A DNA stretch of 64,000 bases, from NCBI RefSeq assembly GCF_020804225.1, contig NZ_WJBI01000022.1, positions 89-64,088 on the forward strand, in the 5' to 3' direction. Each line of letters begins with the position of its first letter. Position 1 is the stretch's first letter. The notes beneath the pieces are model-generated. The model searched no databases, was not told where the DNA came from, and saw only the letters and a list, made by a program, of their open reading frames with translations. This DNA comes from Methanosarcina sp. DH2. GTDB taxonomy: Archaea > Halobacteriota > Methanosarcinia > Methanosarcinales > Methanosarcinaceae. The position numbers and the translations under genes were made by a program. Of this stretch, positions 1 to 64,000 are shown piece by piece.

Positions 1-2067
1 TACACTGGAACTTACACGGTAACTCAGCAGGACATAAACAGTAATGGTGGTGGTGATGGAGACATCGACAACACAGCTACGGTTGATTCGGAAGAGTTAC
101 CTCCACAGGAAGACAGTGAAGAGGTGCCAATTCAGCAGAACGCTTCTTACACTATCGATAAAATAGTGACAGATGTTGCAGGAAACGGACCAACAGGAAA
201 TGTGACAAAAGCTGGAGATGTGATCAGCTACCAGATTAATGTAACAAACACTGGAAATGTTGATCTGACTAATTTAAGCGTTACAGATACTCTGATTGGA
301 AATCTTACAGGTCCAGTTGAGTCTATAAATTCAAATGAGATTCTTGAAGTTGGAGAAACCTGGACATACACTGGAACTTACACAGCAACCCTGATAGACG
401 TTATCACGAATGGCGGTGGGGACGGATTTATAGAGAATATAGCAACAGTTGATTCCGATCAGCTTGGACCGGAAAGTGACAGTGCAGCTGTGCCCATAAA
501 AATAATTCCAGTTTATGAGCCCAATCCGGCATATGAAATTGAAAAATCTATCATGGATGTGGACTCCAGAGGGCCGGCAGCCAGCGTAAAAGAAGCTGGA
601 GATGTAATCACATACTCAATAGTGGTGACTAACACCGGAGATGCCGACCTGACAAACGTGGCTGTCACTGACTCACTGATTAATCTGGCAGGGCCAGTGG
701 AGTCAAAGAATAAGGACAATGTACTGGAAGTTGGGGAAACCTGGACATACACAGGAATGTACACGGTTACGCAGCAAGACATTGACACAGAAGGTGGATT
801 CGATGGATACATCGATAATGTGGCGACGGTAGACTGCGACCAGCTGGATTCGAAATCCGACAGCGCGAGAGCCCCTATAGAGGCATCTCCGGTGTTTGAG
901 CCCTGCCCGGCATACAAGATCGAAAAATGCGTCACAGATGTTGACTGCAGAGGACCGACTGCAAGTGTCACAGAGGCTGGAGATGTCATAACATACCGGA
1001 TAACAGTAGTAAACACCGGAAATATCGACCTGACTAATGTAGCTGTCACTGACCCGCTGATTAAAACGCTGAACGGGCCGGTAGAATCAAAAAATGTCAA
1101 CGGTATTCTGGATGTAGGAGAGATATGGACATACACTGGCAGCTATAAGGTTACACAGGGAGACATAGAGATCAACGGAGAATGTGATAGAAATATCAAC
1201 AACGTTGCACTGGTAGGCTGTGACTCAGATACCATAAGCAAGTGTTATGGCTACATCGATAACGTGGCAACGGTAGACTGCAATCAGCTGGATCCGAAAT
1301 CTGATAGTGTAAGAGTAATAATAAAAAAAGCATCCACAGAAGAAGATTCGGCAGAAGAATACCCGATAGAAAAGAAACAGGATTATTGCATATACAAATC
1401 AATAATTGGAGTCGATCAGGCTGGAGATTATATAATCAACAAACCTGGAGACATAATAGAATACCAGATACTGGTGAAGAATGAAGGCAACACGGACCTG
1501 ACAGGAGTTTCAGTAAGCGACCCGATGATTACACTGATAGGACCGACAGGAGATGAAATCGGACCGGGAGTCTTGAATCCCGGAGAGACATGGAAATTCG
1601 TAGGGAACTATACGGTAACTCAGACGGACATAAACAGTAACGGCGGAGGGGACGGGTTTATCGACAATACTGCAACGGTAAGCTGCAACGAGCTTCCGGA
1701 CGAAAGCAGCAGTGTAAAACAGCCGATTGTCCTTACCTCAACTGATGACGTCAACAGTAGTGATGATGCCAACAGTAATGATGGTGCCAACAGCAATGGT
1801 GGCAATGGTGGCAATGGAAATGCTCATGTCTTCTCTAAACCTGCCAAAGACGTTGAAATGAATGAAAATAACGCAGGAGAAACTGGCACTGAAATATTGC
1901 TTGAACCTGAAATTAAAAGCTTTGAACAAAACATCGGAAATGCAGAAGCAAATGTTGAAAAGGTGCCAGAACAGGAAGAAAGCAAAGGTATTCCTGGATT
2001 GGTAATCTATGGTATAATCGGGCTGCTTGCAATACTCCTGTTTATATTCCTTCATAAAAGAAAGTAA
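1..2067 (+). CDS. Repeat-built surface protein, C-terminal part (5' end outside window)
   Basis: The reading frame is open from base 1, so this is the C-terminal 688 residues of a larger protein; the GTG at 124 is internal. It is made of four full repeats of about 115-130 residues plus the end of a fifth. Each carries AGDVI-Y-I-V-NTGN-DLTNV-VTD, GPVES, LEVGETWTYTG-Y-VTQ-DI and GG-DG-IDN-ATV. This pattern matches the DUF11/DUF7507-like beta-sandwich repeats of archaeal and bacterial cell-surface proteins. The third repeat has a partial internal duplication of its last segment (about 1180-1330), with two IDN-VA copies. After the repeats come an Asn/Ser/Asp/Gly-rich spacer (about 1740-1830), an acidic stretch, and a C-terminal membrane helix (GIPGLVIYGIIGLLAILLFI) followed by HKRK. 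That end is typical of a protein anchored in the cytoplasmic membrane and exposed outside. The ligand or partner is unknown. No gene lies immediately downstream on the same strand. Confidence 0.85.
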   Translation, partial: YTGTYTVTQQDINSNGGGDGDIDNTATVDSEELPPQEDSEEVPIQQNASYTIDKIVTDVAGNGPTGNVTKAGDVISYQINVTNTGNVDLTNLSVTDTLIGNLTGPVESINSNEILEVGETWTYTGTYTATLIDVITNGGGDGFIENIATVDSDQLGPESDSAAVPIKIIPVYEPNPAYEIEKSIMDVDSRGPAASVKEAGDVITYSIVVTNTGDADLTNVAVTDSLINLAGPVESKNKDNVLEVGETWTYTGMYTVTQQDIDTEGGFDGYIDNVATVDCDQLDSKSDSARAPIEASPVFEPCPAYKIEKCVTDVDCRGPTASVTEAGDVITYRITVVNTGNIDLTNVAVTDPLIKTLNGPVESKNVNGILDVGEIWTYTGSYKVTQGDIEINGECDRNINNVALVGCDSDTISKCYGYIDNVATVDCNQLDPKSDSVRVIIKKASTEEDSAEEYPIEKKQDYCIYKSIIGVDQAGDYIINKPGDIIEYQILVKNEGNTDLTGVSVSDPMITLIGPTGDEIGPGVLNPGETWKFVGNYTVTQTDINSNGGGDGFIDNTATVSCNELPDESSSVKQPIVLTSTDDVNSSDDANSNDGANSNGGNGGNGNAHVFSKPAKDVEMNENNAGETGTEILLEPEIKSFEQNIGNAEANVEKVPEQEESKGIPGLVIYGIIGLLAILLFIFLHKRK

Positions 2068-2471
2068 AAACAGAGGAAATCACGTAAAAAAGAATTAATC
2101 GAACTCAATTCAGAAAACAATTAGATGAAGGCTTAATTCCTTCATCTAATTTATACACTTTTATTCTCAATCTTGTTCTCAATCCAAAAAGAGACGTTCA
2201 ACAACAGTGAGGTTTTTTTGGCTCATTCAAATGGCAGCAAACAAAAAATAGAAATAAAAGTATTTTTCCGAGAGTTAGTTTTAGAAGGCCTTACGATGAA
2301 ATTAAGGTAGTTAAGATGGTATAGACTCACAAAAACTCCTATTTTGACGTGAGAGCTTAGAAAGTATTAAACAATTAAAATAAAGAGTCGACCACGTTTG
2401 AAGCTAACTAATCTAAAAAAGATTTACATATCGAATTAATAGGCATCTGTTTTTTAATGCCGTTTTTATGT

Positions 2472-2645
2472 CGTTTTTAAGGATTTCGTTTTTTAGTCAC
2501 CGTTTTTAAGGATCTCGTTTTTTAGTCGCCGTTTTTAAGGATTTCGTTTTTTAGTCACCGTTTTTAAGGATTTCGTTTTTTAGTCACCGTTTTTAAGGAT
2601 TTCGTTTTTTAGTCGCCGTTTTTAAGGATTTCGTTTTTTAAAATA
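2472..2645. repeat. 29-bp tandem repeat, six copies
   Basis: Six head-to-tail copies of a 29-base unit start at 2472, 2501, 2530, 2559, 2588 and 2617. Each is built from CGTTTTTAAGGATTTCG followed by TTTTTTAGTCAC, with CAC/CGC and TTT/CTC single-base variants. Degenerate half-units flank the array on both sides. The spacing is exact and without spacers, so it is a minisatellite and not a CRISPR. Confidence 0.9.
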
Positions 2646-2879
2646 ATCGTTTTTTAGGCTGCCGTTTTTCACAGATGCCTTGCACGCCAAATATCTTTTC
2701 ATAAATATAAGATTACGGATGTACTGAAAATTTGATATAAACCTCCAGAGGTACTGTAAATTATCCAGAAAGTTGGAGACAAAAATAATAAAACAGAAGA
2801 ACTTATTTTGTAATTATTAGAAGTCTTTGACAAGGTGTCAACCCTTTAAAAAGCTTTAGATTTTAATCAACTTTAATTG

Positions 2880-2960
2880 CAAAGTCTGGATTTTACAAAA
2901 TCTGGATTTTACAAAATCTGGATTTTACAAAATCTGGATTTTACAAAATCTGGATTTTAT
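2880..2960. repeat. 16-bp tandem repeat, five copies
   Basis: Five copies of a 16-base unit (CAAAATCTGGATTTTA) have their TCTGGA cores at 2885, 2901, 2917, 2933 and 2949. Each unit is itself near-palindromic (AAAATC...GATTTT). It lies about 80 bases beyond the stop of the minus-strand gene at 3043. Confidence 0.9.
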
Positions 2961-3042
2961 GAAACTTGAGAGTCCTGGCAAAAAAATTATATAAGTGAAA
3001 ATGAAATGGAAAAAAGAATAGAAAAAGTAAGCTCCCAGATAG

Positions 3043-3498
3043 TTAAATATCAACTAGTGGCAGCTGTCTTCTGAGATCTGGCAAATAACCTTCTCGATGC
3101 AGGGCAATCTTATAATCACTTATTGATCTGCACACTCTGTGTGTGTATTTTATGCAGTCAGTACCAACTTCCCCTTTAAACAGCAGCTTTTCTGTTTTTT
3201 CTATGAATTCAGGGTAGGTAAACACCAGTTCTTCTTTGGTGTGTAGAAAAAGGGCTGTAAAGTCCCTGTGAATACCCATGCTTCTTTTAAGCAACTCGAC
3301 ATTGAGGTGGTCTTCGGCGAGGTAGCTGTTGAATTTCACAAACGTATAAAAGTCTGCGATATTCTGATTTAAAGAGTTCAGAATTGAGTATAAGACGTTA
3401 TCTGTTTCCGGAAGAGGAATATCCGGAAGATTGAGGTTTTCACCGTCAAAAGTTTCGTTTTCTTCAATATTTTGATCCCGGGTTGTCTCACGGTCCAT
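3043..3498 (-). CDS. Hypothetical protein, 151 aa
   Basis: I do not recognise the family. The 151-residue product has an acidic, probably disordered first 35 residues. A mostly helical, charged segment follows (NVLYSILNSLNQNIADFYTFVKF), with no membrane span and no clear catalytic motif. The ATG at 3498 is preceded by AGGGTGAT at a good distance for a ribosome binding site, and codon use looks normal for the window, so it is probably a real gene. It stands alone: the next minus-strand gene upstream in transcription does not begin until beyond 4268. Its location between two repeat-filled gaps gives no hint of function. Confidence 0.6.
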   Translation of the reverse strand: MDRETTRDQNIEENETFDGENLNLPDIPLPETDNVLYSILNSLNQNIADFYTFVKFNSYLAEDHLNVELLKRSMGIHRDFTALFLHTKEELVFTYPEFIEKTEKLLFKGEVGTDCIKYTHRVCRSISDYKIALHREGYLPDLRRQLPLVDI

Positions 3499-4268
3499 TT
3501 TATCACCCTGGTATGACGTTTTATATTCTATCGTTTATCTTTTCAGAGGTAGATCTGGCAGTTTCCGTACTATAATAACGGAACCTATCTTTTACCTTTT
3601 TGAGGTGGCTTTCAGATACACCTACGGCTTGATATGGAAGCGTAAGTGTATCAACTGAAGTGCATCCAAGTGATATCTGTCCTGTGCAGGCTGTCGTAAC
3701 CTGCTGCAAGTGCATCGCTTCCCCACTAGAAGCGGCTTTGCGGCATTTCACATGGAGGTCTGGACTCCGTTTTTGAATTCCGTTTTTCAATTCCGTTTTG
3801 GACTCCGTTTTTCCATTACTAATTCACTCCAGGGGTGCTGATCTTGAGGTTCTGATCCTGAAGTTGTACAAATAAACTTGATTCAACGATAGGCTTCTTG
3901 CATTTTACTATATATAAAATTATGTCTTAATAAAACTGACAAAATATAATTTTACAGAAACTTGCGTTTAGTTCTACCTAAAATTTACTTAAATGCATTA
4001 TATACTGAGGAATGCTAGAATATATACCTGAGCCCCTAACCCGGAACCTATAAGACCTGTAAACTGTGGGACCTGTAAACTGTGAGATTTGTAAGTTGTG
4101 GAATCTGTAGACTATAGGAGATCTGTAAACTATAATGAATCAACTTACCGAATCCCGGAAAAAATGAATTTCGAGCTTTTAGTGAACAGGTTTAACTGTC
4201 ATTAAATGCGCCCGTAATAAAGATACCGATAGGTTCAAAAGATGTCTGTAAACCTGATTTGCATGCTT
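3499..4268. other. Intergenic region with short imperfect repeats
   Basis: No supported gene is present. Around 3770-3812 the motif ATTCCGTTTTT recurs. At about 4048-4131 a roughly 20-base unit, GGACCTGTAAACTGT and variants, occurs four to five times imperfectly. The remaining sequence is AT-rich without recognisable signals. Confidence 0.5.
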
Positions 4269-5093
4269 TTAACTATTCGAAACGCGTCTGCCCTCAAACA
4301 TATCCATCCCGACAGCTACGAACCCATATACAAGGCTCAGCACCAGAATAATAGTAGCTCCTGATGGGACATCAAGAGCATAGGAAAGGCCTATTCCGGT
4401 AACACTGATCGCTGTCCCGAAGGCGATGGAGATAAGCATCATGTGCTTCAGGTTATTGGTGAATTTACGGCTCAGGGTGGCAGGAATTGTCAGGAGGGCA
4501 ATCACAAGGATAATGCCCACGACTTTGATAAGGACAACAATTGTAAGGGCAATAATACAGAGCAGGAAAAGGTAGAGCTTTTCGGTAGGAACCCCCTGTA
4601 CAGTTGTGAACTCTTCGTCAAAGCATAAAGCAAGAAACTCCTTATAGAACAGATAAACTGCGCCCACTATGATGAGGTCAAGGGCAAGCATCAGATATAG
4701 ATCAATACGGGGGACCGTAAGAATATTTCCAAAGAGGTAGGTCATCAAGTCAGGAGCATATCCTGGAGTAAGGTAGACAAAGATAACTCCCAGAGCCATT
4801 CCAAGAGACCAGAGTATGCCTATTGCACTGTCTTCCGGAATTTTTGATTTCTTGCTAACGGTACCCATAACAAGAGCTGCTAACAGGCTAAACGGAAGAA
4901 CTCCGTACATAGGGTTGATTCCAAGATAATACCCAAGTCCTACGCCTCCGAAAGAAGCATGGGCAATCCCGCCACTGATGAAAACAATCTTTTTGACGAC
5001 AACATAGGCGCCTATGATTCCGCAGGCAACGCTTGCAAGGATTGCTGCTGCAAGGGCGTTCTGGATAAAAGTATATTGCAGAAGATCAAACAT
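4269..5093 (-). CDS. znuB: Zinc/manganese-type ABC transporter permease (ABC-3 family)
   Basis: This 274-residue, strongly hydrophobic protein of seven to nine membrane helices is the usual length for the ABC-3 (ZnuB/MntB/TroC) family. Family signs include the early stretch with '[20 protein letters not shown]', the [19 protein letters not shown] segment, and the late [17 protein letters not shown] segment that contacts the ATPase. It forms the membrane channel for metal uptake. It is the last gene of a minus-strand set after the ATPase (5142-5906) and the binding lipoprotein (5991-6956), with only 48 bases to the ATPase, so co-transcription is likely. The metal cannot be read from the permease. 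Zinc is suggested by the His/Glu-rich loop of the binding protein, manganese is the alternative. Confidence 0.92.
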
Positions 5094-5141
5094 TTTTTAT
5101 TTCTCCTTGAGAGACTGTTTTTCGAACCTAATCCTTGATCT

Positions 5142-5906
5142 TCAGGAACTCCCTTTGTGCTGCTCCAGCACTCTATGGGGTACCCCATGAGCAATCAGTT
5201 CGACAGGGCACTGGTAGGTGGCTTCCAGATCCTCAGCCGGAATTTCTCTCGAGTTATGGTAGTGAAGTGTGCGGTTCAGGCAGGCTATCCTGTCCACATA
5301 GACAGAAACCGCACTGAGATCATGTGTGACCATAATAACTGCCATTTCATGCTTGAGCCGGTCCAGGAGCCGGTAAAGTTCGTCCTGCATGTGAGGGTCA
5401 AGCCCGGAGTTGGGTTCGTCCAGAAGCAGGAGTTTAGGATTTGTGGCAAGAGCTCGGGCAATAAAAACCCTCTGCCGTTGGCCTCCAGAGAGCTGTCCTA
5501 TCTGCCGGTCCTTAAGCTGGAACATCTCAACTGTTCTCAGAGCCTCTTCAGCAGCCTTTTTGTCTTCTTCACTGTACTTTTTCAAAAAACCCGTATGGCT
5601 CATTCTGCCTGTCAGGACCACTTCCCAGACACTGATCGGAAAATCAAAGTCAAAACCTTTGTACTGGGGAACGTACCCTACAAGATCCCTACTTTTTTCC
5701 GGAGATTTCCCAAATATTTTCACGCTGCCTTTATAGGGCTTCAAGAGCCCGAGGAGCACTTTGAGAAATGTGGTCTTTCCTCCACCATTAGGTCCAATAA
5801 TTCCGAGCAGTCCATTGGGCTCTTTTAATTCCAGATTTATGGCTTCAAGGATTGTCTGGTTTCCGTAACGGACCCAGACATCCTCTAGCTCTATAACCTT
5901 CTCCAT
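5142..5906 (-). CDS. znuC: Metal ABC transporter ATP-binding protein
   Basis: This 254-residue ATPase carries Walker A GPNGGGKTT (residues 38-46), the Q-loop region YVPQYKGFD, the signature LSGGQRQR (139-146), Walker B LLLLDEP (159-165) and the switch His in VTHDLSAV. The YVPQ...FDFDFPISVWEVV segment is characteristic of zinc/manganese importers. It drives uptake through the neighbouring permease. It lies 48 bases upstream of the permease and 84 bases downstream of the binding protein on the same strand. The C-terminal extension after residue 220 (EDLEATYQCPVELIAHGVPHRVLEQH) contains Cys and His, as in several archaeal homologues. Confidence 0.93.
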   Translation of the reverse strand: MEKVIELEDVWVRYGNQTILEAINLELKEPNGLLGIIGPNGGGKTTFLKVLLGLLKPYKGSVKIFGKSPEKSRDLVGYVPQYKGFDFDFPISVWEVVLTGRMSHTGFLKKYSEEDKKAAEEALRTVEMFQLKDRQIGQLSGGQRQRVFIARALATNPKLLLLDEPNSGLDPHMQDELYRLLDRLKHEMAVIMVTHDLSAVSVYVDRIACLNRTLHYHNSREIPAEDLEATYQCPVELIAHGVPHRVLEQHKGSS

Positions 5907-5990
5907 TACCCTTCCTTCATAATATCGTTTTTTTATCTTACCCCGAATTATGTTCTTTTTATATTTAGATATAGAACCTGAATACAGGTT

Positions 5991-6956
5991 TTACACAAGG
6001 TTTCTGGCAAAAATATCGGATACGTTATCCATATTTGTGATGTAATCTTTTGCAATGGGGTCAACAGCCACTACCTCACCGCCAATCTCCTGAGCTAAAA
6101 CTTCCGCACTCCGCGTACTGAACTGAGACTGGACAAAGATAACTTTAACATTCTTTTCCTTTGCAAGATCCACAAGCTTCGCGAGATCCTGCGCACTCGG
6201 CTCTTTTCCTTCAATCTCAACGGAAATCATGTTAAGCCCGTAGTCCTCGGCAAAATAGCCCCATGATGGGTGATAAACCAAGAAATTACTTCCCTCGCTT
6301 CCTTCTAGCTTTTCGCGGATTCTCTCGTCCAGAGCATCCAGTTCTTCAAGGTAAGCATCTTTATTCTGGGCATAATAAGCTTCGTTTTCAGGATCAAGTT
6401 TTACAAGTCCTTCATAAATATCTTCGACCATTATCTTTGCGTTTGCGGGAGATGTCCAGATATGTGGGTCCAATTCTTCGTGATCCTCATCGCTTTCTTC
6501 ATCACGTTCTCCTTCTTCCTCCTCTTCATGGTCGTGTTCCTCAAGCTCTCTCAGTTCTAGCCCTTTGGAGCAATTTACAATAAGAGTGCCACTATTCATG
6601 GTCTCGAATTTGTTAATCCAGACCTCTTCGAAAGGCATACCGACTCCGACTGTCACTAACATGCTGGCTTTGCTAATTTCCTGGACTTCCTTTGGAGAAA
6701 GTTCATATGTATGGGGGTCCGCTCCGGGAGGGATTATGACAACGGTTTTTACTTTATCCCCTCCGACTTTTTCTACAAATTCAGCCTGAGGAACAACACT
6801 TACAGCAACTAGTATTGGCTCGTCAGTTTCTGACATTTCGGCTTCCTGTCCTGTATTCTCATTATCCCGTGAGTCGCCGGAATCTGTACAACCGCTGACA
6901 AAAATGCTCAGACCAACAATCAAAAGCACTAATATAGTTATGATTTTTAGCTTCAT
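5991..6956 (-). CDS. znuA: Metal-binding lipoprotein of ABC importer (ZnuA-like)
   Basis: The 321-residue protein begins with a hydrophobic signal ending in VSGC (Cys23), a lipobox-like site, so it is probably tethered outside the membrane. Cluster A-1 (ZnuA/TroA) motifs are present: GADPHTYELSP, ELDPHIWTSP, YHPSWGYF and the late AVDPIAKDY, which together supply the metal-binding His and acidic residues. Between the first two lies a His/Glu/Asp-rich loop of about 25 residues, the feature that usually separates zinc-binding from manganese-binding members. The ATG at 6956 follows CAGGAGTT. It heads the transporter genes, 223 bases after the DtxR-type gene on the same strand, which may control it. 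Confidence 0.93.
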   Translation of the reverse strand: MKLKIITILVLLIVGLSIFVSGCTDSGDSRDNENTGQEAEMSETDEPILVAVSVVPQAEFVEKVGGDKVKTVVIIPPGADPHTYELSPKEVQEISKASMLVTVGVGMPFEEVWINKFETMNSGTLIVNCSKGLELRELEEHDHEEEEEGERDEESDEDHEELDPHIWTSPANAKIMVEDIYEGLVKLDPENEAYYAQNKDAYLEELDALDERIREKLEGSEGSNFLVYHPSWGYFAEDYGLNMISVEIEGKEPSAQDLAKLVDLAKEKNVKVIFVQSQFSTRSAEVLAQEIGGEVVAVDPIAKDYITNMDNVSDIFARNLV

Positions 6957-7179
6957 AGTTGAACTCCTGTTTTTTCACTTTCATTTTTATTTTATTGCTT
7001 CAATTAATTTATTTCTGGAAGGGACTGAAATAGGATTGATATGCGTAAGATAAATTTGACATATACCCAAAAGTTGAAATTATATCTGAGTTTTTTTGGC
7101 ATTACCCCAAATTAGTCTCAAAGCCAGACGCGGATTTCATTCAACTCTTTATCATTCAACTCTTTATTAATGCTGGAAA

Positions 7180-7629
7180 TTAATGATAATGCCCCTCATG
7201 AAAGCATTTCTCGTGGCTTATTTCTCCGCATACGCCGATCATCGGATGGCCCATCGAGTTGCAGATTTTGTTTACAGCATCCCTGGAAACAAAAGTTTCA
7301 AAACGAGAAACCTCAGCACATGCTTCCTCCGTTGAGAGGCCATAATGAGTAAAGAGAAGGCTCAAAATCCTGTGCCTCCGGACAAGAAATTCCGCATATG
7401 CCTTTCCCATTTCAGTCAGATCCACACCCCTGTATGGGACATGGTTCAGGTAGCCAGCCGTTGCAAGTTCGCTTAAGGTCTTGGTTGTTGTTGAAGGATC
7501 GACCTGCAGACAGGAGGAAATTTCAGTAGTTTTTACAGTGCCTTTTTTTTCAAGAATAAGCTTGAGATAATCTGCCTTTCTCGGAGAGAGCTCAAGGCCT
7601 GTAAATTCAGGATAATTTTGCTCATTCAT
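7180..7629 (-). CDS. DtxR/MntR-family metal-dependent regulator
   Basis: I start this 149-residue protein at the ATG at 7629 (MNEQNYPEF). The frame stays open further upstream, but that part is hydrophobic, AT-rich and unlike the family. Residues 10-70 form a winged helix (SPRKADYLKLILEKKGTVKTTEISS, then DPSTTTKTLSELATAGYL). The segment AYAEFLVRRHRILSLLF plus THYGLSTEEACAEVSRFE matches the metal-binding dimerisation helices of DtxR/MntR. The C-terminus ends in MGHPMIGVCGE, HEKCFHEGHYH, an extra Cys/His cluster that could bind metal. It sits directly before the ABC importer on the same strand and is the obvious candidate repressor of it. No operator could be identified with certainty. Confidence 0.85.
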   Translation of the reverse strand: MNEQNYPEFTGLELSPRKADYLKLILEKKGTVKTTEISSCLQVDPSTTTKTLSELATAGYLNHVPYRGVDLTEMGKAYAEFLVRRHRILSLLFTHYGLSTEEACAEVSRFETFVSRDAVNKICNSMGHPMIGVCGEISHEKCFHEGHYH

Positions 7630-7944
7630 ATAGAGAAATATAAAAAACTGGTATTTATTGTTTGTTATACACCAAATTACAAACTTATATTTGTAGGATA
7701 TCAAACTTAGAGGAAACTGGAATGTGCCTCTGGCAAAAAGTAAGAATATTAAAATCTGAGAAATAAAGTTCCAGTATAAAAAGACCGGTAAGTATGAAGA
7801 ACTAAAGAACTCAGCAAGCATAGAAGACACAATAAACAAAATACTCGCCAAGGCCCGGGGAGTATAGAAATCTAGCAGGTATGAAAAAAGCGGATATGAA
7901 AATTCAGTAGAAAAAGATGTACACTCCGGAAACCAGCAAGAAGC

Positions 7945-9397
7945 TCACCCACCCATCAGGGCGCCTCCAAGAGTATTTGACCTGAAAACCTCGGAGGGTT
8001 CAAGTTCTGCCAGCTCTCTGAAAATCCAGAAGAATGGGTTATTCACATGTGAGATCATGAAAGTGCCTGAAGCCATTGCAAGGATCAGGATTTCCGCAGG
8101 AAGCCCAAGTTCCGGAACCAGAGGAAGAAGAAGGGATGGTGCAATAAGCATAGTTACGACTTTTGACCCCTGAACAGTTTGCAGGGCTGCTGCAACAAGA
8201 AAAGGTACAAGGATATGAGAGGAAAAAAGGTTAAGCTGTAGGAAAAACCTGCCTAGGGCCTCTCCTGCCCCTGTCATGGCGAGAGTTGCGCCAAGAGCTC
8301 CTCCCCCCACACAGGTCAAGCAGAACAACACCACTTCTCCTTACAGCTTTTTCGACCAGGACCCTGAACCATTGCAAACCCCAGTAATCTGCCGGAAATA
8401 ATGGAAAGAAGAAACCCCATAAGCAATGCAGCGTTAGGGTTTCCCAAAAAAACAAACAGGGGGTAGGGATGCTCAAAGACGGCCTGAAACAGAATGAGGA
8501 GCAAAGGAAAAAAATCGGTGCATAAGTTTCAAGCCTGTTTGGTTTTCCAGTTTCTCTTCTCTGTACTGCATCCTTTCTTTGTATCCTCTCCTTTCTTTGT
8601 ATCCTCTTTCTTTGTATCCTCTCCTTTCTTTGTACCCTATCTTTTCTTTGTACCCTATCTTTTCTCTTCGCTTCGATAGCTTTTTCCTGTATTACTCCTG
8701 ACTCGTTCTTTTGTGCAGCTTCTACAACTTCTGTAAATGCTGCTTCTGTAAATCTTGGCTGAACCTGTTCCTGATTATTGTTTTCAGAAATTCTGACAGT
8801 TTCAATCTTTCCCAATCTTCTGGCATAGAGGTAACCTACAGTAGAAGTGGGAACAGCGATAAAAAACCCTAAAAGAATAAGCGTGTCCGTATTTGCTGAA
8901 AGTTCTTCTGCTGCGGAAATAATCACAGGGGAAGGGTATACCAGATTAAATGAGGCAACGGCCCCGAGTGCAAGGGCAGTTGCAGTGGAAATGGAGGGGT
9001 TATTAAGCTTGGAAGCCAACTCTTTTGCTATCGGAATAAAGATAACATAGGCAAGGATATAGCACATCGTTGGCACGGAAAAAAGAAAACCAAGGAAGTT
9101 CAGGGCAAACAGAGAATTTCTGGAAAAACGCATAATGTCAGACGCTATTAAAGACATTCCGCCGGTTTTCTGGAGCAAGGGTCCGATTATACTGCCACTG
9201 GTAATAATTATAGCAAAACGGGAAAAGACACCGCCCAGTCCCTGGGTTATTACTTCGACAGTAAGCATGGATTCTCCTGCAAACACTCCTGTGAGAAGAG
9301 ATACAAAGATAAGGCTAAGGAAAGGGTGAAGCCTGAATTTTGCTGTAAGAAGCAGTATGGCTATAAGGGCGAAAAGGAAAATAAGGACAGGGTGCAT
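7945..9397 (-). pseudogene. GntP-family permease, broken by three single-base frameshifts
   Basis: The start (MHPVLIFLFALIAIL, FRLHPFLSLIFVSLLTG) and the end (GALGATLAMTGAGEALG ... HVNNPFFWIF ... TLGGALMGG) are clearly a gluconate/GntP-type membrane transporter of usual length, but the coding sequence changes frame three times. Reading leftwards: one base is missing at the A7 run 8508-8514. One is extra near 8358-8365, after GFAMVQ. One is extra in the C6 run 8303-8308. Each shift restores family-like sequence, for example HPYPLFVFLGNPNAALLMGFLLSI in the middle frame. The central linker (8555-8668) is an expanded QRKDRVQRKERI repeat, longer than expected for the family. Either the gene is decaying or the read has homopolymer errors; two of the three sites are homopolymers. 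The substrate is not predictable. Confidence 0.8.
8555..8668. repeat. Degenerate 15/18-bp tandem repeat inside gntP-like relic
   Basis: The plus strand shows repeated CTTTCTTTGTATCCTCT and TACCCTAT variants, coding on the minus strand for about seven QRK(D/E)R(V/I) units. It falls in the cytoplasmic loop between the two halves of the transporter. Confidence 0.8.
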
Positions 9398-9494
9398 ATT
9401 TATCTAAATTTTCTTTGAAACTATAAACAATAAATTAAACAATAAATTATCGACAATAGAAAGTTTTCATCAGTCAGATATCACTTATAAGTTT

Positions 9495-10067
9495 TTAGAT
9501 ATTCTCTTCAGGAAGCTGCTCAGAAGAAGGGGATGAAGGGAATGAAGCGGAAGAAGCGGAAGAAGCGGAAGAAGAAAGCTGATTCAGTTCATCAATTTCT
9601 TCTTCTCCAAGTACTCTTGCAAGGTTCAGAAGAATAAGAAGTCTGTTCCCCGCTTTTCCGACCCCAGTTAGATATTCAGAGTTAATTTTCGATTTAATCA
9701 TATCCGGAGTCGGTTCAATAGAAGAAAAAGGTAGTTTGAATATTCCGTTTACCGAGTTTACAATCATTCCAATCGTCGTATCCCTGACCCCTACTATAAT
9801 AATTCTGGACAGGCTGTCATTTTCTCTGGAACTGAAGCCAAGACGCCTGTTGAGATCTATTACTACAATAATTTTTCCTCGCAGGTTGATTAGTCCTTTT
9901 ACGCATTCAGGAGCCTGAGGAATACGCGTGATTTTTGAAATAGGTATGATCTCGGAGACCTGCATAATATTGACCCCGAATTCTTCTCCTGATAATTCAA
10001 AAACCACCAGCTGAAGTGATTCTTCAGAAAGTGATGAGTCTTCCTTTTCTGCTTTTTCCTTAAACAT
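9495..10067 (-). CDS. cheW: Chemotaxis coupling protein CheW
   Basis: I use the ATG at 10067 (MFKEKAEKEDSS), giving 190 residues; the longer frame would need a TTG start. Residues 15-160 form a CheW SH3-like domain with LQLVVFELSGEEFGVNIMQV, EIIPISKITRIPQAPECVKG, LINLRGKIIVVIDLNRRLGF and IGMIVNSVNGIFKLP. It links receptors to the CheA kinase. The C-terminus is a low-complexity SSSASSASSASFPSSPSS tail, a repeat-born addition. It lies 185 bases after the receptor gene on the same strand, so the two are probably transcribed together. The CheA partner is encoded divergently at 16255. Confidence 0.95.
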   Translation of the reverse strand: MFKEKAEKEDSSLSEESLQLVVFELSGEEFGVNIMQVSEIIPISKITRIPQAPECVKGLINLRGKIIVVIDLNRRLGFSSRENDSLSRIIIVGVRDTTIGMIVNSVNGIFKLPFSSIEPTPDMIKSKINSEYLTGVGKAGNRLLILLNLARVLGEEEIDELNQLSSSASSASSASFPSSPSSEQLPEENI

Positions 10068-10251
10068 TTCAATTCCCCAAGGTCGATCCAAGATTTTAAC
10101 CAGTTTATTTAAAACCAACCGTACATTTACTAATGTAACTTACCAACCATACATTTACCAACTGTAATTTACCAACCGTTATCTAACGATATTATTTAGC
10201 TAACCATACTTAGCAGCCGTATTTAATCAACCGTTATTTAACTAGCCATAT

Positions 10252-12321
10252 TTAGCCAATAATGCTTTCTGGTTCCTCTTTTAAACTGCCCAGCCTGAAC
10301 TTTTCAGTGGCTTTTTTCATCTTTTCCCCAAGTAAAGAGAGATCATTTGCCATACTGGCAAGCTCAGACATCGATGCACTCTGTTCTTCAAGAGCTGCGG
10401 CGGTTTCCTGGGTTCCCGCAGCGGACTGCTCCGATATAGAGGATATGTCTTCCAGCGTAGAGGTAATTTCTTCGATAGATGCAGACTGTTCTTCTGTAGC
10501 AGCTGCTACGTCCTCTATCATATTTGTGATTTCATTGATTGTAGAGACAATTCCAGTAACCATCTCAACTTCTTCACTAACCGATAATGAGCCATTCTCC
10601 ACATTCTTTTTACTTGCTTCTATGCTTTTCACTGTATCACCGATACTGTTCCTGATCTCGTCAATCAGCCTGGAAATACTCTTGGCTGCACTTCCGGACT
10701 CTTCGGCGAGTTTACGGACTTCATCGGCTACAACAGAGAATCCTCTTCCATGTTCGCCTGCCCGTGCAGCTTCAATTGCGGCGTTCAGTGCAAGCATATT
10801 GGTCTGGTCTGCAATTCTGGTTATAACAGTTATGATCTCATTGATTTGCTGAGACTTAGAATCAAGTTCCTTAATAACAACATCAGTTTCATCTACAGAA
10901 AAGCGGATAAGGTCCATCTTTAACAGGACGTCCCTTGACACGTTTCCGATATTGTGAACGGTATCATTTACCAGATTTGTACTTTTAGAAACTTTCTGAG
11001 TATTATCCGCAACTTCCTGGATATTGTGGGTCATATCCTGCATTGCATGAGTTATATCAATAATTTTTGTGCTCTGCACCTCCGCCCCATTAGAGATTTC
11101 AGCTGCGGTTTCTGAAATCCTCCTTGATGCAGATGCCACTTCTTCGGAAGAGGCGGACATTTCTTCCGAAAGTATGGCAAGGTGCAGTGAACCTTCTTGA
11201 ATTTCCTTTATCAGACTGCACAGGTTTCCAACCATTGCCTTAAAAGCCTCTGAAAGCTGAGAGATCTCGCTTCTCGAGGAGCCTTTAATGTCAACGTCAA
11301 GGTTTCCTTCCGAGACCATATCAGCAGCTTCAAGCAGTTCGTAAATGGGCTTTCTGTAAATGCTCAAAATGACAAAAACAAGTAAAGCACCAACGAGCAT
11401 TGAAAGAAAAGTTACCAGAAAGATCTTGTTTATGGAGTTCGCAATAAGTGTATCCAGTTTTCCTTTCTGGTCGGCACTGGAAGCTGCAGCTACTTCTCCA
11501 ACCCGGGCAGCTATAGCTGTCATATTTTTCTCTTCAATTGTTTTTCTTTCTTCTAGAATCTTAAACTGCTCGAAATCAGCCTGAAAATTTTCCGCACTTG
11601 TAAGTATTTCCTTTCCTGCGGCAATATTTTCAGGTCTTTCCATTCGCCCGTTTAAGTCTGTGGAAAGTTCAATAATATCTTCCATAAAGATATCGAAGTT
11701 ATCTGCATATTGCTGCTCAGGGCTCACAGCATAATTTTGATACTCACTTTGGGCTTTCATTGTCAATACAATGATCTGCTGAGCGCTCTCGGCATTGGCA
11801 AATTTTTTCTCGAGAGTTTCATTTGGATAACCAGCTTCGAATTCCTCCCTATACTCAACCATCTGGTTTCTAGAAAGTTCATCTGCATTTGTTATTAGAT
11901 TTTCACTATTTACAGCCAGTTTGTTTCTTATATCTGCCTGTTCGTCATCTGCATCAACGTATTTATCAAAAGCCTCCCGGAAACCACTGGAAGCTGCTAG
12001 AACAATATCCATCCTGTCGCGGTTCACAGGATCAAGGTAGCCTATGTATATTTCTTTGGATATCGCTGCCTGTGTGGGCACATGATCAAGATAATAGTAA
12101 ACTTTTCCTTTATAATCCGGATCGCCATGAATAATGTAACTTTCCTCGGCTTGCAGGGCGCCCTGCATATCATTCATAATAGAAGTCATATTCTGGATAG
12201 CCCGGCTCTTTTTCTCAACTTCGTTCATACCTTGATAACCTGTATACCCCACAAAAAAAATCAAAACCAGGAGTAGGGCAAATCCTATTACCACGTGCCC
12301 TATTTTTGTGCTTTTATACAT
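10252..12321 (-). CDS. Methyl-accepting chemotaxis protein (transmembrane receptor)
   Basis: This 689-residue receptor has a first membrane helix at about residues 8-27. An extracytoplasmic, mostly helical sensor domain of about 270 residues follows, then a second helix at about 300-322 ([20 protein letters not shown]), a HAMP domain, and a long coiled-coil signalling domain. The signalling tip is canonical: [20 protein letters not shown], then [21 protein letters not shown]. Glu/Gln-rich methylation regions such as [14 protein letters not shown] and [14 protein letters not shown] fit modification by the CheR, CheB and CheD enzymes coded nearby. The sensor resembles four-helix-bundle ligand domains, but the ligand is unknown. 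The ATG at 12321 gives the natural start. It precedes cheW on the same strand. Confidence 0.95.
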
Positions 12322-12614
12322 CTTTTTTCACCCGTACTTCCAGCTTCTTCGTCTTTAAACCCTTTCTATCCTGTAACCGAAATACAACTGCATGCGGTAC
12401 CTGTTTAAATGAGTAGAAAGATATAAACTGTAAAAGATTTTTATCCAGATTTCCCAACTAGTATTCGATATAGATTGTTTAAGATTTGATATAGATTGTT
12501 TAAGTAGATTATTTAAGGATTCATAAATTTTCTGATTCTTGAAAAGAGTAAGAGCCTCAAATATTAGGACCGGAAGTCCACGCTCATCAACGATACTTCT
12601 TCTGAAGATTTCAT

Positions 12615-13004
12615 TCAGGGAAATTCAGTAAGATAACTCGTTACTGTAAGAAACTCTTTGACCTGCGATCCAAAAATATCAAAATTTATGGGTTTGGAAA
12701 GGACAGCGTAACATCCGGCTTTAAGAAATTTCTGTTTACTTTCGGAATCACAATGTCCTGTGACAGCAACCACTCTTATGCTTTGTGTATCAGGATTACA
12801 TTTTATTCTTTGTAGCAGTTCAAGACCATGCATCTTTGGAAGCTCCATGTCCATCAGTACAAGATCAACTTTGACCTTACTTAGAACTTCTAGAGCTTCA
12901 AAGCCGTTTTTTGCCTTCTTCGGATCATATCCGCAGGACTTCAGAAGATCAGCTTCAACAACAAGGTTAAGCAGGTTATCCTCAACGATAAGGATTTCAG
13001 GCAT
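12615..13004 (-). CDS. Single-domain response regulator (CheY-like)
   Basis: The 129-residue protein is a stand-alone receiver: acidic pair E8/D9 (IVEDN), phospho-accepting D52 (LVLMDMELPKMHG), T82 and K104 (LSKP). The start ATG at 13004 follows AGGAGTTGATCAA, a good ribosome binding site. It is more like receivers of hybrid kinases (VEDNLLNLVVEADLL resembles the EDN-N motif) than like the archaellar CheY at 14217. It may therefore serve a different output. It lies 293 bases upstream of the receptor gene on the same strand and may be in the same transcript. Confidence 0.9.
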   Translation of the reverse strand: MPEILIVEDNLLNLVVEADLLKSCGYDPKKAKNGFEALEVLSKVKVDLVLMDMELPKMHGLELLQRIKCNPDTQSIRVVAVTGHCDSESKQKFLKAGCYAVLSKPINFDIFGSQVKEFLTVTSYLTEFP

Positions 13005-14216
13005 TTGATCAACTCCTGTGCTTGCTTAAAGGACTCTATGAACGAAATCTGTCTTACAGAAGTGCCGTTCTTACAGAGATATCGTTTTTACTGGGGGATA
13101 TTTTGTAAAACGATTTTTACTATAGGGAACAGGTAAATGGCCTAATTGTATGGAATATTTTACCCACATCTTAGCAAAAATTCCATTATATACTCGCATA
13201 AATTTTCTATCGCAAGCAAACTTTCTCTTATATTTACGCATCTGAACATAATTTGTATGATTTGAAGGCAAATTGGTGGGAATCTGCAGGCTGGCGCTCA
13301 AACACTTACAACTAAATTTTAACACCAAATAAAACGGGTTTCAGTGACAAAAAAAAGACATTTAGTTCCCAGTGTCGATCCTTTGCATAGCGGTATAGCA
13401 AACAGCAGTAAATTCCCTGACTTAATAAAGATACTATGAATTCCCGTCTCATATAAAGTTATTTATTAAGATTTATACCACTATATCAATATATAAATTA
13501 AAAATAAAAGCATTCTGTTTTATTTTAATATGTTTTCAGAAAAAGATCAGCCCTACAGCGGTATGAAAACACCACTACCAAGCCTTTTAATGTTATTCTA
13601 TGCATGAGCAAGCCCTGACAATTTAAGTAGGGATTTTTAAACTTAACAAACTTTTAGAAACGTTTGTCAACATGGGGACATTCCAAAATTGAGACGGGTT
13701 TAAAGCTATATAATTTACTAAAGATAATTAAAAAAGTTTAATATAGCAGGTCTCGTATATACTTTTTCATATTATCAGGAGAGACCTGATTAAAAAGAGA
13801 ACTTGTGTTATCCATTTATATCAACCTTATGTGTACCTTTACAGGACTCCTCTGATTTTAGCTTTAACGGGATGCTTTAGTTAGCTGCCCCACTAAGAAT
13901 CCTCTAGTTAACAGTTTTAATAGAAATTCTATAGTTGGCAGTTTCAGTGTGATCTTTATTCGGCAGCACAGACGCTGAAAGAACAGATTACGGCGAACCT
14001 AGCTACAAGGAATAGAGTCATAGTTAGCACGATATTCTGAAATTCTGAGTACTCTTAAATTACCCTCAAAAAAGAAATTGTGTGTATTCCAGAAGAAGTT
14101 ATGAGGGCAGATGATTTTAGGGCGGTTTCAAATATAAAGTAGAACGCAATCGTCCCATAAGATATTTTCATAAAAATGGTGTCACTTACTTAGTAAAAAT
14201 AAAGGAAGGTAAATCG
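13005..14216. other. Divergent intergenic region between the two che transcription units
   Basis: This 1.2-kb AT-rich gap must contain the promoters of the minus-strand regulator-receptor-cheW set and the plus-strand cheY set. TATA-like elements are visible, for example around 13187-13196 (CATTATATAC) and 13708-13716 (TATATAATT), but the start sites cannot be assigned. The short minus-strand frame at 13071-13328 is not convincing as a gene. Confidence 0.5.
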
Positions 14217-14582
14217 ATGGCAAGAGTAATGATCGTGGACGATGCCGAGTTTATGCGAATGGTAATTAGAGATATCCTTCTAAAGCACGGACACGAGGTG
14301 GTTGCCGAGGTAGGTGATGGGGAAGAAGCAGTTCAAACATACCTGGAGGTAAAACCTGACCTTGTGTTAATGGATATAATAATGCCAGATATGGATGGTA
14401 AAGAGGCACTGCAAAAACTTCTTGTGATGGACCCTGACGCGAAAGTAGTAATGTGCTCTTCTCTTGGGCAGCAGGCTTTGATAACGGAATCCATGAAAAT
14501 AGGTGCCATGGGGTTCATAGTAAAACCTTTTGAGCCCAATGGCATGCTCGATGTAATCAAAAAAATTGCTGAGCCAAATTAA
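14217..14582 (+). CDS. cheY: Chemotaxis response regulator CheY
   Basis: The 121-residue receiver domain has D8/D9 (IVDDAEFMR), phospho-accepting D53 (LVLMDIIMPDMDG), S81/S82 and K103 (IVKPF). This is the archaeal CheY form that carries the signal from CheA to the archaellum motor. The ATG at 14217 is preceded by GGAAGGTAA. It opens the plus-strand run cheY-cheB-cheA-cheR-cheC-cheD. An oddity is at its 3' end: the last 24 bases including the TAA stop (about 14561-14584) are repeated directly after the gene (about 14586-14609), a local tandem duplication that does not alter the protein. Confidence 0.95.
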   Translation: MARVMIVDDAEFMRMVIRDILLKHGHEVVAEVGDGEEAVQTYLEVKPDLVLMDIIMPDMDGKEALQKLLVMDPDAKVVMCSSLGQQALITESMKIGAMGFIVKPFEPNGMLDVIKKIAEPN

Positions 14583-14979
14583 CTGAAAAATTGCTGAGCC
14601 AAATTAACTTAACTGGTAGCAAATTTCGGGATCGGGATAATTTAGTTCCGGATTAAATGATTTGTTTCTCAATAAGATAATTGATTATTAAAGTTAAGCA
14701 TCAATTCCGAATTAAATATCCGAATTTCAGATGAAAGATTTTTGATAATGGTTCAAATGTAAAATCTCTCGATTAAATATAATATGACTTGATTAATTAG
14801 AAAATATTTGCATTAAATGAAAAATTACCGGTTGAGTATTAAGTTACCGGATTAAACACAAGTTACCGGCTTAAACACCGTTTTTGGATTACGTAACTGG
14901 GTTCTGGATCAAGATAGACTGAATCGAAATACTTGAGTTAAATAAAAACGAGTTTTAAATAAAACGATTCAACAAAAAA
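14583..14979. other. AT-rich spacer between cheY and cheB
   Basis: This 397-base spacer begins with the duplicated tail of cheY. Near 14828-14880 it carries three imperfect copies of GTTACCGG-TTAAACAC. No ORF and no clear terminator is present, so read-through into cheB is possible. Confidence 0.5.
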
Positions 14980-14988
14980 GTGCTTGAG

Positions 14989-16062
14989 ATGACTATCCGT
15001 GCACTCATAGTAGATGATTCTGCTTTAATTCGCAGGGTTCTTTCCGATATTCTCAACGAAGACCCGAAGATCAAAGTCGTCGGAACGGCAGTCAACGGAA
15101 AGGACGGTCTTGAAAAAGTCAAGAAACTCAGGCCCGATGTAGTACTTCTGGACAATGTAATGCCTGTTCTTGACGGTCTTACGACTCTTGCCCGTATCAT
15201 GAGGGAATGCCCGACGCCTGCAGTTATAGTGTCGGCTCTGGGAGAAAAAGCTGAAGAGATTACCCTTACAGCTTTTGAGTATGGGGCAGTAGATGTAATC
15301 GAAAAACCCTCGGGTATCCTCAGTCAAAGTATGCCTGAAATGGCAGAGGAAATTTGCAGAAATGTCAGGACAGCTTCAAAAGCTAACCTTAAAAACCTGG
15401 AGTGCATGCGAGATTTAGAACTGCAAAATCCTGAGAAAGGTGAGAAGAAAGAGACCAGGTTTAGGAAGAAAGCGGCCTCTGTAAGAAATATACTTGCGAT
15501 AGGCGCGTCCACAGGAGGCCCAAGGGCCCTGGAAAAACTTATAAGCTCATTTCCCGCTGAGATTCCAGCTGCAGTTCTCGTAGTACAGCATATGCCGCCG
15601 GGTTTTACAGCATCTCTTTCTAAAAGGCTTGATGCAAAGTCAGCCCTCAGGGTAAAAGAAGCACAGGAAGGAGATAGAGTAGAAGAAGGAACTGTGCTTA
15701 TAGCCCCGGGTAATTATCATATGGAAATTGTACGAAATAAAGTAAACGGCCCTGAAGAAGAAGTAGTACATCTGTCCTGCAGCCCTAAAGAACTGGGATC
15801 CAGACCCTCAGTGAATGTCCTTTTCAGATCAGTTGCACCGGTTTACGGCTCCAGAGTTATTTCCCTTGTCCTTACGGGAATGAACTGTGATGGAGCAGAT
15901 GGAGCTGAAGAGATTAAAAAAATGGGTGGCAAAATAATCGCAGAAGCCAGGAGTTCATGTGTGGTATACGGAATGCCGGGAGAGATTGTAAGGCGAAACC
16001 TGGCAGACCTCGTGCTTCCTCTGGACAAAATGGCTGAAGAAATTATCAGACTAATAGAATGA
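14989..16062 (+). CDS. cheB: Protein-glutamate methylesterase/deamidase CheB
   Basis: The protein has an N-terminal receiver (IRALIVDDSALIRR, phospho-accepting D55 in VVLLDNVMPVLDG) and a C-terminal methylesterase. The esterase shows the catalytic-serine motif AIGASTGGPRAL at about residue 170, the His motif VVQHMPPGFTASLS, and the Asp motif LTGMNCDGADGAEEIKKMGG. It removes methyl groups from receptors and counteracts CheR. A GTG at 14980 would add three residues (MLE); ATG at 14989 gives the canonical MTIRALIVDD start, and neither has a strong Shine-Dalgarno. Its length of 357 residues is normal. It is followed 192 bases later by cheA. Confidence 0.95.
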   Translation: MTIRALIVDDSALIRRVLSDILNEDPKIKVVGTAVNGKDGLEKVKKLRPDVVLLDNVMPVLDGLTTLARIMRECPTPAVIVSALGEKAEEITLTAFEYGAVDVIEKPSGILSQSMPEMAEEICRNVRTASKANLKNLECMRDLELQNPEKGEKKETRFRKKAASVRNILAIGASTGGPRALEKLISSFPAEIPAAVLVVQHMPPGFTASLSKRLDAKSALRVKEAQEGDRVEEGTVLIAPGNYHMEIVRNKVNGPEEEVVHLSCSPKELGSRPSVNVLFRSVAPVYGSRVISLVLTGMNCDGADGAEEIKKMGGKIIAEARSSCVVYGMPGEIVRRNLADLVLPLDKMAEEIIRLIE

Positions 16063-16254
16063 AGTTAAGATAGAATTTTTTTATTTACCTTTCGATTAGC
16101 CTGAAAAAGCAAACTAGCCGGAAAAGTAAAAAGTAGAAATAAGACAAAAAACAAAGAAAAAAGAAAAGAGAGTAAAGAGTTAAGAAATTTTTTAGAAATT
16201 TTTAGAATAATTAGGAATTCCAGGTATCTCAGGACTTAAAGGGCAGGGAAAATC

Positions 16255-18228
16255 ATGGATATGTCAAAATATATAGGCATTTTCAGATCAGAGTCTGAAA
16301 AAAATATTAAAGAAATAAGTGATTCCCTGCTAGTGCTTGAACAGGATCCTGAAAATATGGAGCAAATGAATGTAATGTTCCGTGCAGCCCATACTTTCAA
16401 AGGTATGGCTGCGACCATGGGATTCAAGCAGATTGTCGAATTAACACATGAGATGGAAAGCCTGATTGACAGTGCCCGTACTGGACGCTTAAACATTGAT
16501 TCTTCTTTAATTGATATCTTCTTCGAATGTCTGGATGCTCTGGAAGGACTTATTGAAGATGTCTGCAAGGATACGGAGAGTAAAAGCGAAGAGAAAAAAA
16601 ATAGTCGAAGTGAAAACAGTAGATCTTATCCTGATGCCGAAGAAGTTCTAAAAACTCTCAGGACTATAAATAACCCTTCAGAAGAAGTTATTTATCAAAA
16701 AAGTGAGTCAGATTCCTTTTCTGCAGACCGAAAAATAGAGCAAGAAAGAGAAAAAGAAGAAAGAGAAAAAATAGAAGAAGAAAAAGAGAAAAAAATAGAA
16801 GGGAAAAAGGAAAAACAGGAAGATAGAAAGGAAGAAGAAAATGAACTCAAAAATATAAATGATGAACTAAAAGAAAAGAAAGGTTTCACTTATTCTGGGT
16901 CTGATTCTAGAGTAAAAAATGAGCAGAGCTCAAGAATACAGGATTCGAAAATACAGGATCCAAAACCACAGGGCTCGAACACGCAGGGTCCGAAAAAGCA
17001 GGATTCAAAACCACAGAATTCAAAACGACAGGGTTTAAAGATACAGGGTTCAAAGACACAAGATTCAAAGATGCAGGGCCTAAAGATACAGAGTTCAAGG
17101 ATCAGCACGGAACAGTTAGATAAACTGATGAATCTTGTAGGTGAGCTCGTAATTAACAGAAGCAGGGTAAAAGAGCTTACAGGAGAATCGAAATCAAAGG
17201 ATCTGGAGCTTGCACTTTCCGATTTTCAGAAACTGACCCGGGAGCTTCAGGAAGAAGTGTTAGAGATCAGAATGGTGCCTCTGGATCATATAACCAATAT
17301 TTTTCCCAGAATGATAAGGGACCTTTCAAGGGCGCAAAATAAAAAAATTGACTTTATAATAAGGGGAAAAGAAATCAAGCTCGATAGAGCCATTATGGAA
17401 GAGATCGGAGACCCTCTGGTGCACCTGTTAAGAAATGCAGTGGACCATGGAATAGAAATTCCTGAAAAACGTATGGAACTCGGAAAAGAGGAAAACGGCA
17501 CTATAATAATTACGGCTTCAAGACAGCAAAATTATGCTCTTATCAAAATAGAAGATGATGGAAGAGGAATAAATGCAGAAGAAATTCGGAAAACTGCGCT
17601 GGAAAAAAGACTTATTTCAAGAGAGGAAGCTGAACAGCTTTCGGAGAGAGAAGCAATACAGCTGATCTTTACACCAGGATTCAGTACTGCCAGCGTGGTT
17701 ACAGATCTTTCAGGCAGAGGAGTAGGAATGGATATCGTAAAGAACCGGATTGAACGCCTTGGAGGGTCTGTAAAAGTAGAATCAAAACCCGGATTAGGCT
17801 CAAAATTCGAATTGAGATTACCCATAACAATCGCTCTTTATCAGGCTATGCTTGTCAAGGTCGGAATGGAAAGATATGCAATTCCTTTCACCAGTATAGT
17901 AAAAAGTATCTCGGTCAGTAAAGAAGAAATCCGGCATATCAGGGGTGAAGAGGTCATTATCGTATACGAAAAAGCGCTCCCTCTCCTGAGACTGCGTAAG
18001 TTATTTCAGTTACCTGCTGTTCAGAGAGAAGAAAGCCTGGTCGTCGTTATAGTAGAAAAAGCAGGGCAATATATAGGACTTGTTGTAGATGCGCTGCTTG
18101 GAAAGCAGGAAGTGATTATAAAAAGCTTTAAAAGCAGGCTGCTGGAAAGAACTCGGGGATTTGCAGGAGCGACAATTATGGGAGATGGGAGTGTTATTTT
18201 AATTCTCGATGTTAACTCCATAATCTGA
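16255..18228 (+). CDS. cheA: Chemotaxis histidine kinase CheA
   Basis: The 657-residue kinase begins with a histidine phosphotransfer domain (FRAAHTFKGMAATMG, phospho-His46). A very charged linker follows (about 107-282), then the dimerisation helices (from about 284), the ATP-binding domain (N394 in HLLRNAVDHGIE, DDGRG 434-438, GRGVGMD 488-494) and a CheW-like regulatory domain to the C-terminus. It phosphorylates CheY and CheB. No recognisable P2 CheY-binding domain is seen. In its place are a Lys/Glu-rich coiled stretch (about 158-210) and eleven copies of a five-residue QDSKI/QGPKK-type repeat (227-282), a repeat-expanded linker. The ATG at 16255 has GGGCAGGG upstream. It precedes cheR by 28 bases. 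Confidence 0.96.
   Translation: MDMSKYIGIFRSESEKNIKEISDSLLVLEQDPENMEQMNVMFRAAHTFKGMAATMGFKQIVELTHEMESLIDSARTGRLNIDSSLIDIFFECLDALEGLIEDVCKDTESKSEEKKNSRSENSRSYPDAEEVLKTLRTINNPSEEVIYQKSESDSFSADRKIEQEREKEEREKIEEEKEKKIEGKKEKQEDRKEEENELKNINDELKEKKGFTYSGSDSRVKNEQSSRIQDSKIQDPKPQGSNTQGPKKQDSKPQNSKRQGLKIQGSKTQDSKMQGLKIQSSRISTEQLDKLMNLVGELVINRSRVKELTGESKSKDLELALSDFQKLTRELQEEVLEIRMVPLDHITNIFPRMIRDLSRAQNKKIDFIIRGKEIKLDRAIMEEIGDPLVHLLRNAVDHGIEIPEKRMELGKEENGTIIITASRQQNYALIKIEDDGRGINAEEIRKTALEKRLISREEAEQLSEREAIQLIFTPGFSTASVVTDLSGRGVGMDIVKNRIERLGGSVKVESKPGLGSKFELRLPITIALYQAMLVKVGMERYAIPFTSIVKSISVSKEEIRHIRGEEVIIVYEKALPLLRLRKLFQLPAVQREESLVVVIVEKAGQYIGLVVDALLGKQEVIIKSFKSRLLERTRGFAGATIMGDGSVILILDVNSII
16933..17100. 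repeat. 15-bp degenerate tandem repeat coding for the CheA linker
   Basis: Eleven imperfect in-frame 15-base units (ACAGGATTCAAAG and variants such as CAGGGTTTAAAGATA) code for (I/K/T)Q(D/G)SK-like pentapeptides. All differences keep the frame, as expected for a selected protein linker. Confidence 0.85.
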
Positions 18229-18256
18229 ATCTTAATTACAGGTAAAAAGAAAATGA

Positions 18257-19348
18257 ATGGAGATAAACCAAGGTGGAGTAAAGATAAATGAAGAAGGAGT
18301 AGGAAGAAAAAATGGAATAAAAGTAAATAAAGAGAGAGTAAAGGGCAATAAAGATGGAATAAAAGATGGTAAATATGGAACAAAAACAAGTAGAGAAGAA
18401 GTAAAAATAAACAAAGAGAGCATACAAACAGGTGAAGATAGAACAAAGGCAGATAAAAATCTAAAAGCAGATAGAAGTCTAAAGGCAGATAAAAATCTAA
18501 AAGCAGATAGAAGTCTAAAGGCAGACAGGAATCTCGAAGAAGATCCTGGATTCGAACTGTTAAAAAAAGTAATTAAGGAAAGTACCGGTTTTAACTGTGA
18601 GCAATATAAAGAAGCTCATTTCAAGCGTAGAGTGAATGTCCGGGTCAGAGCTACCAATTCAGAGAGCTATGAAGAGTACCTCAGGCTGCTAAAGAAGAAC
18701 TCAGCAGAACACGAGTATCTCATTAAAGTCCTTACCATAAATGTTAGTGAGTTTTTCCGAAACCCGGAAACCTTCGGAGTAATTGAAAAAGAAGTTATTC
18801 CTTTTCTGATAAAATCCAGATCAGATTCGCTTGTAAAATCAATCCGTATCTGGAGTGCGGGCTGTGCAACAGGAGAAGAGGTCTATTCTCTTGCCATTTT
18901 GCTACACAGGGTTCTTGGGAGAGACTTGGACAGCTATAGAATAAGCATTACAGGTACTGATATTGATAATTTAAGCCTTGAAAAAGCCCGAAAAGGGGCT
19001 TACCATGAAAATGTGCTTAAAAATGTAGGCGCCAGTACAAAAGAAAGCTATTTCGTAAGGCAGGGTGAGATGTATCATGTTTCCGATCAGTTAAAAAGTA
19101 TGATACGTTTTAAACATCATGATATGATATCTGAATCCTGTACAAACCGTTTTGACCTTATAATCTGCCGAAACGTCATGATATATTTTAAAAAAGAGAT
19201 TCAGGAACAGCTACAGCTTAATTTTCATCACTCATTAAACAGAGGAGGTTTCTTTGTGATAGGAAAGGCAGAGACACTGCTGGGAACCGCTTCAAACCGT
19301 TTTAAGCCATACAACGCAAGAGAACGCCTGTATATAAAAGAAACTTAG
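18257..19348 (+). CDS. cheR: Chemotaxis protein methyltransferase CheR with repeat-expanded N-terminus
   Basis: The catalytic part (about residues 96-363) is a normal CheR. It has an N-terminal helical domain (GFELLKKVIKESTGFNCEQYK, then FKRRVNVRV), INVSEFFRNP (161-170), the S-adenosylmethionine loop WSAGCATGEE (199-208), GTDIDNLSLEKARKG, and RFDLIICRNVMIYF near the end. It methylates receptor glutamates. The first about 95 residues are unlike the family: a Lys/Asn/Gly/Glu-rich low-complexity stretch, then five copies of the hexapeptide KADKNL/KADRSL (64-93). An alternative shorter start cannot be excluded because no Met lies near residue 95. The frame is uninterrupted and begins 28 bases after the cheA stop. 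Confidence 0.93.
   Translation: MEINQGGVKINEEGVGRKNGIKVNKERVKGNKDGIKDGKYGTKTSREEVKINKESIQTGEDRTKADKNLKADRSLKADKNLKADRSLKADRNLEEDPGFELLKKVIKESTGFNCEQYKEAHFKRRVNVRVRATNSESYEEYLRLLKKNSAEHEYLIKVLTINVSEFFRNPETFGVIEKEVIPFLIKSRSDSLVKSIRIWSAGCATGEEVYSLAILLHRVLGRDLDSYRISITGTDIDNLSLEKARKGAYHENVLKNVGASTKESYFVRQGEMYHVSDQLKSMIRFKHHDMISESCTNRFDLIICRNVMIYFKKEIQEQLQLNFHHSLNRGGFFVIGKAETLLGTASNRFKPYNARERLYIKET
18446..18535. repeat. 18-bp tandem repeat in cheR 5' region, five copies
   Basis: Five in-frame copies of AAAGCAGATA(A/G)AA(A/G)TCT-type units encode KADKNL, KADRSL, KADKNL, KADRSL and KADRNL. The alternating N/S variants show a 36-base higher-order duplication. Confidence 0.9.
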
Positions 19349-19354
19349 TATGTT

Positions 19355-19555
19355 TAAAAGATTTGAAGGTTTTGAAAAATCTGAAAAATCTGAAAAACCT
19401 GAAAAACTGAAAAGTCTGGGGCCTAAAAACTAAAAGGATTAAAAAACCTAAAAGGATTAAAAAAACTGAGAGAACTGAATAAACTTAAAAGACCTGGAAA
19501 AACTGAGAGACCTGAAAAAACTTAAAAAATCTCAAAAATCTGAAGGGAATTAAAG
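19355..19555. repeat. Imperfect CTGAAAAA-type repeats between cheR and cheC
   Basis: The 216-base gap between cheR and cheC consists almost wholly of degenerate short units (TCTGAAAAA, CCTGAAAAA, AAAAGGATTAAAA). It resembles the sequence type that forms the linkers inside cheA and cheR, but is out of coding use here. Confidence 0.7.
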
Positions 19556-19564
19556 GGGAAGCTC

Positions 19565-20191
19565 ATGGAAAAGATTAAAAACTTGAGTGAATTTGAGTAT
19601 GGAGCACTTAAAGAGATAGGAAATATAGGGATCGGAAACTCAGCAATTTCTCTTTCCAGACTAGTAAACAGTCTTGTCTGTACCAGAGTTATCGATACAA
19701 AATTTGGGTTAATCGAAAATATACCGAAAATTGCAGGCTTTTCAGAGTCACCTGTGCTGGGTACATTAATGCGTATTAAAGATGACCTTAATGGTTATAT
19801 TCTTGTCTTTTTTTCTGAAAATAGCGCAGAAAGCCTCTACCTTACCCTTTCGGGTGAAAAGGCGAGCAGAGATTTGACAGATCCTATAAATCTGTCTTTA
19901 ATTGAAGAAGTTAGTCATATCCTGGCAAGAACCTATGTAACTTCTCTTGCGAAATTTTTGAAGCTTAACATTTCGATTTCAGCGCCTTATGTGACATACG
20001 ATATGTCTGATTCCATTTTCAATTCAGCGGTTACAGAGATGAGTTATATAGCAGATTTTGCACTCATCCTTGATGCAGAGTTTCTAATAAAAGAAAAGAA
20101 AATTAACGGAAACATATTGATTTTGCTTGATCCTGAGTCTCTGAACCATCTGTTAGAAAAAATTAGTACAATGGTTGATCAAAACTCCTGA
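19565..20191 (+). CDS. cheC: CheY phosphatase CheC
   Basis: This 208-residue member of the CheC/FliY/CheX family has a first phosphatase motif that is intact, E17-x-x-N20 in ALKEIGNIGIGNSA. The second motif reads E115-x-x-H118 (EEVSHILART), so the usual Asn is replaced by His; that site may be weak or inactive. CheC removes phosphate from CheY and, in known systems, is stimulated by CheD, which is the next gene. The ATG at 19565 is preceded by AAGGGGAAGCTC, a good ribosome binding site. The gene lies between cheR and cheD in the plus-strand che run. Confidence 0.93.
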   Translation: MEKIKNLSEFEYGALKEIGNIGIGNSAISLSRLVNSLVCTRVIDTKFGLIENIPKIAGFSESPVLGTLMRIKDDLNGYILVFFSENSAESLYLTLSGEKASRDLTDPINLSLIEEVSHILARTYVTSLAKFLKLNISISAPYVTYDMSDSIFNSAVTEMSYIADFALILDAEFLIKEKKINGNILILLDPESLNHLLEKISTMVDQNS

Positions 20192-20239
20192 CTTACCGAA
20201 TACGAACCAGTACATTATGAAAGGCCATCAGCAAACCAT

Positions 20240-20259
20240 AAGGAGGCTTTTATAAATTG
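20240..20259 (+). promoter_or_regulatory. Shine-Dalgarno deciding the TTG start of cheD
   Basis: AAGGAGG at 20240-20246 is a near-perfect Shine-Dalgarno, ten bases before a TTG at 20257. No ATG or GTG lies nearby in frame, so cheD very probably starts with TTG. Confidence 0.75.
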
Positions 20260-20736
20260 ACCGATTCAGGCATATTTATAGTGGGTATAGGGGACTGTGC
20301 AATAGCTAAAAGCCCTGCAAAAATTAAAACCTCCGGACTGGGTTCCTGCCTGGGCATAACACTCTATGACAGGCAGGAAAGAATAGGAGGCCTTCTTCAT
20401 ACCATGCTTCCGAATATAGAAAAAGCAAAGATAAAGGATAATCCTGCCAAATTTACAGATGCAGGAATAGAGTACCTTGTAAATGAAATTATAAAAAAAG
20501 GTGGTTCCAGAGAAAAACTTGAGGCAAAAATAGTTGGAGGCGCAAGCATGTTCGAAAACTCATATATGAATATAGGTGAGAGAAACATAAAGTGCGCGAG
20601 AGAAACCCTGATAAAACTTGGAGTATCAATCATAGCTGAAGACACAGGGGAAAACTACGGACGCACGATAATACTTGATACCTTTACTGGCGATCTTCTT
20701 ATAAAGACAATTCTCAGAGGCGATAAAGTAATCTGA
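20257..20736 (+). CDS. cheD: Chemoreceptor glutamine deamidase CheD
   Basis: The 159-residue protein has the CheD catalytic layout T25, C31 and H48 ([14 protein letters not shown], then [10 protein letters not shown]), with the same spacing as characterised CheD proteins. The later KIVGGASMF and NIGERNI segments are also typical. It deamidates receptor glutamines and regulates CheC. Translation begins at a TTG with an excellent Shine-Dalgarno. It closes the che run; the genes that connect CheY to the archaellum (such as CheF and fla genes) are not in the window. Confidence 0.95.
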
Positions 20737-21374
20737 GAACGGTAAATTAAAGCCTTCATCTTTTAAAATCTTCTTCTAATTAATCTATAGATTATCTGGC
20801 ATACCGAATTTTTTGATTCATTTCAATACTATCCAACCTTTTTATTTCCTGATTTACTTTAACATATCCAGCCCTTCGATTTCCAATCTTGTTCTACCAC
20901 ACCTTTTCTTATCTTGTTCTACCACACCTTTCTAACTTTTTCAGAATTCTTTTCTTTGAAAAATTATATATTTGATATAAATATTATAATAGACATTCAT
21001 TCGCTAATTGTGAAACCGATTAATTAAATCAACGAAAATAAAAGTACCATAAAACTTTAAATGTATGCCTGAGATTAAGTAACGCTACGATTATGTGACT
21101 TTTTCTGTACGGCATAAACAATCCAGCAGAGCGTGAGCGACCAGTATAAAAAAGATAATTTAAACTAATATAAATAGCTCAAAATTATAAAAGCAGGCTA
21201 AAAAATGATTTATTATGCTGGACTGTGCTGGATTATACTGGAATATACCAAAATACGCTATACGCTAAAATACGCTATACGCTAAAATACGCTATACGCT
21301 AAAATACGCTAATTTATAGCAGACATCAAACCTGGATACCAAACTAATAATGAAAAGTAAACTAGGGGATTTTC
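20737..21374. other. Intergenic region upstream of ftr
   Basis: This 638-base AT-rich gap has no ORF. It contains a duplicated pyrimidine segment at about 20890-20930 (CTTGTTCTACCACACCTTT, twice), a strong TATA-like stretch at about 20964-20990 (TATATATTTGATATAAA), and the 17-base array next to ftr listed separately. Confidence 0.5.
21251..21311. repeat. 17-bp tandem repeat upstream of ftr, about 3.6 copies
   Basis: Units of AAATACGCTATACGCTA start at 21251, 21268 and 21285, with a partial copy at 21302. The array ends about 63 bases before the ftr start, so it lies in the likely 5' untranslated region or core promoter of a highly expressed gene. Confidence 0.9.
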
Positions 21375-22268
21375 ATGGAAATCAATGGAGTAGAAATCGA
21401 AGATACATATGCAGAAGCGTTTCCGATCAAAATTTCAAGAGTGCTCATAACAGCTGTTACAAAACGCTGGGCCCAGGTAGCGGCCACTGAAGCCACCGGC
21501 TTCGGGACATCAGTTATAATGTGTCCTGCAGAGGCTGGAATTGAAAGGTTCGCAAGCCCCAGCGAGACCCCTGACGGGAGACCTGGAGTCTATATCCAGA
21601 TCTGTACTTTCAAATATGAAGCTCTCGAAGAACAGCTGCTTGAGAGGATAGGGCAATGCGTACTTACCGCCCCTACAACTGCAGTCTTTAACGGGCTCCC
21701 TGACGCTGAGAAACAATTTAATATTGGCTTTAAACTCAAGTTCTTCGGAGACGGTATGGAGTCCGAGGCTCAGGTCGCAGGCCGCAGAGTATACAAAGTC
21801 CCGATCATGGAAGGAGACTTTGTGACTGAAGACAATATAGGAGCTATAGCCGGAATTGCAGGCGGAAACTTCTTTATCTTCGGAGATTCACAGATGAGCG
21901 CCCTGACTGCAGCCGAGGTTGCTGTTGATGCAATTGCAGAACTTGAAGGCACAATTACCCCATTCCCAGGCGGCATTGTCTCAAGCGGATCCAAGGCAGG
22001 AGCGAATAAATATAAATTCCTGAAAGCTACTGCAAATGAAAAATTCTGCCCCTCCATAAAGGACAAAGTGGAAAACACTGAAATTCCTGCCGATGTTAAT
22101 GCTGTTTATGAAATTGTTATTAACGGGCTTGACGAGGAAAGCATAAAAGCAGCCATGAAAGCCGGAATAAAAGCTGCAGTAACTGTTCCCGGAATCAAGA
22201 AGATATCTGCAGGTAATTACGGCGGCAAACTGGGTAAGTATCAATTCAAACTTCACGAGCTCTTCTGA
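21375..22268 (+). CDS. ftr: Formylmethanofuran:tetrahydromethanopterin formyltransferase
   Basis: The 297-residue enzyme moves the formyl group from formylmethanofuran to tetrahydrosarcinapterin, the second step of CO2 reduction to methane and a step run in reverse in methyl oxidation. The sequence has the Ftr-family start (MEINGVEIEDTYAEAFPIKISRVLITA), ATGFGTSVIMCPAEAGIE, GRPGVYIQI, GDGMESEAQVAGRRVY and PIMEGDFVTED. Its length matches characterised enzymes. ATG at 21375 follows AGGGGATT. It acts in the cytoplasm as an oligomer. It appears to be a single-gene unit, with a hairpin across its stop codon and tandem repeats upstream. Codon choice is GC-richer than in the che genes before it, consistent with high expression. 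Confidence 0.97.
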   Translation: MEINGVEIEDTYAEAFPIKISRVLITAVTKRWAQVAATEATGFGTSVIMCPAEAGIERFASPSETPDGRPGVYIQICTFKYEALEEQLLERIGQCVLTAPTTAVFNGLPDAEKQFNIGFKLKFFGDGMESEAQVAGRRVYKVPIMEGDFVTEDNIGAIAGIAGGNFFIFGDSQMSALTAAEVAVDAIAELEGTITPFPGGIVSSGSKAGANKYKFLKATANEKFCPSIKDKVENTEIPADVNAVYEIVINGLDEESIKAAMKAGIKAAVTVPGIKKISAGNYGGKLGKYQFKLHELF

Positions 22269-22285
22269 GCTCAAAATTTTCTCTT
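22257..22285 (+). terminator. Hairpin at the ftr stop codon
   Basis: GAGCTC-TTCT-GAGCTC (22257-22272) forms a perfect six-base stem spanning the TGA stop at 22266 and is followed by a T-rich run (AAAATTTTCTCTTTTT). It looks like a terminator or a 3'-end stabilising hairpin. Confidence 0.5.
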
Positions 22286-22483
22286 TTTAGTAATTCAATT
22301 TTCTTTTTGTCTATACATCTCTCTCGCATATCTTTCACATACCTTTTTATTTTCCAGACCAGAATACTTTTCAGGAAAATAACTACTGATGAAACTTGGA
22401 AAGCCGCATTCTTAGAAATCTAGTTTTTAGGAAGTTTTGCTATTAAGAAACTACTTTTCGGATTCAGAGAAACAGACGCGAGA

Positions 22484-22774
22484 GTGGAAAACCTGAACAG
22501 ACAAAAAATCAATTATTTGGTAGACTTTGCTCTGGCAACCTTGTTTTTTGGAGGCGCAGGCACGGGTTTTTTGATGTATTTTTTCATGCCTTTGGGAGTT
22601 CAAAGGGGCAGATACCTTGCATACATGGGGCTAACGAAAGCTACCTGGGTCTGGATACACAGTAGAATTGGAATTCTGATGTCAATTCTTGTGGTCATTC
22701 ATTTAATCCTTCATTGGAAGTGGATTGCACGCACTACGAAGAGTTTCTTCAGGAAAGAAAAGTGTAAGTTATAA
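22484..22774 (+). CDS. DUF4405 membrane protein
   Basis: This 96-residue protein starts at GTG 22484. Two or three membrane helices are visible: FALATLFFGGAGTGFLMYFF, a middle part with RYLAYMGLTKATWVWIHSRIG, and LMSILVVIHLILHWKWI. The conserved His residues (WIHSRIG, IHLILHWKW) suggest a haem-binding or cytochrome b-like membrane domain, as proposed for DUF4405. The function is unknown. It follows ftr by 215 bases on the same strand and faces the TraB-family gene, which is convergent. Confidence 0.75.
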   Translation: MENLNRQKINYLVDFALATLFFGGAGTGFLMYFFMPLGVQRGRYLAYMGLTKATWVWIHSRIGILMSILVVIHLILHWKWIARTTKSFFRKEKCKL

Positions 22775-22949
22775 AACATAATTTATAAAAAGAATAAATT
22801 ATAGTAAAGCCGTTTATAAGAGAAAAAAGCCGATTTATAAAAGAGTGCGAATCGTAAAAGAACAGGGATCTTCAAGAAGCGAACAAAAAATAAAAAAATC
22901 GGAAAAACCTGGAAAGCAAAGACATCGTCCAGCTACCAGAGAATTATCC

Positions 22950-24494
22950 TTAAAGTCCGAGCGCACTGATCCCTGAACGGAGAAGATCCTGCGGGTCGAG
23001 ACCTGTAACCTGCATCATTACATATGCCCCAAGGAAAGTGCCTATTACACTTCCTATATTGGCAAAGCTGGCTACAAGTAGAACACGCATGAACCTGTTT
23101 TTGAACATTTCTTTGAAGGTTTCTATACCTGCAAGGGCTTTAATGTCGTCAGTGGTAGGATTTCGCTGTTTTGCTTCTACCAGCCCTGCAAACCAGCCTG
23201 CAGCCATCATAGGGTTCAGAGAGGTTAACCAGGCAACCGAAAAGGCAGTAAGAGCAGAGTATGGATGTCCCCCCGCCAGTAGGGCACCGGCTGCGCTCAA
23301 AACCCCGTTAATCAGGAACCACCACCCGAAAGCTATCAAGAGGAGTTTCAGAGGAGTGCCCGATGCGAGCAGCAGCAAAAAAACAAGGATCGCAAGACCA
23401 ACGATTCCAAAACCGATAACTTTACCGATTCCAATGCGCTTTTTCGGAACCTCCATAAGAGTATTGAGAGGCGGGATGCTCTTTGGGTGTTTCAGGTGAT
23501 TAATTACTCCTGGCTTATGTCCTGCTCCAATAACTGCAACAATCGTTTTATTTCCGCCAGCAGCGACCTTGAGGATGCTCCCTGCAAGGTATGCATCCCG
23601 CTCATCTATTAGAGTTTCAGCCGCAGTTGGGGCAAATTCTCTGAGCTCACTGACAAGGGCTGTGACAACATCCTGTTGAGTAATCTGATCGATATCGATA
23701 TCGACTCCTCTTCCTATTCCTATAAGGCCGCCTATGAGAGAGCCGAGCATCTTTATTTTTTCCAGGAATTTCATGCGGCCCCAGAACCGCTGGAGAGTAA
23801 CCTGAATATCTCTGTCAATTAAAGCTACTCTGGCTCCTGACGCTTCTGCTTCCTCGATTGCAGAAATCATCTCAGAACCGGGTTTTACACCCATGTCTTC
23901 ACCGATCTTTTTCTGCACATAGGCTAGCAGCCAGTGGACAAGGTAAAAGTACACCTTTCCTTCAGCGAGAATTTCCTTTATTGGAAGCTGGTTTGTCTGC
24001 TGGACGTTTCCTTTAAGAGAGTCATAACGTGCACGGCAGAGCTCGATGGCTACAATATCGGGTTTAAGCTTCCTGATAGTATCCCTGACTTCAGCCACGC
24101 TCTTTTCAGAAACATGTGCCGTACCTATGAGCACAACCTTTGAAGGCTGAAACTTGATAGCCGGATTGTTCCCATCCGCAGAAGGAGGCTGGAAAGAAGA
24201 AGGAACTGAGACTTCTGAAGCTGAGTCAGGAAGAGGTTCCGCAATAAGCTCGGAACTTATATCGAGCTTCACTTCAACCTCTTCGACTTCCGCTGCAGAC
24301 ACCGGCACAGAAGCCCTGGTTTCCTCGGGCTTGTTGATCGAAGAATCGGAAAGTTTAGACTTCCCGACAGAAACGCTATCTTCTGTGGATTTTGTTATAA
24401 GTTTGTCCATAGAGTATATTGACTCCTGAGATGAACTATGAAAATTGTATTCAGGATCCTTGTCCTGAGAATCTGTAATTTCAGACCTATCCAT
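22950..24494 (-). CDS. TraB/PrgY-family membrane protein
   Basis: The 514-residue protein has an acidic, low-complexity first 115 residues. Next comes the TraB domain with KVVLIGTAHVSEKSV (GTAHVSE 124-130), DIVAIELCRARYDSL and VAVIGAGHKPGV, and then at least four C-terminal membrane helices (from about residue 355: VIGFGIVGLAILVFLLLL and following). The GTAH/GxGH pair is shared with TIKI/TraB proteins, which are thought to be metal-dependent proteases or pheromone-inactivating enzymes. The archaeal role is not known. The long disordered N-terminus is unusual; typical members begin near residue 115 here, so a shorter start is possible, although no good alternative Met was seen. Confidence 0.85.
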   Translation of the reverse strand: MDRSEITDSQDKDPEYNFHSSSQESIYSMDKLITKSTEDSVSVGKSKLSDSSINKPEETRASVPVSAAEVEEVEVKLDISSELIAEPLPDSASEVSVPSSFQPPSADGNNPAIKFQPSKVVLIGTAHVSEKSVAEVRDTIRKLKPDIVAIELCRARYDSLKGNVQQTNQLPIKEILAEGKVYFYLVHWLLAYVQKKIGEDMGVKPGSEMISAIEEAEASGARVALIDRDIQVTLQRFWGRMKFLEKIKMLGSLIGGLIGIGRGVDIDIDQITQQDVVTALVSELREFAPTAAETLIDERDAYLAGSILKVAAGGNKTIVAVIGAGHKPGVINHLKHPKSIPPLNTLMEVPKKRIGIGKVIGFGIVGLAILVFLLLLASGTPLKLLLIAFGWWFLINGVLSAAGALLAGGHPYSALTAFSVAWLTSLNPMMAAGWFAGLVEAKQRNPTTDDIKALAGIETFKEMFKNRFMRVLLVASFANIGSVIGTFLGAYVMMQVTGLDPQDLLRSGISALGL

Positions 24495-25582
24495 TATCAG
24501 TCTCTCTGCTGCGGTAGATTAGAAATAACGGATAAAAGTGCATAGAGCAAAGCATTTCACTGTATTGCTACGTACTGCTGTCCAGAGCACATTACTTTAC
24601 TTCAAGCCCATTGCCAGAATACGTAATTTATCCATCATATTTATGAATATAAACATTCACTGCCGCGAATTAGGAGATATCAAGTAATGATTTAGTACAC
24701 AGGTAATTCAATACATGGTATAATTAATCCATACATATTAAATAAGTTACGTATGATATATAACTGATCCGTAAATAACTGATCATAAATAACTGGTCTT
24801 TAAATAACTGATCTTAAACGTCTGGCCTGTTAATAACTGATCTATTAATAGCCATCTATCATAATCAATCTATACATCATAGCCAATTTATAGATATCCA
24901 ATATGTAAAATTTATAGATATCCAATATGTAAGACTCCAAATGTAAGATAGGTTGTATTTATTGAATTGTCCACGGTCAAGTAATTAATGTTTTGGCACT
25001 CCATTTATCCAGTGCGGTTGAAGATTAATCCCTAATTTGATTGAAGCCGATTGGCCAGGTCACGCGCAGCGTCTATAAAGAAAGTTAAAAGATGCCATAA
25101 GGCTGCCCTGCAGTAATATCGACCTTCTAGCTATGTACCACCGTTTATTGTGAATAATTAACTTACAATTGCCTTATACTAAACTACGTATCTAAAATAT
25201 TAAAATATATTTCAAAGTATTAAACCATGTATTCAAGATTAAACTATACTTCAAAGATATTAAATTATACATCTAAAATAACTAGAACATACACGTGGCA
25301 GACTAGTACAAATAAGCTATAAAAGAATTTAGTTTAGGCAGATAATTAGCCAGTATGATTACCTGCCAGAAATTTACACTTTGCTATTTACAGTTCTCCT
25401 TTAATAATTTAGTTTAGATTCTCCGTGTGCATTTATATAATTCTTTTTAGGTTCACATTTTTCTTCAGATGCGCTCTTCTTCAGATACGCCTTCCTTCAG
25501 TACACTTCTCTTCTGATGCACATTCTTCTTCTGATGCACATCCTTCTTCGGATGTATATTTGCAGGAAGGAATATTAGTGCA
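24495..25582. other. AT-rich intergenic region with degenerate repeats
   Basis: This 1.1-kb region holds several degenerate direct repeats: TAAATAACTGATC variants at about 24770-24850, a 24-base duplication around 24895-24945 (ATTTATAGATATCCAATATG, twice), and TATTAAA-TAT-TTCAAA variants at about 25195-25270. A less AT-rich island at about 24970-25140 may be a decayed insertion. At 25465-25555, TTCTTC-GATGCACA repeats flank the end of the protease gene. There is no convincing gene. Confidence 0.5.
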
Positions 25583-26677
25583 TCATTCTGATCTAAGCCT
25601 CAATGTCCGGACCAAGTCTGTTCTGGAAAGTACTCCTACAAGAGACCCGTCATCAATGACCAGGACTCTTCCTATGTTTCTAGACGTAACCAGTTTGAGG
25701 ACGTCACTTGCCTGTGCACTCGAAGGAACGGATAGGACATCCCTGGTCATAATATCCGAGACTCGGGTTACAGGGCGGTCAAGAATAGAAACGCGTTGGA
25801 TGTCGGTAAAAGTTACAATACCTTTCAGACTTCCCCCGTCTATTACAGGATAACCCATATGCTTATTCTCAAACATGAAATGAACCAGTTCTTCGATATT
25901 CATGGAAGAGGGCACGGAAACTACATCTTTCGTCATTATATCTCTTACCAGGACATTTTCTAGAGTTACGGATGCCTGAGTGGAACGTTCTTCCTCGGAT
26001 GCACCAACGTAAATGAAGAGAGCAATCAAAGGGAACCAGAGGTTTCCTACGAGAATTCCGAAGATCGCCATCAGGATAGCAAAAAACTTCCCTACCGCAG
26101 CTGCACTCTGTGTAGCTTTAACGTAAGACATTCTCCTGGCATAGAAAGAACGGAGCACCCTGCCTCCATCCATTGGAAATGCGGGCAACAGATTGAAAAT
26201 TGCGAGCACTATATTCATGGCTCCAAGAATCCAGATTGTCAGATAAACAGGATTTCCAGAAAGCGCAGGGTTTGGCGCAATTATATTTCCGTATACGAGA
26301 AGGCAGGCAGCACCTATAATCAGGCTTGTTAGAGGCCCTGCAAAAGCCATCTTTGCTTCCTGTCCGGGGTCCCTTGGCATCTCTTCCATTGAAGATACTC
26401 CTCCGAAGAGGAAGAGCGTGATGCTCTCAATATTGACTCCATATCGCTTTGCCAAATATGAATGTGCAAGCTCATGCAAAAGAATTGACGCGAAGAGCAG
26501 AATTGCAGTGAGAGCGGAAAGCGCGTATTTTGTCGCAGGCGGTTCAACCCCCTGAAAGCCATAAGGATATGGATTGATTGCAAATACATATGCAAAAATG
26601 GGAAGTATCAAAAGAAAAGTGATATGCAGTCTTATAGGTATGCCCAGTACACTTCCGATTTTCAGTGCAGATTTCAT
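25583..26677 (-). CDS. Site-2-type M50 metalloprotease with C-terminal CBS pair
   Basis: The 364-residue protein has about six membrane helices. The zinc site is HELAH (68-72, in ILLHELAHSYLAKRYG) and the third ligand region is FPMDGGRVLRSF. This puts it in the S2P/SpoIVFB group that cuts substrates inside the membrane. After about residue 240 come two CBS motifs (VRDIMTKDVVSVPSSMNIEE and VSDIMTRDVLSVPSSAQASD), which bind adenosyl ligands in related proteins and may sense energy state. The ATG at 26677 fits the family. It stands alone between AT-rich gaps. Its CBS part resembles the CBS array at 42880-48069 in style (DIMT-DVVSVP), but the genes are 16 kb apart. The substrate is unknown. Confidence 0.93.
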   Translation of the reverse strand: MKSALKIGSVLGIPIRLHITFLLILPIFAYVFAINPYPYGFQGVEPPATKYALSALTAILLFASILLHELAHSYLAKRYGVNIESITLFLFGGVSSMEEMPRDPGQEAKMAFAGPLTSLIIGAACLLVYGNIIAPNPALSGNPVYLTIWILGAMNIVLAIFNLLPAFPMDGGRVLRSFYARRMSYVKATQSAAAVGKFFAILMAIFGILVGNLWFPLIALFIYVGASEEERSTQASVTLENVLVRDIMTKDVVSVPSSMNIEELVHFMFENKHMGYPVIDGGSLKGIVTFTDIQRVSILDRPVTRVSDIMTRDVLSVPSSAQASDVLKLVTSRNIGRVLVIDDGSLVGVLSRTDLVRTLRLRSE

Positions 26678-27140
26678 GAAACAAAATACCCCCTATTTAG
26701 TTTATATAAACACAAGTACTTGATAAGTTATATACAATTTAACCTACTTAAGAGACAGGAATCAAAGGTTAAAAACGTGTATTATATTATTTTAAATAGT
26801 ATAATTATTTTTGCATCATATCCGAATCGGTGAATATGTACAGCAAACCTGAATAAACAGACTTGATAAATGCTTGTAACAAACTTGATGAATGTGTATA
26901 ACAAATCTGATAAGAATTATTAGTGGATAAAGTAGTCTGACAAAAAAGTAGTCTGACAAAAAAGTAGTCTGACAAAATAATTCTGAATCATACATCGGAC
27001 TGTTATATAAAAGACTGTCACGTAAAAATAAGATAAAGAAAAAGTGAATGGCTTGCGACAAATGACAACTTTAATTTTTAATATCTAAATTTTTAATAGC
27101 TAAAATTAACAGCTAAATTTTAATAGCAAACTTAATATCT
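26678..27140. other. Intergenic region with 16-bp direct repeats
   Basis: This 463-base AT-rich gap contains three copies of AGTAGTCTGACAAAAA (about 26931-26977). Just before them are two to three degenerate copies of AACAAACTTGATGAATG-type sequence. No ORF is credible. Confidence 0.55.
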
Positions 27141-28328
27141 TTAAATTTCTGCTATCACTGTTTTAAGATCCCGCAAAAATATTTCGATATCTTCTGGATT
27201 ATTGTGGGGCATCAGGACAAGGCGAAGGGCCCTTGGAATGCGGGTGATTGAGACATTCCAGCCAAATCTTTCAAGAAGCTGTTCTCTAACAAGGTCAGGA
27301 TCCGGGACTTTCAGAGCAACTACATTCATTACAGGTTCGAGCAGGGGTTCGAAACCGATTTTCCGAGCTTCTGCAACCATTTTTGCAGTAAGTTGCATGC
27401 AATACTGTACATTTTTTCTGTAGCCTTCGTGACCAAGATATTTCATGACCGCGCAGGTAGCGGCAGCTGAAGCTCCACTGCGGGTACCCGTAAGTGTGAA
27501 CTGAGATTTTGTGGTAAGATATGGGGTATTTACCTTGAGGGAGTCCAGGAAAGAAGGGGATCTGAAAAGCAGAGCGCCTGATGGAATTGTGGACAGGCCC
27601 ATTTTGTGAGGGTCTATAGCGATAGAAGTAACTCCTGGCACTTTGAAATCAAAAGGTTGGGGCTTTTCCAGGAAAGGAATTACGAAGCCTCCGAATGCCG
27701 CATCAACATGCAGGAAAAGTTCGTTTTCAAGAGCTAGTTCCGAGAGTTTATCGATAGGGTCCACCTGGCCAAACTCAGTGTTCCCTGCTATTCCTACAAG
27801 TCCTATGGTGTTTTTATTTATATGACTTTCAACAGATGCCAGGTCCACCCTGAACTCCGAATCAAGAGAAGCCCTTCTGACTTCTATACCCATCATGTCG
27901 GCAACCTTATCAAAAGAAAAATGAGCCGATTCGGGAATTACAATATTTGGAGTTCCTTTTAATCCTTCCTTCCCTGTGGTTACAAGATTTTTCATTCCTC
28001 TTACAGCCTGAATATTCGATTCAGTACCTCCTGTGGTAAGGTAGCCGCAAACCGAACTCTCACACGAGTCTCCAGAAGGAATATTGATTGAAGGAGCGTG
28101 AAGGAGCTCCCCGAGCATTCTGACAACCTCCTGCTCAAGCCTGTGGGCTCCGGCAAAAAGACCGAGATCGCCCAGGTTAGCCTCAATAAAGAGCCTGTGA
28201 CCTTCAACTGCAATCTTATGAGGGTGAGTGCACATAGAACTTAAAACCCGATAATAATCCGTATCTTCTGACTTTGCATTTTCCAGATAGGAAAATATCT
28301 CTCTTTCAGAAAGACCCTGCTCATTCAT
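27141..28328 (-). CDS. mfnA: L-tyrosine/L-aspartate decarboxylase MfnA
   Basis: The 395-residue enzyme is a group II pyridoxal-phosphate decarboxylase. Motifs: CGYLTTGGTESN (94-105), HVDAAFGGFVIPF (207-219, with the cofactor-binding Asp) and AIDPHKMGLS with the Schiff-base lysine K242. Archaeal members of this length make tyramine for methanofuran and/or beta-alanine for coenzyme A. In a methanogen the tyrosine reaction fits the nearby Ftr, which uses methanofuran as formyl donor. The substrate cannot be decided from sequence alone. The ATG at 28328 follows directly after an AT-rich promoter region. It is the last gene before the origin-like region. Confidence 0.93.
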   Translation of the reverse strand: MNEQGLSEREIFSYLENAKSEDTDYYRVLSSMCTHPHKIAVEGHRLFIEANLGDLGLFAGAHRLEQEVVRMLGELLHAPSINIPSGDSCESSVCGYLTTGGTESNIQAVRGMKNLVTTGKEGLKGTPNIVIPESAHFSFDKVADMMGIEVRRASLDSEFRVDLASVESHINKNTIGLVGIAGNTEFGQVDPIDKLSELALENELFLHVDAAFGGFVIPFLEKPQPFDFKVPGVTSIAIDPHKMGLSTIPSGALLFRSPSFLDSLKVNTPYLTTKSQFTLTGTRSGASAAATCAVMKYLGHEGYRKNVQYCMQLTAKMVAEARKIGFEPLLEPVMNVVALKVPDPDLVREQLLERFGWNVSITRIPRALRLVLMPHNNPEDIEIFLRDLKTVIAEI

Positions 28329-28703
28329 ACAGATAAAGTAAAACCAGTTTTATTTAAAAGACTTATGGAATAAAACTCGAAAAACTAACTTTCCGCACTT
28401 CCTGGAAGTCCAGTATGGTTTTAATTAGCCACCTGCTTGGGATAGATTGGAATGAATTCAAATAAAAAATGCATTGTTAATAAATAAAAAACGAAGTGGT
28501 TAAAAAAATAAAAATAGTGGAATGATTTAAAAAATCTAAAAACAAGGAAAAAAGAACTAAAAACTAAAAAAACATAAGAAAAAGGAAAGGAAAAAAAAGA
28601 ACAAGAAAAAATTAAAATAAAAGAAAGACTTTGAGAAATACTCAAAAAAGCATCAACTTTTGAAAATAAATAAAGCGAACTTTTGAAAATAAATAAAGCG
28701 GAT

Positions 28704-28859
28704 AGAAGGAGAAAAAAGAAAGAAGAAGGAAAAGAAGAAAGAGGGAAAAGAAAGAAGAAGGAAAAGAAGGAGGAGGAAAAAGAAAGAAGGAGGAAAAGAA
28801 GAAAGAGGAAAAAGAAAGAAGGAGGAAAAAGAAAGAAGAAGGAAAAGAAGAAGGAAAAG
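28704..28859 (+). repeat. 156-nt uninterrupted homopurine tract
   Basis: Every base from 28704 to 28859 on the plus strand is A or G, arranged as AAGAAAGAAGGAGGAAAA-type units with partial mirror symmetry. The ORF it contains is an artefact of purine-only codons (Lys/Glu/Arg/Gly). Confidence 0.95.
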
Positions 28860-29070
28860 CAACTATATAGGTTCTTAAATTAGTTCTTAACTAGTTAAAA
28901 AACAGTTTAGCTTATAACTCGAAAGAGATTCAATAGTTTTGATTAGTAGTTTTTGAGTACTTTTTTACATATTTTCTAGTCACTGCATAGGGTTTTCCAG
29001 TAAATGGAGAACCTGAATGACCAGATTATCAAGGATATTTTGATAAAAAGAATTGTTTTATTTGAGAGGG

Positions 29071-29396
29071 ACCCCTTCATTTCTACTGGAGAGGGATAAA
29101 GCGGTCGAAGTATAGATTTTGTTGACTAATTAATAAATTTAATTAAAAATTTGTAAATTTATTTTAATTCTTGTATAAAAGCATTTTATTTTCGTTTAGC
29201 TCGTAAAAACCTCTAAATTTTTATACCTTAATAATAAACTATATATACAATTAGAATTATAACTAAACAACATTATTTTGTTGTTATATCAAAAATAAAA
29301 TGTGATTTTATTTTGTTATTCAAATTCCTGAAACCTTTCAGTAGAAACCATGGGGTCCGGGGGTTATATAAACGTTCCAGTGGAAACAAAGGGGGG
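29071..29396. promoter_or_regulatory. Candidate replication origin: inverted ORB elements around an AT-rich segment
   Basis: Three origin recognition boxes are visible. ORB-1 is inverted (29071-29092; reverse complement CTCCAGTAGAAATGAAGGGG). ORB-2 is plus-strand (29336-29356; TTTCAGTAGAAACCATGGGG, more divergent). ORB-3 is plus-strand (29374-29396; TTCCAGTGGAAACAAAGGGG). ORB-3 fits the archaeal Orc1/Cdc6 site, the mini-ORB core TTCCAGTGGAAAC plus the G-string. The 243 bases between ORB-1 and ORB-2 are almost all A/T (for example AATTAATAAATTTAATTAAA) and could serve as the unwinding element. Inverted ORBs flanking an AT-rich core, near the orc1/cdc6 gene, is the standard archaeal origin layout. 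The boxes are seen; origin activity is inferred. Confidence 0.8.
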
Positions 29397-29689
29397 TTTA
29401 CATTTCTTTCTTCTCTCCTTTTTATTCTAGTATTTCACCCAGCTTTTATACAATAGACAAAACACTTCAGAACATGTAAACTCCTGGAAACAAACTATTA
29501 ACTACTAAATCTTAAACTATCGAATCTTACCATTAATTCAAAATCTAATTTTTTAAGTTATGATTCCTAAAGCTCGCTCTACTTTCTGAAACTTAGTCCT
29601 TTAGGAAATCTGACCTATTCTCTAAAACTTAGCCTTTCATATTAATTTGGAAACCAATATTCAAAATTAAGTCTCAAAATCCTGAAAAT

Positions 29690-29790
29690 CCAATCCTTAA
29701 ATCCAATCCTGAAAATCCAATCCTGAAAATCCAATCCTTAAATCCAATCCTTAAATCCAATCCTTAAATCCAATCCTGAAAATCCTAATC
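29690..29790. repeat. AATCCAATCCT-type tandem repeat
   Basis: About seven degenerate units of AATCCAATCCTTA or AATCCAATCCTGAA (13-15 bases) lie head to tail on the plus strand, about 300 bases beyond ORB-3. Confidence 0.75.
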
Positions 29791-30222
29791 TAACCTTTAA
29801 ATCCTTGGGTTTACGAAGTTCAATTTGAAGCTTCAATTTATTTCAATTTTTTGACTATGTATCCCATCTTTTTGGTCATCGACTTTCATCTGATTACATT
29901 TTTAAGCAAATATAAATCACAAAATGCTGGCTCGAAATCTTGTTGGGAGCCGTACAATGATCTCGAGTCCAGAGCCGTACAATGGTATTCGTAATCTTGT
30001 GTCATTTTTGTCTTCGGGAATCAGTTCGGCCTTTGTCTTCGGAAGTTAGTCCGGTCTTTAAGAGTAAAAAAAGAAGAGAAAAGAGAAAAGAGAAAAGAGA
30101 AAAGAGAAAAGAGAAAAAATTAAGGAAGTAGTGCCAGGCTAACTGGCGGAGGAACTCTTATAGAGTCTGGATTAAAAGTGATTTACAGGGTCTAGAGAAG
30201 TAATTCTCAGACCCTACTCAGA

Positions 30223-31752
30223 TCAGGTTTCGAAAGGTTCTGTATCTTCTCTGTGAATGGTCTTTCCATGGAGAGCTACATGATTTACGCGGTCGAATTC
30301 TTTGAGGATTTCTTTTGCAGGGCCTTCCTTATCCAGAATGCTGATGGTATAGATTGTTATGCATGAGAGGAAGAATCCAGGGACGATTTCATACAGGTCA
30401 AAAATTCCACCCGAGAGCTGCTTCCAGATGATAACGACGAGGCCGCCAACAACCATTCCACCGAGTGCTCCGTTTCTGGTTGTTTTTCTCCAAAAAAGAG
30501 AGAAGAGAACAACAGGCCCAAAGGCAGCTCCAAATCCTGCCCATGCATATGAGACCAGACCCATAACCGAGTTATTCGGGTCCCTTGCTATTAGATAGGC
30601 AATTGCTGAAATTACAATAACTGCAAACCTGCCCATCCAGACAAGCTCCTTTTCACTTGCGCTTTTTTTCATGGCTATCCTGTAAATGTCTTCAGTAAAG
30701 GCAGATGCGGCAACAAGGAGCTGGGAATCAGCAGTACTCATGATGGCTGCAAGGATAGCTGCAAGGAGAATTCCTGCAATAATGGGCGTGAATAAGGTAT
30801 TTACCATTACCATAAAGATGGTCTCGCTTCCAGCTGCTCCAAGAAACTCAGGATACAGGTAAGCTCTTCCAACAATCCCGATCGCTACGGCAAAGAAAAG
30901 GGAAATAATGACCCAGACCATCGCAATAATTCTTGCCTGCTTAATTTTGTCAGGGGATTCTATAGCCATAAAACGGACCAGGATGTGCGGCATACCAAAG
31001 TATCCCAGGCCCCAGGCAAGGTTTGAGATAAGAGGAATTGCACCACCAGCAAGAGCAGTCCAGGGATTAAGCATTTGTGGGTCTATACTCTCAATCAGGC
31101 TCACGGTCGAGTCGTAACCTCCAATTCCTTTCATAGCTGCAAGAGGCACAAAAACAATGGCACAGAGCATTAGCATACCCTGGAAAAAATCAGTCCAGCA
31201 AACAGCCATGAAACCTCCGAGGAACGTATAGCTGATAATCACCAGTACACCGATAAGAAGAGCTTGCTGATAAGGGATTTCAAAAACGGTGTTAAAAAGC
31301 TTTCCACTTGCAACAAGTCCTGAAGAAGTGTAAAGCAGGAAGAAAACCAGAATCAGTATAGATGAGATAATCCTCAAAGCATGGCTTTTATCTCTGAACC
31401 GGTTTTCAAAGTACACGGGAATAGTAATGGAATCCCCTGCAATCTCGGTATACTCGCGTAATTTTTTTGCAACAAATTTCCAGTTCAGGTAAGTTCCAGC
31501 AGCCAATCCCAGTGCTAACCAGATAGATTCCATTCCTGACAGGTAAGCATACCCCGGTAATCCCAGTAGCAACCAGCCACTCATATCCGATGCCTGAGAA
31601 CTCAGCGCGGTAACCCAGCTGTTTAGCTTTCTTCCTCCTAAAATATAATCCGCAAGATTCTCCGTTTTCCGATAATAGAGAACTCCGATGGAGATCATGA
31701 AAAGCAGATATATTGCGAAAACAAGTACAATACTGAAATTATCTGATACCAT
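30223..31752 (-). CDS. putP: Sodium/solute symporter (SSS family, proline-permease-like)
   Basis: The 509-residue protein has about 13 membrane helices and the SSS signature regions. It starts FAIYLLFMISIGVLYYRKTENLADYILGGR and continues with SSQASDMSGWLLLGLPGYAY (the sodium-site helix with the Ser/Asp cluster), NLAWGLGYFGMPHILVRFMA, and SWAGFGAAFGPVVLFSLFWR (here YAWAGFGAAFGP). These match bacterial PutP closely, including length. It takes up a compatible solute or amino acid with sodium; proline is the best guess. It sits alone between two ORB-containing non-coding regions, reading away from cdc6. No neighbouring metabolic gene explains its substrate. Weak ribosome signal at ATG 31752. Confidence 0.9.
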   Translation of the reverse strand: MVSDNFSIVLVFAIYLLFMISIGVLYYRKTENLADYILGGRKLNSWVTALSSQASDMSGWLLLGLPGYAYLSGMESIWLALGLAAGTYLNWKFVAKKLREYTEIAGDSITIPVYFENRFRDKSHALRIISSILILVFFLLYTSSGLVASGKLFNTVFEIPYQQALLIGVLVIISYTFLGGFMAVCWTDFFQGMLMLCAIVFVPLAAMKGIGGYDSTVSLIESIDPQMLNPWTALAGGAIPLISNLAWGLGYFGMPHILVRFMAIESPDKIKQARIIAMVWVIISLFFAVAIGIVGRAYLYPEFLGAAGSETIFMVMVNTLFTPIIAGILLAAILAAIMSTADSQLLVAASAFTEDIYRIAMKKSASEKELVWMGRFAVIVISAIAYLIARDPNNSVMGLVSYAWAGFGAAFGPVVLFSLFWRKTTRNGALGGMVVGGLVVIIWKQLSGGIFDLYEIVPGFFLSCITIYTISILDKEGPAKEILKEFDRVNHVALHGKTIHREDTEPFET

Positions 31753-31933
31753 TGTTTAACTCCATTTTTAAGAAAATTCCATTTTTAAGTAAAACTTTAT
31801 TTTTAAGTAAAACTTTATTTTTAAGTAAATTTCGTTTTTAGTAAGTTTTTTGGAAGTTCCTTATATCTAACAAAATATTATCTGCTTCCGCTAAAATTAC
31901 TTGTGTTAGCATCATTTCCTTTAAAATTTCAGA

Positions 31934-31990
31934 CTTCTGTTAGGCTTCTGTTAGGCTTCTGTTAGGCTTCTGTTAGGCTTCTGTTAGAAT
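31934..31990. repeat. 11-bp tandem repeat CTTCTGTTAGG, five copies
   Basis: Five exact or near-exact head-to-tail copies are followed by related CTGTTAGAAATT units to about 32035. Confidence 0.9.
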
Positions 31991-32399
31991 TCCTGCTAGA
32001 AATTCTGTTAGAAATTCTGTTACAATTTTTGTTAGATTATTTCCTTTAAGATACTTCTGCTAACGTTAATTCTATCTTCATATTTACTAGTGCTTCGATT
32101 CCAAAATAAATTCCTTATTTAATGGGAAAATTGGTGACTATTGATATATTCAAACTTCAACTTTTGTGAACATACTTCGGAATCACAATACTAGTTAATA
32201 CCAATTCTGTCGGCGATTATGTCTTCAGAAATGTAATTATTTGTCACACAATTTTTATAGTAGGCTACTTATAATATTGTCTATAATTTATAACAGTTCT
32301 ATAGCACTATCCTGTTATCCAGATATTATTAAAGCAGCTCATTTTATTTCGGTTCATTGAACTAATTATTAACGGATTGTCACTTTTAATTTATTTCAG

Positions 32400-32610
32400 T
32401 CGAATACCCCGCTAGCTTGCTGCGGGGATGGAAAACTTCCCCGGTAACCGTTAATGATAATATGATTTATCAATCCCATTTTTTGGTTGTTAACTTCTGC
32501 TCAAACTAAATTGTTTAGGGATATTATCTCCTTTAACGGAATTTGGAGCGGTGGCGCGAACATACCCCGTTGCTTGCAGCGGGGTGCGCCAGCACAACTT
32601 TGATTTTTTC
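32400..32610 (-). mobile_element. Fossil IS200/IS605 (TnpB-type) right end with two hairpins
   Basis: On the minus strand a 34-codon open frame ends at 32490 (ATAPNSVKGDNIPKQFSLSRS is its tail). Then comes a GC-rich segment ending in a hairpin, CCCCGCAGCAAGCTAGCGGGG, followed by TATTCGA (about 32404-32432). This hairpin-plus-TTCGA arrangement looks like the right end of IS200/IS605-group elements, where the TnpB guide-RNA scaffold lies. A second hairpin of almost the same sequence, CCCCGCTGCAAGCAACGGGG then TATGTTCG, lies at about 32566-32591. It suggests a nested or duplicated end. No tnpA and no full tnpB remain. Family assignment is an inference from the hairpin form and the position of the ORF tail. 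Confidence 0.5.
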
Positions 32611-33044
32611 AAAAAATTCTTTGTTATCATAAACGCACATGAAATTCTTCGAATAACAGGTACAAAAATATGAAAGTACTTTTCAAGTTGCAGTACTTTC
32701 ATGCTAAATTAGTAAGCAAAACTATAGTTATAACTAAATTAATAACTTCAAAAAGCCGGTTTTCTGAAACAGAATATTTTGAAAAGTATATATTCTAAAT
32801 AAAAACTCATAAGTTAATATCAAAACATATCTAATTTTTTGCTCATCAAGACTTCATCAATATATTTGTTATCAGGATCAATTCTTATTTTTCTTCCTTC
32901 TCTTTGTATTTTCTTACTAACTAATTTATTGTCAATGGCTTTATTCATAACAAAACTGTTTTTGTTTTTGACACATCCACTTTCGTTTCAACACAGTCAT
33001 TTATTTCCCTTTTATTATTATTCTCTAATAAATATTTTTAGTCA

Positions 33045-33228
33045 TTGAATGGAAATAAAGGGGTTCAAAAATTCTTGATCTTCTTCCACGCGAAAAAGAG
33101 GATTTAAATCTTACCTTCAGGGGTTCTGGAACTATTTACTCTTCATTTTTTTATAAATGAGTCTGATGATATTGATTCCTTCAATAGATATTTAAGGTAA
33201 ACATCAGTTCCAGTAGAAATAAAGGGGT
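33045..33228 (+). promoter_or_regulatory. Two ORB elements upstream of orc1/cdc6
   Basis: ORB-4 (33045-33064) reads TTGAATGGAAATAAAGGGGT, missing the first part of the core. ORB-5 (33207-33228) reads TTCCAGTAGAAATAAAGGGG. Both face the plus strand, 143 bases apart and about 1 kb upstream of the cdc6 start, next to a very AT-rich stretch on their left (32700-33040). They may form a second half of the origin or autoregulate cdc6. Confidence 0.7.
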
Positions 33229-33837
33229 CTTTACCATAACTATTAATACGGTGTACTTCCATTGCATCTACTGCAAACCTACCTTGAAATCAGGTGTTTA
33301 TATACAAATTTAACTTAAAATTTTAGCTAAAGAATGTTCCGAGTACAGATTTATCAGGGTTTAAGAGATGGCTTAAAGTGCGCAACTGAATTTTCATCTT
33401 ACCCCCAGCCTGCTGGAAATAAAATTTCAGGCATTAACTTTAAGAAACATGCATTTATCTATCCATCTCCCTTTGTGAATCCCTAATTCACAAGGTTTAG
33501 CTTATCAAAATTATACAAAATAACAAACCTGATTTCCAGAGTTACTGAGAATCAGGAGTGAAAGACACTTTGAAAATTCACAGTCAAGTCTTTCAATAGA
33601 TCTTTTCCATGTTTGGATAATGTTTTGAGCTTCCAGCATGCGGAATTCCAAATGATAAAAACTATCAAAAACATTTTAAGAACTTGATTTAAACTTTGAG
33701 AATTTAATTTAAACTTTGAGAATTTGATTAAACTTTGCAGTTTTCTCCCCCCATCTTGATACATATAAATGATAATCTAGCTCCTTAAGCAGGGCTTTCA
33801 ATGCCTAAATTTACTCCAATAATTGGGATCGAAAATT

Positions 33838-33950
33838 AAGACTCCAAAGTAAAAGTCACTCCAAAGTAAAAACCATTCTAAAGTAAAAAACCATTCTAAA
33901 GTAAAAAACCACTCCAAAGTAAAAAACCACTCCAAAGTAAAAAATTCACA
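33838..33950. repeat. 19-bp tandem repeat (CACTCCAAAGTAAAAAAC type)
   Basis: About six units alternate between AAAACCATTCTAAAGTAA and AAACCACTCCAAAGTAA. The array lies 250 bases before the cdc6 start. Confidence 0.8.
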
Positions 33951-34195
33951 CCAGGCAGATTAAACTAAAAAAATTAAACTAAAAAGCTAAACTAAATCAC
34001 TAAACTAAAAACTGAACTGGACTATGAAATACGAAAATTTGAAATTACAGGAAGGGCAAAAATTTTGCGGTTCGTTAATTCCTTAAGTATTTTCAACTTT
34101 GAATATCAACACACGCATTAACTGTCAATTGTCCATATAGACTATCTTAACCCGTTACATCTGCGATATTATAACTTTTATGAAGAGGGTCATTT

Positions 34196-35440
34196 ATGAT
34201 AAAAGCTCAATCATTAGACGGCTTATTCGAAAAATTACTTGACGGAAAGTCAATTTTCAAAAACAAAGAGGTTCTTCGTCCTTCTTATACACCGGACCTG
34301 TTATTACACAGGAATGAACAGATAAACAGTCTTGCAACTATCCTGGTTTCCGCACTCCGTGGAGAGACCCCTTCGAATGTCCTGATTTACGGAAAAACAG
34401 GGACAGGAAAGACTGCAGTGACCAGGTATGTAGGAAAAGAACTCGAAAGAGTAAGTGAAGACAAGTCAATTTTCTGTTCTGTTGTTTATATTAATTGCGA
34501 GGTAATCGATACTCAGTACAGGCTTCTTGCAAATCTTGCCAGGCATTTCGAAGAAGAGGTGCCCATGACCGGGTGGCCTACAGATCAGGTTTTCATGAAA
34601 TTTAAGGAAGCGATCGATGCAAGAGACCAGGTTATTATTATCATTCTGGACGAAATTGACAAGCTGATCAAGAAAGGCGATGATGTACTCTACAACCTTT
34701 CAAGGATCAATACAGATCTCAAGAAAGCCAAGGTCAGCATGATCGGGGTTTCCAATGACCTCAAATTCACGGAGTTTCTGGATCCCAGAGTAAAAAGTTC
34801 CCTGGGTGAAGAGGAGTTAATCTTTCCACCTTATGATGCCGAGCAGATAAGTGATATCCTGAAGCAAAGGGCAAAAATGGCTTACAATGATGGGGTGCTT
34901 GGCGAAATGGTAATCCCGCTCTGTGCAGCTTTTGCAGCCCAGGAACACGGCGATGCCCGCAGGGCACTTGATCTTCTGCGCGTTTCTGGAGAAATTGCAG
35001 AGAGAGAAAACCTGCCTCAGGTTCTTGAGGAACACGTAAGGCGCGCGCAAGAAAAAATCGAAATAGACCGCGTAGTGGAAGTCGTGCGTACTCTCCCGAC
35101 CCAATCCAAACTTGTGCTTTACAGTATCATCCTGCTCAGGAACCGCGGAAGAGAGGGCAAGAATATCACAACCGGCGAGATGTATAATGTTTACCGCCAG
35201 CTCTGCCATCATATTGATGTGGACATCCTTACTCAGCGCAGGGTCACTGACCTGATGTCAGAACTTGACATGCTGGGTATAGTCAATGCAGTAGTAGTAA
35301 GTAAGGGACGGTACGGAAGGACAAAAGAAATCTCTTTGAGCGTTCCTGTGGAAAACACTCGCAAAGTCCTCCTCGAAGACTACAGGCTCAAACCTCTTGT
35401 AGATTTTAAAGCCTCCGTTTTCAACAAGATGTTCTCTTAA
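34196..35440 (+). CDS. cdc6: Origin recognition/loading protein Orc1/Cdc6
   Basis: The 414-residue AAA+ ATPase has Walker A GKTGTGKT (66-73), Walker B IIIILDEID (about residues 143-151), sensor motifs around GVSNDLKF, and the arginine-rich EHGDARRALDLLR region. The C-terminal 100 residues form the winged-helix DNA-binding domain. It binds ORB sites and loads the MCM helicase. Length and motifs fit the main euryarchaeal Cdc6-1 type. ATG at 34196 follows GAAGAGGGTC, a good ribosome site; TATTATA at about 34168 may belong to the promoter. It stands next to two ORB clusters, so it probably acts on them in cis. It ends in a hairpin terminator. Confidence 0.97.
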   Translation: MIKAQSLDGLFEKLLDGKSIFKNKEVLRPSYTPDLLLHRNEQINSLATILVSALRGETPSNVLIYGKTGTGKTAVTRYVGKELERVSEDKSIFCSVVYINCEVIDTQYRLLANLARHFEEEVPMTGWPTDQVFMKFKEAIDARDQVIIIILDEIDKLIKKGDDVLYNLSRINTDLKKAKVSMIGVSNDLKFTEFLDPRVKSSLGEEELIFPPYDAEQISDILKQRAKMAYNDGVLGEMVIPLCAAFAAQEHGDARRALDLLRVSGEIAERENLPQVLEEHVRRAQEKIEIDRVVEVVRTLPTQSKLVLYSIILLRNRGREGKNITTGEMYNVYRQLCHHIDVDILTQRRVTDLMSELDMLGIVNAVVVSKGRYGRTKEISLSVPVENTRKVLLEDYRLKPLVDFKASVFNKMFS

Positions 35441-35464
35441 ATTCTATAGATTTCTTTTTAAAGC

Positions 35465-35495
35465 CCGGATTATCTTTTTGATCCGGCCTTTCTGG
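35465..35495 (+). terminator. Hairpin terminator after cdc6
   Basis: CCGGAT (35465-35470) and ATCCGG (35481-35486) form a perfect stem around a T-rich ten-base loop. The hairpin begins 24 bases after the cdc6 stop and is followed by CCTTTCTGGCTTTT. Confidence 0.6.
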
Positions 35496-35937
35496 CTTTT
35501 CTATGCATTCGATAAGCTTTTTCATGCACTCAATAATTTTCATGTTTTTACTGAGAAGCTCTTTTCTCATAATTTTCTTTCCTGAGGCTTTTCCTTCAAT
35601 TTTTCAGAAATAGCCTTATTTTTTCAGGAAATAATATATATGATCCTGTGGTTTGACTAGGATCATATCATAATTCACATGTCAGGTATATGTCAGGTAT
35701 AGATCTATATTATTCAGTAATATTCAGTAATATTCAGTAATATTCACTAATTTCAGAGTCCATACTGCTCAAGCTTCTATCATATCTTATGGTCTAAAGA
35801 TTATTTCATGGTCTAAAGTTATAACTTGAGGTTCCACTGAAATTCTAAGTGAGATTCCTATCTAAACTTCTACTCAGATTTATAGTTCAGGCTTATAATT
35901 AAAATCCAAGGATTCAGGTTTAAAAAGGTAATTTTTG
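35496..35937. other. Intergenic region between cdc6 and the UPF0200 gene
   Basis: This AT-rich sequence has no ORF. It contains four near-identical 12-base units ATATTCAGTAAT (about 35708-35750) and a two-copy ATATGTCAGGTAT (about 35680-35702). Confidence 0.55.
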
Positions 35938-36483
35938 ATGAAGATAATAGCGTTCGTAGGCATGCCAGCTTCGGGAAAATCCGAAGCTTCAAGGATTGCC
36001 ACTGAGATAGGCATTCCTGTTATTATTATGGGTGATGTGATCCGGAAGGAAGTTCTGAAGCGTGGGCTTGAACCCAACGATTCAAACACCGGAATGGTTG
36101 CAACGGACCTTCGCAAGTGTGAGGGCATGGATGCTGTTGCCAGACGTTGCATTTCTCAAATAAAGGAAACAGGCTCTGAACTTGTGGTTGTTGACGGTGT
36201 ACGCGGGATTGCTGAAGTAGAGTGTTTCAGGCAGGAATTCGGAAGAGGCTTCATCCTTATTTCCATTTATGCTCCCATTGAGATCCGCTTTTCCAGAGTC
36301 CAGAAAAGAGGAAGAAGCGATGATATGAACAGTATCGAAGGTCTCCGCCACAGGGACGAACGAGAACTTGGCTGGGGCATGGGAGAAGCCATAGAAGCTT
36401 CCAATGTGGAAATTGAAAATAACTCCACGCTTGAGATCTTCAGAAAAGATGTTGTCGAGGTTTTAAGGAATTATTTACCATAA
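35938..36483 (+). CDS. UPF0200 family nucleotide-kinase-like protein
   Basis: Starting at ATG 35938 the product has 181 residues (a TTG directly before it would add one). It has a P-loop GMPASGKS (8-15), a kinase-like core with IPVIIMGDVIRKEVLKRG and VVVDGVRGIAEVECF, and RVQKRGRSDD, which resembles the lid of nucleotide kinases. Archaeal UPF0200 proteins resemble dephospho-CoA kinase and adenylate kinase, but the substrate is not established. The next gene is UPF0201 (36693) on the same strand; the two families are neighbours in many euryarchaea, which suggests related roles. The gap of 209 bases has no terminator. Confidence 0.9.
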   Translation: MKIIAFVGMPASGKSEASRIATEIGIPVIIMGDVIRKEVLKRGLEPNDSNTGMVATDLRKCEGMDAVARRCISQIKETGSELVVVDGVRGIAEVECFRQEFGRGFILISIYAPIEIRFSRVQKRGRSDDMNSIEGLRHRDERELGWGMGEAIEASNVEIENNSTLEIFRKDVVEVLRNYLP

Positions 36484-36692
36484 GTCCAGAGAGGCTGCAT
36501 TTTGAGAGCCCTGATAGGACAACGCTCAAGAACAAACCCTGCAAATGATGGTTTAATAAATTATGTAAATTAACTTTCCCGAAGAGAGCAAGTTAAGACA
36601 ATTATCAATTTCTGTTGAGCAATGCCGAAAAAGCAATTCAACTGAAAACCTTCCAGAACAATAACATTTGAAAGTATAAGTGGAGTAAATTT

Positions 36693-37172
36693 ATGATAAG
36701 TGTAAAGGTTTCAGCAGCTGTATACCCTACGGAAGACCCTGAAAAAGTCATTAAAGCAGTTTCGGGCCTTTTTACAGGAATAGAACTTCAACAAGAACCT
36801 ATTGATGCAACGGAACCCGAAAAAGGAGTTTCTCCTTCTTTTCTCCTTACAGGCAAGGGAGGGCTTGATCTCCTGCTTACACTGCACGGACTTATTCGTA
36901 GAGAACAGATCATAGATAGTATCCGCAACAAGGCTTTCAATAAAGGATTATCCAGGGATGAGCTCTCGGTCCGTTTTTTACTCAACAAGCAGGCAGCTTT
37001 TGTCGGAATTCCCAGCGTACCTGCTGAAGAAGAATACATGGGGTCTATTGAAGTCATTATCAGGGCAGACTCTTCTGAGGAAATGGAGAGGCTTTTTGAG
37101 TGGCTTTTGCCTCTTACCGAAGAAGGGGTGCCAGTTGTTGAAATGGGAATCGACTATGTGGAAATGGGCTGA
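36693..37172 (+). CDS. UPF0201 family protein
   Basis: The 159-residue protein starts MISVKVSAAVYPTEDPEKV and has alternating strands and helices with LRREQIIDSIRNKAFNKG-like central sequence and FLLNKQAAFVGIPSV, as in archaeal UPF0201 proteins. The fold is ferredoxin-like or RNA-binding-like. No catalytic motif is visible and no function is known. It follows the UPF0200 gene and has a perfect 15-base repeat array directly after its stop. Confidence 0.85.
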   Translation: MISVKVSAAVYPTEDPEKVIKAVSGLFTGIELQQEPIDATEPEKGVSPSFLLTGKGGLDLLLTLHGLIRREQIIDSIRNKAFNKGLSRDELSVRFLLNKQAAFVGIPSVPAEEEYMGSIEVIIRADSSEEMERLFEWLLPLTEEGVPVVEMGIDYVEMG

Positions 37173-37497
37173 AGTTCTCGAGTTTTTAGTTAATACGGAA
37201 TTAGTTAATACGGAATTAGTTAATACGGAATTAGTTAATACGGAATTAGTTAATACGGAATTAGTTAATACGGAATTAGTTAATACGGAATTAGTTAATA
37301 CGGAATTAGTTAATAATTAAATTAGTGACTATTGTTCCAGTTACTTGCGAATCTCGGCCGAGAAATTCAGTTAATCATTGAAATTTAGTTAATTATATTT
37401 CAATTCCCGCCCCAAATTTATCTTAAACAGGATGAATTAAGAGGAATGAATTAAGAAGGACGAATAAAGGACGAATTAAAGGGGATGAATTACAACC
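37173..37497. other. Intergenic region after UPF0201
   Basis: This gap is dominated by the 15-base array at 37186-37315. The rest is AT-rich, with GGACGAATTAAAGG and GGATGAATTA repeats (37430-37490) directly upstream of the next start codon; these may supply its ribosome binding site. Confidence 0.6.
37186..37315. repeat. 15-bp tandem repeat TTAGTTAATACGGAA, eight perfect copies
   Basis: Eight identical copies run from 37186 to 37305, followed by a ten-base partial copy. All copies are identical, so the expansion is recent. The array begins 14 bases after the UPF0201 stop. The unit is divisible by three, so the shifted open frame (NTELV repeated) crosses it without stops. Confidence 0.97.
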
Positions 37498-38271
37498 ATG
37501 CAGTTGCAAAGAATCAGTTTCTCATCGCGTGCGGTCGTTGAGGATCCCTTTAAATGGGCATACAAGCTCGAAGATAGTGGGTATACGGGCTGGGAGATCG
37601 TACAGGAAGGATCTCAGTGCCTGAGTAGCAAGACTGTTCAGAACCTGAAGAATATTTATGATACTACCAGTCTGGAGTTAACCCTGCATTTGCCTTTTTC
37701 GGACATGAACCTTGCAGGCCTGAATAACTCAATCCGCACGGAAGTCCTCAGGCAGATGAAGCATTACCTGACACTTGCCTCTAATTATGTTAATCTGGCT
37801 GTAGTACATCCCGGATACCTCTCTCCCTATGGGGTACAGGTTCCGCAGCAAGCCTATATGACAAACCTTGCCTCTATCCGGGAATTATGTGACTTTGCAG
37901 CCGATCTCGGAGTTCTGATAGCTGTTGAGAATATGCCCGATCTTCCAAAGATTTTCGGCAAATATCCTGATGAAATGCAGGAAATGCTTGATGCTGTCGG
38001 AAGTCACAACATAGGTTTCACCTTTGATGTAGGGCACGCAAATACAGTTGGACTTACAGATGAATTTCTGGACCAGCTTGGAGATCGGATTTCCCATGTA
38101 CACATCCACGACAATATGGGCAAAAAAGATGAACATCTACCTCTTGGAGAGGGTAATATAAACTGGAAGCAGGTTATGGAAAAACTCTCAAACTACAAAG
38201 GAATCTTTGTTACCGAAATGGCCTCGGTTGAAGAAGGGGTCAAAAGCCTCGAGTTTTTAAGAAAACTGTAA
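37498..38271 (+). CDS. Sugar phosphate isomerase/epimerase-type TIM-barrel protein
   Basis: The 257-residue protein belongs to the xylose isomerase/AP endonuclease 2 superfamily. The divalent-metal ligands lie at strand ends: LIAVENMPDLP (Glu), GFTFDVGHANT (Asp, His), ISHVHIHDNMGKKDEHLPLG (His, Asp) and VTEMASVEEG (Glu). The IHDN..KDEHLPLGEGNINW motif is typical of archaeal members of unknown substrate. ATG at 37498 is preceded by an AAAGGGGATGAATTACAACC stretch. It may be monocistronic; the next plus-strand gene starts 3.5 kb on. An AP-endonuclease role is less likely because the DNA-binding loops of EndoIV are not evident. Confidence 0.85.
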   Translation: MQLQRISFSSRAVVEDPFKWAYKLEDSGYTGWEIVQEGSQCLSSKTVQNLKNIYDTTSLELTLHLPFSDMNLAGLNNSIRTEVLRQMKHYLTLASNYVNLAVVHPGYLSPYGVQVPQQAYMTNLASIRELCDFAADLGVLIAVENMPDLPKIFGKYPDEMQEMLDAVGSHNIGFTFDVGHANTVGLTDEFLDQLGDRISHVHIHDNMGKKDEHLPLGEGNINWKQVMEKLSNYKGIFVTEMASVEEGVKSLEFLRKL

Positions 38272-38345
38272 TCATCTGTAGTTTCTTGTCTGTTTTTCTT
38301 CTCAGCTCTTACAGTCTTTTCTCTTATTTTTTTCCTTATTTTTAT

Positions 38346-38735
38346 TTAATTTTTTCCTTTGAGTTCTTTTTCTTTAAGGTAATGGACCCAATCACCGTGC
38401 TCGATTATTTCAGCTTCGGGTTTTTCATCGTAAACGTATATAAAACCCTTTAATTTTTGTTTCTCTATTTCAAGGTCCACATATTCTCTGTGATACCCCC
38501 CGAAAAGCTCCATATAATCAATGGATTTTGCAACTTCGAGCTGCTGTTTCCCTGAAAATCTGCGCACTTCTGCAATCACATAACTGTTCTCAGCCGGGTA
38601 GACAGCCGGATAAGGGCCCAGGGAGTAAAGGGCATACCCCTCGATTCTTGTTATTCCCAAGAAATCCGATCTTTTTGGGAGGTTTAAACGGCGATTATTA
38701 TATAGTCCATTTCTGAGACTACCATAGAGAGCCAT
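38346..38735 (-). CDS. Gamma-glutamylcyclotransferase-like (AIG2/GGCT) protein
   Basis: From the ATG at 38735 the product has 129 residues. It starts MALYGSLRNG, the canonical YGSLR substrate-binding loop, and continues with the family's later segments including YPAVYPAENSYVIAEV, MELFGGYHREYV and GFIYVYDE. The frame remains open upstream to a GTG at 38882. That 49-residue extension contains a second, imperfect RALYGRVFHRN, coded by a near-copy of the MALYG start (the 12 bases GGCTCTCTATGG recur), so a 5' duplication is probable. GGCT domains in archaea are of uncertain substrate. It may be in a unit with the SelB-like gene behind it on the same strand. Confidence 0.75.
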   Translation of the reverse strand: MALYGSLRNGLYNNRRLNLPKRSDFLGITRIEGYALYSLGPYPAVYPAENSYVIAEVRRFSGKQQLEVAKSIDYMELFGGYHREYVDLEIEKQKLKGFIYVYDEKPEAEIIEHGDWVHYLKEKELKGKN

Positions 38736-38944
38736 TGTAATCTCTTCGCTTTCCACCCTTTCGTATGAACGCTGCCAGCAAACATTCCTGTGAAAGACCC
38801 TGCCATAGAGAGCCCTGTCTGTCTCCGGAGCCATGTTTTTCTCTTCTGAACTCTTTCCTTTCTGGACTCGTTTCTTTTTCACCCAATAATTTTTAATTCG
38901 ATTTCTTTTAATTCGACTTCTTTTTATCCAGTTTTAAAATTATC

Positions 38945-39997
38945 TTATTTAGAAAAGCCGTAAGCTGCAAAGCGCTGAGTCAGGTCAAGGTTTGCAAGCA
39001 GGAAACGGTCTTCTTTGCTATAGGCAACCTTTTTGTTTCCAGAAAGTTCCAGCACGCAGGTAGTGCCTGGCTTTGCTTCTTTTACTTCATTTTCATTAAC
39101 CAGTATTTTTTCAACACGCACAGGTTCGGACTGAAGCCCAACAAAAAGGTGAAGTACACTTGCGGGTTCTATTTTTTTCGTAAATTTTGAGATCGTGCAT
39201 TCCAGGATATAGTCGGTAGTAACGATTTCCTTATCAGAGATGATGAAGCCTCTCTCTATGTCCTTTGCCTGTACGTTTTTCAGGCGCATCCCGACTCTTG
39301 TGCCGGTTGGAGCTTCAGTTATATCTACATCATGGCTCTGGATTGACTTAATTTCGATATCTCTGTCCAGTGGGAAAATTTTGGTCTTATCTTTATCCTT
39401 TGAGATGCCCTGCTTGACAACCCCGAGGACAACACATCCTTTTCCCATCACATTAAAAGCGTGGTCTATAAAGATCCTTGCAGGCAGATTGTTGAGTTCC
39501 GTGTGTTCGATTTCTATTTTCCCTGCCATTTCATTTATTCTGGCTTTAAGATCGTCCACACCTTCAAAAGGATTCTTTGCACTTTTATTTGTGTTCAGGA
39601 CGATACATTCCCAGTCCTGGAGCGCGGTTCCTGCAGTGATTACTTTTATCTTTGCCTTCAGTTCATCAATTGCATGCATGTGGGTACTGTCCGACCTTGT
39701 CAGGGCAATAATTCCATATTTAAAGCCCAGAAGGTCCAGTGCAATAATACATTCTCCGGTGTGGGCGTCCAGGCCCTGGGAGGGGATGCACAGGACTGCT
39801 ATATCGGAAATGTTCAGTGCCGTAACCAGAGATTTCAGGGTTTTCGGATAGCTATGAGCATCCACAAAAACCATGTTACGACCTTCCTTATCGTTATTAT
39901 ACATTGTTATATCGGAAGCCGTTCCTTTTCTCCCGAGGTTTGCGGCAAGGGAGGTCCTGCCGCTTTTTTCTGTTCCTATAATTGCAACGTTTACCAT
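38945..39997 (-). CDS. SelB-like GTPase homologue (aSelBL type) with degenerate G motifs
   Basis: I start at ATG 39997 (MVNVAIIGTEK, after AAGGGGAC), giving 350 residues. The first 190 residues have the layout of a translational GTPase G domain, but its motifs are eroded. The P-loop is GTEKSGRTS (8-16, with Arg where Lys is usual). The switch-2 DxxG reads VDAHSYP without the Gly. The NKxD motif reads TRSD. Domains 2 and 3 (about 200-350) are EF-Tu/SelB-like beta barrels (DRDIEIKSIQSHDVDITEAP, GTRVGMRLKNV). The domain-4 extension of true SelB is absent. This matches the archaeal SelB-like (aSelBL) group described in Methanosarcina and other archaea lacking selenocysteine. A role with pyrrolysyl-tRNA has been speculated but not proven. 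It may no longer hydrolyse GTP. Confidence 0.8.
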   Translation of the reverse strand: MVNVAIIGTEKSGRTSLAANLGRKGTASDITMYNNDKEGRNMVFVDAHSYPKTLKSLVTALNISDIAVLCIPSQGLDAHTGECIIALDLLGFKYGIIALTRSDSTHMHAIDELKAKIKVITAGTALQDWECIVLNTNKSAKNPFEGVDDLKARINEMAGKIEIEHTELNNLPARIFIDHAFNVMGKGCVVLGVVKQGISKDKDKTKIFPLDRDIEIKSIQSHDVDITEAPTGTRVGMRLKNVQAKDIERGFIISDKEIVTTDYILECTISKFTKKIEPASVLHLFVGLQSEPVRVEKILVNENEVKEAKPGTTCVLELSGNKKVAYSKEDRFLLANLDLTQRFAAYGFSK

Positions 39998-40442
39998 TTT
40001 GAGTCCCCTTTCTGAATCAATATTCTGAACCAATGTTTTCCAAATCAATGAGGTTTAATGGAAATATTTTCAGATTTAGTGAATTTACTTAGAATGTAAG
40101 AGTTAATTGAAGCTTAAAGATTAATTGAACCTTAATTTTTTCCAAATAATAGATTTTTGAACACGCGACCTTTCCTAAATAAGCAACTTTTAGACTGTAA
40201 ATTTCGCCAGCTTTCTATCTGCCACTGGTATTAAGATACTGTAATATATTTCTTTTCGCACTATTACCAAGGAGAAACTAACCAGGAAAAGAAAACCAAG
40301 GAGAAACTAACCAGGAAAAGAAAACCAATCCGGAAAAATAACTCAAAGCCTGTAAAATAACTCAATCAAGAAAAATAACTCAGCCAGGAAAAAGAAAGTC
40401 AATCAAAAATAGCCAGAAATAGTCTTATGTAGGTAAACACTG
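39998..40442. other. Intergenic region with a 29-bp duplication
   Basis: This 445-base AT-rich gap has no ORF. A 29-base unit beginning ACCAAGGAGAAACTAACC is present twice from 40266, and shorter AAAATAACTCA repeats follow to about 40410. Confidence 0.6.
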
Positions 40443-41654
40443 TTACCAGAGATCCCCTTCTAAGATTGCTTGAGTCTTATCATTGGTGCTTTTGTTTATT
40501 TTTTTAATAATTATCAGATACTCATTTCCTATCGGCTGCGGCTCTTCAAAAATCGCATCAATCCCAAGCCTTTTTAGATAATTCTCAAATTCTGTAGCGG
40601 TCTTAAGCTCTTTTACTCTTATTCTAGCTTCCTCGTAGAGCCGTTGACCGTTCTTTACACTCCGTATCGACTCTCTTAGAGGGTTCAGGATGCTTTCCCC
40701 AAGCTGCATAAAACGTTTTTTGAACTCGACTTCATTTTCGTTCCATTCCACTGTCTGGAATCCTTCTCTAACAATTCTGGAGAGCATATAGTCCCTGCCA
40801 GCTTCATTGTAGAACTTGAAGGCGTGCCTCAGGTCCGAGCAGTTGCTCTGGGACGAGGTATATTTCAGGGGGGTAAGAACCATTTCAGGGTCCTTTATAA
40901 CCACGCCTTCGTACTCTTTTTCTCCAAGCTCCCTGATAATTTTAGCAATCTCCTCTGCCGCTGTCTGCAGGGGAGTTTCTCCGAAGCATCGAACTTGCAG
41001 AAAGCCGTATTTTTCCAGAATTTCATGTTTTCTGGCTATGGAAAGGGGGTGGCCGCTATTTTTCTCCCGGATATCGAATATATAGAACTCCACGGATTCG
41101 ATACCATAGATTTCTTTTGGAACGTACGGATTGTCAGGACCCAGCATTTCCCCATAAAGTACGAGTTCGGGGAAGTCGTCAAAAAATTTCAGGTCAAGTT
41201 TCTCTTTTGCCCTTTCAGTCGTGTAAGGACAGACATAGCCGCTCCGGGTAATTGCCAGGATCTCGCCTTTTACGTTTGCTACCCTAACATTATATCCGTT
41301 CATTTTTTCTTCAACAGCTACCTTTTCAAGCCCGCTGAAATGTTTTTTAAGCGTTGGATCAAGCACCATCGCTCTCCGGATTTTAGGAAAACCCATAATT
41401 ACTTCAAACGAATCCTCTTTTTCATAAAGCACTGTTCCCCTTTCTATCCGGGAGATTTCTTTGTCGAAACGGAAAAGATAGTCATGCTTTCCCCAGTTTC
41501 TGGCAAGATAATTTTTTTCGAAGAGGTGTTGAACTCTCCCCTCATCAAATCCCAGGTAGCCAGCCAGCCGCGCAACAAACTCAGGGCTTATTTCCCCATT
41601 TTCCCCTCTGTTCATATTTGTTAATCTGTTTTCAGGCATGAAATAAGTTATCAT
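40443..41654 (-). CDS. ATP-dependent RNA ligase (Pab1020/Rnl3 family)
   Basis: The 403-residue protein is an archaeal ATP-dependent RNA ligase. The adenylated lysine is K117 in motif I VEEKMNGYNVRV. Further nucleotidyltransferase motifs are visible: LVLYGEMLG, FYIFDIREK and EGVVIKD (motif IV). These enzymes join or circularise single-stranded RNA in archaea. The ATG at 41654 is used; an internal Met at residue 6 or 14 is possible. It is the third RNA-end enzyme region of this window with KptA (52400) and RtcA (53216), but they are not in one operon. The upstream gap to aim24 (divergent) is 184 bases. Confidence 0.9.
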   Translation of the reverse strand: MITYFMPENRLTNMNRGENGEISPEFVARLAGYLGFDEGRVQHLFEKNYLARNWGKHDYLFRFDKEISRIERGTVLYEKEDSFEVIMGFPKIRRAMVLDPTLKKHFSGLEKVAVEEKMNGYNVRVANVKGEILAITRSGYVCPYTTERAKEKLDLKFFDDFPELVLYGEMLGPDNPYVPKEIYGIESVEFYIFDIREKNSGHPLSIARKHEILEKYGFLQVRCFGETPLQTAAEEIAKIIRELGEKEYEGVVIKDPEMVLTPLKYTSSQSNCSDLRHAFKFYNEAGRDYMLSRIVREGFQTVEWNENEVEFKKRFMQLGESILNPLRESIRSVKNGQRLYEEARIRVKELKTATEFENYLKRLGIDAIFEEPQPIGNEYLIIIKKINKSTNDKTQAILEGDLW

Positions 41655-41778
41655 TCCCTTATTAAGTTCCAGAGTGCATCAGTCCATAAGAAACCGGTTG
41701 GTCTATGAAGAATAAGCCAGTTTATCAAAAATCTTTTTAAGTATGTTGCTCCTAATTTCTGTACTTAAATTTCAATAT

Positions 41779-41833
41779 AAACCAGGAAATGTAAACCAGG
41801 AAATGTAAACCAGGAAATGTAAACCAGGAGGCT
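41779..41833. repeat. 14-bp tandem repeat whose last unit forms a ribosome binding site
   Basis: Three copies of AAACCAGGAAATGT start at 41779, 41793 and 41807. The fourth, at 41821, reads AAACCAGGAGGCT, so a single change creates GGAGG (41827-41831), seven bases before the ATG at 41839. Confidence 0.9.
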
Positions 41834-41838
41834 ACAAA

Positions 41839-42630
41839 ATGGCTGACGATATTGACTACGAGATTATTGGCAACGATATGCAGATCGTTGAGATTGAGCT
41901 TGATCCAGGTGAGGCTGTTCAGGCAGAGGCTGGGGCTATGGCATATATGGGGCCCGGAATCCAGATGCAGACAGGTATGGGTAATGAAGGCGGCGGACTC
42001 CTGGGAGGTCTGAAAAAGGGACTGAAACGAGCCCTGACAGGCGAGAGTTTCTTTATTACAAGCTTTATTCACAAAGGTTCCGGAAAAGGGCATGTAGCCT
42101 TTGCGGCTCCGTATCCGGGCAAGATTCTTCCCCTTGACCTCTCCAAATTTGGAGGCAGTATTCTCTGCCAGAAGGATGCTTTTCTCTGTGCTGCTCGGGG
42201 CGTGGAAGTAGAATTAGCTTTTACCCGCAAACTAGGAGCAGGGCTTTTCGGCGGTGAGGGATTCATTCTTCAGAGGCTCCGGGGTAACGGATTGGCTTTT
42301 GTGCATATCGGAGGCACGGTTATAAGAAAAGACCTGGCTCCAGGTGAGACTTACCATATTGATACGGGCTGTGTAGCAGCTTTTACCGAAACTGTAACTT
42401 ATGACATAACATGGTCAAAAGACTTTAAAAATGCCCTGTTTGGTGGTGAAGGAGTCGTCCTTGCTACCCTGACAGGTCCGGGCACTGTGTACATGCAGAG
42501 CCTGCCTTTCTCACGCCTTGCAGACAGGATTTTTGCAGCTTCTGCTTACGGCCGCAATCGGGATGAACAGACTGGCATTGGTGGCAGTGGGGTTCTGGGA
42601 GGCCTTCTTGGCGGAGACAGGTCATTCTAA
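41839..42630 (+). CDS. AIM24-like protein (TIGR00266 family)
   Basis: The 263-residue protein has the family pattern of a glycine-rich beta-structure. Visible segments are IEIELDPGEAVQAEAGAMAYM, then GGGLLGGLKKGLKRALTGESFFI, FAAPYPGKILPLDLS, AFLCAARGVEVE and GEGFILQRLRG. The end is Gly-rich (GIGGSGVLGGLLGGDRSF). No enzyme activity is known; bacterial and archaeal relatives are cytosolic, and yeast AIM24 is mitochondrial. The start is well supported by the GGAGG from the tandem repeat. It faces the CBS genes and is separated from them by a bidirectional hairpin. Confidence 0.9.
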   Translation: MADDIDYEIIGNDMQIVEIELDPGEAVQAEAGAMAYMGPGIQMQTGMGNEGGGLLGGLKKGLKRALTGESFFITSFIHKGSGKGHVAFAAPYPGKILPLDLSKFGGSILCQKDAFLCAARGVEVELAFTRKLGAGLFGGEGFILQRLRGNGLAFVHIGGTVIRKDLAPGETYHIDTGCVAAFTETVTYDITWSKDFKNALFGGEGVVLATLTGPGTVYMQSLPFSRLADRIFAASAYGRNRDEQTGIGGSGVLGGLLGGDRSF

Positions 42631-42806
42631 AACAGAAGCAATTACTAAGTATAGTCGCAAGTATAGTTGCAGGCAAGTGAAAACTGTGAACAGGAATCAA
42701 GAATTAACATGTTAATTTAAACTGATAACGGATAAAACAGGAAATAAAACAGGAAATAGAATAAGAAATATAACAAGAAATAGAACAGGAAATATTAAAA
42801 GATAGG

Positions 42807-42840
42807 AAGGTCTGTCCTTCAAGGAGCAGACCTTTTATAT
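42807..42840. terminator. Hairpin between the AIM24-like and CBS genes
   Basis: AAGGTCTG (42807-42814) pairs with CAGACCTT (42827-42834). The loop TCCTTCAAGGAG can itself pair. It is T-rich on the right and preceded by A-rich sequence, so it may terminate transcription from both sides. Confidence 0.7.
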
Positions 42841-42879
42841 CCTTCTCTTTCTTCTTTTCTCTTTTTTTCCTCTCAGATT

Positions 42880-43986
<1,107 letters not shown>

Positions 43987-44832
43987 TTAAATCACGGCTT
44001 TCATAATGTCTGTCCTGCTCAGTATTCCTACTATTTCTTCACCTTCACTGACAGGCAGGGCCGTTATACCTTCTTCAATCAATTGTTTTGCAGCACTGCT
44101 AATTTTCTCGTTTATATCGATGGATACTATTGGAGAAACCATGATGTCCTCTGCTGTTAAGGGTACTTCTTTTACATACCTGTAAGTTTTCTGGCCTCCG
44201 GGCGAGGACCTCCGGGTCATCTTGATGCTTTTTGTTGAAAGTTTGCCTTCGTTATCTGTTAAGAGGTTTAAGGCAAGGCTTCTGCTTGAAATGATTCCCA
44301 CAGGTTTTCCTGTATCATCTTTAACGACTACTCTTTCAATTTCATTTTTGTTCATTTCGTCTATGACATGGTTGATTGTGTGGTGTCTGTGAACAGAAAT
44401 GATATCTTCGGTCATCAGTCTGGGAATCTTTGTATCTATTTCATCCGCATGTTCGGAAACATAGCGCACGATATCTGTCCTGGTGACAATGCCTACAATA
44501 TCATTTTTTACCACCGGAATGTTATGTACTCCGTTCTCAAGCATCAAGGCGACTGCTTGGGAAATAGAGGCCTCGGGATAAATGGTGATTACGGACTCTG
44601 TCATCAGCAACTTGATTGGGATCTGGTCAATAGGCCGTCTCCTCCAGAGGGGTTCGGCTTGAGCCAGGCGGTTGGTGATGTCTGATTTCGTGACGATTCC
44701 CACCATTTTGCCCTCGTTAAGGACAAGCAATGTACTGATTCTATGTCTTAACATCAGATTTCTTGCATGTGACACGGGTTCATCCACGTTTATAATATAT
44801 ACAGGTGAACTCATGATGTCCGCCACATTCAT
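43987..44832 (-). CDS. CBS-domain protein 2 (four CBS motifs)
   Basis: The 281-residue protein has four CBS motifs in two modules: [48 protein letters not shown] and [18 protein letters not shown]. Each is followed by the usual [12 protein letters not shown] turn. There is no additional domain. The ATG at 44832 follows GGAGGTATTCC, a strong ribosome site. The order of the motifs is the same as in CBS proteins 3 and 4, so they probably derive from duplication. The ligand and partner are unknown. Confidence 0.92.
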
Positions 44833-45179
44833 GGAATACCTCCTACATTTTTACAATATATAAGTATTAACAATTATAGTTTGTGAATCAGATATGGACT
44901 TTGTAATTTTCAGCTATTTTGAATCTTTATTTTAAGACAGGCTCCGCTCTGAAACATCAGAGAAATCAGAGCACAGAATTATTCTGGTCTGTCCAGCCAA
45001 GAAGTTTGTCCCCTATCTAACTCTTTAAGCTACCCGGATTCCTTTTCATGAGTTCTCCGGATTTAATTCTGGCTTATTCAGTTCTGGTTCGGTTTAGCAG
45101 AAGTTTGTTTAGCAGAAGTTTGTTTAGCAGAAGTTTAATCTTGCTTAGAATGTTTATTCCAGTCTTATTCAGACTCCTG
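44833..45179. other. Spacer between CBS genes 2 and 3
   Basis: This 347-base AT-rich gap contains three exact copies of the 12-base TTTAGCAGAAGT (45091-45136), read as SLFSRSLFSRSL in an unimportant frame. A TATA-like element on the minus strand lies near 44850-44862 (ACAATATATAAGT). Confidence 0.55.
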
Positions 45180-46451
<1,272 letters not shown>

Positions 46452-47246
46452 TTACTCAGACCACCCATTGACCATGGACTCCAGGAGGTCTTGCCTATCA
46501 GCGATTCCGGATATTTTCCCCTGGTCATTTACTATAGTAACTCTTCCGATATCATGATAAATAATCATTTCAATCGCACGCTTGACGGAATCGTTCTCTG
46601 AAAGCGTGTATGCAGGAGTTGACATAATCCTCTCAACTTTGGGACTTTCATTTGGCCTTGTCGCCCTCTCGTCTTCTATAGACATCCTCAAAATACCTGA
46701 TTTAATTATGTCCCTTCTTGTTATCATTCCGATGGGATCGCCTTTCTTTGAAACTACTGGAATGCCGGTATAATCTGTCTCTATCATGTAATTCCAGACC
46801 CTGGAGATCCTTTCATCAGGAGAACAGGTTTTGACTTTTTTCGTCATAATCGCTTCTATGGTTTTCGAAACGTTTCTGGGGAGCTCCACGTTTTTGAGAA
46901 TATCAACATCACTCAGGACTCCTACGACCGTACGGTCTGTTGTTGATTTGACAACCGGAACCCTGTTCTGTTTCGATTGTACCATTAGTTTTGCAGCTTT
47001 GCCAACATCCATATCCGGAGTGACCGTCGGGGACTGCCTTGCATATCCGCCTACCGTAACGTTCGAGCGCGTGGATGTCACATTCATGATATCCTGGTCA
47101 TTTAACATTCCCACAAGCCTGTTTCCTTCATCAACAACGACAAGACCCCGAAAGAAGTAATCGCGCATCAGTTGACGAGCGTGAGTCACAAACTCACTCT
47201 CTTTGATACTTACAGGCTCTTCTGACATAATCTCGTTGACAATCAT
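46452..47246 (-). CDS. CBS-domain protein 4 (four CBS motifs)
   Basis: The 264-residue protein starts [16 protein letters not shown] at ATG 47246, with an AGGAAGG ribosome site upstream. Four CBS motifs follow: [16 protein letters not shown], the second around [33 protein letters not shown] and [16 protein letters not shown]. It is the most regular of the set. CBS gene 5 ends 80 bases upstream of its start, so these two may share a transcript. Confidence 0.92.
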
Positions 47247-47325
47247 TGTTTACCTTCCTATATTCCTTTTAAAACAGAAAGCTTAAACGTTGGAAAGTTA
47301 GAAAGTCGAAACCTCAATGTTATAT

Positions 47326-48069
47326 TTATTCGTAGTTCTCCCCTTCTTCCTGCCGGCAGTTTGCACATAAATACCTGCCATCTACGAATTTAAGGTCCAC
47401 TGAAAAAACATCACAGGATTCACATATTCCTGTGCTGAATTCCTCTGAAACCTCCTCAATTGAGGGAATGGAAAGGAGAGCCTCCCGATTCATATCAATA
47501 AGGTCTTTGAGAATGGTGTTGAGACCGGGTGATATCATTAAGATATCAGTGTTCGAAATCATTCCAACTATCGTATTGTCTTCTAGAACTGGAAGCCTTT
47601 TTATATTGGCTTTCAACATGATCCTGGAAGCTTTAATTACACTGGTTGTAGGTTCAACAGTTATCAACGGAGTAGAGAGGATTTTGCTCGCTTCGATCTC
47701 ACTTGGTCTTTTATCCTCTGTAATAATACTTTTTACAAGGTCCCTTTCAGTTATGATCCCCATGGCCTTTCCATCTTCCGTGATGATGACGCTTCCCGCA
47801 TCACGGCTGACCATTTCCTTTGCAATGGCAGGAATATCCGAGTCGATATCCATTACTATAACTGCTTTATTCATAGCTTCAGAAACCGAGACCTCTCTCT
47901 CAAGCTCTCTACTGTGAATGCCAGAACCTTCCGCCCTATCAACATTTATTTCTCTTGTAGAGTCGCCTACTGTGTAAACACCAGTGTCTCTATCTCTATC
48001 AATGTTCCTCTCCCTATCAGCATCTCTCCCCCTATCAATATTTTTTTCCCTTTTAGGGTCATCTATCAT
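47326..48069 (-). CDS. CBS-domain protein 5 with C-terminal zinc ribbon
   Basis: I use ATG 48069 (MIDDPKREKN), preceded by AAAGGGGGA, which gives 247 residues. A GTG 16 codons upstream has no ribosome site. The first about 75 residues are charged and repetitive (NIDRGRDADRERNIDRDRD). Two CBS motifs follow (SEAMNKAVIVMDIDSDI and SKILSTPLITVEPTTSV). The C-terminus is a zinc-ribbon-like module CESCDVFSVDLKFVDGRYLCANC with two CxxC pairs. A metal ribbon on a CBS pair suggests contact with nucleic acid or a protein. It is the first gene of the CBS array and lies next to the ORB-containing gap. Confidence 0.88.
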   Translation of the reverse strand: MIDDPKREKNIDRGRDADRERNIDRDRDTGVYTVGDSTREINVDRAEGSGIHSRELEREVSVSEAMNKAVIVMDIDSDIPAIAKEMVSRDAGSVIITEDGKAMGIITERDLVKSIITEDKRPSEIEASKILSTPLITVEPTTSVIKASRIMLKANIKRLPVLEDNTIVGMISNTDILMISPGLNTILKDLIDMNREALLSIPSIEEVSEEFSTGICESCDVFSVDLKFVDGRYLCANCRQEEGENYE

Positions 48070-48468
48070 TGAATGCCGTCCCCCTTTACTTTCAGCGCCT
48101 TTAAACCTACGATTCACAAAATAAGTTTTTTCAAGCTTCCAGCTTCCTTTAAAAACATTCCAGCTTACTTTAATTTTTCTTTTTAATCAATATTAAAAAT
48201 TTAGCTTTTGAAAACTGGAGTTCTGGTGGAGCTTGCCATTTTAGACTCATTATCTTGTCCGCTCCCCTAATGTGTCTTCCCAACACTTTTCGGACGTTTT
48301 TATAACACTTATATATACGAGTCAATGGTACATAATGATAACGGCATTTCTTTTTTTTTGCAAATATCTCAAATTTATACAAAGTAGGCAGAGCAACCTT
48401 TTTTTGAATCAAAGACCTTTATTTTCTTCACGAGAGCTTTATGTAAGTCCGGCAGGAATTTTTTCAGA

Positions 48469-48668
48469 ACCCCCTCATTTCCACTGGAGATTTTTGCTCA
48501 TAATGAATAATATCGAATTTTCTGGAAAAAATATCAGGGAGAAATAGCAGAAGCAAAATACACTTCTGAAAAAAATCTCAAATCGAATAAAACATTCTTA
48601 ATTATATTTTTAATGCTATTGATTTTTCTCACAGGAAATTTTTTAGACCCCTTTATTTCCACTGGAAC
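48469..48668 (-). promoter_or_regulatory. Two inverted ORB elements, second cluster
   Basis: ORB-6 (48469-48490; reverse complement CTCCAGTGGAAATGAGGGGG) and ORB-7 (48647-48668; reverse complement TTCCAGTGGAAATAAAGGGG). ORB-7 matches ORB-5 with one change and has the perfect core. Both face the minus strand, 156 bases apart, and the interval is AT-rich. Their orientation is opposite to ORB-3, ORB-4 and ORB-5, and they lie 15-19 kb from them. Confidence 0.75.
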
Positions 48669-48743
48669 TTACTTTCCAGACTTTTTGCCTTCAAATTTCT
48701 GAGTTTCAAGCTGCTAATATTTCCTATGAAGAATAAAATGATA

Positions 48744-48958
48744 CTAGTGTCGCGACAATTTAATTATTAAACATAATATTTTGATAGTTTGTTATCGGTA
48801 TAAAGGGATTCATAGCTTATTAAGTGATCAATAATTAAATTTCCATGATACTAGTGTTGGGGAAATTTATTTATGAGCCATCATAATTACGAAAAAAAAC
48901 TACTTATGGGGGGTAATCTAAATATTAATGCCCCATAATTAAGTTGTCATGACACTAG
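48744..48958. mobile_element. Two tandem CTAG-bounded palindromic elements (MITE-like)
   Basis: CTAG occurs at 48744, 48851 and 48955, dividing the region into units of 107 and 104 bases. In each unit the ends are inverted copies of each other. Unit 1: CTAGTGTCGCGACAATTTAA at the left against CTAGTATCATGGAAATTTAA (reverse complement of the right end). Unit 2: CTAGTGTTGGGGAAATTTAT against CTAGTGTCATGACAACTTAA. The matches run about 25-35 bases into each unit. They are too short to encode anything. Confidence 0.7.
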
Positions 48959-49166
48959 ATAAAAATTAAACAGCACATAAAGTAATGATCAGATGAAGTT
49001 AAAAAAATCTGGACAAATTTCGTAAATCCAGAAAATACAAAAGAAAAAACCAAACTGAAGCCAACAATTATCCAATAAAGACGTGAAAGGCAGATGAAAA
49101 TAAAAACGGGAATAGATCAAAAAAATGAAATAGTAAAGAATAAAAATAGGTAAAAATAGGGAATAA

Positions 49167-50621
49167 TTATAGAATAATCACTCTACTCCTATTCCCAACA
49201 CTCAATTCCATCTCTTCGTTCAGCCCATACTTGGCATAAGCGTCAATGATCTGGATTTCGGAGTCGATATCCAGATCCTCTATCACATAGGCCTGTTCAC
49301 CCCAGAGGGTTAGCCGGATATTGCCTGTTTCGTCCTTAAGTTGCAGGTTTGCGACCACATTTTCAGTTCCGTCTTCCTTCTCAAATTCTCTGAGTTCCCC
49401 GATTTCGGTAACCTTACCCTGAACAGAATAACTTTCTCCAGGAATAATGTCAGCTATGTCAGTAAACTTTTCCCTGTACTCAACCTTTTTTTCACTTTTT
49501 TGAATTATCCCTCTGGCTCCCAGGCTGAGTTCAACTTGCTGGCTGAAAGTGTTTTCCCGGGAATAAGCGTTAAGAACCTCAACGGTTTCGTCAAAATCAA
49601 TCTCTTCAAGAAAATCGGTTTTTTCATCCCAGAGTGTAAGTCTTATTTTGCCTGTAGAATCACCCAGAAGAATGTTTCCAACCCTGCCGGCAGATCCGTC
49701 TTTTTTCTCAAAAGCCCGGACTTCTGAGATATCAAGCACCCTTCCTGAGATGTTAACATTATTCATTTCGGCCTTTATTTCTGCAATTGGGGTAAATTCT
49801 TCTTTGTATTCGACTTTCTTTTCACTTTTCCTGATTATGCTCCGGTTTCCTATCTGCAGTTCCACTTTCTGGGTAAAGGCATTCTCCCGGGCGTAAGCAT
49901 TGATCAGCTCAACTATATCCCCATACTCAAGCTGGCTTAGAAAATCGGTTTTTTCATCCCAGAGCGTTACTCTGAGTGTACCTGTTTCATCCCCAAGCAG
50001 CAGGTTCCCCACCCTTCCGCTGTTACCATCCTTGCGCTGGAAGGTCCTGATTTCAGAAACCTCAAGTACCTTTCCTGTAAGGTTAAGGTCTCCCATCCCA
50101 TCTTTTATGTCCTTTATTTTCTGGCTGCTCGAAGCCACATCAACTTCCTCTTCACTTTCGGTCAGGACTCCATTGTTACCGATATTAACTTCCACTCCGG
50201 AATAGCCCTGCTTTGCAAATCCGCTGACCTGAACTGTTTGTCCTACCTTTACTTTTCCGATTTTAATCAGGTCTGCCATGTTATCCCACAGGGTTAACTT
50301 TACTTTTCCGGTCTCGTCTCCAACGATAAGGTTTCCTACTCTGCCTATAGTGCCGTCGTTCCGGGTAAACTCTTTAATATCGAAAATTGAAACAATCCTT
50401 GCGATGAAATTAACAGGTCCGCTTTCCGGGGTAATATTTTCTACTTTTATGCTGTCTCTGCCCGCATCCGAGAATCCCAGTTCATTGGCAACTAGCATGG
50501 CAGCCATTGCCTCATCACACAGTCCTCCCATGTTCTCGACCTTTTCCTGTGTGCGCTGGAGGAAATCTTCTTTACTGATGACATGGCTGAGCTTCTTGTA
50601 AATAGTATCAATATCGGTCAT
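49167..50621 (-). CDS. Replication protein A (RPA1-type, four OB folds)
   Basis: The 484-residue single-stranded DNA-binding protein has four consecutive OB-fold domains (about residues 70-165, 175-265, 285-375 and 395-480). They are recognisable by the repeated pattern ISGRVLDISEVRAFEKKDGS, AGRVGNILLGDSTGKIRLTLWDEKTDF and NAYSRENTFSQQVELSLG. A short N-terminal domain of about 60 residues precedes them. No zinc finger is present, unlike the other RPA types of these archaea. The length and four-OB layout match Methanosarcina RPA1. It protects single strands during replication and repair. ATG 50621 follows AAGGGAGT. It is 15 kb from cdc6 and 7 kb from dnaG, and borders the ORB-6/7 gap. Confidence 0.95.
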   Translation of the reverse strand: MTDIDTIYKKLSHVISKEDFLQRTQEKVENMGGLCDEAMAAMLVANELGFSDAGRDSIKVENITPESGPVNFIARIVSIFDIKEFTRNDGTIGRVGNLIVGDETGKVKLTLWDNMADLIKIGKVKVGQTVQVSGFAKQGYSGVEVNIGNNGVLTESEEEVDVASSSQKIKDIKDGMGDLNLTGKVLEVSEIRTFQRKDGNSGRVGNLLLGDETGTLRVTLWDEKTDFLSQLEYGDIVELINAYARENAFTQKVELQIGNRSIIRKSEKKVEYKEEFTPIAEIKAEMNNVNISGRVLDISEVRAFEKKDGSAGRVGNILLGDSTGKIRLTLWDEKTDFLEEIDFDETVEVLNAYSRENTFSQQVELSLGARGIIQKSEKKVEYREKFTDIADIIPGESYSVQGKVTEIGELREFEKEDGTENVVANLQLKDETGNIRLTLWGEQAYVIEDLDIDSEIQIIDAYAKYGLNEEMELSVGNRSRVIIL

Positions 50622-51215
50622 GTTACTCCCTTGAATTGTTGATATTTACTTTCAGTGTTCTTTAGTCTTTGGTGATGTTTTCTTCAATATATTCTTCAAT
50701 GTATATTTGACTTAAATGTCAGGCATTTTTTTCCTGAAAAACCACTGCTGCGAGTGTTATTTTAAGACATCACGCTATTTTAAGACGTTAAGCGTTTTGG
50801 AAATGTGATATATTTCAGGTGAAAGCTTGAGATAAAATTTAGATTAAATATTTTCAAATTAAAATAAAATATTTTTCAATCTTATATGAGAATTACTAGA
50901 TTCTATACGTCCTTTAGTTGATGCATAATAAGAATATCCCTGAAAACGCATAATAACAATATCCCTGAAAATTAAATATGATTTGGTAAGTTTTTTCTTT
51001 TTTTGGCTATTTTTTAAAGATCCCTTGATACCGTATGTAAGGTGTCTTACTAAAGATTACTGTATGCAGGGTGAAAGTATTCGAGATGCGGAATGAGATC
51101 ATTTTATGCGGTGAGTGTACCTTGAGAGTGAGTATCTCGAGTGAATAACTCTACCTTACTTCACATTTAGGAAAATATAATAAGTTATGGAGATGCTCTT
51201 ATAGTGTGAATCGGC
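50622..51215. other. Divergent promoter region between rpa and the MFS gene
   Basis: This 594-base AT-rich gap has no ORF. ATAATAACAATATCCCTGAAAA is present twice in part (about 50926-50970). TATA-like TATATTTGACTT on the plus strand (about 50702) may read as AAATATA on the rpa side. Confidence 0.5.
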
Positions 51216-52301
51216 TTGATGAGGGTAAACAACATCCAGTTTTTTTCAAACATGGCCAATGTTCTCTCATTGCTTTTTATTCCCGTTTTTGCTGCATCTC
51301 TTGGTGCCTCTTACATTGATATCGGATTTATAGTAGGGATCTACTCTGCCACAACCCTTCTTTCCTCCTTTATTTTCGGAAGGCTTGCTGACCTTTATCA
51401 CCTGCGTACAGTGCTTCTGGGAGGTTTTGGATTTGCCATAGCCTCTTTTTTACTTCAGGCTTTTGCCACCGATCCTTCTACCCTCATGCTTGCAAGAGCT
51501 TTAGCCGGCTTCAGTGTTGGGATTCATCCGGGAGCCCTGATAGCCTATGTCCATTATCAGAAGCAAAGCCTGGGAAGGTTTATTTCTCTGGGTTCTCTCG
51601 GCTGGATGGCGGGCTTTCTCGTAGCAGGGCTGATAGGGGTAAGAATGGACCTGCTTTTTATATTTTCATCCCTCTGTTATGCCTTCTGTTTCTTACAGGC
51701 CTTCATGTTAAAAGACATTAAAAAGCCGAAGCTGAGTGACTCTTACTTTTCCCTGAATACCTTGCTGAAGAACTCAGGGGTTTATTTCTCCCTCTTCCTG
51801 CGGCATACAGGAGCTGTCGGAATCTGGACTATTTTTCCCCTTTACCTCAAGGAGCTTGGGGCAAGTGCCTTCTGGATAGGAGTTATTTATGCTATAAATC
51901 CCGCAGTCCAGTTTCTAATTATGCGTATGCTTGACCCGTTTGAAAATGAAAAGCTGATCCGTGCAGGCTATCTGCTCTCAGAGGTCGGTTTTATCAGTTT
52001 CTTTTTTGCCCCCTCTTATCTTTACGTCATTCCGGGGATGTTCGTCATTGCCTGTTCCTGGTCTTTTCTCTATGTTGGCTCAACCCGCAGGGTTGTGGAG
52101 CTGAACCCTGATAAAGCTACGGCAGCAGGTCTCATTAACTCAATGATCGGGGCTGCAGGAGTTGCTGGAGCTCTCTTCGGAGGGGTCCTTTCCCAGTTTT
52201 TCGGTGTCAGGGCAGCAATCCTTGGAGCTGCCGTGTTCTCTATTTCAGGCTTCCTTCTCTACAAAACCCTGGAAAAAGCTGCAGGCATGCGGGGTCATTA
52301 A
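51216..52301 (+). CDS. Major facilitator superfamily transporter
   Basis: The 361-residue protein has about eleven or twelve membrane helices. It contains the MFS loop GRLADLYHLRTVLLGG between helices 2 and 3 (related to GxLaDrxGrrxxl) and LARALAGFSVGIHPGALIAYV in helix 4. A central break occurs around residue 170 (KKPKLSDSYFSL), and the second half has a similar GAAGVAGALFGGVLSQFFGVR. The length is short for a 12-helix MFS carrier but complete. The substrate is not predictable. The ATG at 51216 or the next codon (MM) starts it; ribosome signals are weak. It is 98 bases upstream of kptA. Confidence 0.88.
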   Translation: MMRVNNIQFFSNMANVLSLLFIPVFAASLGASYIDIGFIVGIYSATTLLSSFIFGRLADLYHLRTVLLGGFGFAIASFLLQAFATDPSTLMLARALAGFSVGIHPGALIAYVHYQKQSLGRFISLGSLGWMAGFLVAGLIGVRMDLLFIFSSLCYAFCFLQAFMLKDIKKPKLSDSYFSLNTLLKNSGVYFSLFLRHTGAVGIWTIFPLYLKELGASAFWIGVIYAINPAVQFLIMRMLDPFENEKLIRAGYLLSEVGFISFFFAPSYLYVIPGMFVIACSWSFLYVGSTRRVVELNPDKATAAGLINSMIGAAGVAGALFGGVLSQFFGVRAAILGAAVFSISGFLLYKTLEKAAGMRGH

Positions 52302-52399
52302 GAGGTAGAAAAATATCGTTTTTCAAAGTAAGGACTTAAAATTTTCTTATGAAAAAACTAGTTTTAAGAAATAAAGTTAATTAAAACAAAACCTTATTT

Positions 52400-53053
52400 A
52401 TGGTAAAGTTTCATTATGTACGTGATACCATGATTCGAAAATGCACTGAGCACGGCTATTTTAGAGGAGTCAGCTGTCAGCAGTGTAAACACCCTGGTAG
52501 ATACGTGCTGGACGATGGAAGGGAGGAAAAGCTCGGCAGGTTTGTATCAGGTACTCTCAGGCACTTCCCGGCATCTGCAGGGGTTAAAATGGACGAGTGC
52601 GGCTGGGTGGACCTTAACGCTTTTTGTGATGTTATGAAGAAGCGTTATAACTGGATGAGAAAAGAGTACCTTTATGCCCTTGTGGAGTCCGATGAAAAAG
52701 GAAGATATCAGATCAGTGGGCCCATGATCAGAGCACGTTACGGACATTCTGTTAACGTTAACCTTGATTACGAAGAAAGCGATACTCCATACGTGTACTA
52801 TGGAGCAAGTCCGGAGGAAGTCGATGTCCTGCTTGAGAACGGAATTTTCCCTATCAAACAGCGCTATGTTCACCTCAGCACTTCGTATGATAAGGCAGCT
52901 GAAGTTGCCCTGATCCATACCGAAAATCCTGTGATCCTGCAGGTTGATGCCTTTAGAGCTCAGGAAGATGGAATTTCTCTAAAGCTTGCAACGGATTACA
53001 TCGTACTTGCGGAAAAGATACCTCCCGAGTATCTGTTTGTACTTGAGGACTAA
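52400..53053 (+). CDS. kptA: RNA 2'-phosphotransferase KptA/Tpt1 with N-terminal zinc ribbon
   Basis: The 217-residue enzyme moves a 2'-phosphate from RNA to NAD+. A C-x2-HG...C-x2-C zinc-ribbon (CTEHGYFRGVSCQQCKHPG, about residues 15-33) precedes the catalytic part, as in other euryarchaeal KptA proteins. The catalytic part has LGRFVSGTLRHFPASAG, RARYGHSV and YYGASPEEVDVLLENGIFP, then YVHLSTSYDKAAEVALIH. ATG at 52400 is the frame start; ATG at 52430 (MIRKCTEHG) is an equally possible start. It converges with rtcA, a second RNA-end enzyme, 162 bases away. In archaea its natural substrate is uncertain because tRNA splicing here needs no 2'-phosphate removal. Confidence 0.93.
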   Translation: MVKFHYVRDTMIRKCTEHGYFRGVSCQQCKHPGRYVLDDGREEKLGRFVSGTLRHFPASAGVKMDECGWVDLNAFCDVMKKRYNWMRKEYLYALVESDEKGRYQISGPMIRARYGHSVNVNLDYEESDTPYVYYGASPEEVDVLLENGIFPIKQRYVHLSTSYDKAAEVALIHTENPVILQVDAFRAQEDGISLKLATDYIVLAEKIPPEYLFVLED

Positions 53054-53215
53054 TTCTTTTTCACTCGTTTTTTCTAGTTTTTTCTGATTCTTTTTTCCAA
53101 TATCTTTTTTCTGGTCTTTTTCCTCTGAATTTCTTCTTACTATTTCTTCTTACTAATTCTCATCAATTATTTCTTTCGTTATATTTTTTCTATTTTTCCT
53201 CATTTATTAATTTTT

Positions 53216-54277
53216 TCAGTCAACAGATACTTCAAAAAGTCCTTCTTTTTCCTCTATCCTGAACTTCACATCCAGAAACTGTTCTGTGACCCAGATGTTT
53301 GTCGCCGCATGCAGGGTCAGCTCTCGGACAGTGTAAGAACTGTTTCCTGCGAGTGCCATATACGGAATCAACTGGTCTGCCAGATGTATATCCACGGCGG
53401 CGCTTGTTCTGAATTCTGAGATAACTTCTTCTGCAGCGCGCCTACCCACTTTTTCAGCAGGCAGCCCCCTCTCTCCAAGGGCACTTCCTCCACAGTAACC
53501 TGTCCAGAGGGTTATTCCACTTCCTGTGGAAAATGATTCGTGTGACTGGATATCGATCCGGGAATCATATCCGGCTTCAAGAAGAAGGGATTCGGCAGCT
53601 TCGGCCTGGCGTGCTGGCACATGGGCTGGAAGGTTCGATGCATGTGAAATTCCAGTGATTTCTCCCTCCTGACTCTGCCCTCCATGCAGATCCTCCTCAC
53701 TTATTAGGTTCTTCCCAGCTCTTTTCTTTTCTTGTGTCTTCCGGAAATGAAAACCATGAAGCCTGCAGGGTTCAAAAACAGCTGAGACCTTTCCTCCTCC
53801 CCTGGGATAGTAACCGCGCTCTTTCAGGGTTACGTTGCCTGCATATCCAAGCTGTTCAAGTGCCCCGAAAGTTACATGCTGAAGGTAGTCCGTTGTCGGA
53901 GACCAGGCAACGTCAGTCCCCCCTATAATCGTTAACTCAACTTTTTCTTTTGCAAAAGGCAGGGCAGGCATAAGGCATTGTAAAAGCAGAGTTATGCTTC
54001 CTGCGGTCCCGATATCAATATCATACTTGCCCCCCTTTATTTCCACTGGAGCAAAAAATAACTCTGAAGAACCCGGAAAAAGCCCTGAAACCCGTGCCCC
54101 GCAGATCCTGGCTGCAGTTTCCAGTGCTTTCAGGTGCTGCTGTTTCAGGCCGGGATTTGGTCTGTTTTTCCTTATATTCGTAACCTTCACTTCTTTTCCG
54201 GTAACTGCAGAAAGGGCAACAGCCGTTCTGACTAACTGCCCTCCTCCTTCCCCGTAAGAACCATCTATTTCTATCAT
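53216..54277 (-). CDS. rtcA: RNA 3'-terminal phosphate cyclase RtcA
   Basis: From ATG 54277 (MIEIDGSYGEGGGQ), with AGGGGAGAGGGAA upstream, the product has 353 residues. Family motifs: YGEGGGQLVRTAVALS, NPGLKQQHL, GRG-like YYPRGGGKV, and HLADQLIPYMALA with the catalytic histidine. It turns 3'-phosphate RNA ends into 2',3'-cyclic phosphates using ATP. A 30-residue insert rich in Lys/Glu/Gly (about 180-210) separates two parts and is not in the core enzyme. The gene contains an exact ORB-like sequence at 54030-54052, coding for APVEIKGGK. It converges with kptA. Confidence 0.95.
   Translation of the reverse strand: MIEIDGSYGEGGGQLVRTAVALSAVTGKEVKVTNIRKNRPNPGLKQQHLKALETAARICGARVSGLFPGSSELFFAPVEIKGGKYDIDIGTAGSITLLLQCLMPALPFAKEKVELTIIGGTDVAWSPTTDYLQHVTFGALEQLGYAGNVTLKERGYYPRGGGKVSAVFEPCRLHGFHFRKTQEKKRAGKNLISEEDLHGGQSQEGEITGISHASNLPAHVPARQAEAAESLLLEAGYDSRIDIQSHESFSTGSGITLWTGYCGGSALGERGLPAEKVGRRAAEEVISEFRTSAAVDIHLADQLIPYMALAGNSSYTVRELTLHAATNIWVTEQFLDVKFRIEEKEGLFEVSVD
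54030..54052 (-). promoter_or_regulatory. ORB-like sequence inside rtcA
   Basis: The reverse complement reads CTCCAGTGGAAATAAAGGGG with two more G. This matches the core and G-string of ORB-6 and ORB-7. It lies in a coding segment (APVEIKGGK) of rtcA, so it may be a codon coincidence. Confidence 0.4.
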
Positions 54278-54385
54278 TTCCCTCTCCCCTTTTTCATTCA
54301 GCTTTTTACCCAGTTTTATCATTTTGTGATTTAATCGTATCTTTCATCTGATCTCTCGTCTGGACCCTCTTAATTCGTTTTAGTT

Positions 54386-55894
54386 TCAATTTGTTTTAGT
54401 TTCCCGCATATTTCTGACTGCAGCTTTTACAGCCGGCACAAGAGGGTCAACAAGCATGGAAACCGGAGGAGCATAGCAGGTTTCAAGGCTAAGAAAGTCT
54501 TTAATTGTTGTTTTCTTTCTTATCGCAAGGGAGAGGGCATCAATTCTTTCCTTTATACCTTCTCCTCCTGCGAGTTGCGCTCCTGCAAGGCAGCTGTCTT
54601 TAAAAAGAAGTTTTATGTAGAGATCTTTTCGTCCTGGATAGTAAGAAGCTCTTGTGCGCCCACGGGAAAATCCTGTTACAACTTTTATTCTCTGTTTTTC
54701 CGCCTGTCCGGATGTGAGCCCTACTCCGCCGAATTGCAGGTCTCCAGCAACAGCTACCCAGGGGTCAGCAAGAGGTCCGAAAGTGGAGTATTTGCCTGTA
54801 ATATTATTTCCTATGACGTCTGCCATGCGTCGCGCTGTTGTGCCCAGCTGACTTAGCCTGATTTCCCCGGTTACAAGGTCGGTAACTTCCGCACATTCGC
54901 CGCCTGCGTATACATGCGGGAGAACCTCCCCTCCTGCCTTTACCTGAAGCATTTCATTTACGACTATTCCTCCTGCCTTTCCAATATCTAATCCTGCTTC
55001 TCTGGCAAGGCAGATTTCAGGCATTACACCTGTTGCCAGGAGCACGAGGTCTGCAGGAAAATACCTGTTCTTTATAAATACAGTTCTCTGTTTCCAGAAA
55101 TTTTCAGGCAAAATCACAGGTTCCCCGGTGATAACTTCCACACCAAGCGCTTCAAGGTGTGCTCTCACAATTGCAGACATATCGGAATCAAACTGTCTGG
55201 AAAGAAGGTCTTTGCTTCTGGTTATAAGGATAGTTTTAATTCCTCTCTTTGTGAGTTCTGAGGCACATTCAATTCCTATCGTACCTCCACCTACGATACA
55301 TACTGTTTGGGCAGTTTCCAGTGCTTTTCCAAAGAGCATGCCGTCAGCAAGGCTCCTCAGAGTAAAAATTCCGTAAGGTAGAATATTTGCCTGGCTTTCG
55401 CGGGATATGAAGGGCAAGCTCCCTGTAGCAATCACCAGTTTGTCAAAAGGATAGACTCCTTCTCCTGTCTGGACAACCTGCCCGGTCAGGTTTATTGACA
55501 TTACTTTCTCGTTCAGTTTCACATCTATGTTTTTTTCCCTGAAAAAACCAGGAGTTTTTACAATCAGTTTTTCAAAACTTTCAATTTCCCTGCCCAATAC
55601 AAAAGGAATTCCGCAGTGGCTGTAAGCAGTGTGGGAGTCCCATGAAAGCACGGTTATGTCAAAGTCGCTCTGCCTTCGAATTTTAGTAGCAGCTGCCATC
55701 CCACAGGCTCCCCCTCCTATAATGACCACTCTTGTAAGGTTTTTCTCTGTCCGGGCCTGTGCCGGGACTTTTCTAAAAACCTCTTCCTGAATTTCACCTG
55801 CTGTTCGAGAACTTTCACCTGCTGTTCGAGAACTTTCACCTGCTGTTCGAGAACTTTCACCTGGGGCACCTTTTATACTGAAATCGATTCCCAT
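54386..55894 (-). CDS. CoA-disulfide reductase / NADH oxidase-like flavoprotein
   Basis: The 502-residue protein is a pyridine-nucleotide-disulfide oxidoreductase. FAD site VVIIGGGACGMAAATKIRR (57-75), active-site Cys94 in YSHCGIPFVLG, NAD(P)H site VCIVGGGTIGIECASELTKRG, second FAD contact VYAGGECAEV, and a C-terminal dimerisation domain. A single Cys in SxCGIPF is typical of CoA-disulfide and polysulfide reductases, or NADH oxidases. The function here may be reduction of a low-molecular-weight disulfide. The N-terminus has three exact copies of GESSRTA (residues 12-32) before the FAD domain, a 21-base repeat-born tail. Start ATG 55894. Confidence 0.9.
   Translation of the reverse strand: MGIDFSIKGAPGESSRTAGESSRTAGESSRTAGEIQEEVFRKVPAQARTEKNLTRVVIIGGGACGMAAATKIRRQSDFDITVLSWDSHTAYSHCGIPFVLGREIESFEKLIVKTPGFFREKNIDVKLNEKVMSINLTGQVVQTGEGVYPFDKLVIATGSLPFISRESQANILPYGIFTLRSLADGMLFGKALETAQTVCIVGGGTIGIECASELTKRGIKTILITRSKDLLSRQFDSDMSAIVRAHLEALGVEVITGEPVILPENFWKQRTVFIKNRYFPADLVLLATGVMPEICLAREAGLDIGKAGGIVVNEMLQVKAGGEVLPHVYAGGECAEVTDLVTGEIRLSQLGTTARRMADVIGNNITGKYSTFGPLADPWVAVAGDLQFGGVGLTSGQAEKQRIKVVTGFSRGRTRASYYPGRKDLYIKLLFKDSCLAGAQLAGGEGIKERIDALSLAIRKKTTIKDFLSLETCYAPPVSMLVDPLVPAVKAAVRNMRETKTN
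55798..55861. repeat. 21-bp tandem repeat in the flavoprotein N-terminus, three copies
   Basis: CTGCTGTTCGAGAACTTTCAC is repeated three times without variation from about 55798 and codes on the minus strand for GESSRTA repeats. It lies in the extra N-terminal tail, outside the enzyme fold. Confidence 0.9.
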
Positions 55895-56285
55895 GCTTTT
55901 TATATGGCGTTTTGCGCCTATTATAGGTTTTTAAAAACAAAAGAATTCCAGTACACGAGGTACTTCAGACGATATGGAGAGATTTTCAGATGGTGTAAAA
56001 AGACTTTCAAGACTTTCAGTTAGTATGGAAAAACTTTCAGTTTCATTAAGTTTAATCAAACTGGTTTAATCAAGCTGTTAACCCTTTATTCTCAAAATTG
56101 TTTAACTAAAATTAGTTTTTCTCGAAAATAAATTCTATTTTGACCTTTTTCCTGAATGCCTATTTCCAGAAGTTCTTTTTCCTGAAGATCTCTTTCCTGA
56201 AATATCATTTGAAGGCGTTTTCCAGAAAATTAAAAAGGATGATGACGGTTTTCAAAAGAGGCTGATGTCGGTTTTAGTGGGGGTC

Positions 56286-56349
56286 TGAACGAGCGAGTTG
56301 GGAGTGGGGGGGTTAATACATAAAACAGTGTATTTGTCTCGCTCGTTCA
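56286..56349. repeat. Perfect 12-bp inverted repeat with 40-nt loop
   Basis: TGAACGAGCGAG (56286-56297) pairs with CTCGCTCGTTCA (56338-56349). The loop carries a seven-base G run and AATACATAAAACAGTG. It stands between genes and is followed by AT-rich sequence. Confidence 0.75.
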
Positions 56350-56997
56350 AATTTTTAGACGTCTTTTGTTTTATATATACTTTTCTAAATTTTTCTAATT
56401 AGTCATTCTTTTAGAATTTTAAGAGCTTCCCAGAAGGTCACTATCGTTAGATTTATCGATAATGGATTAAAATAATTCAGGTTTAACGAACCCTTTAAAT
56501 AACCACAAAGTTCTTAAAGCCTGCAGGCATTAAACATATGAATTTAAGACATGTGACGTACAGGATTCCTGTTTTGCCGAAATTGCTTTAAGGCGGGCGG
56601 GAGCTGTTCTGTCAGATCATATTATAAATTAACAATTTCATCCATTCATCACTACTGGATTCGTAAAGAATTTCGCGTAACTAAACGTATGCAAATTTAA
56701 TAGAAATTTCAGATTATACTTTATTACCAATTCAGGGCTAATATCATTAAGTCCAAAATAAACCTTATACATATCACCCATGAAGCGAAAGTCAAAAAGT
56801 GCTTTCAATAAACCTGATGCATTCCATTCACTGCTTACCACTTATCACTTAGGGATACTTGTTTAAGATTAAATAGGCGTCTGGCACACTTCAGTCACTT
56901 ACGCCTCAGGTTTATCCCATCTCTGGGAATACCCTGGAAATCTTCAGATCAGGCATATTGAATGGTAAACACATTATTTGACTTACGGCTCTGAGAG

Positions 56998-57186
56998 TTA
57001 TTTCAGATCCATTAATAAGCTTATGTTAGGGCGAAGATTTTCGGGCAGGTACAGAAAACCTCCGATATTGTGGGGGGTATACTGTTCACTTTGACCGAAA
57101 GTCAGGAATAGCTCTATCTGTGAGAGCTTTAAAACCAGGCTGGTGCTGATCTGGCATTTGCCTTGCAGGTAAAGAGCTTTCGTCAA
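56998..57186 (-). pseudogene. Possible gene remnant in non-coding region
   Basis: The 62-codon frame ends in YTPHNIGGFLYLPENLRPNI and a few more residues. An adjacent frame further along the minus strand, at about 57190-57290, reads YYEPGRKLPNLLATACYAYA. The two look like pieces of one protein separated by frameshifts and a stop. I do not recognise the family. It may be a decayed transposase or a lost gene; evidence is the protein-like composition only. Confidence 0.35.
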
Positions 57187-57551
57187 GCAACAGTCAGGAA
57201 GTATCCGCCGGTTTAATCATCCTGGCATAAGCATAACAGGCAGTTGCAAGCAGGTTAGGAAGTTTTCTTCCCGGTTCATAGTAACCTTCAATTATGAAAT
57301 CTGCTTTTTCAAGGGTGTATTATCCCTGATCTGGTTTTAAATCTGATTTTTACTACTATTTTTGCATTTTCTGGCCTTTATGGTTTCCAGCCCGTTTCCA
57401 GGATATAAAGGATAGTTTGGACTACCAGAAAGGTACTATGAGCCGGCAGTCGGAAAAAGAATTATGTCCCGAATTTGTTCGAGTGTATAAAGAGTATTCC
57501 TATCGAATAATTAAAAAAATATCCAAAGAAAAAATCGTCCAAAATAAACCA

Positions 57552-57607
57552 TTCATAATAAATCGTTCATAATAAACCCTTCATAATAAATCGTTCATAA
57601 TAAATCA
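57552..57607. repeat. 14-bp tandem repeat directly before dnaG, four copies
   Basis: TTCATAATAAATCG, TTCATAATAAACCC, TTCATAATAAATCG and TTCATAATAAATCA start at 57552, 57566, 57580 and 57594. The array ends about 25 bases before the start codon of dnaG and so lies in its 5' leader or core promoter. Confidence 0.92.
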
Positions 57608-57632
57608 TTACATTAGTTCTGGGAGAATTCAC

Positions 57633-59177
57633 ATGCAAAATACTGATACCACAAAATACATTATTCACTCTAAAATCAATGCTGATGGGGTAATTGAGCG
57701 TCCTGATATCGTAGGCGCAATTTTTGGTCAGACCGAGGGGCTGCTTGGAGCTGATCTTGATCTGCGTGATCTGCAGAAGACCGGAAGGATCGGAAGGATC
57801 GAGGTAATGGTTACTGCCAAAGGGGGAAAGACTAAAGGAAATATCTTTGTCCCTTCGAGCCTCGATAAGGTAGAGACATCGATTCTTGCAGCGTCTCTGG
57901 AAACCATCGATAGGGTAGGTCCCTGCAGTGCCAAGATTGAGGTTTTCCAGGTAGAAGATGTAAGGGCTGTAAAACGTAAAAAAATTATTGAAAGGGCAAA
58001 ACTCATCTTCACGAAAATGTTCGATGAGACTGTGCCAGAATCTCAGGAACTTGCCGATGAAGTCCGGCAATCAGTAAGGGTTGACGAATTGACTTATTAT
58101 GGCAAGTCAAGGATACCCTGCGGACCGAATGTGCTTAACTCGGATGCTATCATTATTGTTGAAGGCAGGGCCGACATACTGAATCTGCTTCGCTACGGTA
58201 TAAAAAACACCATATGTGTGGGCGGAACTAATATTCCACCTGAGGTCGCTGAACTTACTAAAAAGAAGACCGTAACTGCTTTTACGGATGGAGATCGAGG
58301 TGGAGAACTCATTATACGTGAACTCCTGCAGGTGGCAGACATAGACTATGTTGCCCGTGCTCCGGATGGCAAGGGTGTGGAAGATCTTGTCCAGAAGGAA
58401 ATCATCAGAGCCCTCCGTCGTAAGGTTCCGGTGGAACAAATTATTGAGAAATACGGGATCCAGGAAAAAGAAAGCGAGGACGGTGCCTGCAGGCTGGAAC
58501 GTATTTCTAAAAGAAAGATGAGAGCACCGGAAGTTGTTCCCAGGACTGCTGAAAAGAAACTGCACAAACGTGTGAAGGTTCACAGGGTATCTCCAAAGAC
58601 TGACACTTATGAAGAGGAGTTTCCTGAAGAAATAGAAGAGACGGGCCCCGAAAAAGTTACAGAAAAAGCTCCCGAAAGACCCGCTGAAAAAACTCCCGCA
58701 ACGACAGAAAAAATTGAGGCAAGACAGGCTGTTTCAAAGCCTGCAGTTATGACAAGGACAGTTCCAGCAGCCAGAGTTCCCAGAGGAAAGCCCTCAGCTG
58801 AAAAGGTTTCAGCTGTGAAGGTTCCTGGTGGAGAGGCAGTAAGGGTTTCCCCTGCTCCTGCCAGACAGGCTCCGGCTCCAATTTCTCCGGAGGCAGTGAG
58901 GTTCAGACCGCATGTAGATGCCCTTAAAGGCACGTTGACGGCGAGAATTCTGGATTCTGAAGACAGAGTAATAGAAGAAATCGCAGTCAGAGACCTTGCA
59001 AGCCGGTTAAAAACCTATAGAGACAACGTGAAAAGTGTTGTTTTCGATGGTGTAATTACTCAAAGACTTGTTGATATTGCTTCGAGCAATGCAATCAAGA
59101 ACCTTATAGGAGTAAAGATCGGAAACCTCGCTAAAGTCCCTGCAGATATGGAAGTTTTGACCTCCAGCATGCTCTGA
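57633..59177 (+). CDS. dnaG: Archaeal DnaG-type primase
   Basis: The 514-residue protein has a conserved N-terminal region ([31 protein letters not shown]). The central TOPRIM domain has Glu177 in IIIVEGRAD and the two Asp of TDGDRGGE (219, 221). A disordered Lys/Glu/Pro-rich linker (about 300-440) follows, then a conserved C-terminal segment ([13 protein letters not shown] to the end). Archaeal DnaG primes RNA in vitro and is also bound to the exosome, where the C-terminal part recognises the Csl4/Rrp complex. ATG 57633 follows CTGGGAGAATTCAC. Cdc6, RPA and DnaG lie within 25 kb. The linker has an APARQAPAP-type low complexity but no precise DNA repeat. Confidence 0.96.
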
Positions 59178-59541
59178 GAAGGTCTTTTTCCTTTCCTTCT
59201 TTCTTTTTTTATTTCTTTTTTGATTGGTTTAGAAAAAACCGTTTATTTGCAGAATTTCATCATAGAGAAATTATTCTCCTGTTAAGGGACTAATTATCTC
59301 ATTGTTATTATTTTATGTGTACCATTTATGTATGTATTCGGTGAAATCACTACGATTTGGTATGATTTCACACTATAACACTAAAATTCACACTTTGCCC
59401 TATAATCCTTCATTATTTATCATATACATTATATGAAAAAGTTTATTAACAAAAACTAGGAAGCTAATTTCCTCGGGTAATTCTTTTATTCGGTTCAAGA
59501 TAATATTTAATTGATCTTGTAAAATTGTAGGTCTGTTCGCT
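59178..59541. other. Spacer between dnaG and the UPF0058 gene
   Basis: This 364-base gap begins with a T-rich pyrimidine run (59189-59222), which may end dnaG transcription. AT-rich promoter-like sequence follows (TATACATTATATGAAAA at about 59421). No ORF is present. Confidence 0.5.
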
Positions 59542-59820
59542 ATGCACAAGGAAGAACTAATACAACTCCACACATATATGGCTCAAATGAAGAGATACTT
59601 TGAGAGGCACGGTGTAACGCACGAGTTCGACGACTACAAGGCTTTATCGATAAGCCCCGTCCACATCCACAGGAGTAAGGCGGATCACAAGCGCGCAATT
59701 TTTATTTTAGGAGGCGAGCTTGCCACTCTCATGTCACGGGATGACCCCATCTTCGAAGAAGCGTCTACCCATATGAGAGATTCTCTGAATTCCGTCATTA
59801 AGCTTATCGGTAATAACTGA
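59542..59820 (+). CDS. UPF0058 family protein
   Basis: The 92-residue protein begins MHKEELIQLHTYMAQMKRYFE and continues with DYKALSISPVHIHRSKADHKRAIFILGGELA. The conserved HxH pair and acidic residues suggest a metal-binding helical bundle. Members occur across euryarchaea, with no known function. Start ATG 59542 is preceded by TAGGTCTGTTCGCT, a modest ribosome site. Its end overlaps the end of the convergent GNAT gene by 17 bases. Confidence 0.88.
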   Translation: MHKEELIQLHTYMAQMKRYFERHGVTHEFDDYKALSISPVHIHRSKADHKRAIFILGGELATLMSRDDPIFEEASTHMRDSLNSVIKLIGNN

Positions 59821-60427
59821 TAGGGCCCCTGATTGTGGTAAAGAATTCGTTGTCCGAAAATACGGGTTCGAGATATTTTTGTTTTGAGATTAAGAGGCGG
59901 TATGGATGCAGATGCATTTTCATAACCATACCGTCTTCTCCATCTGAATAATACTTTTTTTCAGTCCAGCAGGGTATGAATCCTATTGATCTGTATAACT
60001 TTTGTGCTCCAGTATTACTGTTTCTTACTTCCAGTCTCGCGTATTTAAGCCCGTTTGCAACAAAAATGTCACATATGGCATGAATAAGTTCAGTGCCTAT
60101 TCCCCTTCCCCGATATTCTTTTTTTACGCCAACGGAAAAGATATGCCCTTCGTTTTCCGCGGAACGGTAGCCTACTACATACCCCACGACTCTTCCATCC
60201 TGTTCCGCAACAAGGAAGCCATCTCCAACCATTTCGTAAAAATTCATATACACCAGGGAATTGTGCTCCGAAAAAGCCTCTTCTTCGATTTCAACTATTT
60301 CCTCGAAGTCCTCAGGTGTGAAACGTCTTATCATAATATCATTATATATTCCTGCCATTTTATTACTTCTTCGAAGGAAGGACAACTCTATCGCGGAAGC
60401 CTGTATGGTTTTTAAATATTTTTCCAT
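59804..60427 (-). CDS. GNAT family N-acetyltransferase
   Basis: The 207-residue protein has a GNAT core: MIRRFTPEDFEEIVEIEEEAF, FLVAEQDGRVVGYVVGY, HIFSVGVKKEYRGRGIGTELI (acetyl-CoA loop RGRGIG) and ARLEVRNSNTGAQKLYRSIGF. It resembles RimI/ArdI-type archaeal N-terminal acetyltransferases. ATG 60427 (MEKYLKTIQ) has AAGGTGT upstream; ATG 60358 (MAGIYND) and 60334 (MIRRFTP) are closer to the family start, so the first 23-31 residues are uncertain. The substrate is probably protein N-termini, but this is not proven. It is convergent with the UPF0058 gene. Confidence 0.88.
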   Translation of the reverse strand: MEKYLKTIQASAIELSFLRRSNKMAGIYNDIMIRRFTPEDFEEIVEIEEEAFSEHNSLVYMNFYEMVGDGFLVAEQDGRVVGYVVGYRSAENEGHIFSVGVKKEYRGRGIGTELIHAICDIFVANGLKYARLEVRNSNTGAQKLYRSIGFIPCWTEKKYYSDGEDGMVMKMHLHPYRLLISKQKYLEPVFSDNEFFTTIRGPISYYR

Positions 60428-60479
60428 TAAGGAACACCTTTTTCTGGTGCCTGTTCCGCGTTTCTTTAATGTCTTTCCG

Positions 60480-60564
60480 GGCTGAAAATAAGGCTGAAAA
60501 TAAGGCTGAAAATAAGGCTAAATAATCAGCCTTAAACTTTTCAGCCTTATTTTCAGCCTTAAGG
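60480..60564. terminator. Large hairpin made of GGCTGAAAATAA repeats
   Basis: Three to four direct copies of GGCTGAAAATAA (60480-60520) face the inverted sequence TCAGCCTTATTTTCAGCC (60540-60557). They can form an 18-base stem, or several alternative stems. It lies between the arcS stop and the GNAT start on the minus strand, where arcS transcription should end. Confidence 0.7.
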
Positions 60565-60573
60565 CTTTCATGT

Positions 60574-62451
60574 TTAAAGCTTTTTAACGTGACGGACGTC
60601 TACTGCAACACCCCTACCTGATTTCTCCATTTCTCTCCCGCTCATCATAGCCCTTCCCACACAGAGGGCTTTTTTCCCGATAACTATTACCTCATCGTTT
60701 GGTCGTATTTCGGGATCTGCCTCAAGCACACCAGGGGCAAGAATAGAGCCTCGTGGGACAAAATCATCGATCTTTACCACATATTTCTCACTTTTTAGCA
60801 CCAGTTCCGCTCCTTCAGGAGAGAGGGCAAGCATCCCATACTGCGGAATTAAAGTTGCAAGCTGTTTTTTCCCGGTAAAGAGCTGGTACTTAGGGAAACG
60901 GCCCTTAACCACAGGGTTTCCGCCCTCTCCCGAAAAGAGAAGCCCTGCACCCTCTCCAAACTGATAGCCTGCAACCGCCTTTACGAAATTCTTCTTCTCT
61001 TCTTCAGCATTCTGTTTTTTCTGGTTGAAATTCTCGGATGTACAGATAGATTCAACGGTATTTTTCAGGTTCAAAAGAGACTCGTAGGATGTGAGACTTT
61101 CCCCTGCAGTATAGACTATGTCAATCCCCAGCTTTTCAGCTACCCTTTCACAGATCTCCCTGTATGCCCCTTCCACATGGGCAACTACTGCCTTATACCT
61201 GTGTTTTGAGAGATAGGCTTCAAGGCAGCCGGAAACCCAGGCTTTTTCTTCTTCGTCCCAGTGCCCGGTTACTGCAGTATCGTAATGGGCTGCCGGGTAG
61301 GTAAGTTCGAGTTCTCTGGGCACGATTCCCAGGGGTGAGGTTATGACCACTTCATGGACAAACTTCCGGTATTTGCCAAGAGTAAGGATAAACTTCTGGT
61401 GGGACTGGGAAATTGAATAGGGTTTTTTAGCTGCACACGGGAGGAGCAGGAGGATATCAAGATCTGGGGGTGCATACCTTTCCTGCACGCGCTGCGCAAA
61501 CCTGACCACTTCGATCCTTGAAAGGGCTTCGGAAGTATCTGCAAGGAGCTGGTTTTGCCGGAAAGCAGGAACTCTTTCTTCAAGGTAGGAGTATTCGAAG
61601 TCCCCAAGGCGGAGCAGGGCTGTAAGCCATGGCCTGACCCTGCACTGCCCTTCAACATATTCACGCAGTGTCCCTGCCCGAATTTTTTCGCGGACAAGAG
61701 CAAGTTCGGCGTCAAGGGCGTCCCTGTTATGAGCTGAAAGAAGCTTTGCCCTGTCGGCTCTCGGGAGAGTTAGAAGCTCTGCAGGCGTGGTGGAGGCACA
61801 TACTCTGCACCTGCAGGGAAACTCTACAAGGGAGTCAAGATAAAAACTGCCCGCAGCTGTAAGGTAAACATCAGAATAAGCTGCAATCTCTGCCTTTGTA
61901 TCGTCCATAACATCGATCCCGATGTAGGCAAGCATTGCTGCATTTTCAGGACGTGCCAGGTTGGGAGCATAGAGAGCAGTGTCCGGAGGGATTTGGTTTT
62001 TCAGGTCTATTAACGTTTCCAGAAACCTTCGAGCATTATTTTCCAGAGTCCCTGCCCCTTCCATTATATAAAAGTCGCTTTTTTGAATCTTTCCTCCTGC
62101 TCTTAGAAGAGAACCTGTGGGACCTTCATTTTCAGGATTTCCATCAGTTGTGACAGTAAATGTTTCTACTTTTCCGATAGATTCGGCTGGAATGGCAGGC
62201 GAATAAACCTGATGGGGAAGAATTATGAGAGTTCCTTTACCTGTCTTTTCGCGGATTTCCTTTATACGTGCTTCAAGCTCTTCCCGGCCGAGAGTCCAGA
62301 GGCTGCCTGCATCAACAATAGGTCCGGGGTTCTCAAAGTCTCCGAGTGCTGCCGTATGCAGGGCACAGGGAGTGCGGAGTTCGGGAGCGAGCAGGAGTTT
62401 TCCTATACGGGCTGCTCCATCTCTATTTTCTATTTCAAAGTACTGTGTCAT
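60574..62451 (-). CDS. arcS: Archaeosine synthase ArcS (TgtA2)
   Basis: ATG 62451 (MTQYFEIENRDGAARIG) follows AGAGGACAAAC, giving 625 residues. The N-terminal part is a TGT-like barrel that has lost catalytic features, with Cys-rich EFPCRCRVCASTTPAEL. The ArcS signature PCAAKKPYSISQSH (PC-x3-KPY-x2-S-x2-H) is at about residue 345. A C-terminal PUA domain (from about 545: FPKYQLFTG, VKIDDFVPRGSILAPG) binds tRNA. The enzyme turns preQ0 at tRNA position 15 into archaeosine. It stands divergent to the FAD oxidase gene and ends in a large hairpin. Confidence 0.95.
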   Translation of the reverse strand: MTQYFEIENRDGAARIGKLLLAPELRTPCALHTAALGDFENPGPIVDAGSLWTLGREELEARIKEIREKTGKGTLIILPHQVYSPAIPAESIGKVETFTVTTDGNPENEGPTGSLLRAGGKIQKSDFYIMEGAGTLENNARRFLETLIDLKNQIPPDTALYAPNLARPENAAMLAYIGIDVMDDTKAEIAAYSDVYLTAAGSFYLDSLVEFPCRCRVCASTTPAELLTLPRADRAKLLSAHNRDALDAELALVREKIRAGTLREYVEGQCRVRPWLTALLRLGDFEYSYLEERVPAFRQNQLLADTSEALSRIEVVRFAQRVQERYAPPDLDILLLLPCAAKKPYSISQSHQKFILTLGKYRKFVHEVVITSPLGIVPRELELTYPAAHYDTAVTGHWDEEEKAWVSGCLEAYLSKHRYKAVVAHVEGAYREICERVAEKLGIDIVYTAGESLTSYESLLNLKNTVESICTSENFNQKKQNAEEEKKNFVKAVAGYQFGEGAGLLFSGEGGNPVVKGRFPKYQLFTGKKQLATLIPQYGMLALSPEGAELVLKSEKYVVKIDDFVPRGSILAPGVLEADPEIRPNDEVIVIGKKALCVGRAMMSGREMEKSGRGVAVDVRHVKKL

Positions 62452-62726
62452 GTTTGTCCTCTTATGTCTATCAGGATGTAAAGGTTTGCCCTGCATTTTT
62501 TTCTGAAAAAGCTCTTATTTATCTTTCTTTTTCCTTTAATTTATCTTCACTTTTTGAAAGCCTGTAAATTCTCTCCAGATTTTAAATGGGTCTCAGAGGA
62601 AGGAGGATGGTATATTCTTATATATTATTAATATTGATTATCTGCTGCAACTTATCTCTCATTTCTGTCCCAACCATGGCAGAACTTTCTATTTTTCACA
62701 TCCGAATCCCACATTTGAGGTCTATA

Positions 62727-64000
62727 ATGGATATAACTGCAGAGCTTCGAAAAATCGTTGGCGAGCGGCTCTCGGTCTCGCCTTCTGAACTTTATTGTTA
62801 TTCTTCTGACGCATCCCAGGTCAAAGGGATGCCTGATTACGTGGTACGCCCGAAAAGCACGGAAGAAGTCAGCCGGATTGTCAGGCTTGCTTATGAAAAT
62901 GAAATCCCTGTGACTGCAAGGGGAGCAGGCACCGGACTTGCCGGGGGCGCTGTCCCTGTTGAAGGGGGTATTGTGCTGGATATGTCAGGGATGAACAGCA
63001 TTCTTGAAATCGATATTGACAATATCCAGGTAGTTGTTGAACCTGGAATAATCCAGGACGCCCTTAATGACGTCTTAAAGCCATACGGCTTTTTCTTCCC
63101 CCCCAACCCTGGCAGTTCTGCAATGTGTACTATCGGGGGCATGATAGCTTATAATGCAAGCGGGATGCGTTGTGTCAAGTACGGCACCACCAGGAATTAT
63201 GTGCGCGACCTGGAAGTGGTGCTTGCGGACGGGACTGTCGTTCACACAGGTTCAAAGATGCTGAAATCCGCTGCAGGCTATGACCTTACCCAGCTCATTA
63301 TAGGCTCTGAAGGCACTCTAGGGATTGTTACCAAAGCCAGCCTGAAGATCGCTCCTCTCCCGAAGACCCGGAAACTTGTAATTGCTTCCTTTAAAAGTGC
63401 GGAAATTGCGGGGCAGGCGGTTGTAAAAACCTTCTCAAACGGGGTCATCCCCTCCGCCTGCGAGATCCTTGACAGGGTTTCCCTGCAGGTGCTTAAACGC
63501 TGCGACCCGAAACTTGCGCTCCCTTCAGAGGGTGATGTAATCCTTTTTGAGGTAGATGGCACTGAAAATTCGGCGCATGAAGCTGCAGAGCAGATAATAG
63601 AGGTCTGTTCCCCTCTTGCCATTTCTATAAAGCTTGCAGAAAGTGAGAAGGAAATGGTAGATATCTGGGCAGCCAGAAAACTTGTAGGAGCTGCAGTTTC
63701 CCGCCTAGATCCCACGAAAACCAGAATTTACGTGGGAGAAGATGTAGGAGTTCCTATAAAGAAGGTTCCGGAACTGCTCAGGAAAGCACAGGAAATTTCT
63801 GAGAAATTCAACCTGCCTGCCATGAAATATGGGCATATTGGAGACGGAAACCTGCACCTTGCCCTTTTCATTGATGTCCTGGATAAGGACGAGTGGGACC
63901 GCCTTAACAGGGCCGCAGACCTTATCCACAGGACTGCAATCGAGCTTGGGGGCACTGTCAGTTCCGAACACGGTGTGGGTGCAGCCAGGGCTGAATACAT
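62727..64000 (+). CDS. GlcD-type FAD-linked oxidase, 5' part (runs off the window)
   Basis: A complete open frame begins at ATG 62727 (MDITAELRKIVGERLS), seven bases after GAGGT, and is still open at base 64000, giving 424 residues. The FAD-binding (PCMH) domain has PVTARGAGTGLAGGAVPVEGG, VEPGIIQDALNDVLKPYGFF, FPPNPGSSAMCTIGGMIAYN and YGTTRNYVRDLEVVLADG, and the C-terminal oxidase domain has GHIGDGNLHLA. These are typical of glycolate oxidase subunit GlcD or D-lactate dehydrogenases. The likely substrate is a 2-hydroxy acid. A [4Fe-4S] partner may follow outside the window. The stop is not seen. Confidence 0.93.
   Translation, partial: MDITAELRKIVGERLSVSPSELYCYSSDASQVKGMPDYVVRPKSTEEVSRIVRLAYENEIPVTARGAGTGLAGGAVPVEGGIVLDMSGMNSILEIDIDNIQVVVEPGIIQDALNDVLKPYGFFFPPNPGSSAMCTIGGMIAYNASGMRCVKYGTTRNYVRDLEVVLADGTVVHTGSKMLKSAAGYDLTQLIIGSEGTLGIVTKASLKIAPLPKTRKLVIASFKSAEIAGQAVVKTFSNGVIPSACEILDRVSLQVLKRCDPKLALPSEGDVILFEVDGTENSAHEAAEQIIEVCSPLAISIKLAESEKEMVDIWAARKLVGAAVSRLDPTKTRIYVGEDVGVPIKKVPELLRKAQEISEKFNLPAMKYGHIGDGNLHLALFIDVLDKDEWDRLNRAADLIHRTAIELGGTVSSEHGVGAARAEY

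Follow-up and report, generated by a model that had tools for sequence, protein, structure and literature searches.

A probable chromosomal replication origin core, with inverted ORBs around an A+T-rich region, in a Methanosarcina species

Introduction

In the oriC1 of Sulfolobus, inverted ORBs (ORB3-DUE-ORB2) surround an A+T-rich unwinding region near orc1-1 (PMC12141716). Inside this region lies the ucm motif, which is bound by UBP and required for origin activity; UBP has more than 300 sites and is a recent acquisition of the Desulfurococcales and Sulfolobales (PMC12141716). The oriC1 of Haloarcula hispanica (Cdc6A) likewise has inverted ORBs, which end in G-strings and enclose an extra G-rich sequence (PMC3936714). 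The same organism carries oriC2D, an ORB-rich negative regulator with 11 ORBs directly after cdc6, for which titration of Cdc6 has been proposed (PMC3936714). Among methanogens, a review of 2014 listed Methanothermobacter as the only one with an experimentally shown origin (PMC3984812). As summarized there, a single oriC was predicted for Methanosarcina mazei by Z-curve and for M. acetivorans by GC skew. The ORB of Methanomicrobia is given in Ori-Finder 2 as TCCA[GC]T[GT]GAAA[CT][AG]A[AT]GGGGT (PMC4164010).

Here we analysed a 64-kb stretch of DNA from a Methanosarcina species (the window), in which an earlier sequence-only reading had noticed inverted ORB-like boxes around A/T-rich DNA and proposed a replication origin.

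Results

Boxes and A/T core of module A

The features of this locus, referred to as module A, are as follows.

29072-29089, minus strand: left ORB, CCAGTAGAAATGAAGGGG, inverted relative to the other boxes; 26.7 bits with the ORB model
29100-29337, no strand: A+T-rich predicted unwinding region, 81% A+T; its least stable 200 bp are 29126-29325
29227-29334, plus strand: conserved block of the A/T core; of its roughly 107 columns, about 40 do not vary among 15 species
29240-29247, plus strand: TATATATA within the conserved block
29266-29279, plus strand: 14-mer AACAACATTATTTT within the conserved block
29290-29317, plus strand: 12-bp palindrome CAAAAATAAAA-N5-TTTTATTTTGTT within the conserved block
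29338-29355, plus strand: degenerate middle ORB, TCAGTAGAAACCATGGGG, 39 bp ahead of the right ORB
29352-29371, plus strand: G-string GGGGTCCGGGGG, then TATA-like TTATATAA, conserved, between the degenerate and right ORBs
29377-29394, plus strand: right ORB, CCAGTGGAAACAAAGGGG; 27.6 bits with the ORB model

The boxes agree with the published Methanomicrobia consensus including its G-string, which bears out the earlier assignment to the archaeal ORB family. All three boxes, one on the minus and two on the plus strand, were found where they had been reported, but the middle one is degenerate: its ORB-model score is 7 bits, whereas each outer box reaches about 27. This degenerate box is kept in relatives and its layout is conserved across the order; the flank of the left ORB at 29072, GAGAGGGACCCC, is conserved within the genus. 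With up to three mismatches allowed, the window contains nine box matches where 1.3 are expected, and none of 100 shuffles reached nine, indicating that the boxes are not due to chance. The genome searched is a draft of 4,596,082 bases in 37 contigs, with the window on contig C16. It contains six exact matches, five of them within the window, and nine matches with at most one mismatch as compared to none for a reversed control pattern. Boxes additional to those of the earlier reading are found at 33210 (plus), 48470 and 48648 (minus) and 54032 (minus). Module A is flanked at 28680-28860 and 29690-29790 by purine tracts of low complexity (GAAGGAAAAG-type) as well as short tandem repeats of the AATCCTGAAAATCC type.

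The G+C content is 18.9% over 29100-29337 and 16.4% over 29112-29330, and the A/T core is the G+C minimum of the window at lengths of 100-238 bp. By nearest-neighbour energy, the least stable stretches of 100, 150 and 200 bp in the 64 kb start at 29214, 29127 and 29126, respectively. The description of some 240 bases as 'A/T-only' or 'near-pure A/T' was thus overstated, since the core is 81-84% A+T and 18.9% of 29100-29337 is G+C. The arrangement of oppositely oriented ORBs flanking A+T-rich DNA of low stability is conserved in relatives.

Within the predicted unwinding region, the 14-mer AACAACATTATTTT and the palindrome form a conserved short motif that is confined to the Methanosarcina clade. 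In most genomes that have the 14-mer, it occurs once, at the putative origin core. The sequence of the A/T core was rejected as an element of the whole order, as outside the Methanosarcina clade its model, R3, did not clearly find it in place. In a check for a conserved hairpin in the A/T core, 91% of cells pair and three are compensatory. Support against shuffles was mixed, and for this reason we treat the sequence as a DNA palindrome and set a conserved hairpin aside. A search of modules A and B (the latter described below) for structured RNA with Rfam gave only two sub-threshold matches, both outside the modules and taken as chance.

Module B and the initiator gene

A further set of features lies to the right of module A.

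30223-31752, minus strand: putP, sodium/proline symporter, between modules A and B
33046-33063, plus strand: weak ORB-like box, TGAATGGAAATAAAGGGG, 164 bp ahead of box B, found in some members of the genus
33210-33227, plus strand: cdc6-proximal ORB of module B (box B), CCAGTAGAAATAAAGGGG; 32.1 bits, among the best ORBs of the genome
33228-33330, plus strand: conserved tail of box B, its first part, ACCATAAC.ATTAATA...CTTCCATTG, recognisable across the order
34196-35440, plus strand: orc1/cdc6, initiator of the Orc1-1 type, 414 aa

The gene at 34196-35440 encodes a DNA replication protein of the ORC1 type (NF001625, TIGR02928), made up of AAA+, lid and winged-helix domains. Among proteins of solved structure, its best relatives are Orc1-1 of S. 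solfataricus (2qby_A) and Orc1 of A. pernix (2v1u_A), both of which were solved with bound origin DNA. The gene start at 34196 confirms the distance of 4.8 kb from the right ORB that had been given earlier. The symporter gene, as had been supposed, separates this part of the putative origin from the cdc6-proximal box, both here and in some relatives. The tail of box B has a cross-family form, GGGGTCTTYACCATAA..ATTAATA....CTTCCATTG, that is recognisable across families. Three cdc6-type genes are present in the genome, namely orc1/cdc6 and two paralogues, and among the ORB-model matches listed, none is on the contigs of the other two. Replication genes cluster near the locus between 34196 and 59177: orc1/cdc6, RPA1 (49167-50621) and archaeal DnaG (57633-59177).

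Conservation within Methanosarcina and the position of putP

We compared the locus with those of relatives, the closest one recovered being from Methanosarcina sp. 2.H.T.1A.6 (G011), with 91% nucleotide identity in cdc6. Module A was kept in 14 of 14 Methanosarcina relatives compared, the left box of G003 being outside the alignment, and modules A and B with their flanks are conserved in 15 Methanosarcina genomes. The search for the box set thereby excludes its absence from this place in all related genomes. The gene order traB, CBS peptidase, mfnA, A, (putP), B, cdc6 and nucleotide-kinase-like gene is kept in the 14 relatives with an assembled region. Throughout the genus, module A consists of the left minus-strand ORB, a variable A/T stretch, the conserved A/T block, the degenerate ORB, GGGGTCCGGGGG-TTATATAA and the right ORB. 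Of 14 genomes measured, 13 have their left and right ORBs 254-356 bp apart, and in G030 the distance is 492 bp.

The position of putP varies. It lies between A and B in the window genome, G001, G007, G009, G010 (broken), G011, L245 and L246, as well as in three relatives outside GTDB's genus (L250, L254 and L262). It is missing there from the other main clade (G003-G006, G013, G019, G029 and G030) and from G008, and the gap between A and B in relatives that lack it is still 0.4-1.2 kb. The cdc6 tree, with an unresolved backbone, implies at least two changes of putP state, and its absence from G008 looks like a secondary loss. We suggest from these comparisons that putP came to sit inside the origin, parting the core from the last initiator box and the initiator gene. 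Two GC hairpins, CCCCGCTAGCTTGCTGCGGGG and CCCCGTTGCTTGCAGCGGGG, lie at 32405-32600 in the A/T-rich DNA that separates putP from box B; they resemble REP or IS200/IS605-type ends and might be marks of the origin split.

The module across the order

R2, a sequence-only model of 171 positions from the right part of module A, was used for more distant genomes. Of 112 Methanosarcinaceae genomes, 100 gave a match at E ≤ 0.01, with 13 of the 14 genera represented, and a genome almost always had a single strong match. Further families of the order gave matches as well. On named loci, the match ends 164-502 bp upstream of cdc6 in Methanolobus, Methanohalophilus, Methanococcoides, Methanosalsum, ANME-2, ANME-3 and Methanoperedens, and 1.4-4.6 kb from it in the Methanosarcina clade. 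The order in these genera outside Methanosarcina is a minus-strand ORB, the A/T core, a degenerate plus-strand ORB, a plus-strand ORB, about 130 bp, the plus-strand ORB B and cdc6. This compact shared order and the cross-family tail of box B suggest that A and B derive from a single compact origin in the ancestor and have since been pulled apart. The locus had been called 'oriC, or half of it'. Its identification as oriC is supported by the ORB match, the inverted pair, the least stable DNA and the conservation. The reservation about a half is not, since A and B form one compact origin upstream of cdc6 in other genera and module A would correspond to its complete conserved core. In Methanimicrococcus-like genomes (L295:13405-13570), the corresponding core is several kb from cdc6 or on another contig.

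Satellite ORBs

Additional boxes occur in the window well beyond cdc6.

48470-48487, minus strand: satellite ORB C1, 178 bp from C2
48648-48665, minus strand: satellite ORB C2
54032-54049, minus strand: ORB match D, within rtcA, where it encodes the motif PVEIKGG

The C pair has the 3' end of RPA1 on one side and a CBS-domain gene on the other. In 15 species its two boxes are 177-179 bp apart, and a conserved element of the GAAAAA(A/T)TTCCTG type follows each of them. In complete genomes, a distant cluster, E, lies 0.3-1.8 Mb from the origin locus. Wherever both flanks were seen, its neighbours are a radical-SAM gene and, on the other side, a DhnA-type aldolase gene (names read from the sequences). 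The five species aligned all have it next to these genes, and its first ORB is the main conserved block. C and E are hence initiator-type boxes of conserved position outside the origin locus. Box D, too, keeps its place within the genus, but it was not accepted as a proven ORB, because the protein motif PVEIKGG of rtcA can explain the match, which is possibly coincidental or protein-constrained. The density of boxes is low, with two at C, one at D and two or three at E, and falls short of the 11 in 722 bp of oriC2D. By analogy with Haloarcula hispanica oriC2D and with datA, the satellites may be sites of Cdc6 titration or regulation.

Several other observations concern these regions. In the window genome, cluster E (L009:1480-2550) shows one ORB in the stretch seen, with a transposase-like gene directly after it at the end of contig C26. 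Another ORB-like box, ACAGTAGAAATAAAGGGG (L012:1501-1518), is intergenic in the window genome and is found 43-50 kb from the origin locus, on its far side, in several complete relatives (G007, G009, G010 and G029). In Methanolobus, an ORB adjoins a DNA polymerase II small-subunit-like gene (name read from the sequence) downstream of cdc6. Between C2 and the 3' end of RPA1, 48751-48966 is a terminal-inverted-repeat-like element, ATACTAGTGTCGCGACAATTTAATTAT ... ATAATTAAGTTGTCATGACACTAGAT, possibly a MITE, which would explain why this gap is longer than in some relatives. Five tandem CBS-domain genes occupy 42880-48117 on the minus strand in the interval between cdc6 and RPA1, and the number of CBS5-like matches varies among relatives.

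Composition skew

Skew was sampled in two complete relatives, over 60 × 20 kb in the first and about 0.84 Mb in the second, and the signal was weak and did not convincingly single out the locus. In the G010 sample, fourfold-site GC skew ranked an origin at 0 first with a z of only 1.6-1.8, and AT skew favoured places other than the origin locus. The sampled composition skew of G029 gave no support for the locus.

Discussion

We propose that 29072-29394 is very probably the core of a chromosomal replication origin of the oriC1 type in a Methanosarcina species. The sequence establishes the identity and polarity of the ORBs, the low stability of the DNA between them, the conserved spacing and order, the position of putP and the presence of a cognate initiator gene. 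Apart from skew, the sequence-level tests all favour oriC.

It is unlikely that module B (33.0-33.35 kb), next to cdc6, is instead the working origin and that A serves as an auxiliary region for Orc1 binding or represents a former origin. B adjoins cdc6 and has one of the strongest ORBs in the genome and a strongly conserved 100-bp tail, and several complete genome records begin their numbering 21 bp ahead of box B, so that depositors apparently regarded this site as the origin. However, B is a single strong ORB with no inverted partner, and only A has the A/T-rich layout with inverted ORBs. In addition, A and B are not alternatives to each other, since they make up one compact unit in other genera. 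The location of box B in the upstream region of cdc6 could also be taken to mean that the boxes have no role in initiation and act as operators, at which Orc1/Cdc6 or a repressor of similar sites would control transcription of cdc6 and its neighbours. The C pair, upstream of a CBS gene and beside RPA1, and the TATA-like elements that adjoin boxes would fit this explanation. Yet no plus-strand gene starts for 4.8 kb to the right of A in the window genome, and A has nevertheless retained its inverted boxes and A/T core. Both the least stable DNA and the polarity of the ORBs also fit known origins. We therefore regard a purely regulatory function as very improbable.

The three cdc6-type genes and the weak skew, along with the multiple origins of haloarchaea (PMC3936714), raise the question of whether replication also starts elsewhere on the chromosome, for instance near the cdc6 paralogues, the module A locus being a minor or dormant origin among several. 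This arrangement appears improbable because, but for one distant site, exact ORB matches are confined to the locus, and the contigs of the other cdc6 genes were free of ORB-model matches among those listed. Published skew and Z-curve analyses, as summarized in PMC3984812, also suggest a single origin in M. acetivorans and M. mazei. Further origins besides module A are possible given the two paralogues.

For module A as the origin core, our model of Orc1 binding, melting, MCM loading, bidirectional forks and initiation draws on work in Sulfolobus, Haloarcula and Pyrococcus. The Orc1/Cdc6 encoded at 34196 would bind the inverted ORBs in a polar way through its winged helix and AAA+ domain, with the left ORB facing the right pair, 39 bp apart, across the least stable DNA of the region. 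The A/T core would then melt or receive MCM, and forks would depart from it in both directions. Box B and its conserved tail would represent the outlying third box of the ancestral origin and could possibly also autoregulate cdc6. With putP between the modules, the distance from the core would have grown to 3.8 kb for B and 4.8 kb for cdc6.

A more elaborate, dispersed system of initiation and control can be envisaged tentatively, although we consider it doubtful. It would comprise a core split by a gene from its third box, both being kept, an A/T element specific to the clade (AACAACATTATTTT and the palindrome) that binds an origin-specific protein other than Orc1, and a small set of ORBs, fixed in synteny, that titrate or reload Cdc6 in the way of datA or oriC2D. 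If so, the ORBs beside RPA1, in rtcA and in the distant cluster would link initiation to fork passage.

These results provide a base-level map of a probable origin for Methanosarcina, a genetically tractable genus, with a core of about 300 bp, an outlying box and an A/T element. The insertion of putP offers a natural experiment on the importance of box B and of closeness to cdc6, and the few fixed satellite ORBs would be a direct route to initiator titration in a methanogen.

The predictions for M. mazei and M. acetivorans concern the same genus and likewise a single origin; the accounts of them that were consulted state neither an exact position nor a split by putP. Our locus resembles Haloarcula hispanica oriC1 in its inverted ORBs with end G-strings and a G-rich sequence inside the pair, but here the inner G-rich sequence is one-sided and forms no inverted repeat, and a gene parts the origin from cdc6. 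ORBs C, D and E are similar to oriC2D in lying outside the origin and downstream of cdc6, whereas here two ORBs are 14 kb from cdc6 and the others are farther. As in Sulfolobus oriC1, inverted ORBs flank an A+T-rich region with a conserved motif inside; the core is about 290 bp here and 130 bp there, and the initiator gene here is 4.8 kb away. The A/T-core element is reminiscent of ucm, but it is a different A/T sequence whose 14-mer is nearly single-copy at the origin, as compared to the more than 300 sites of UBP, and both the sequence and the protein that recognises it would be different.
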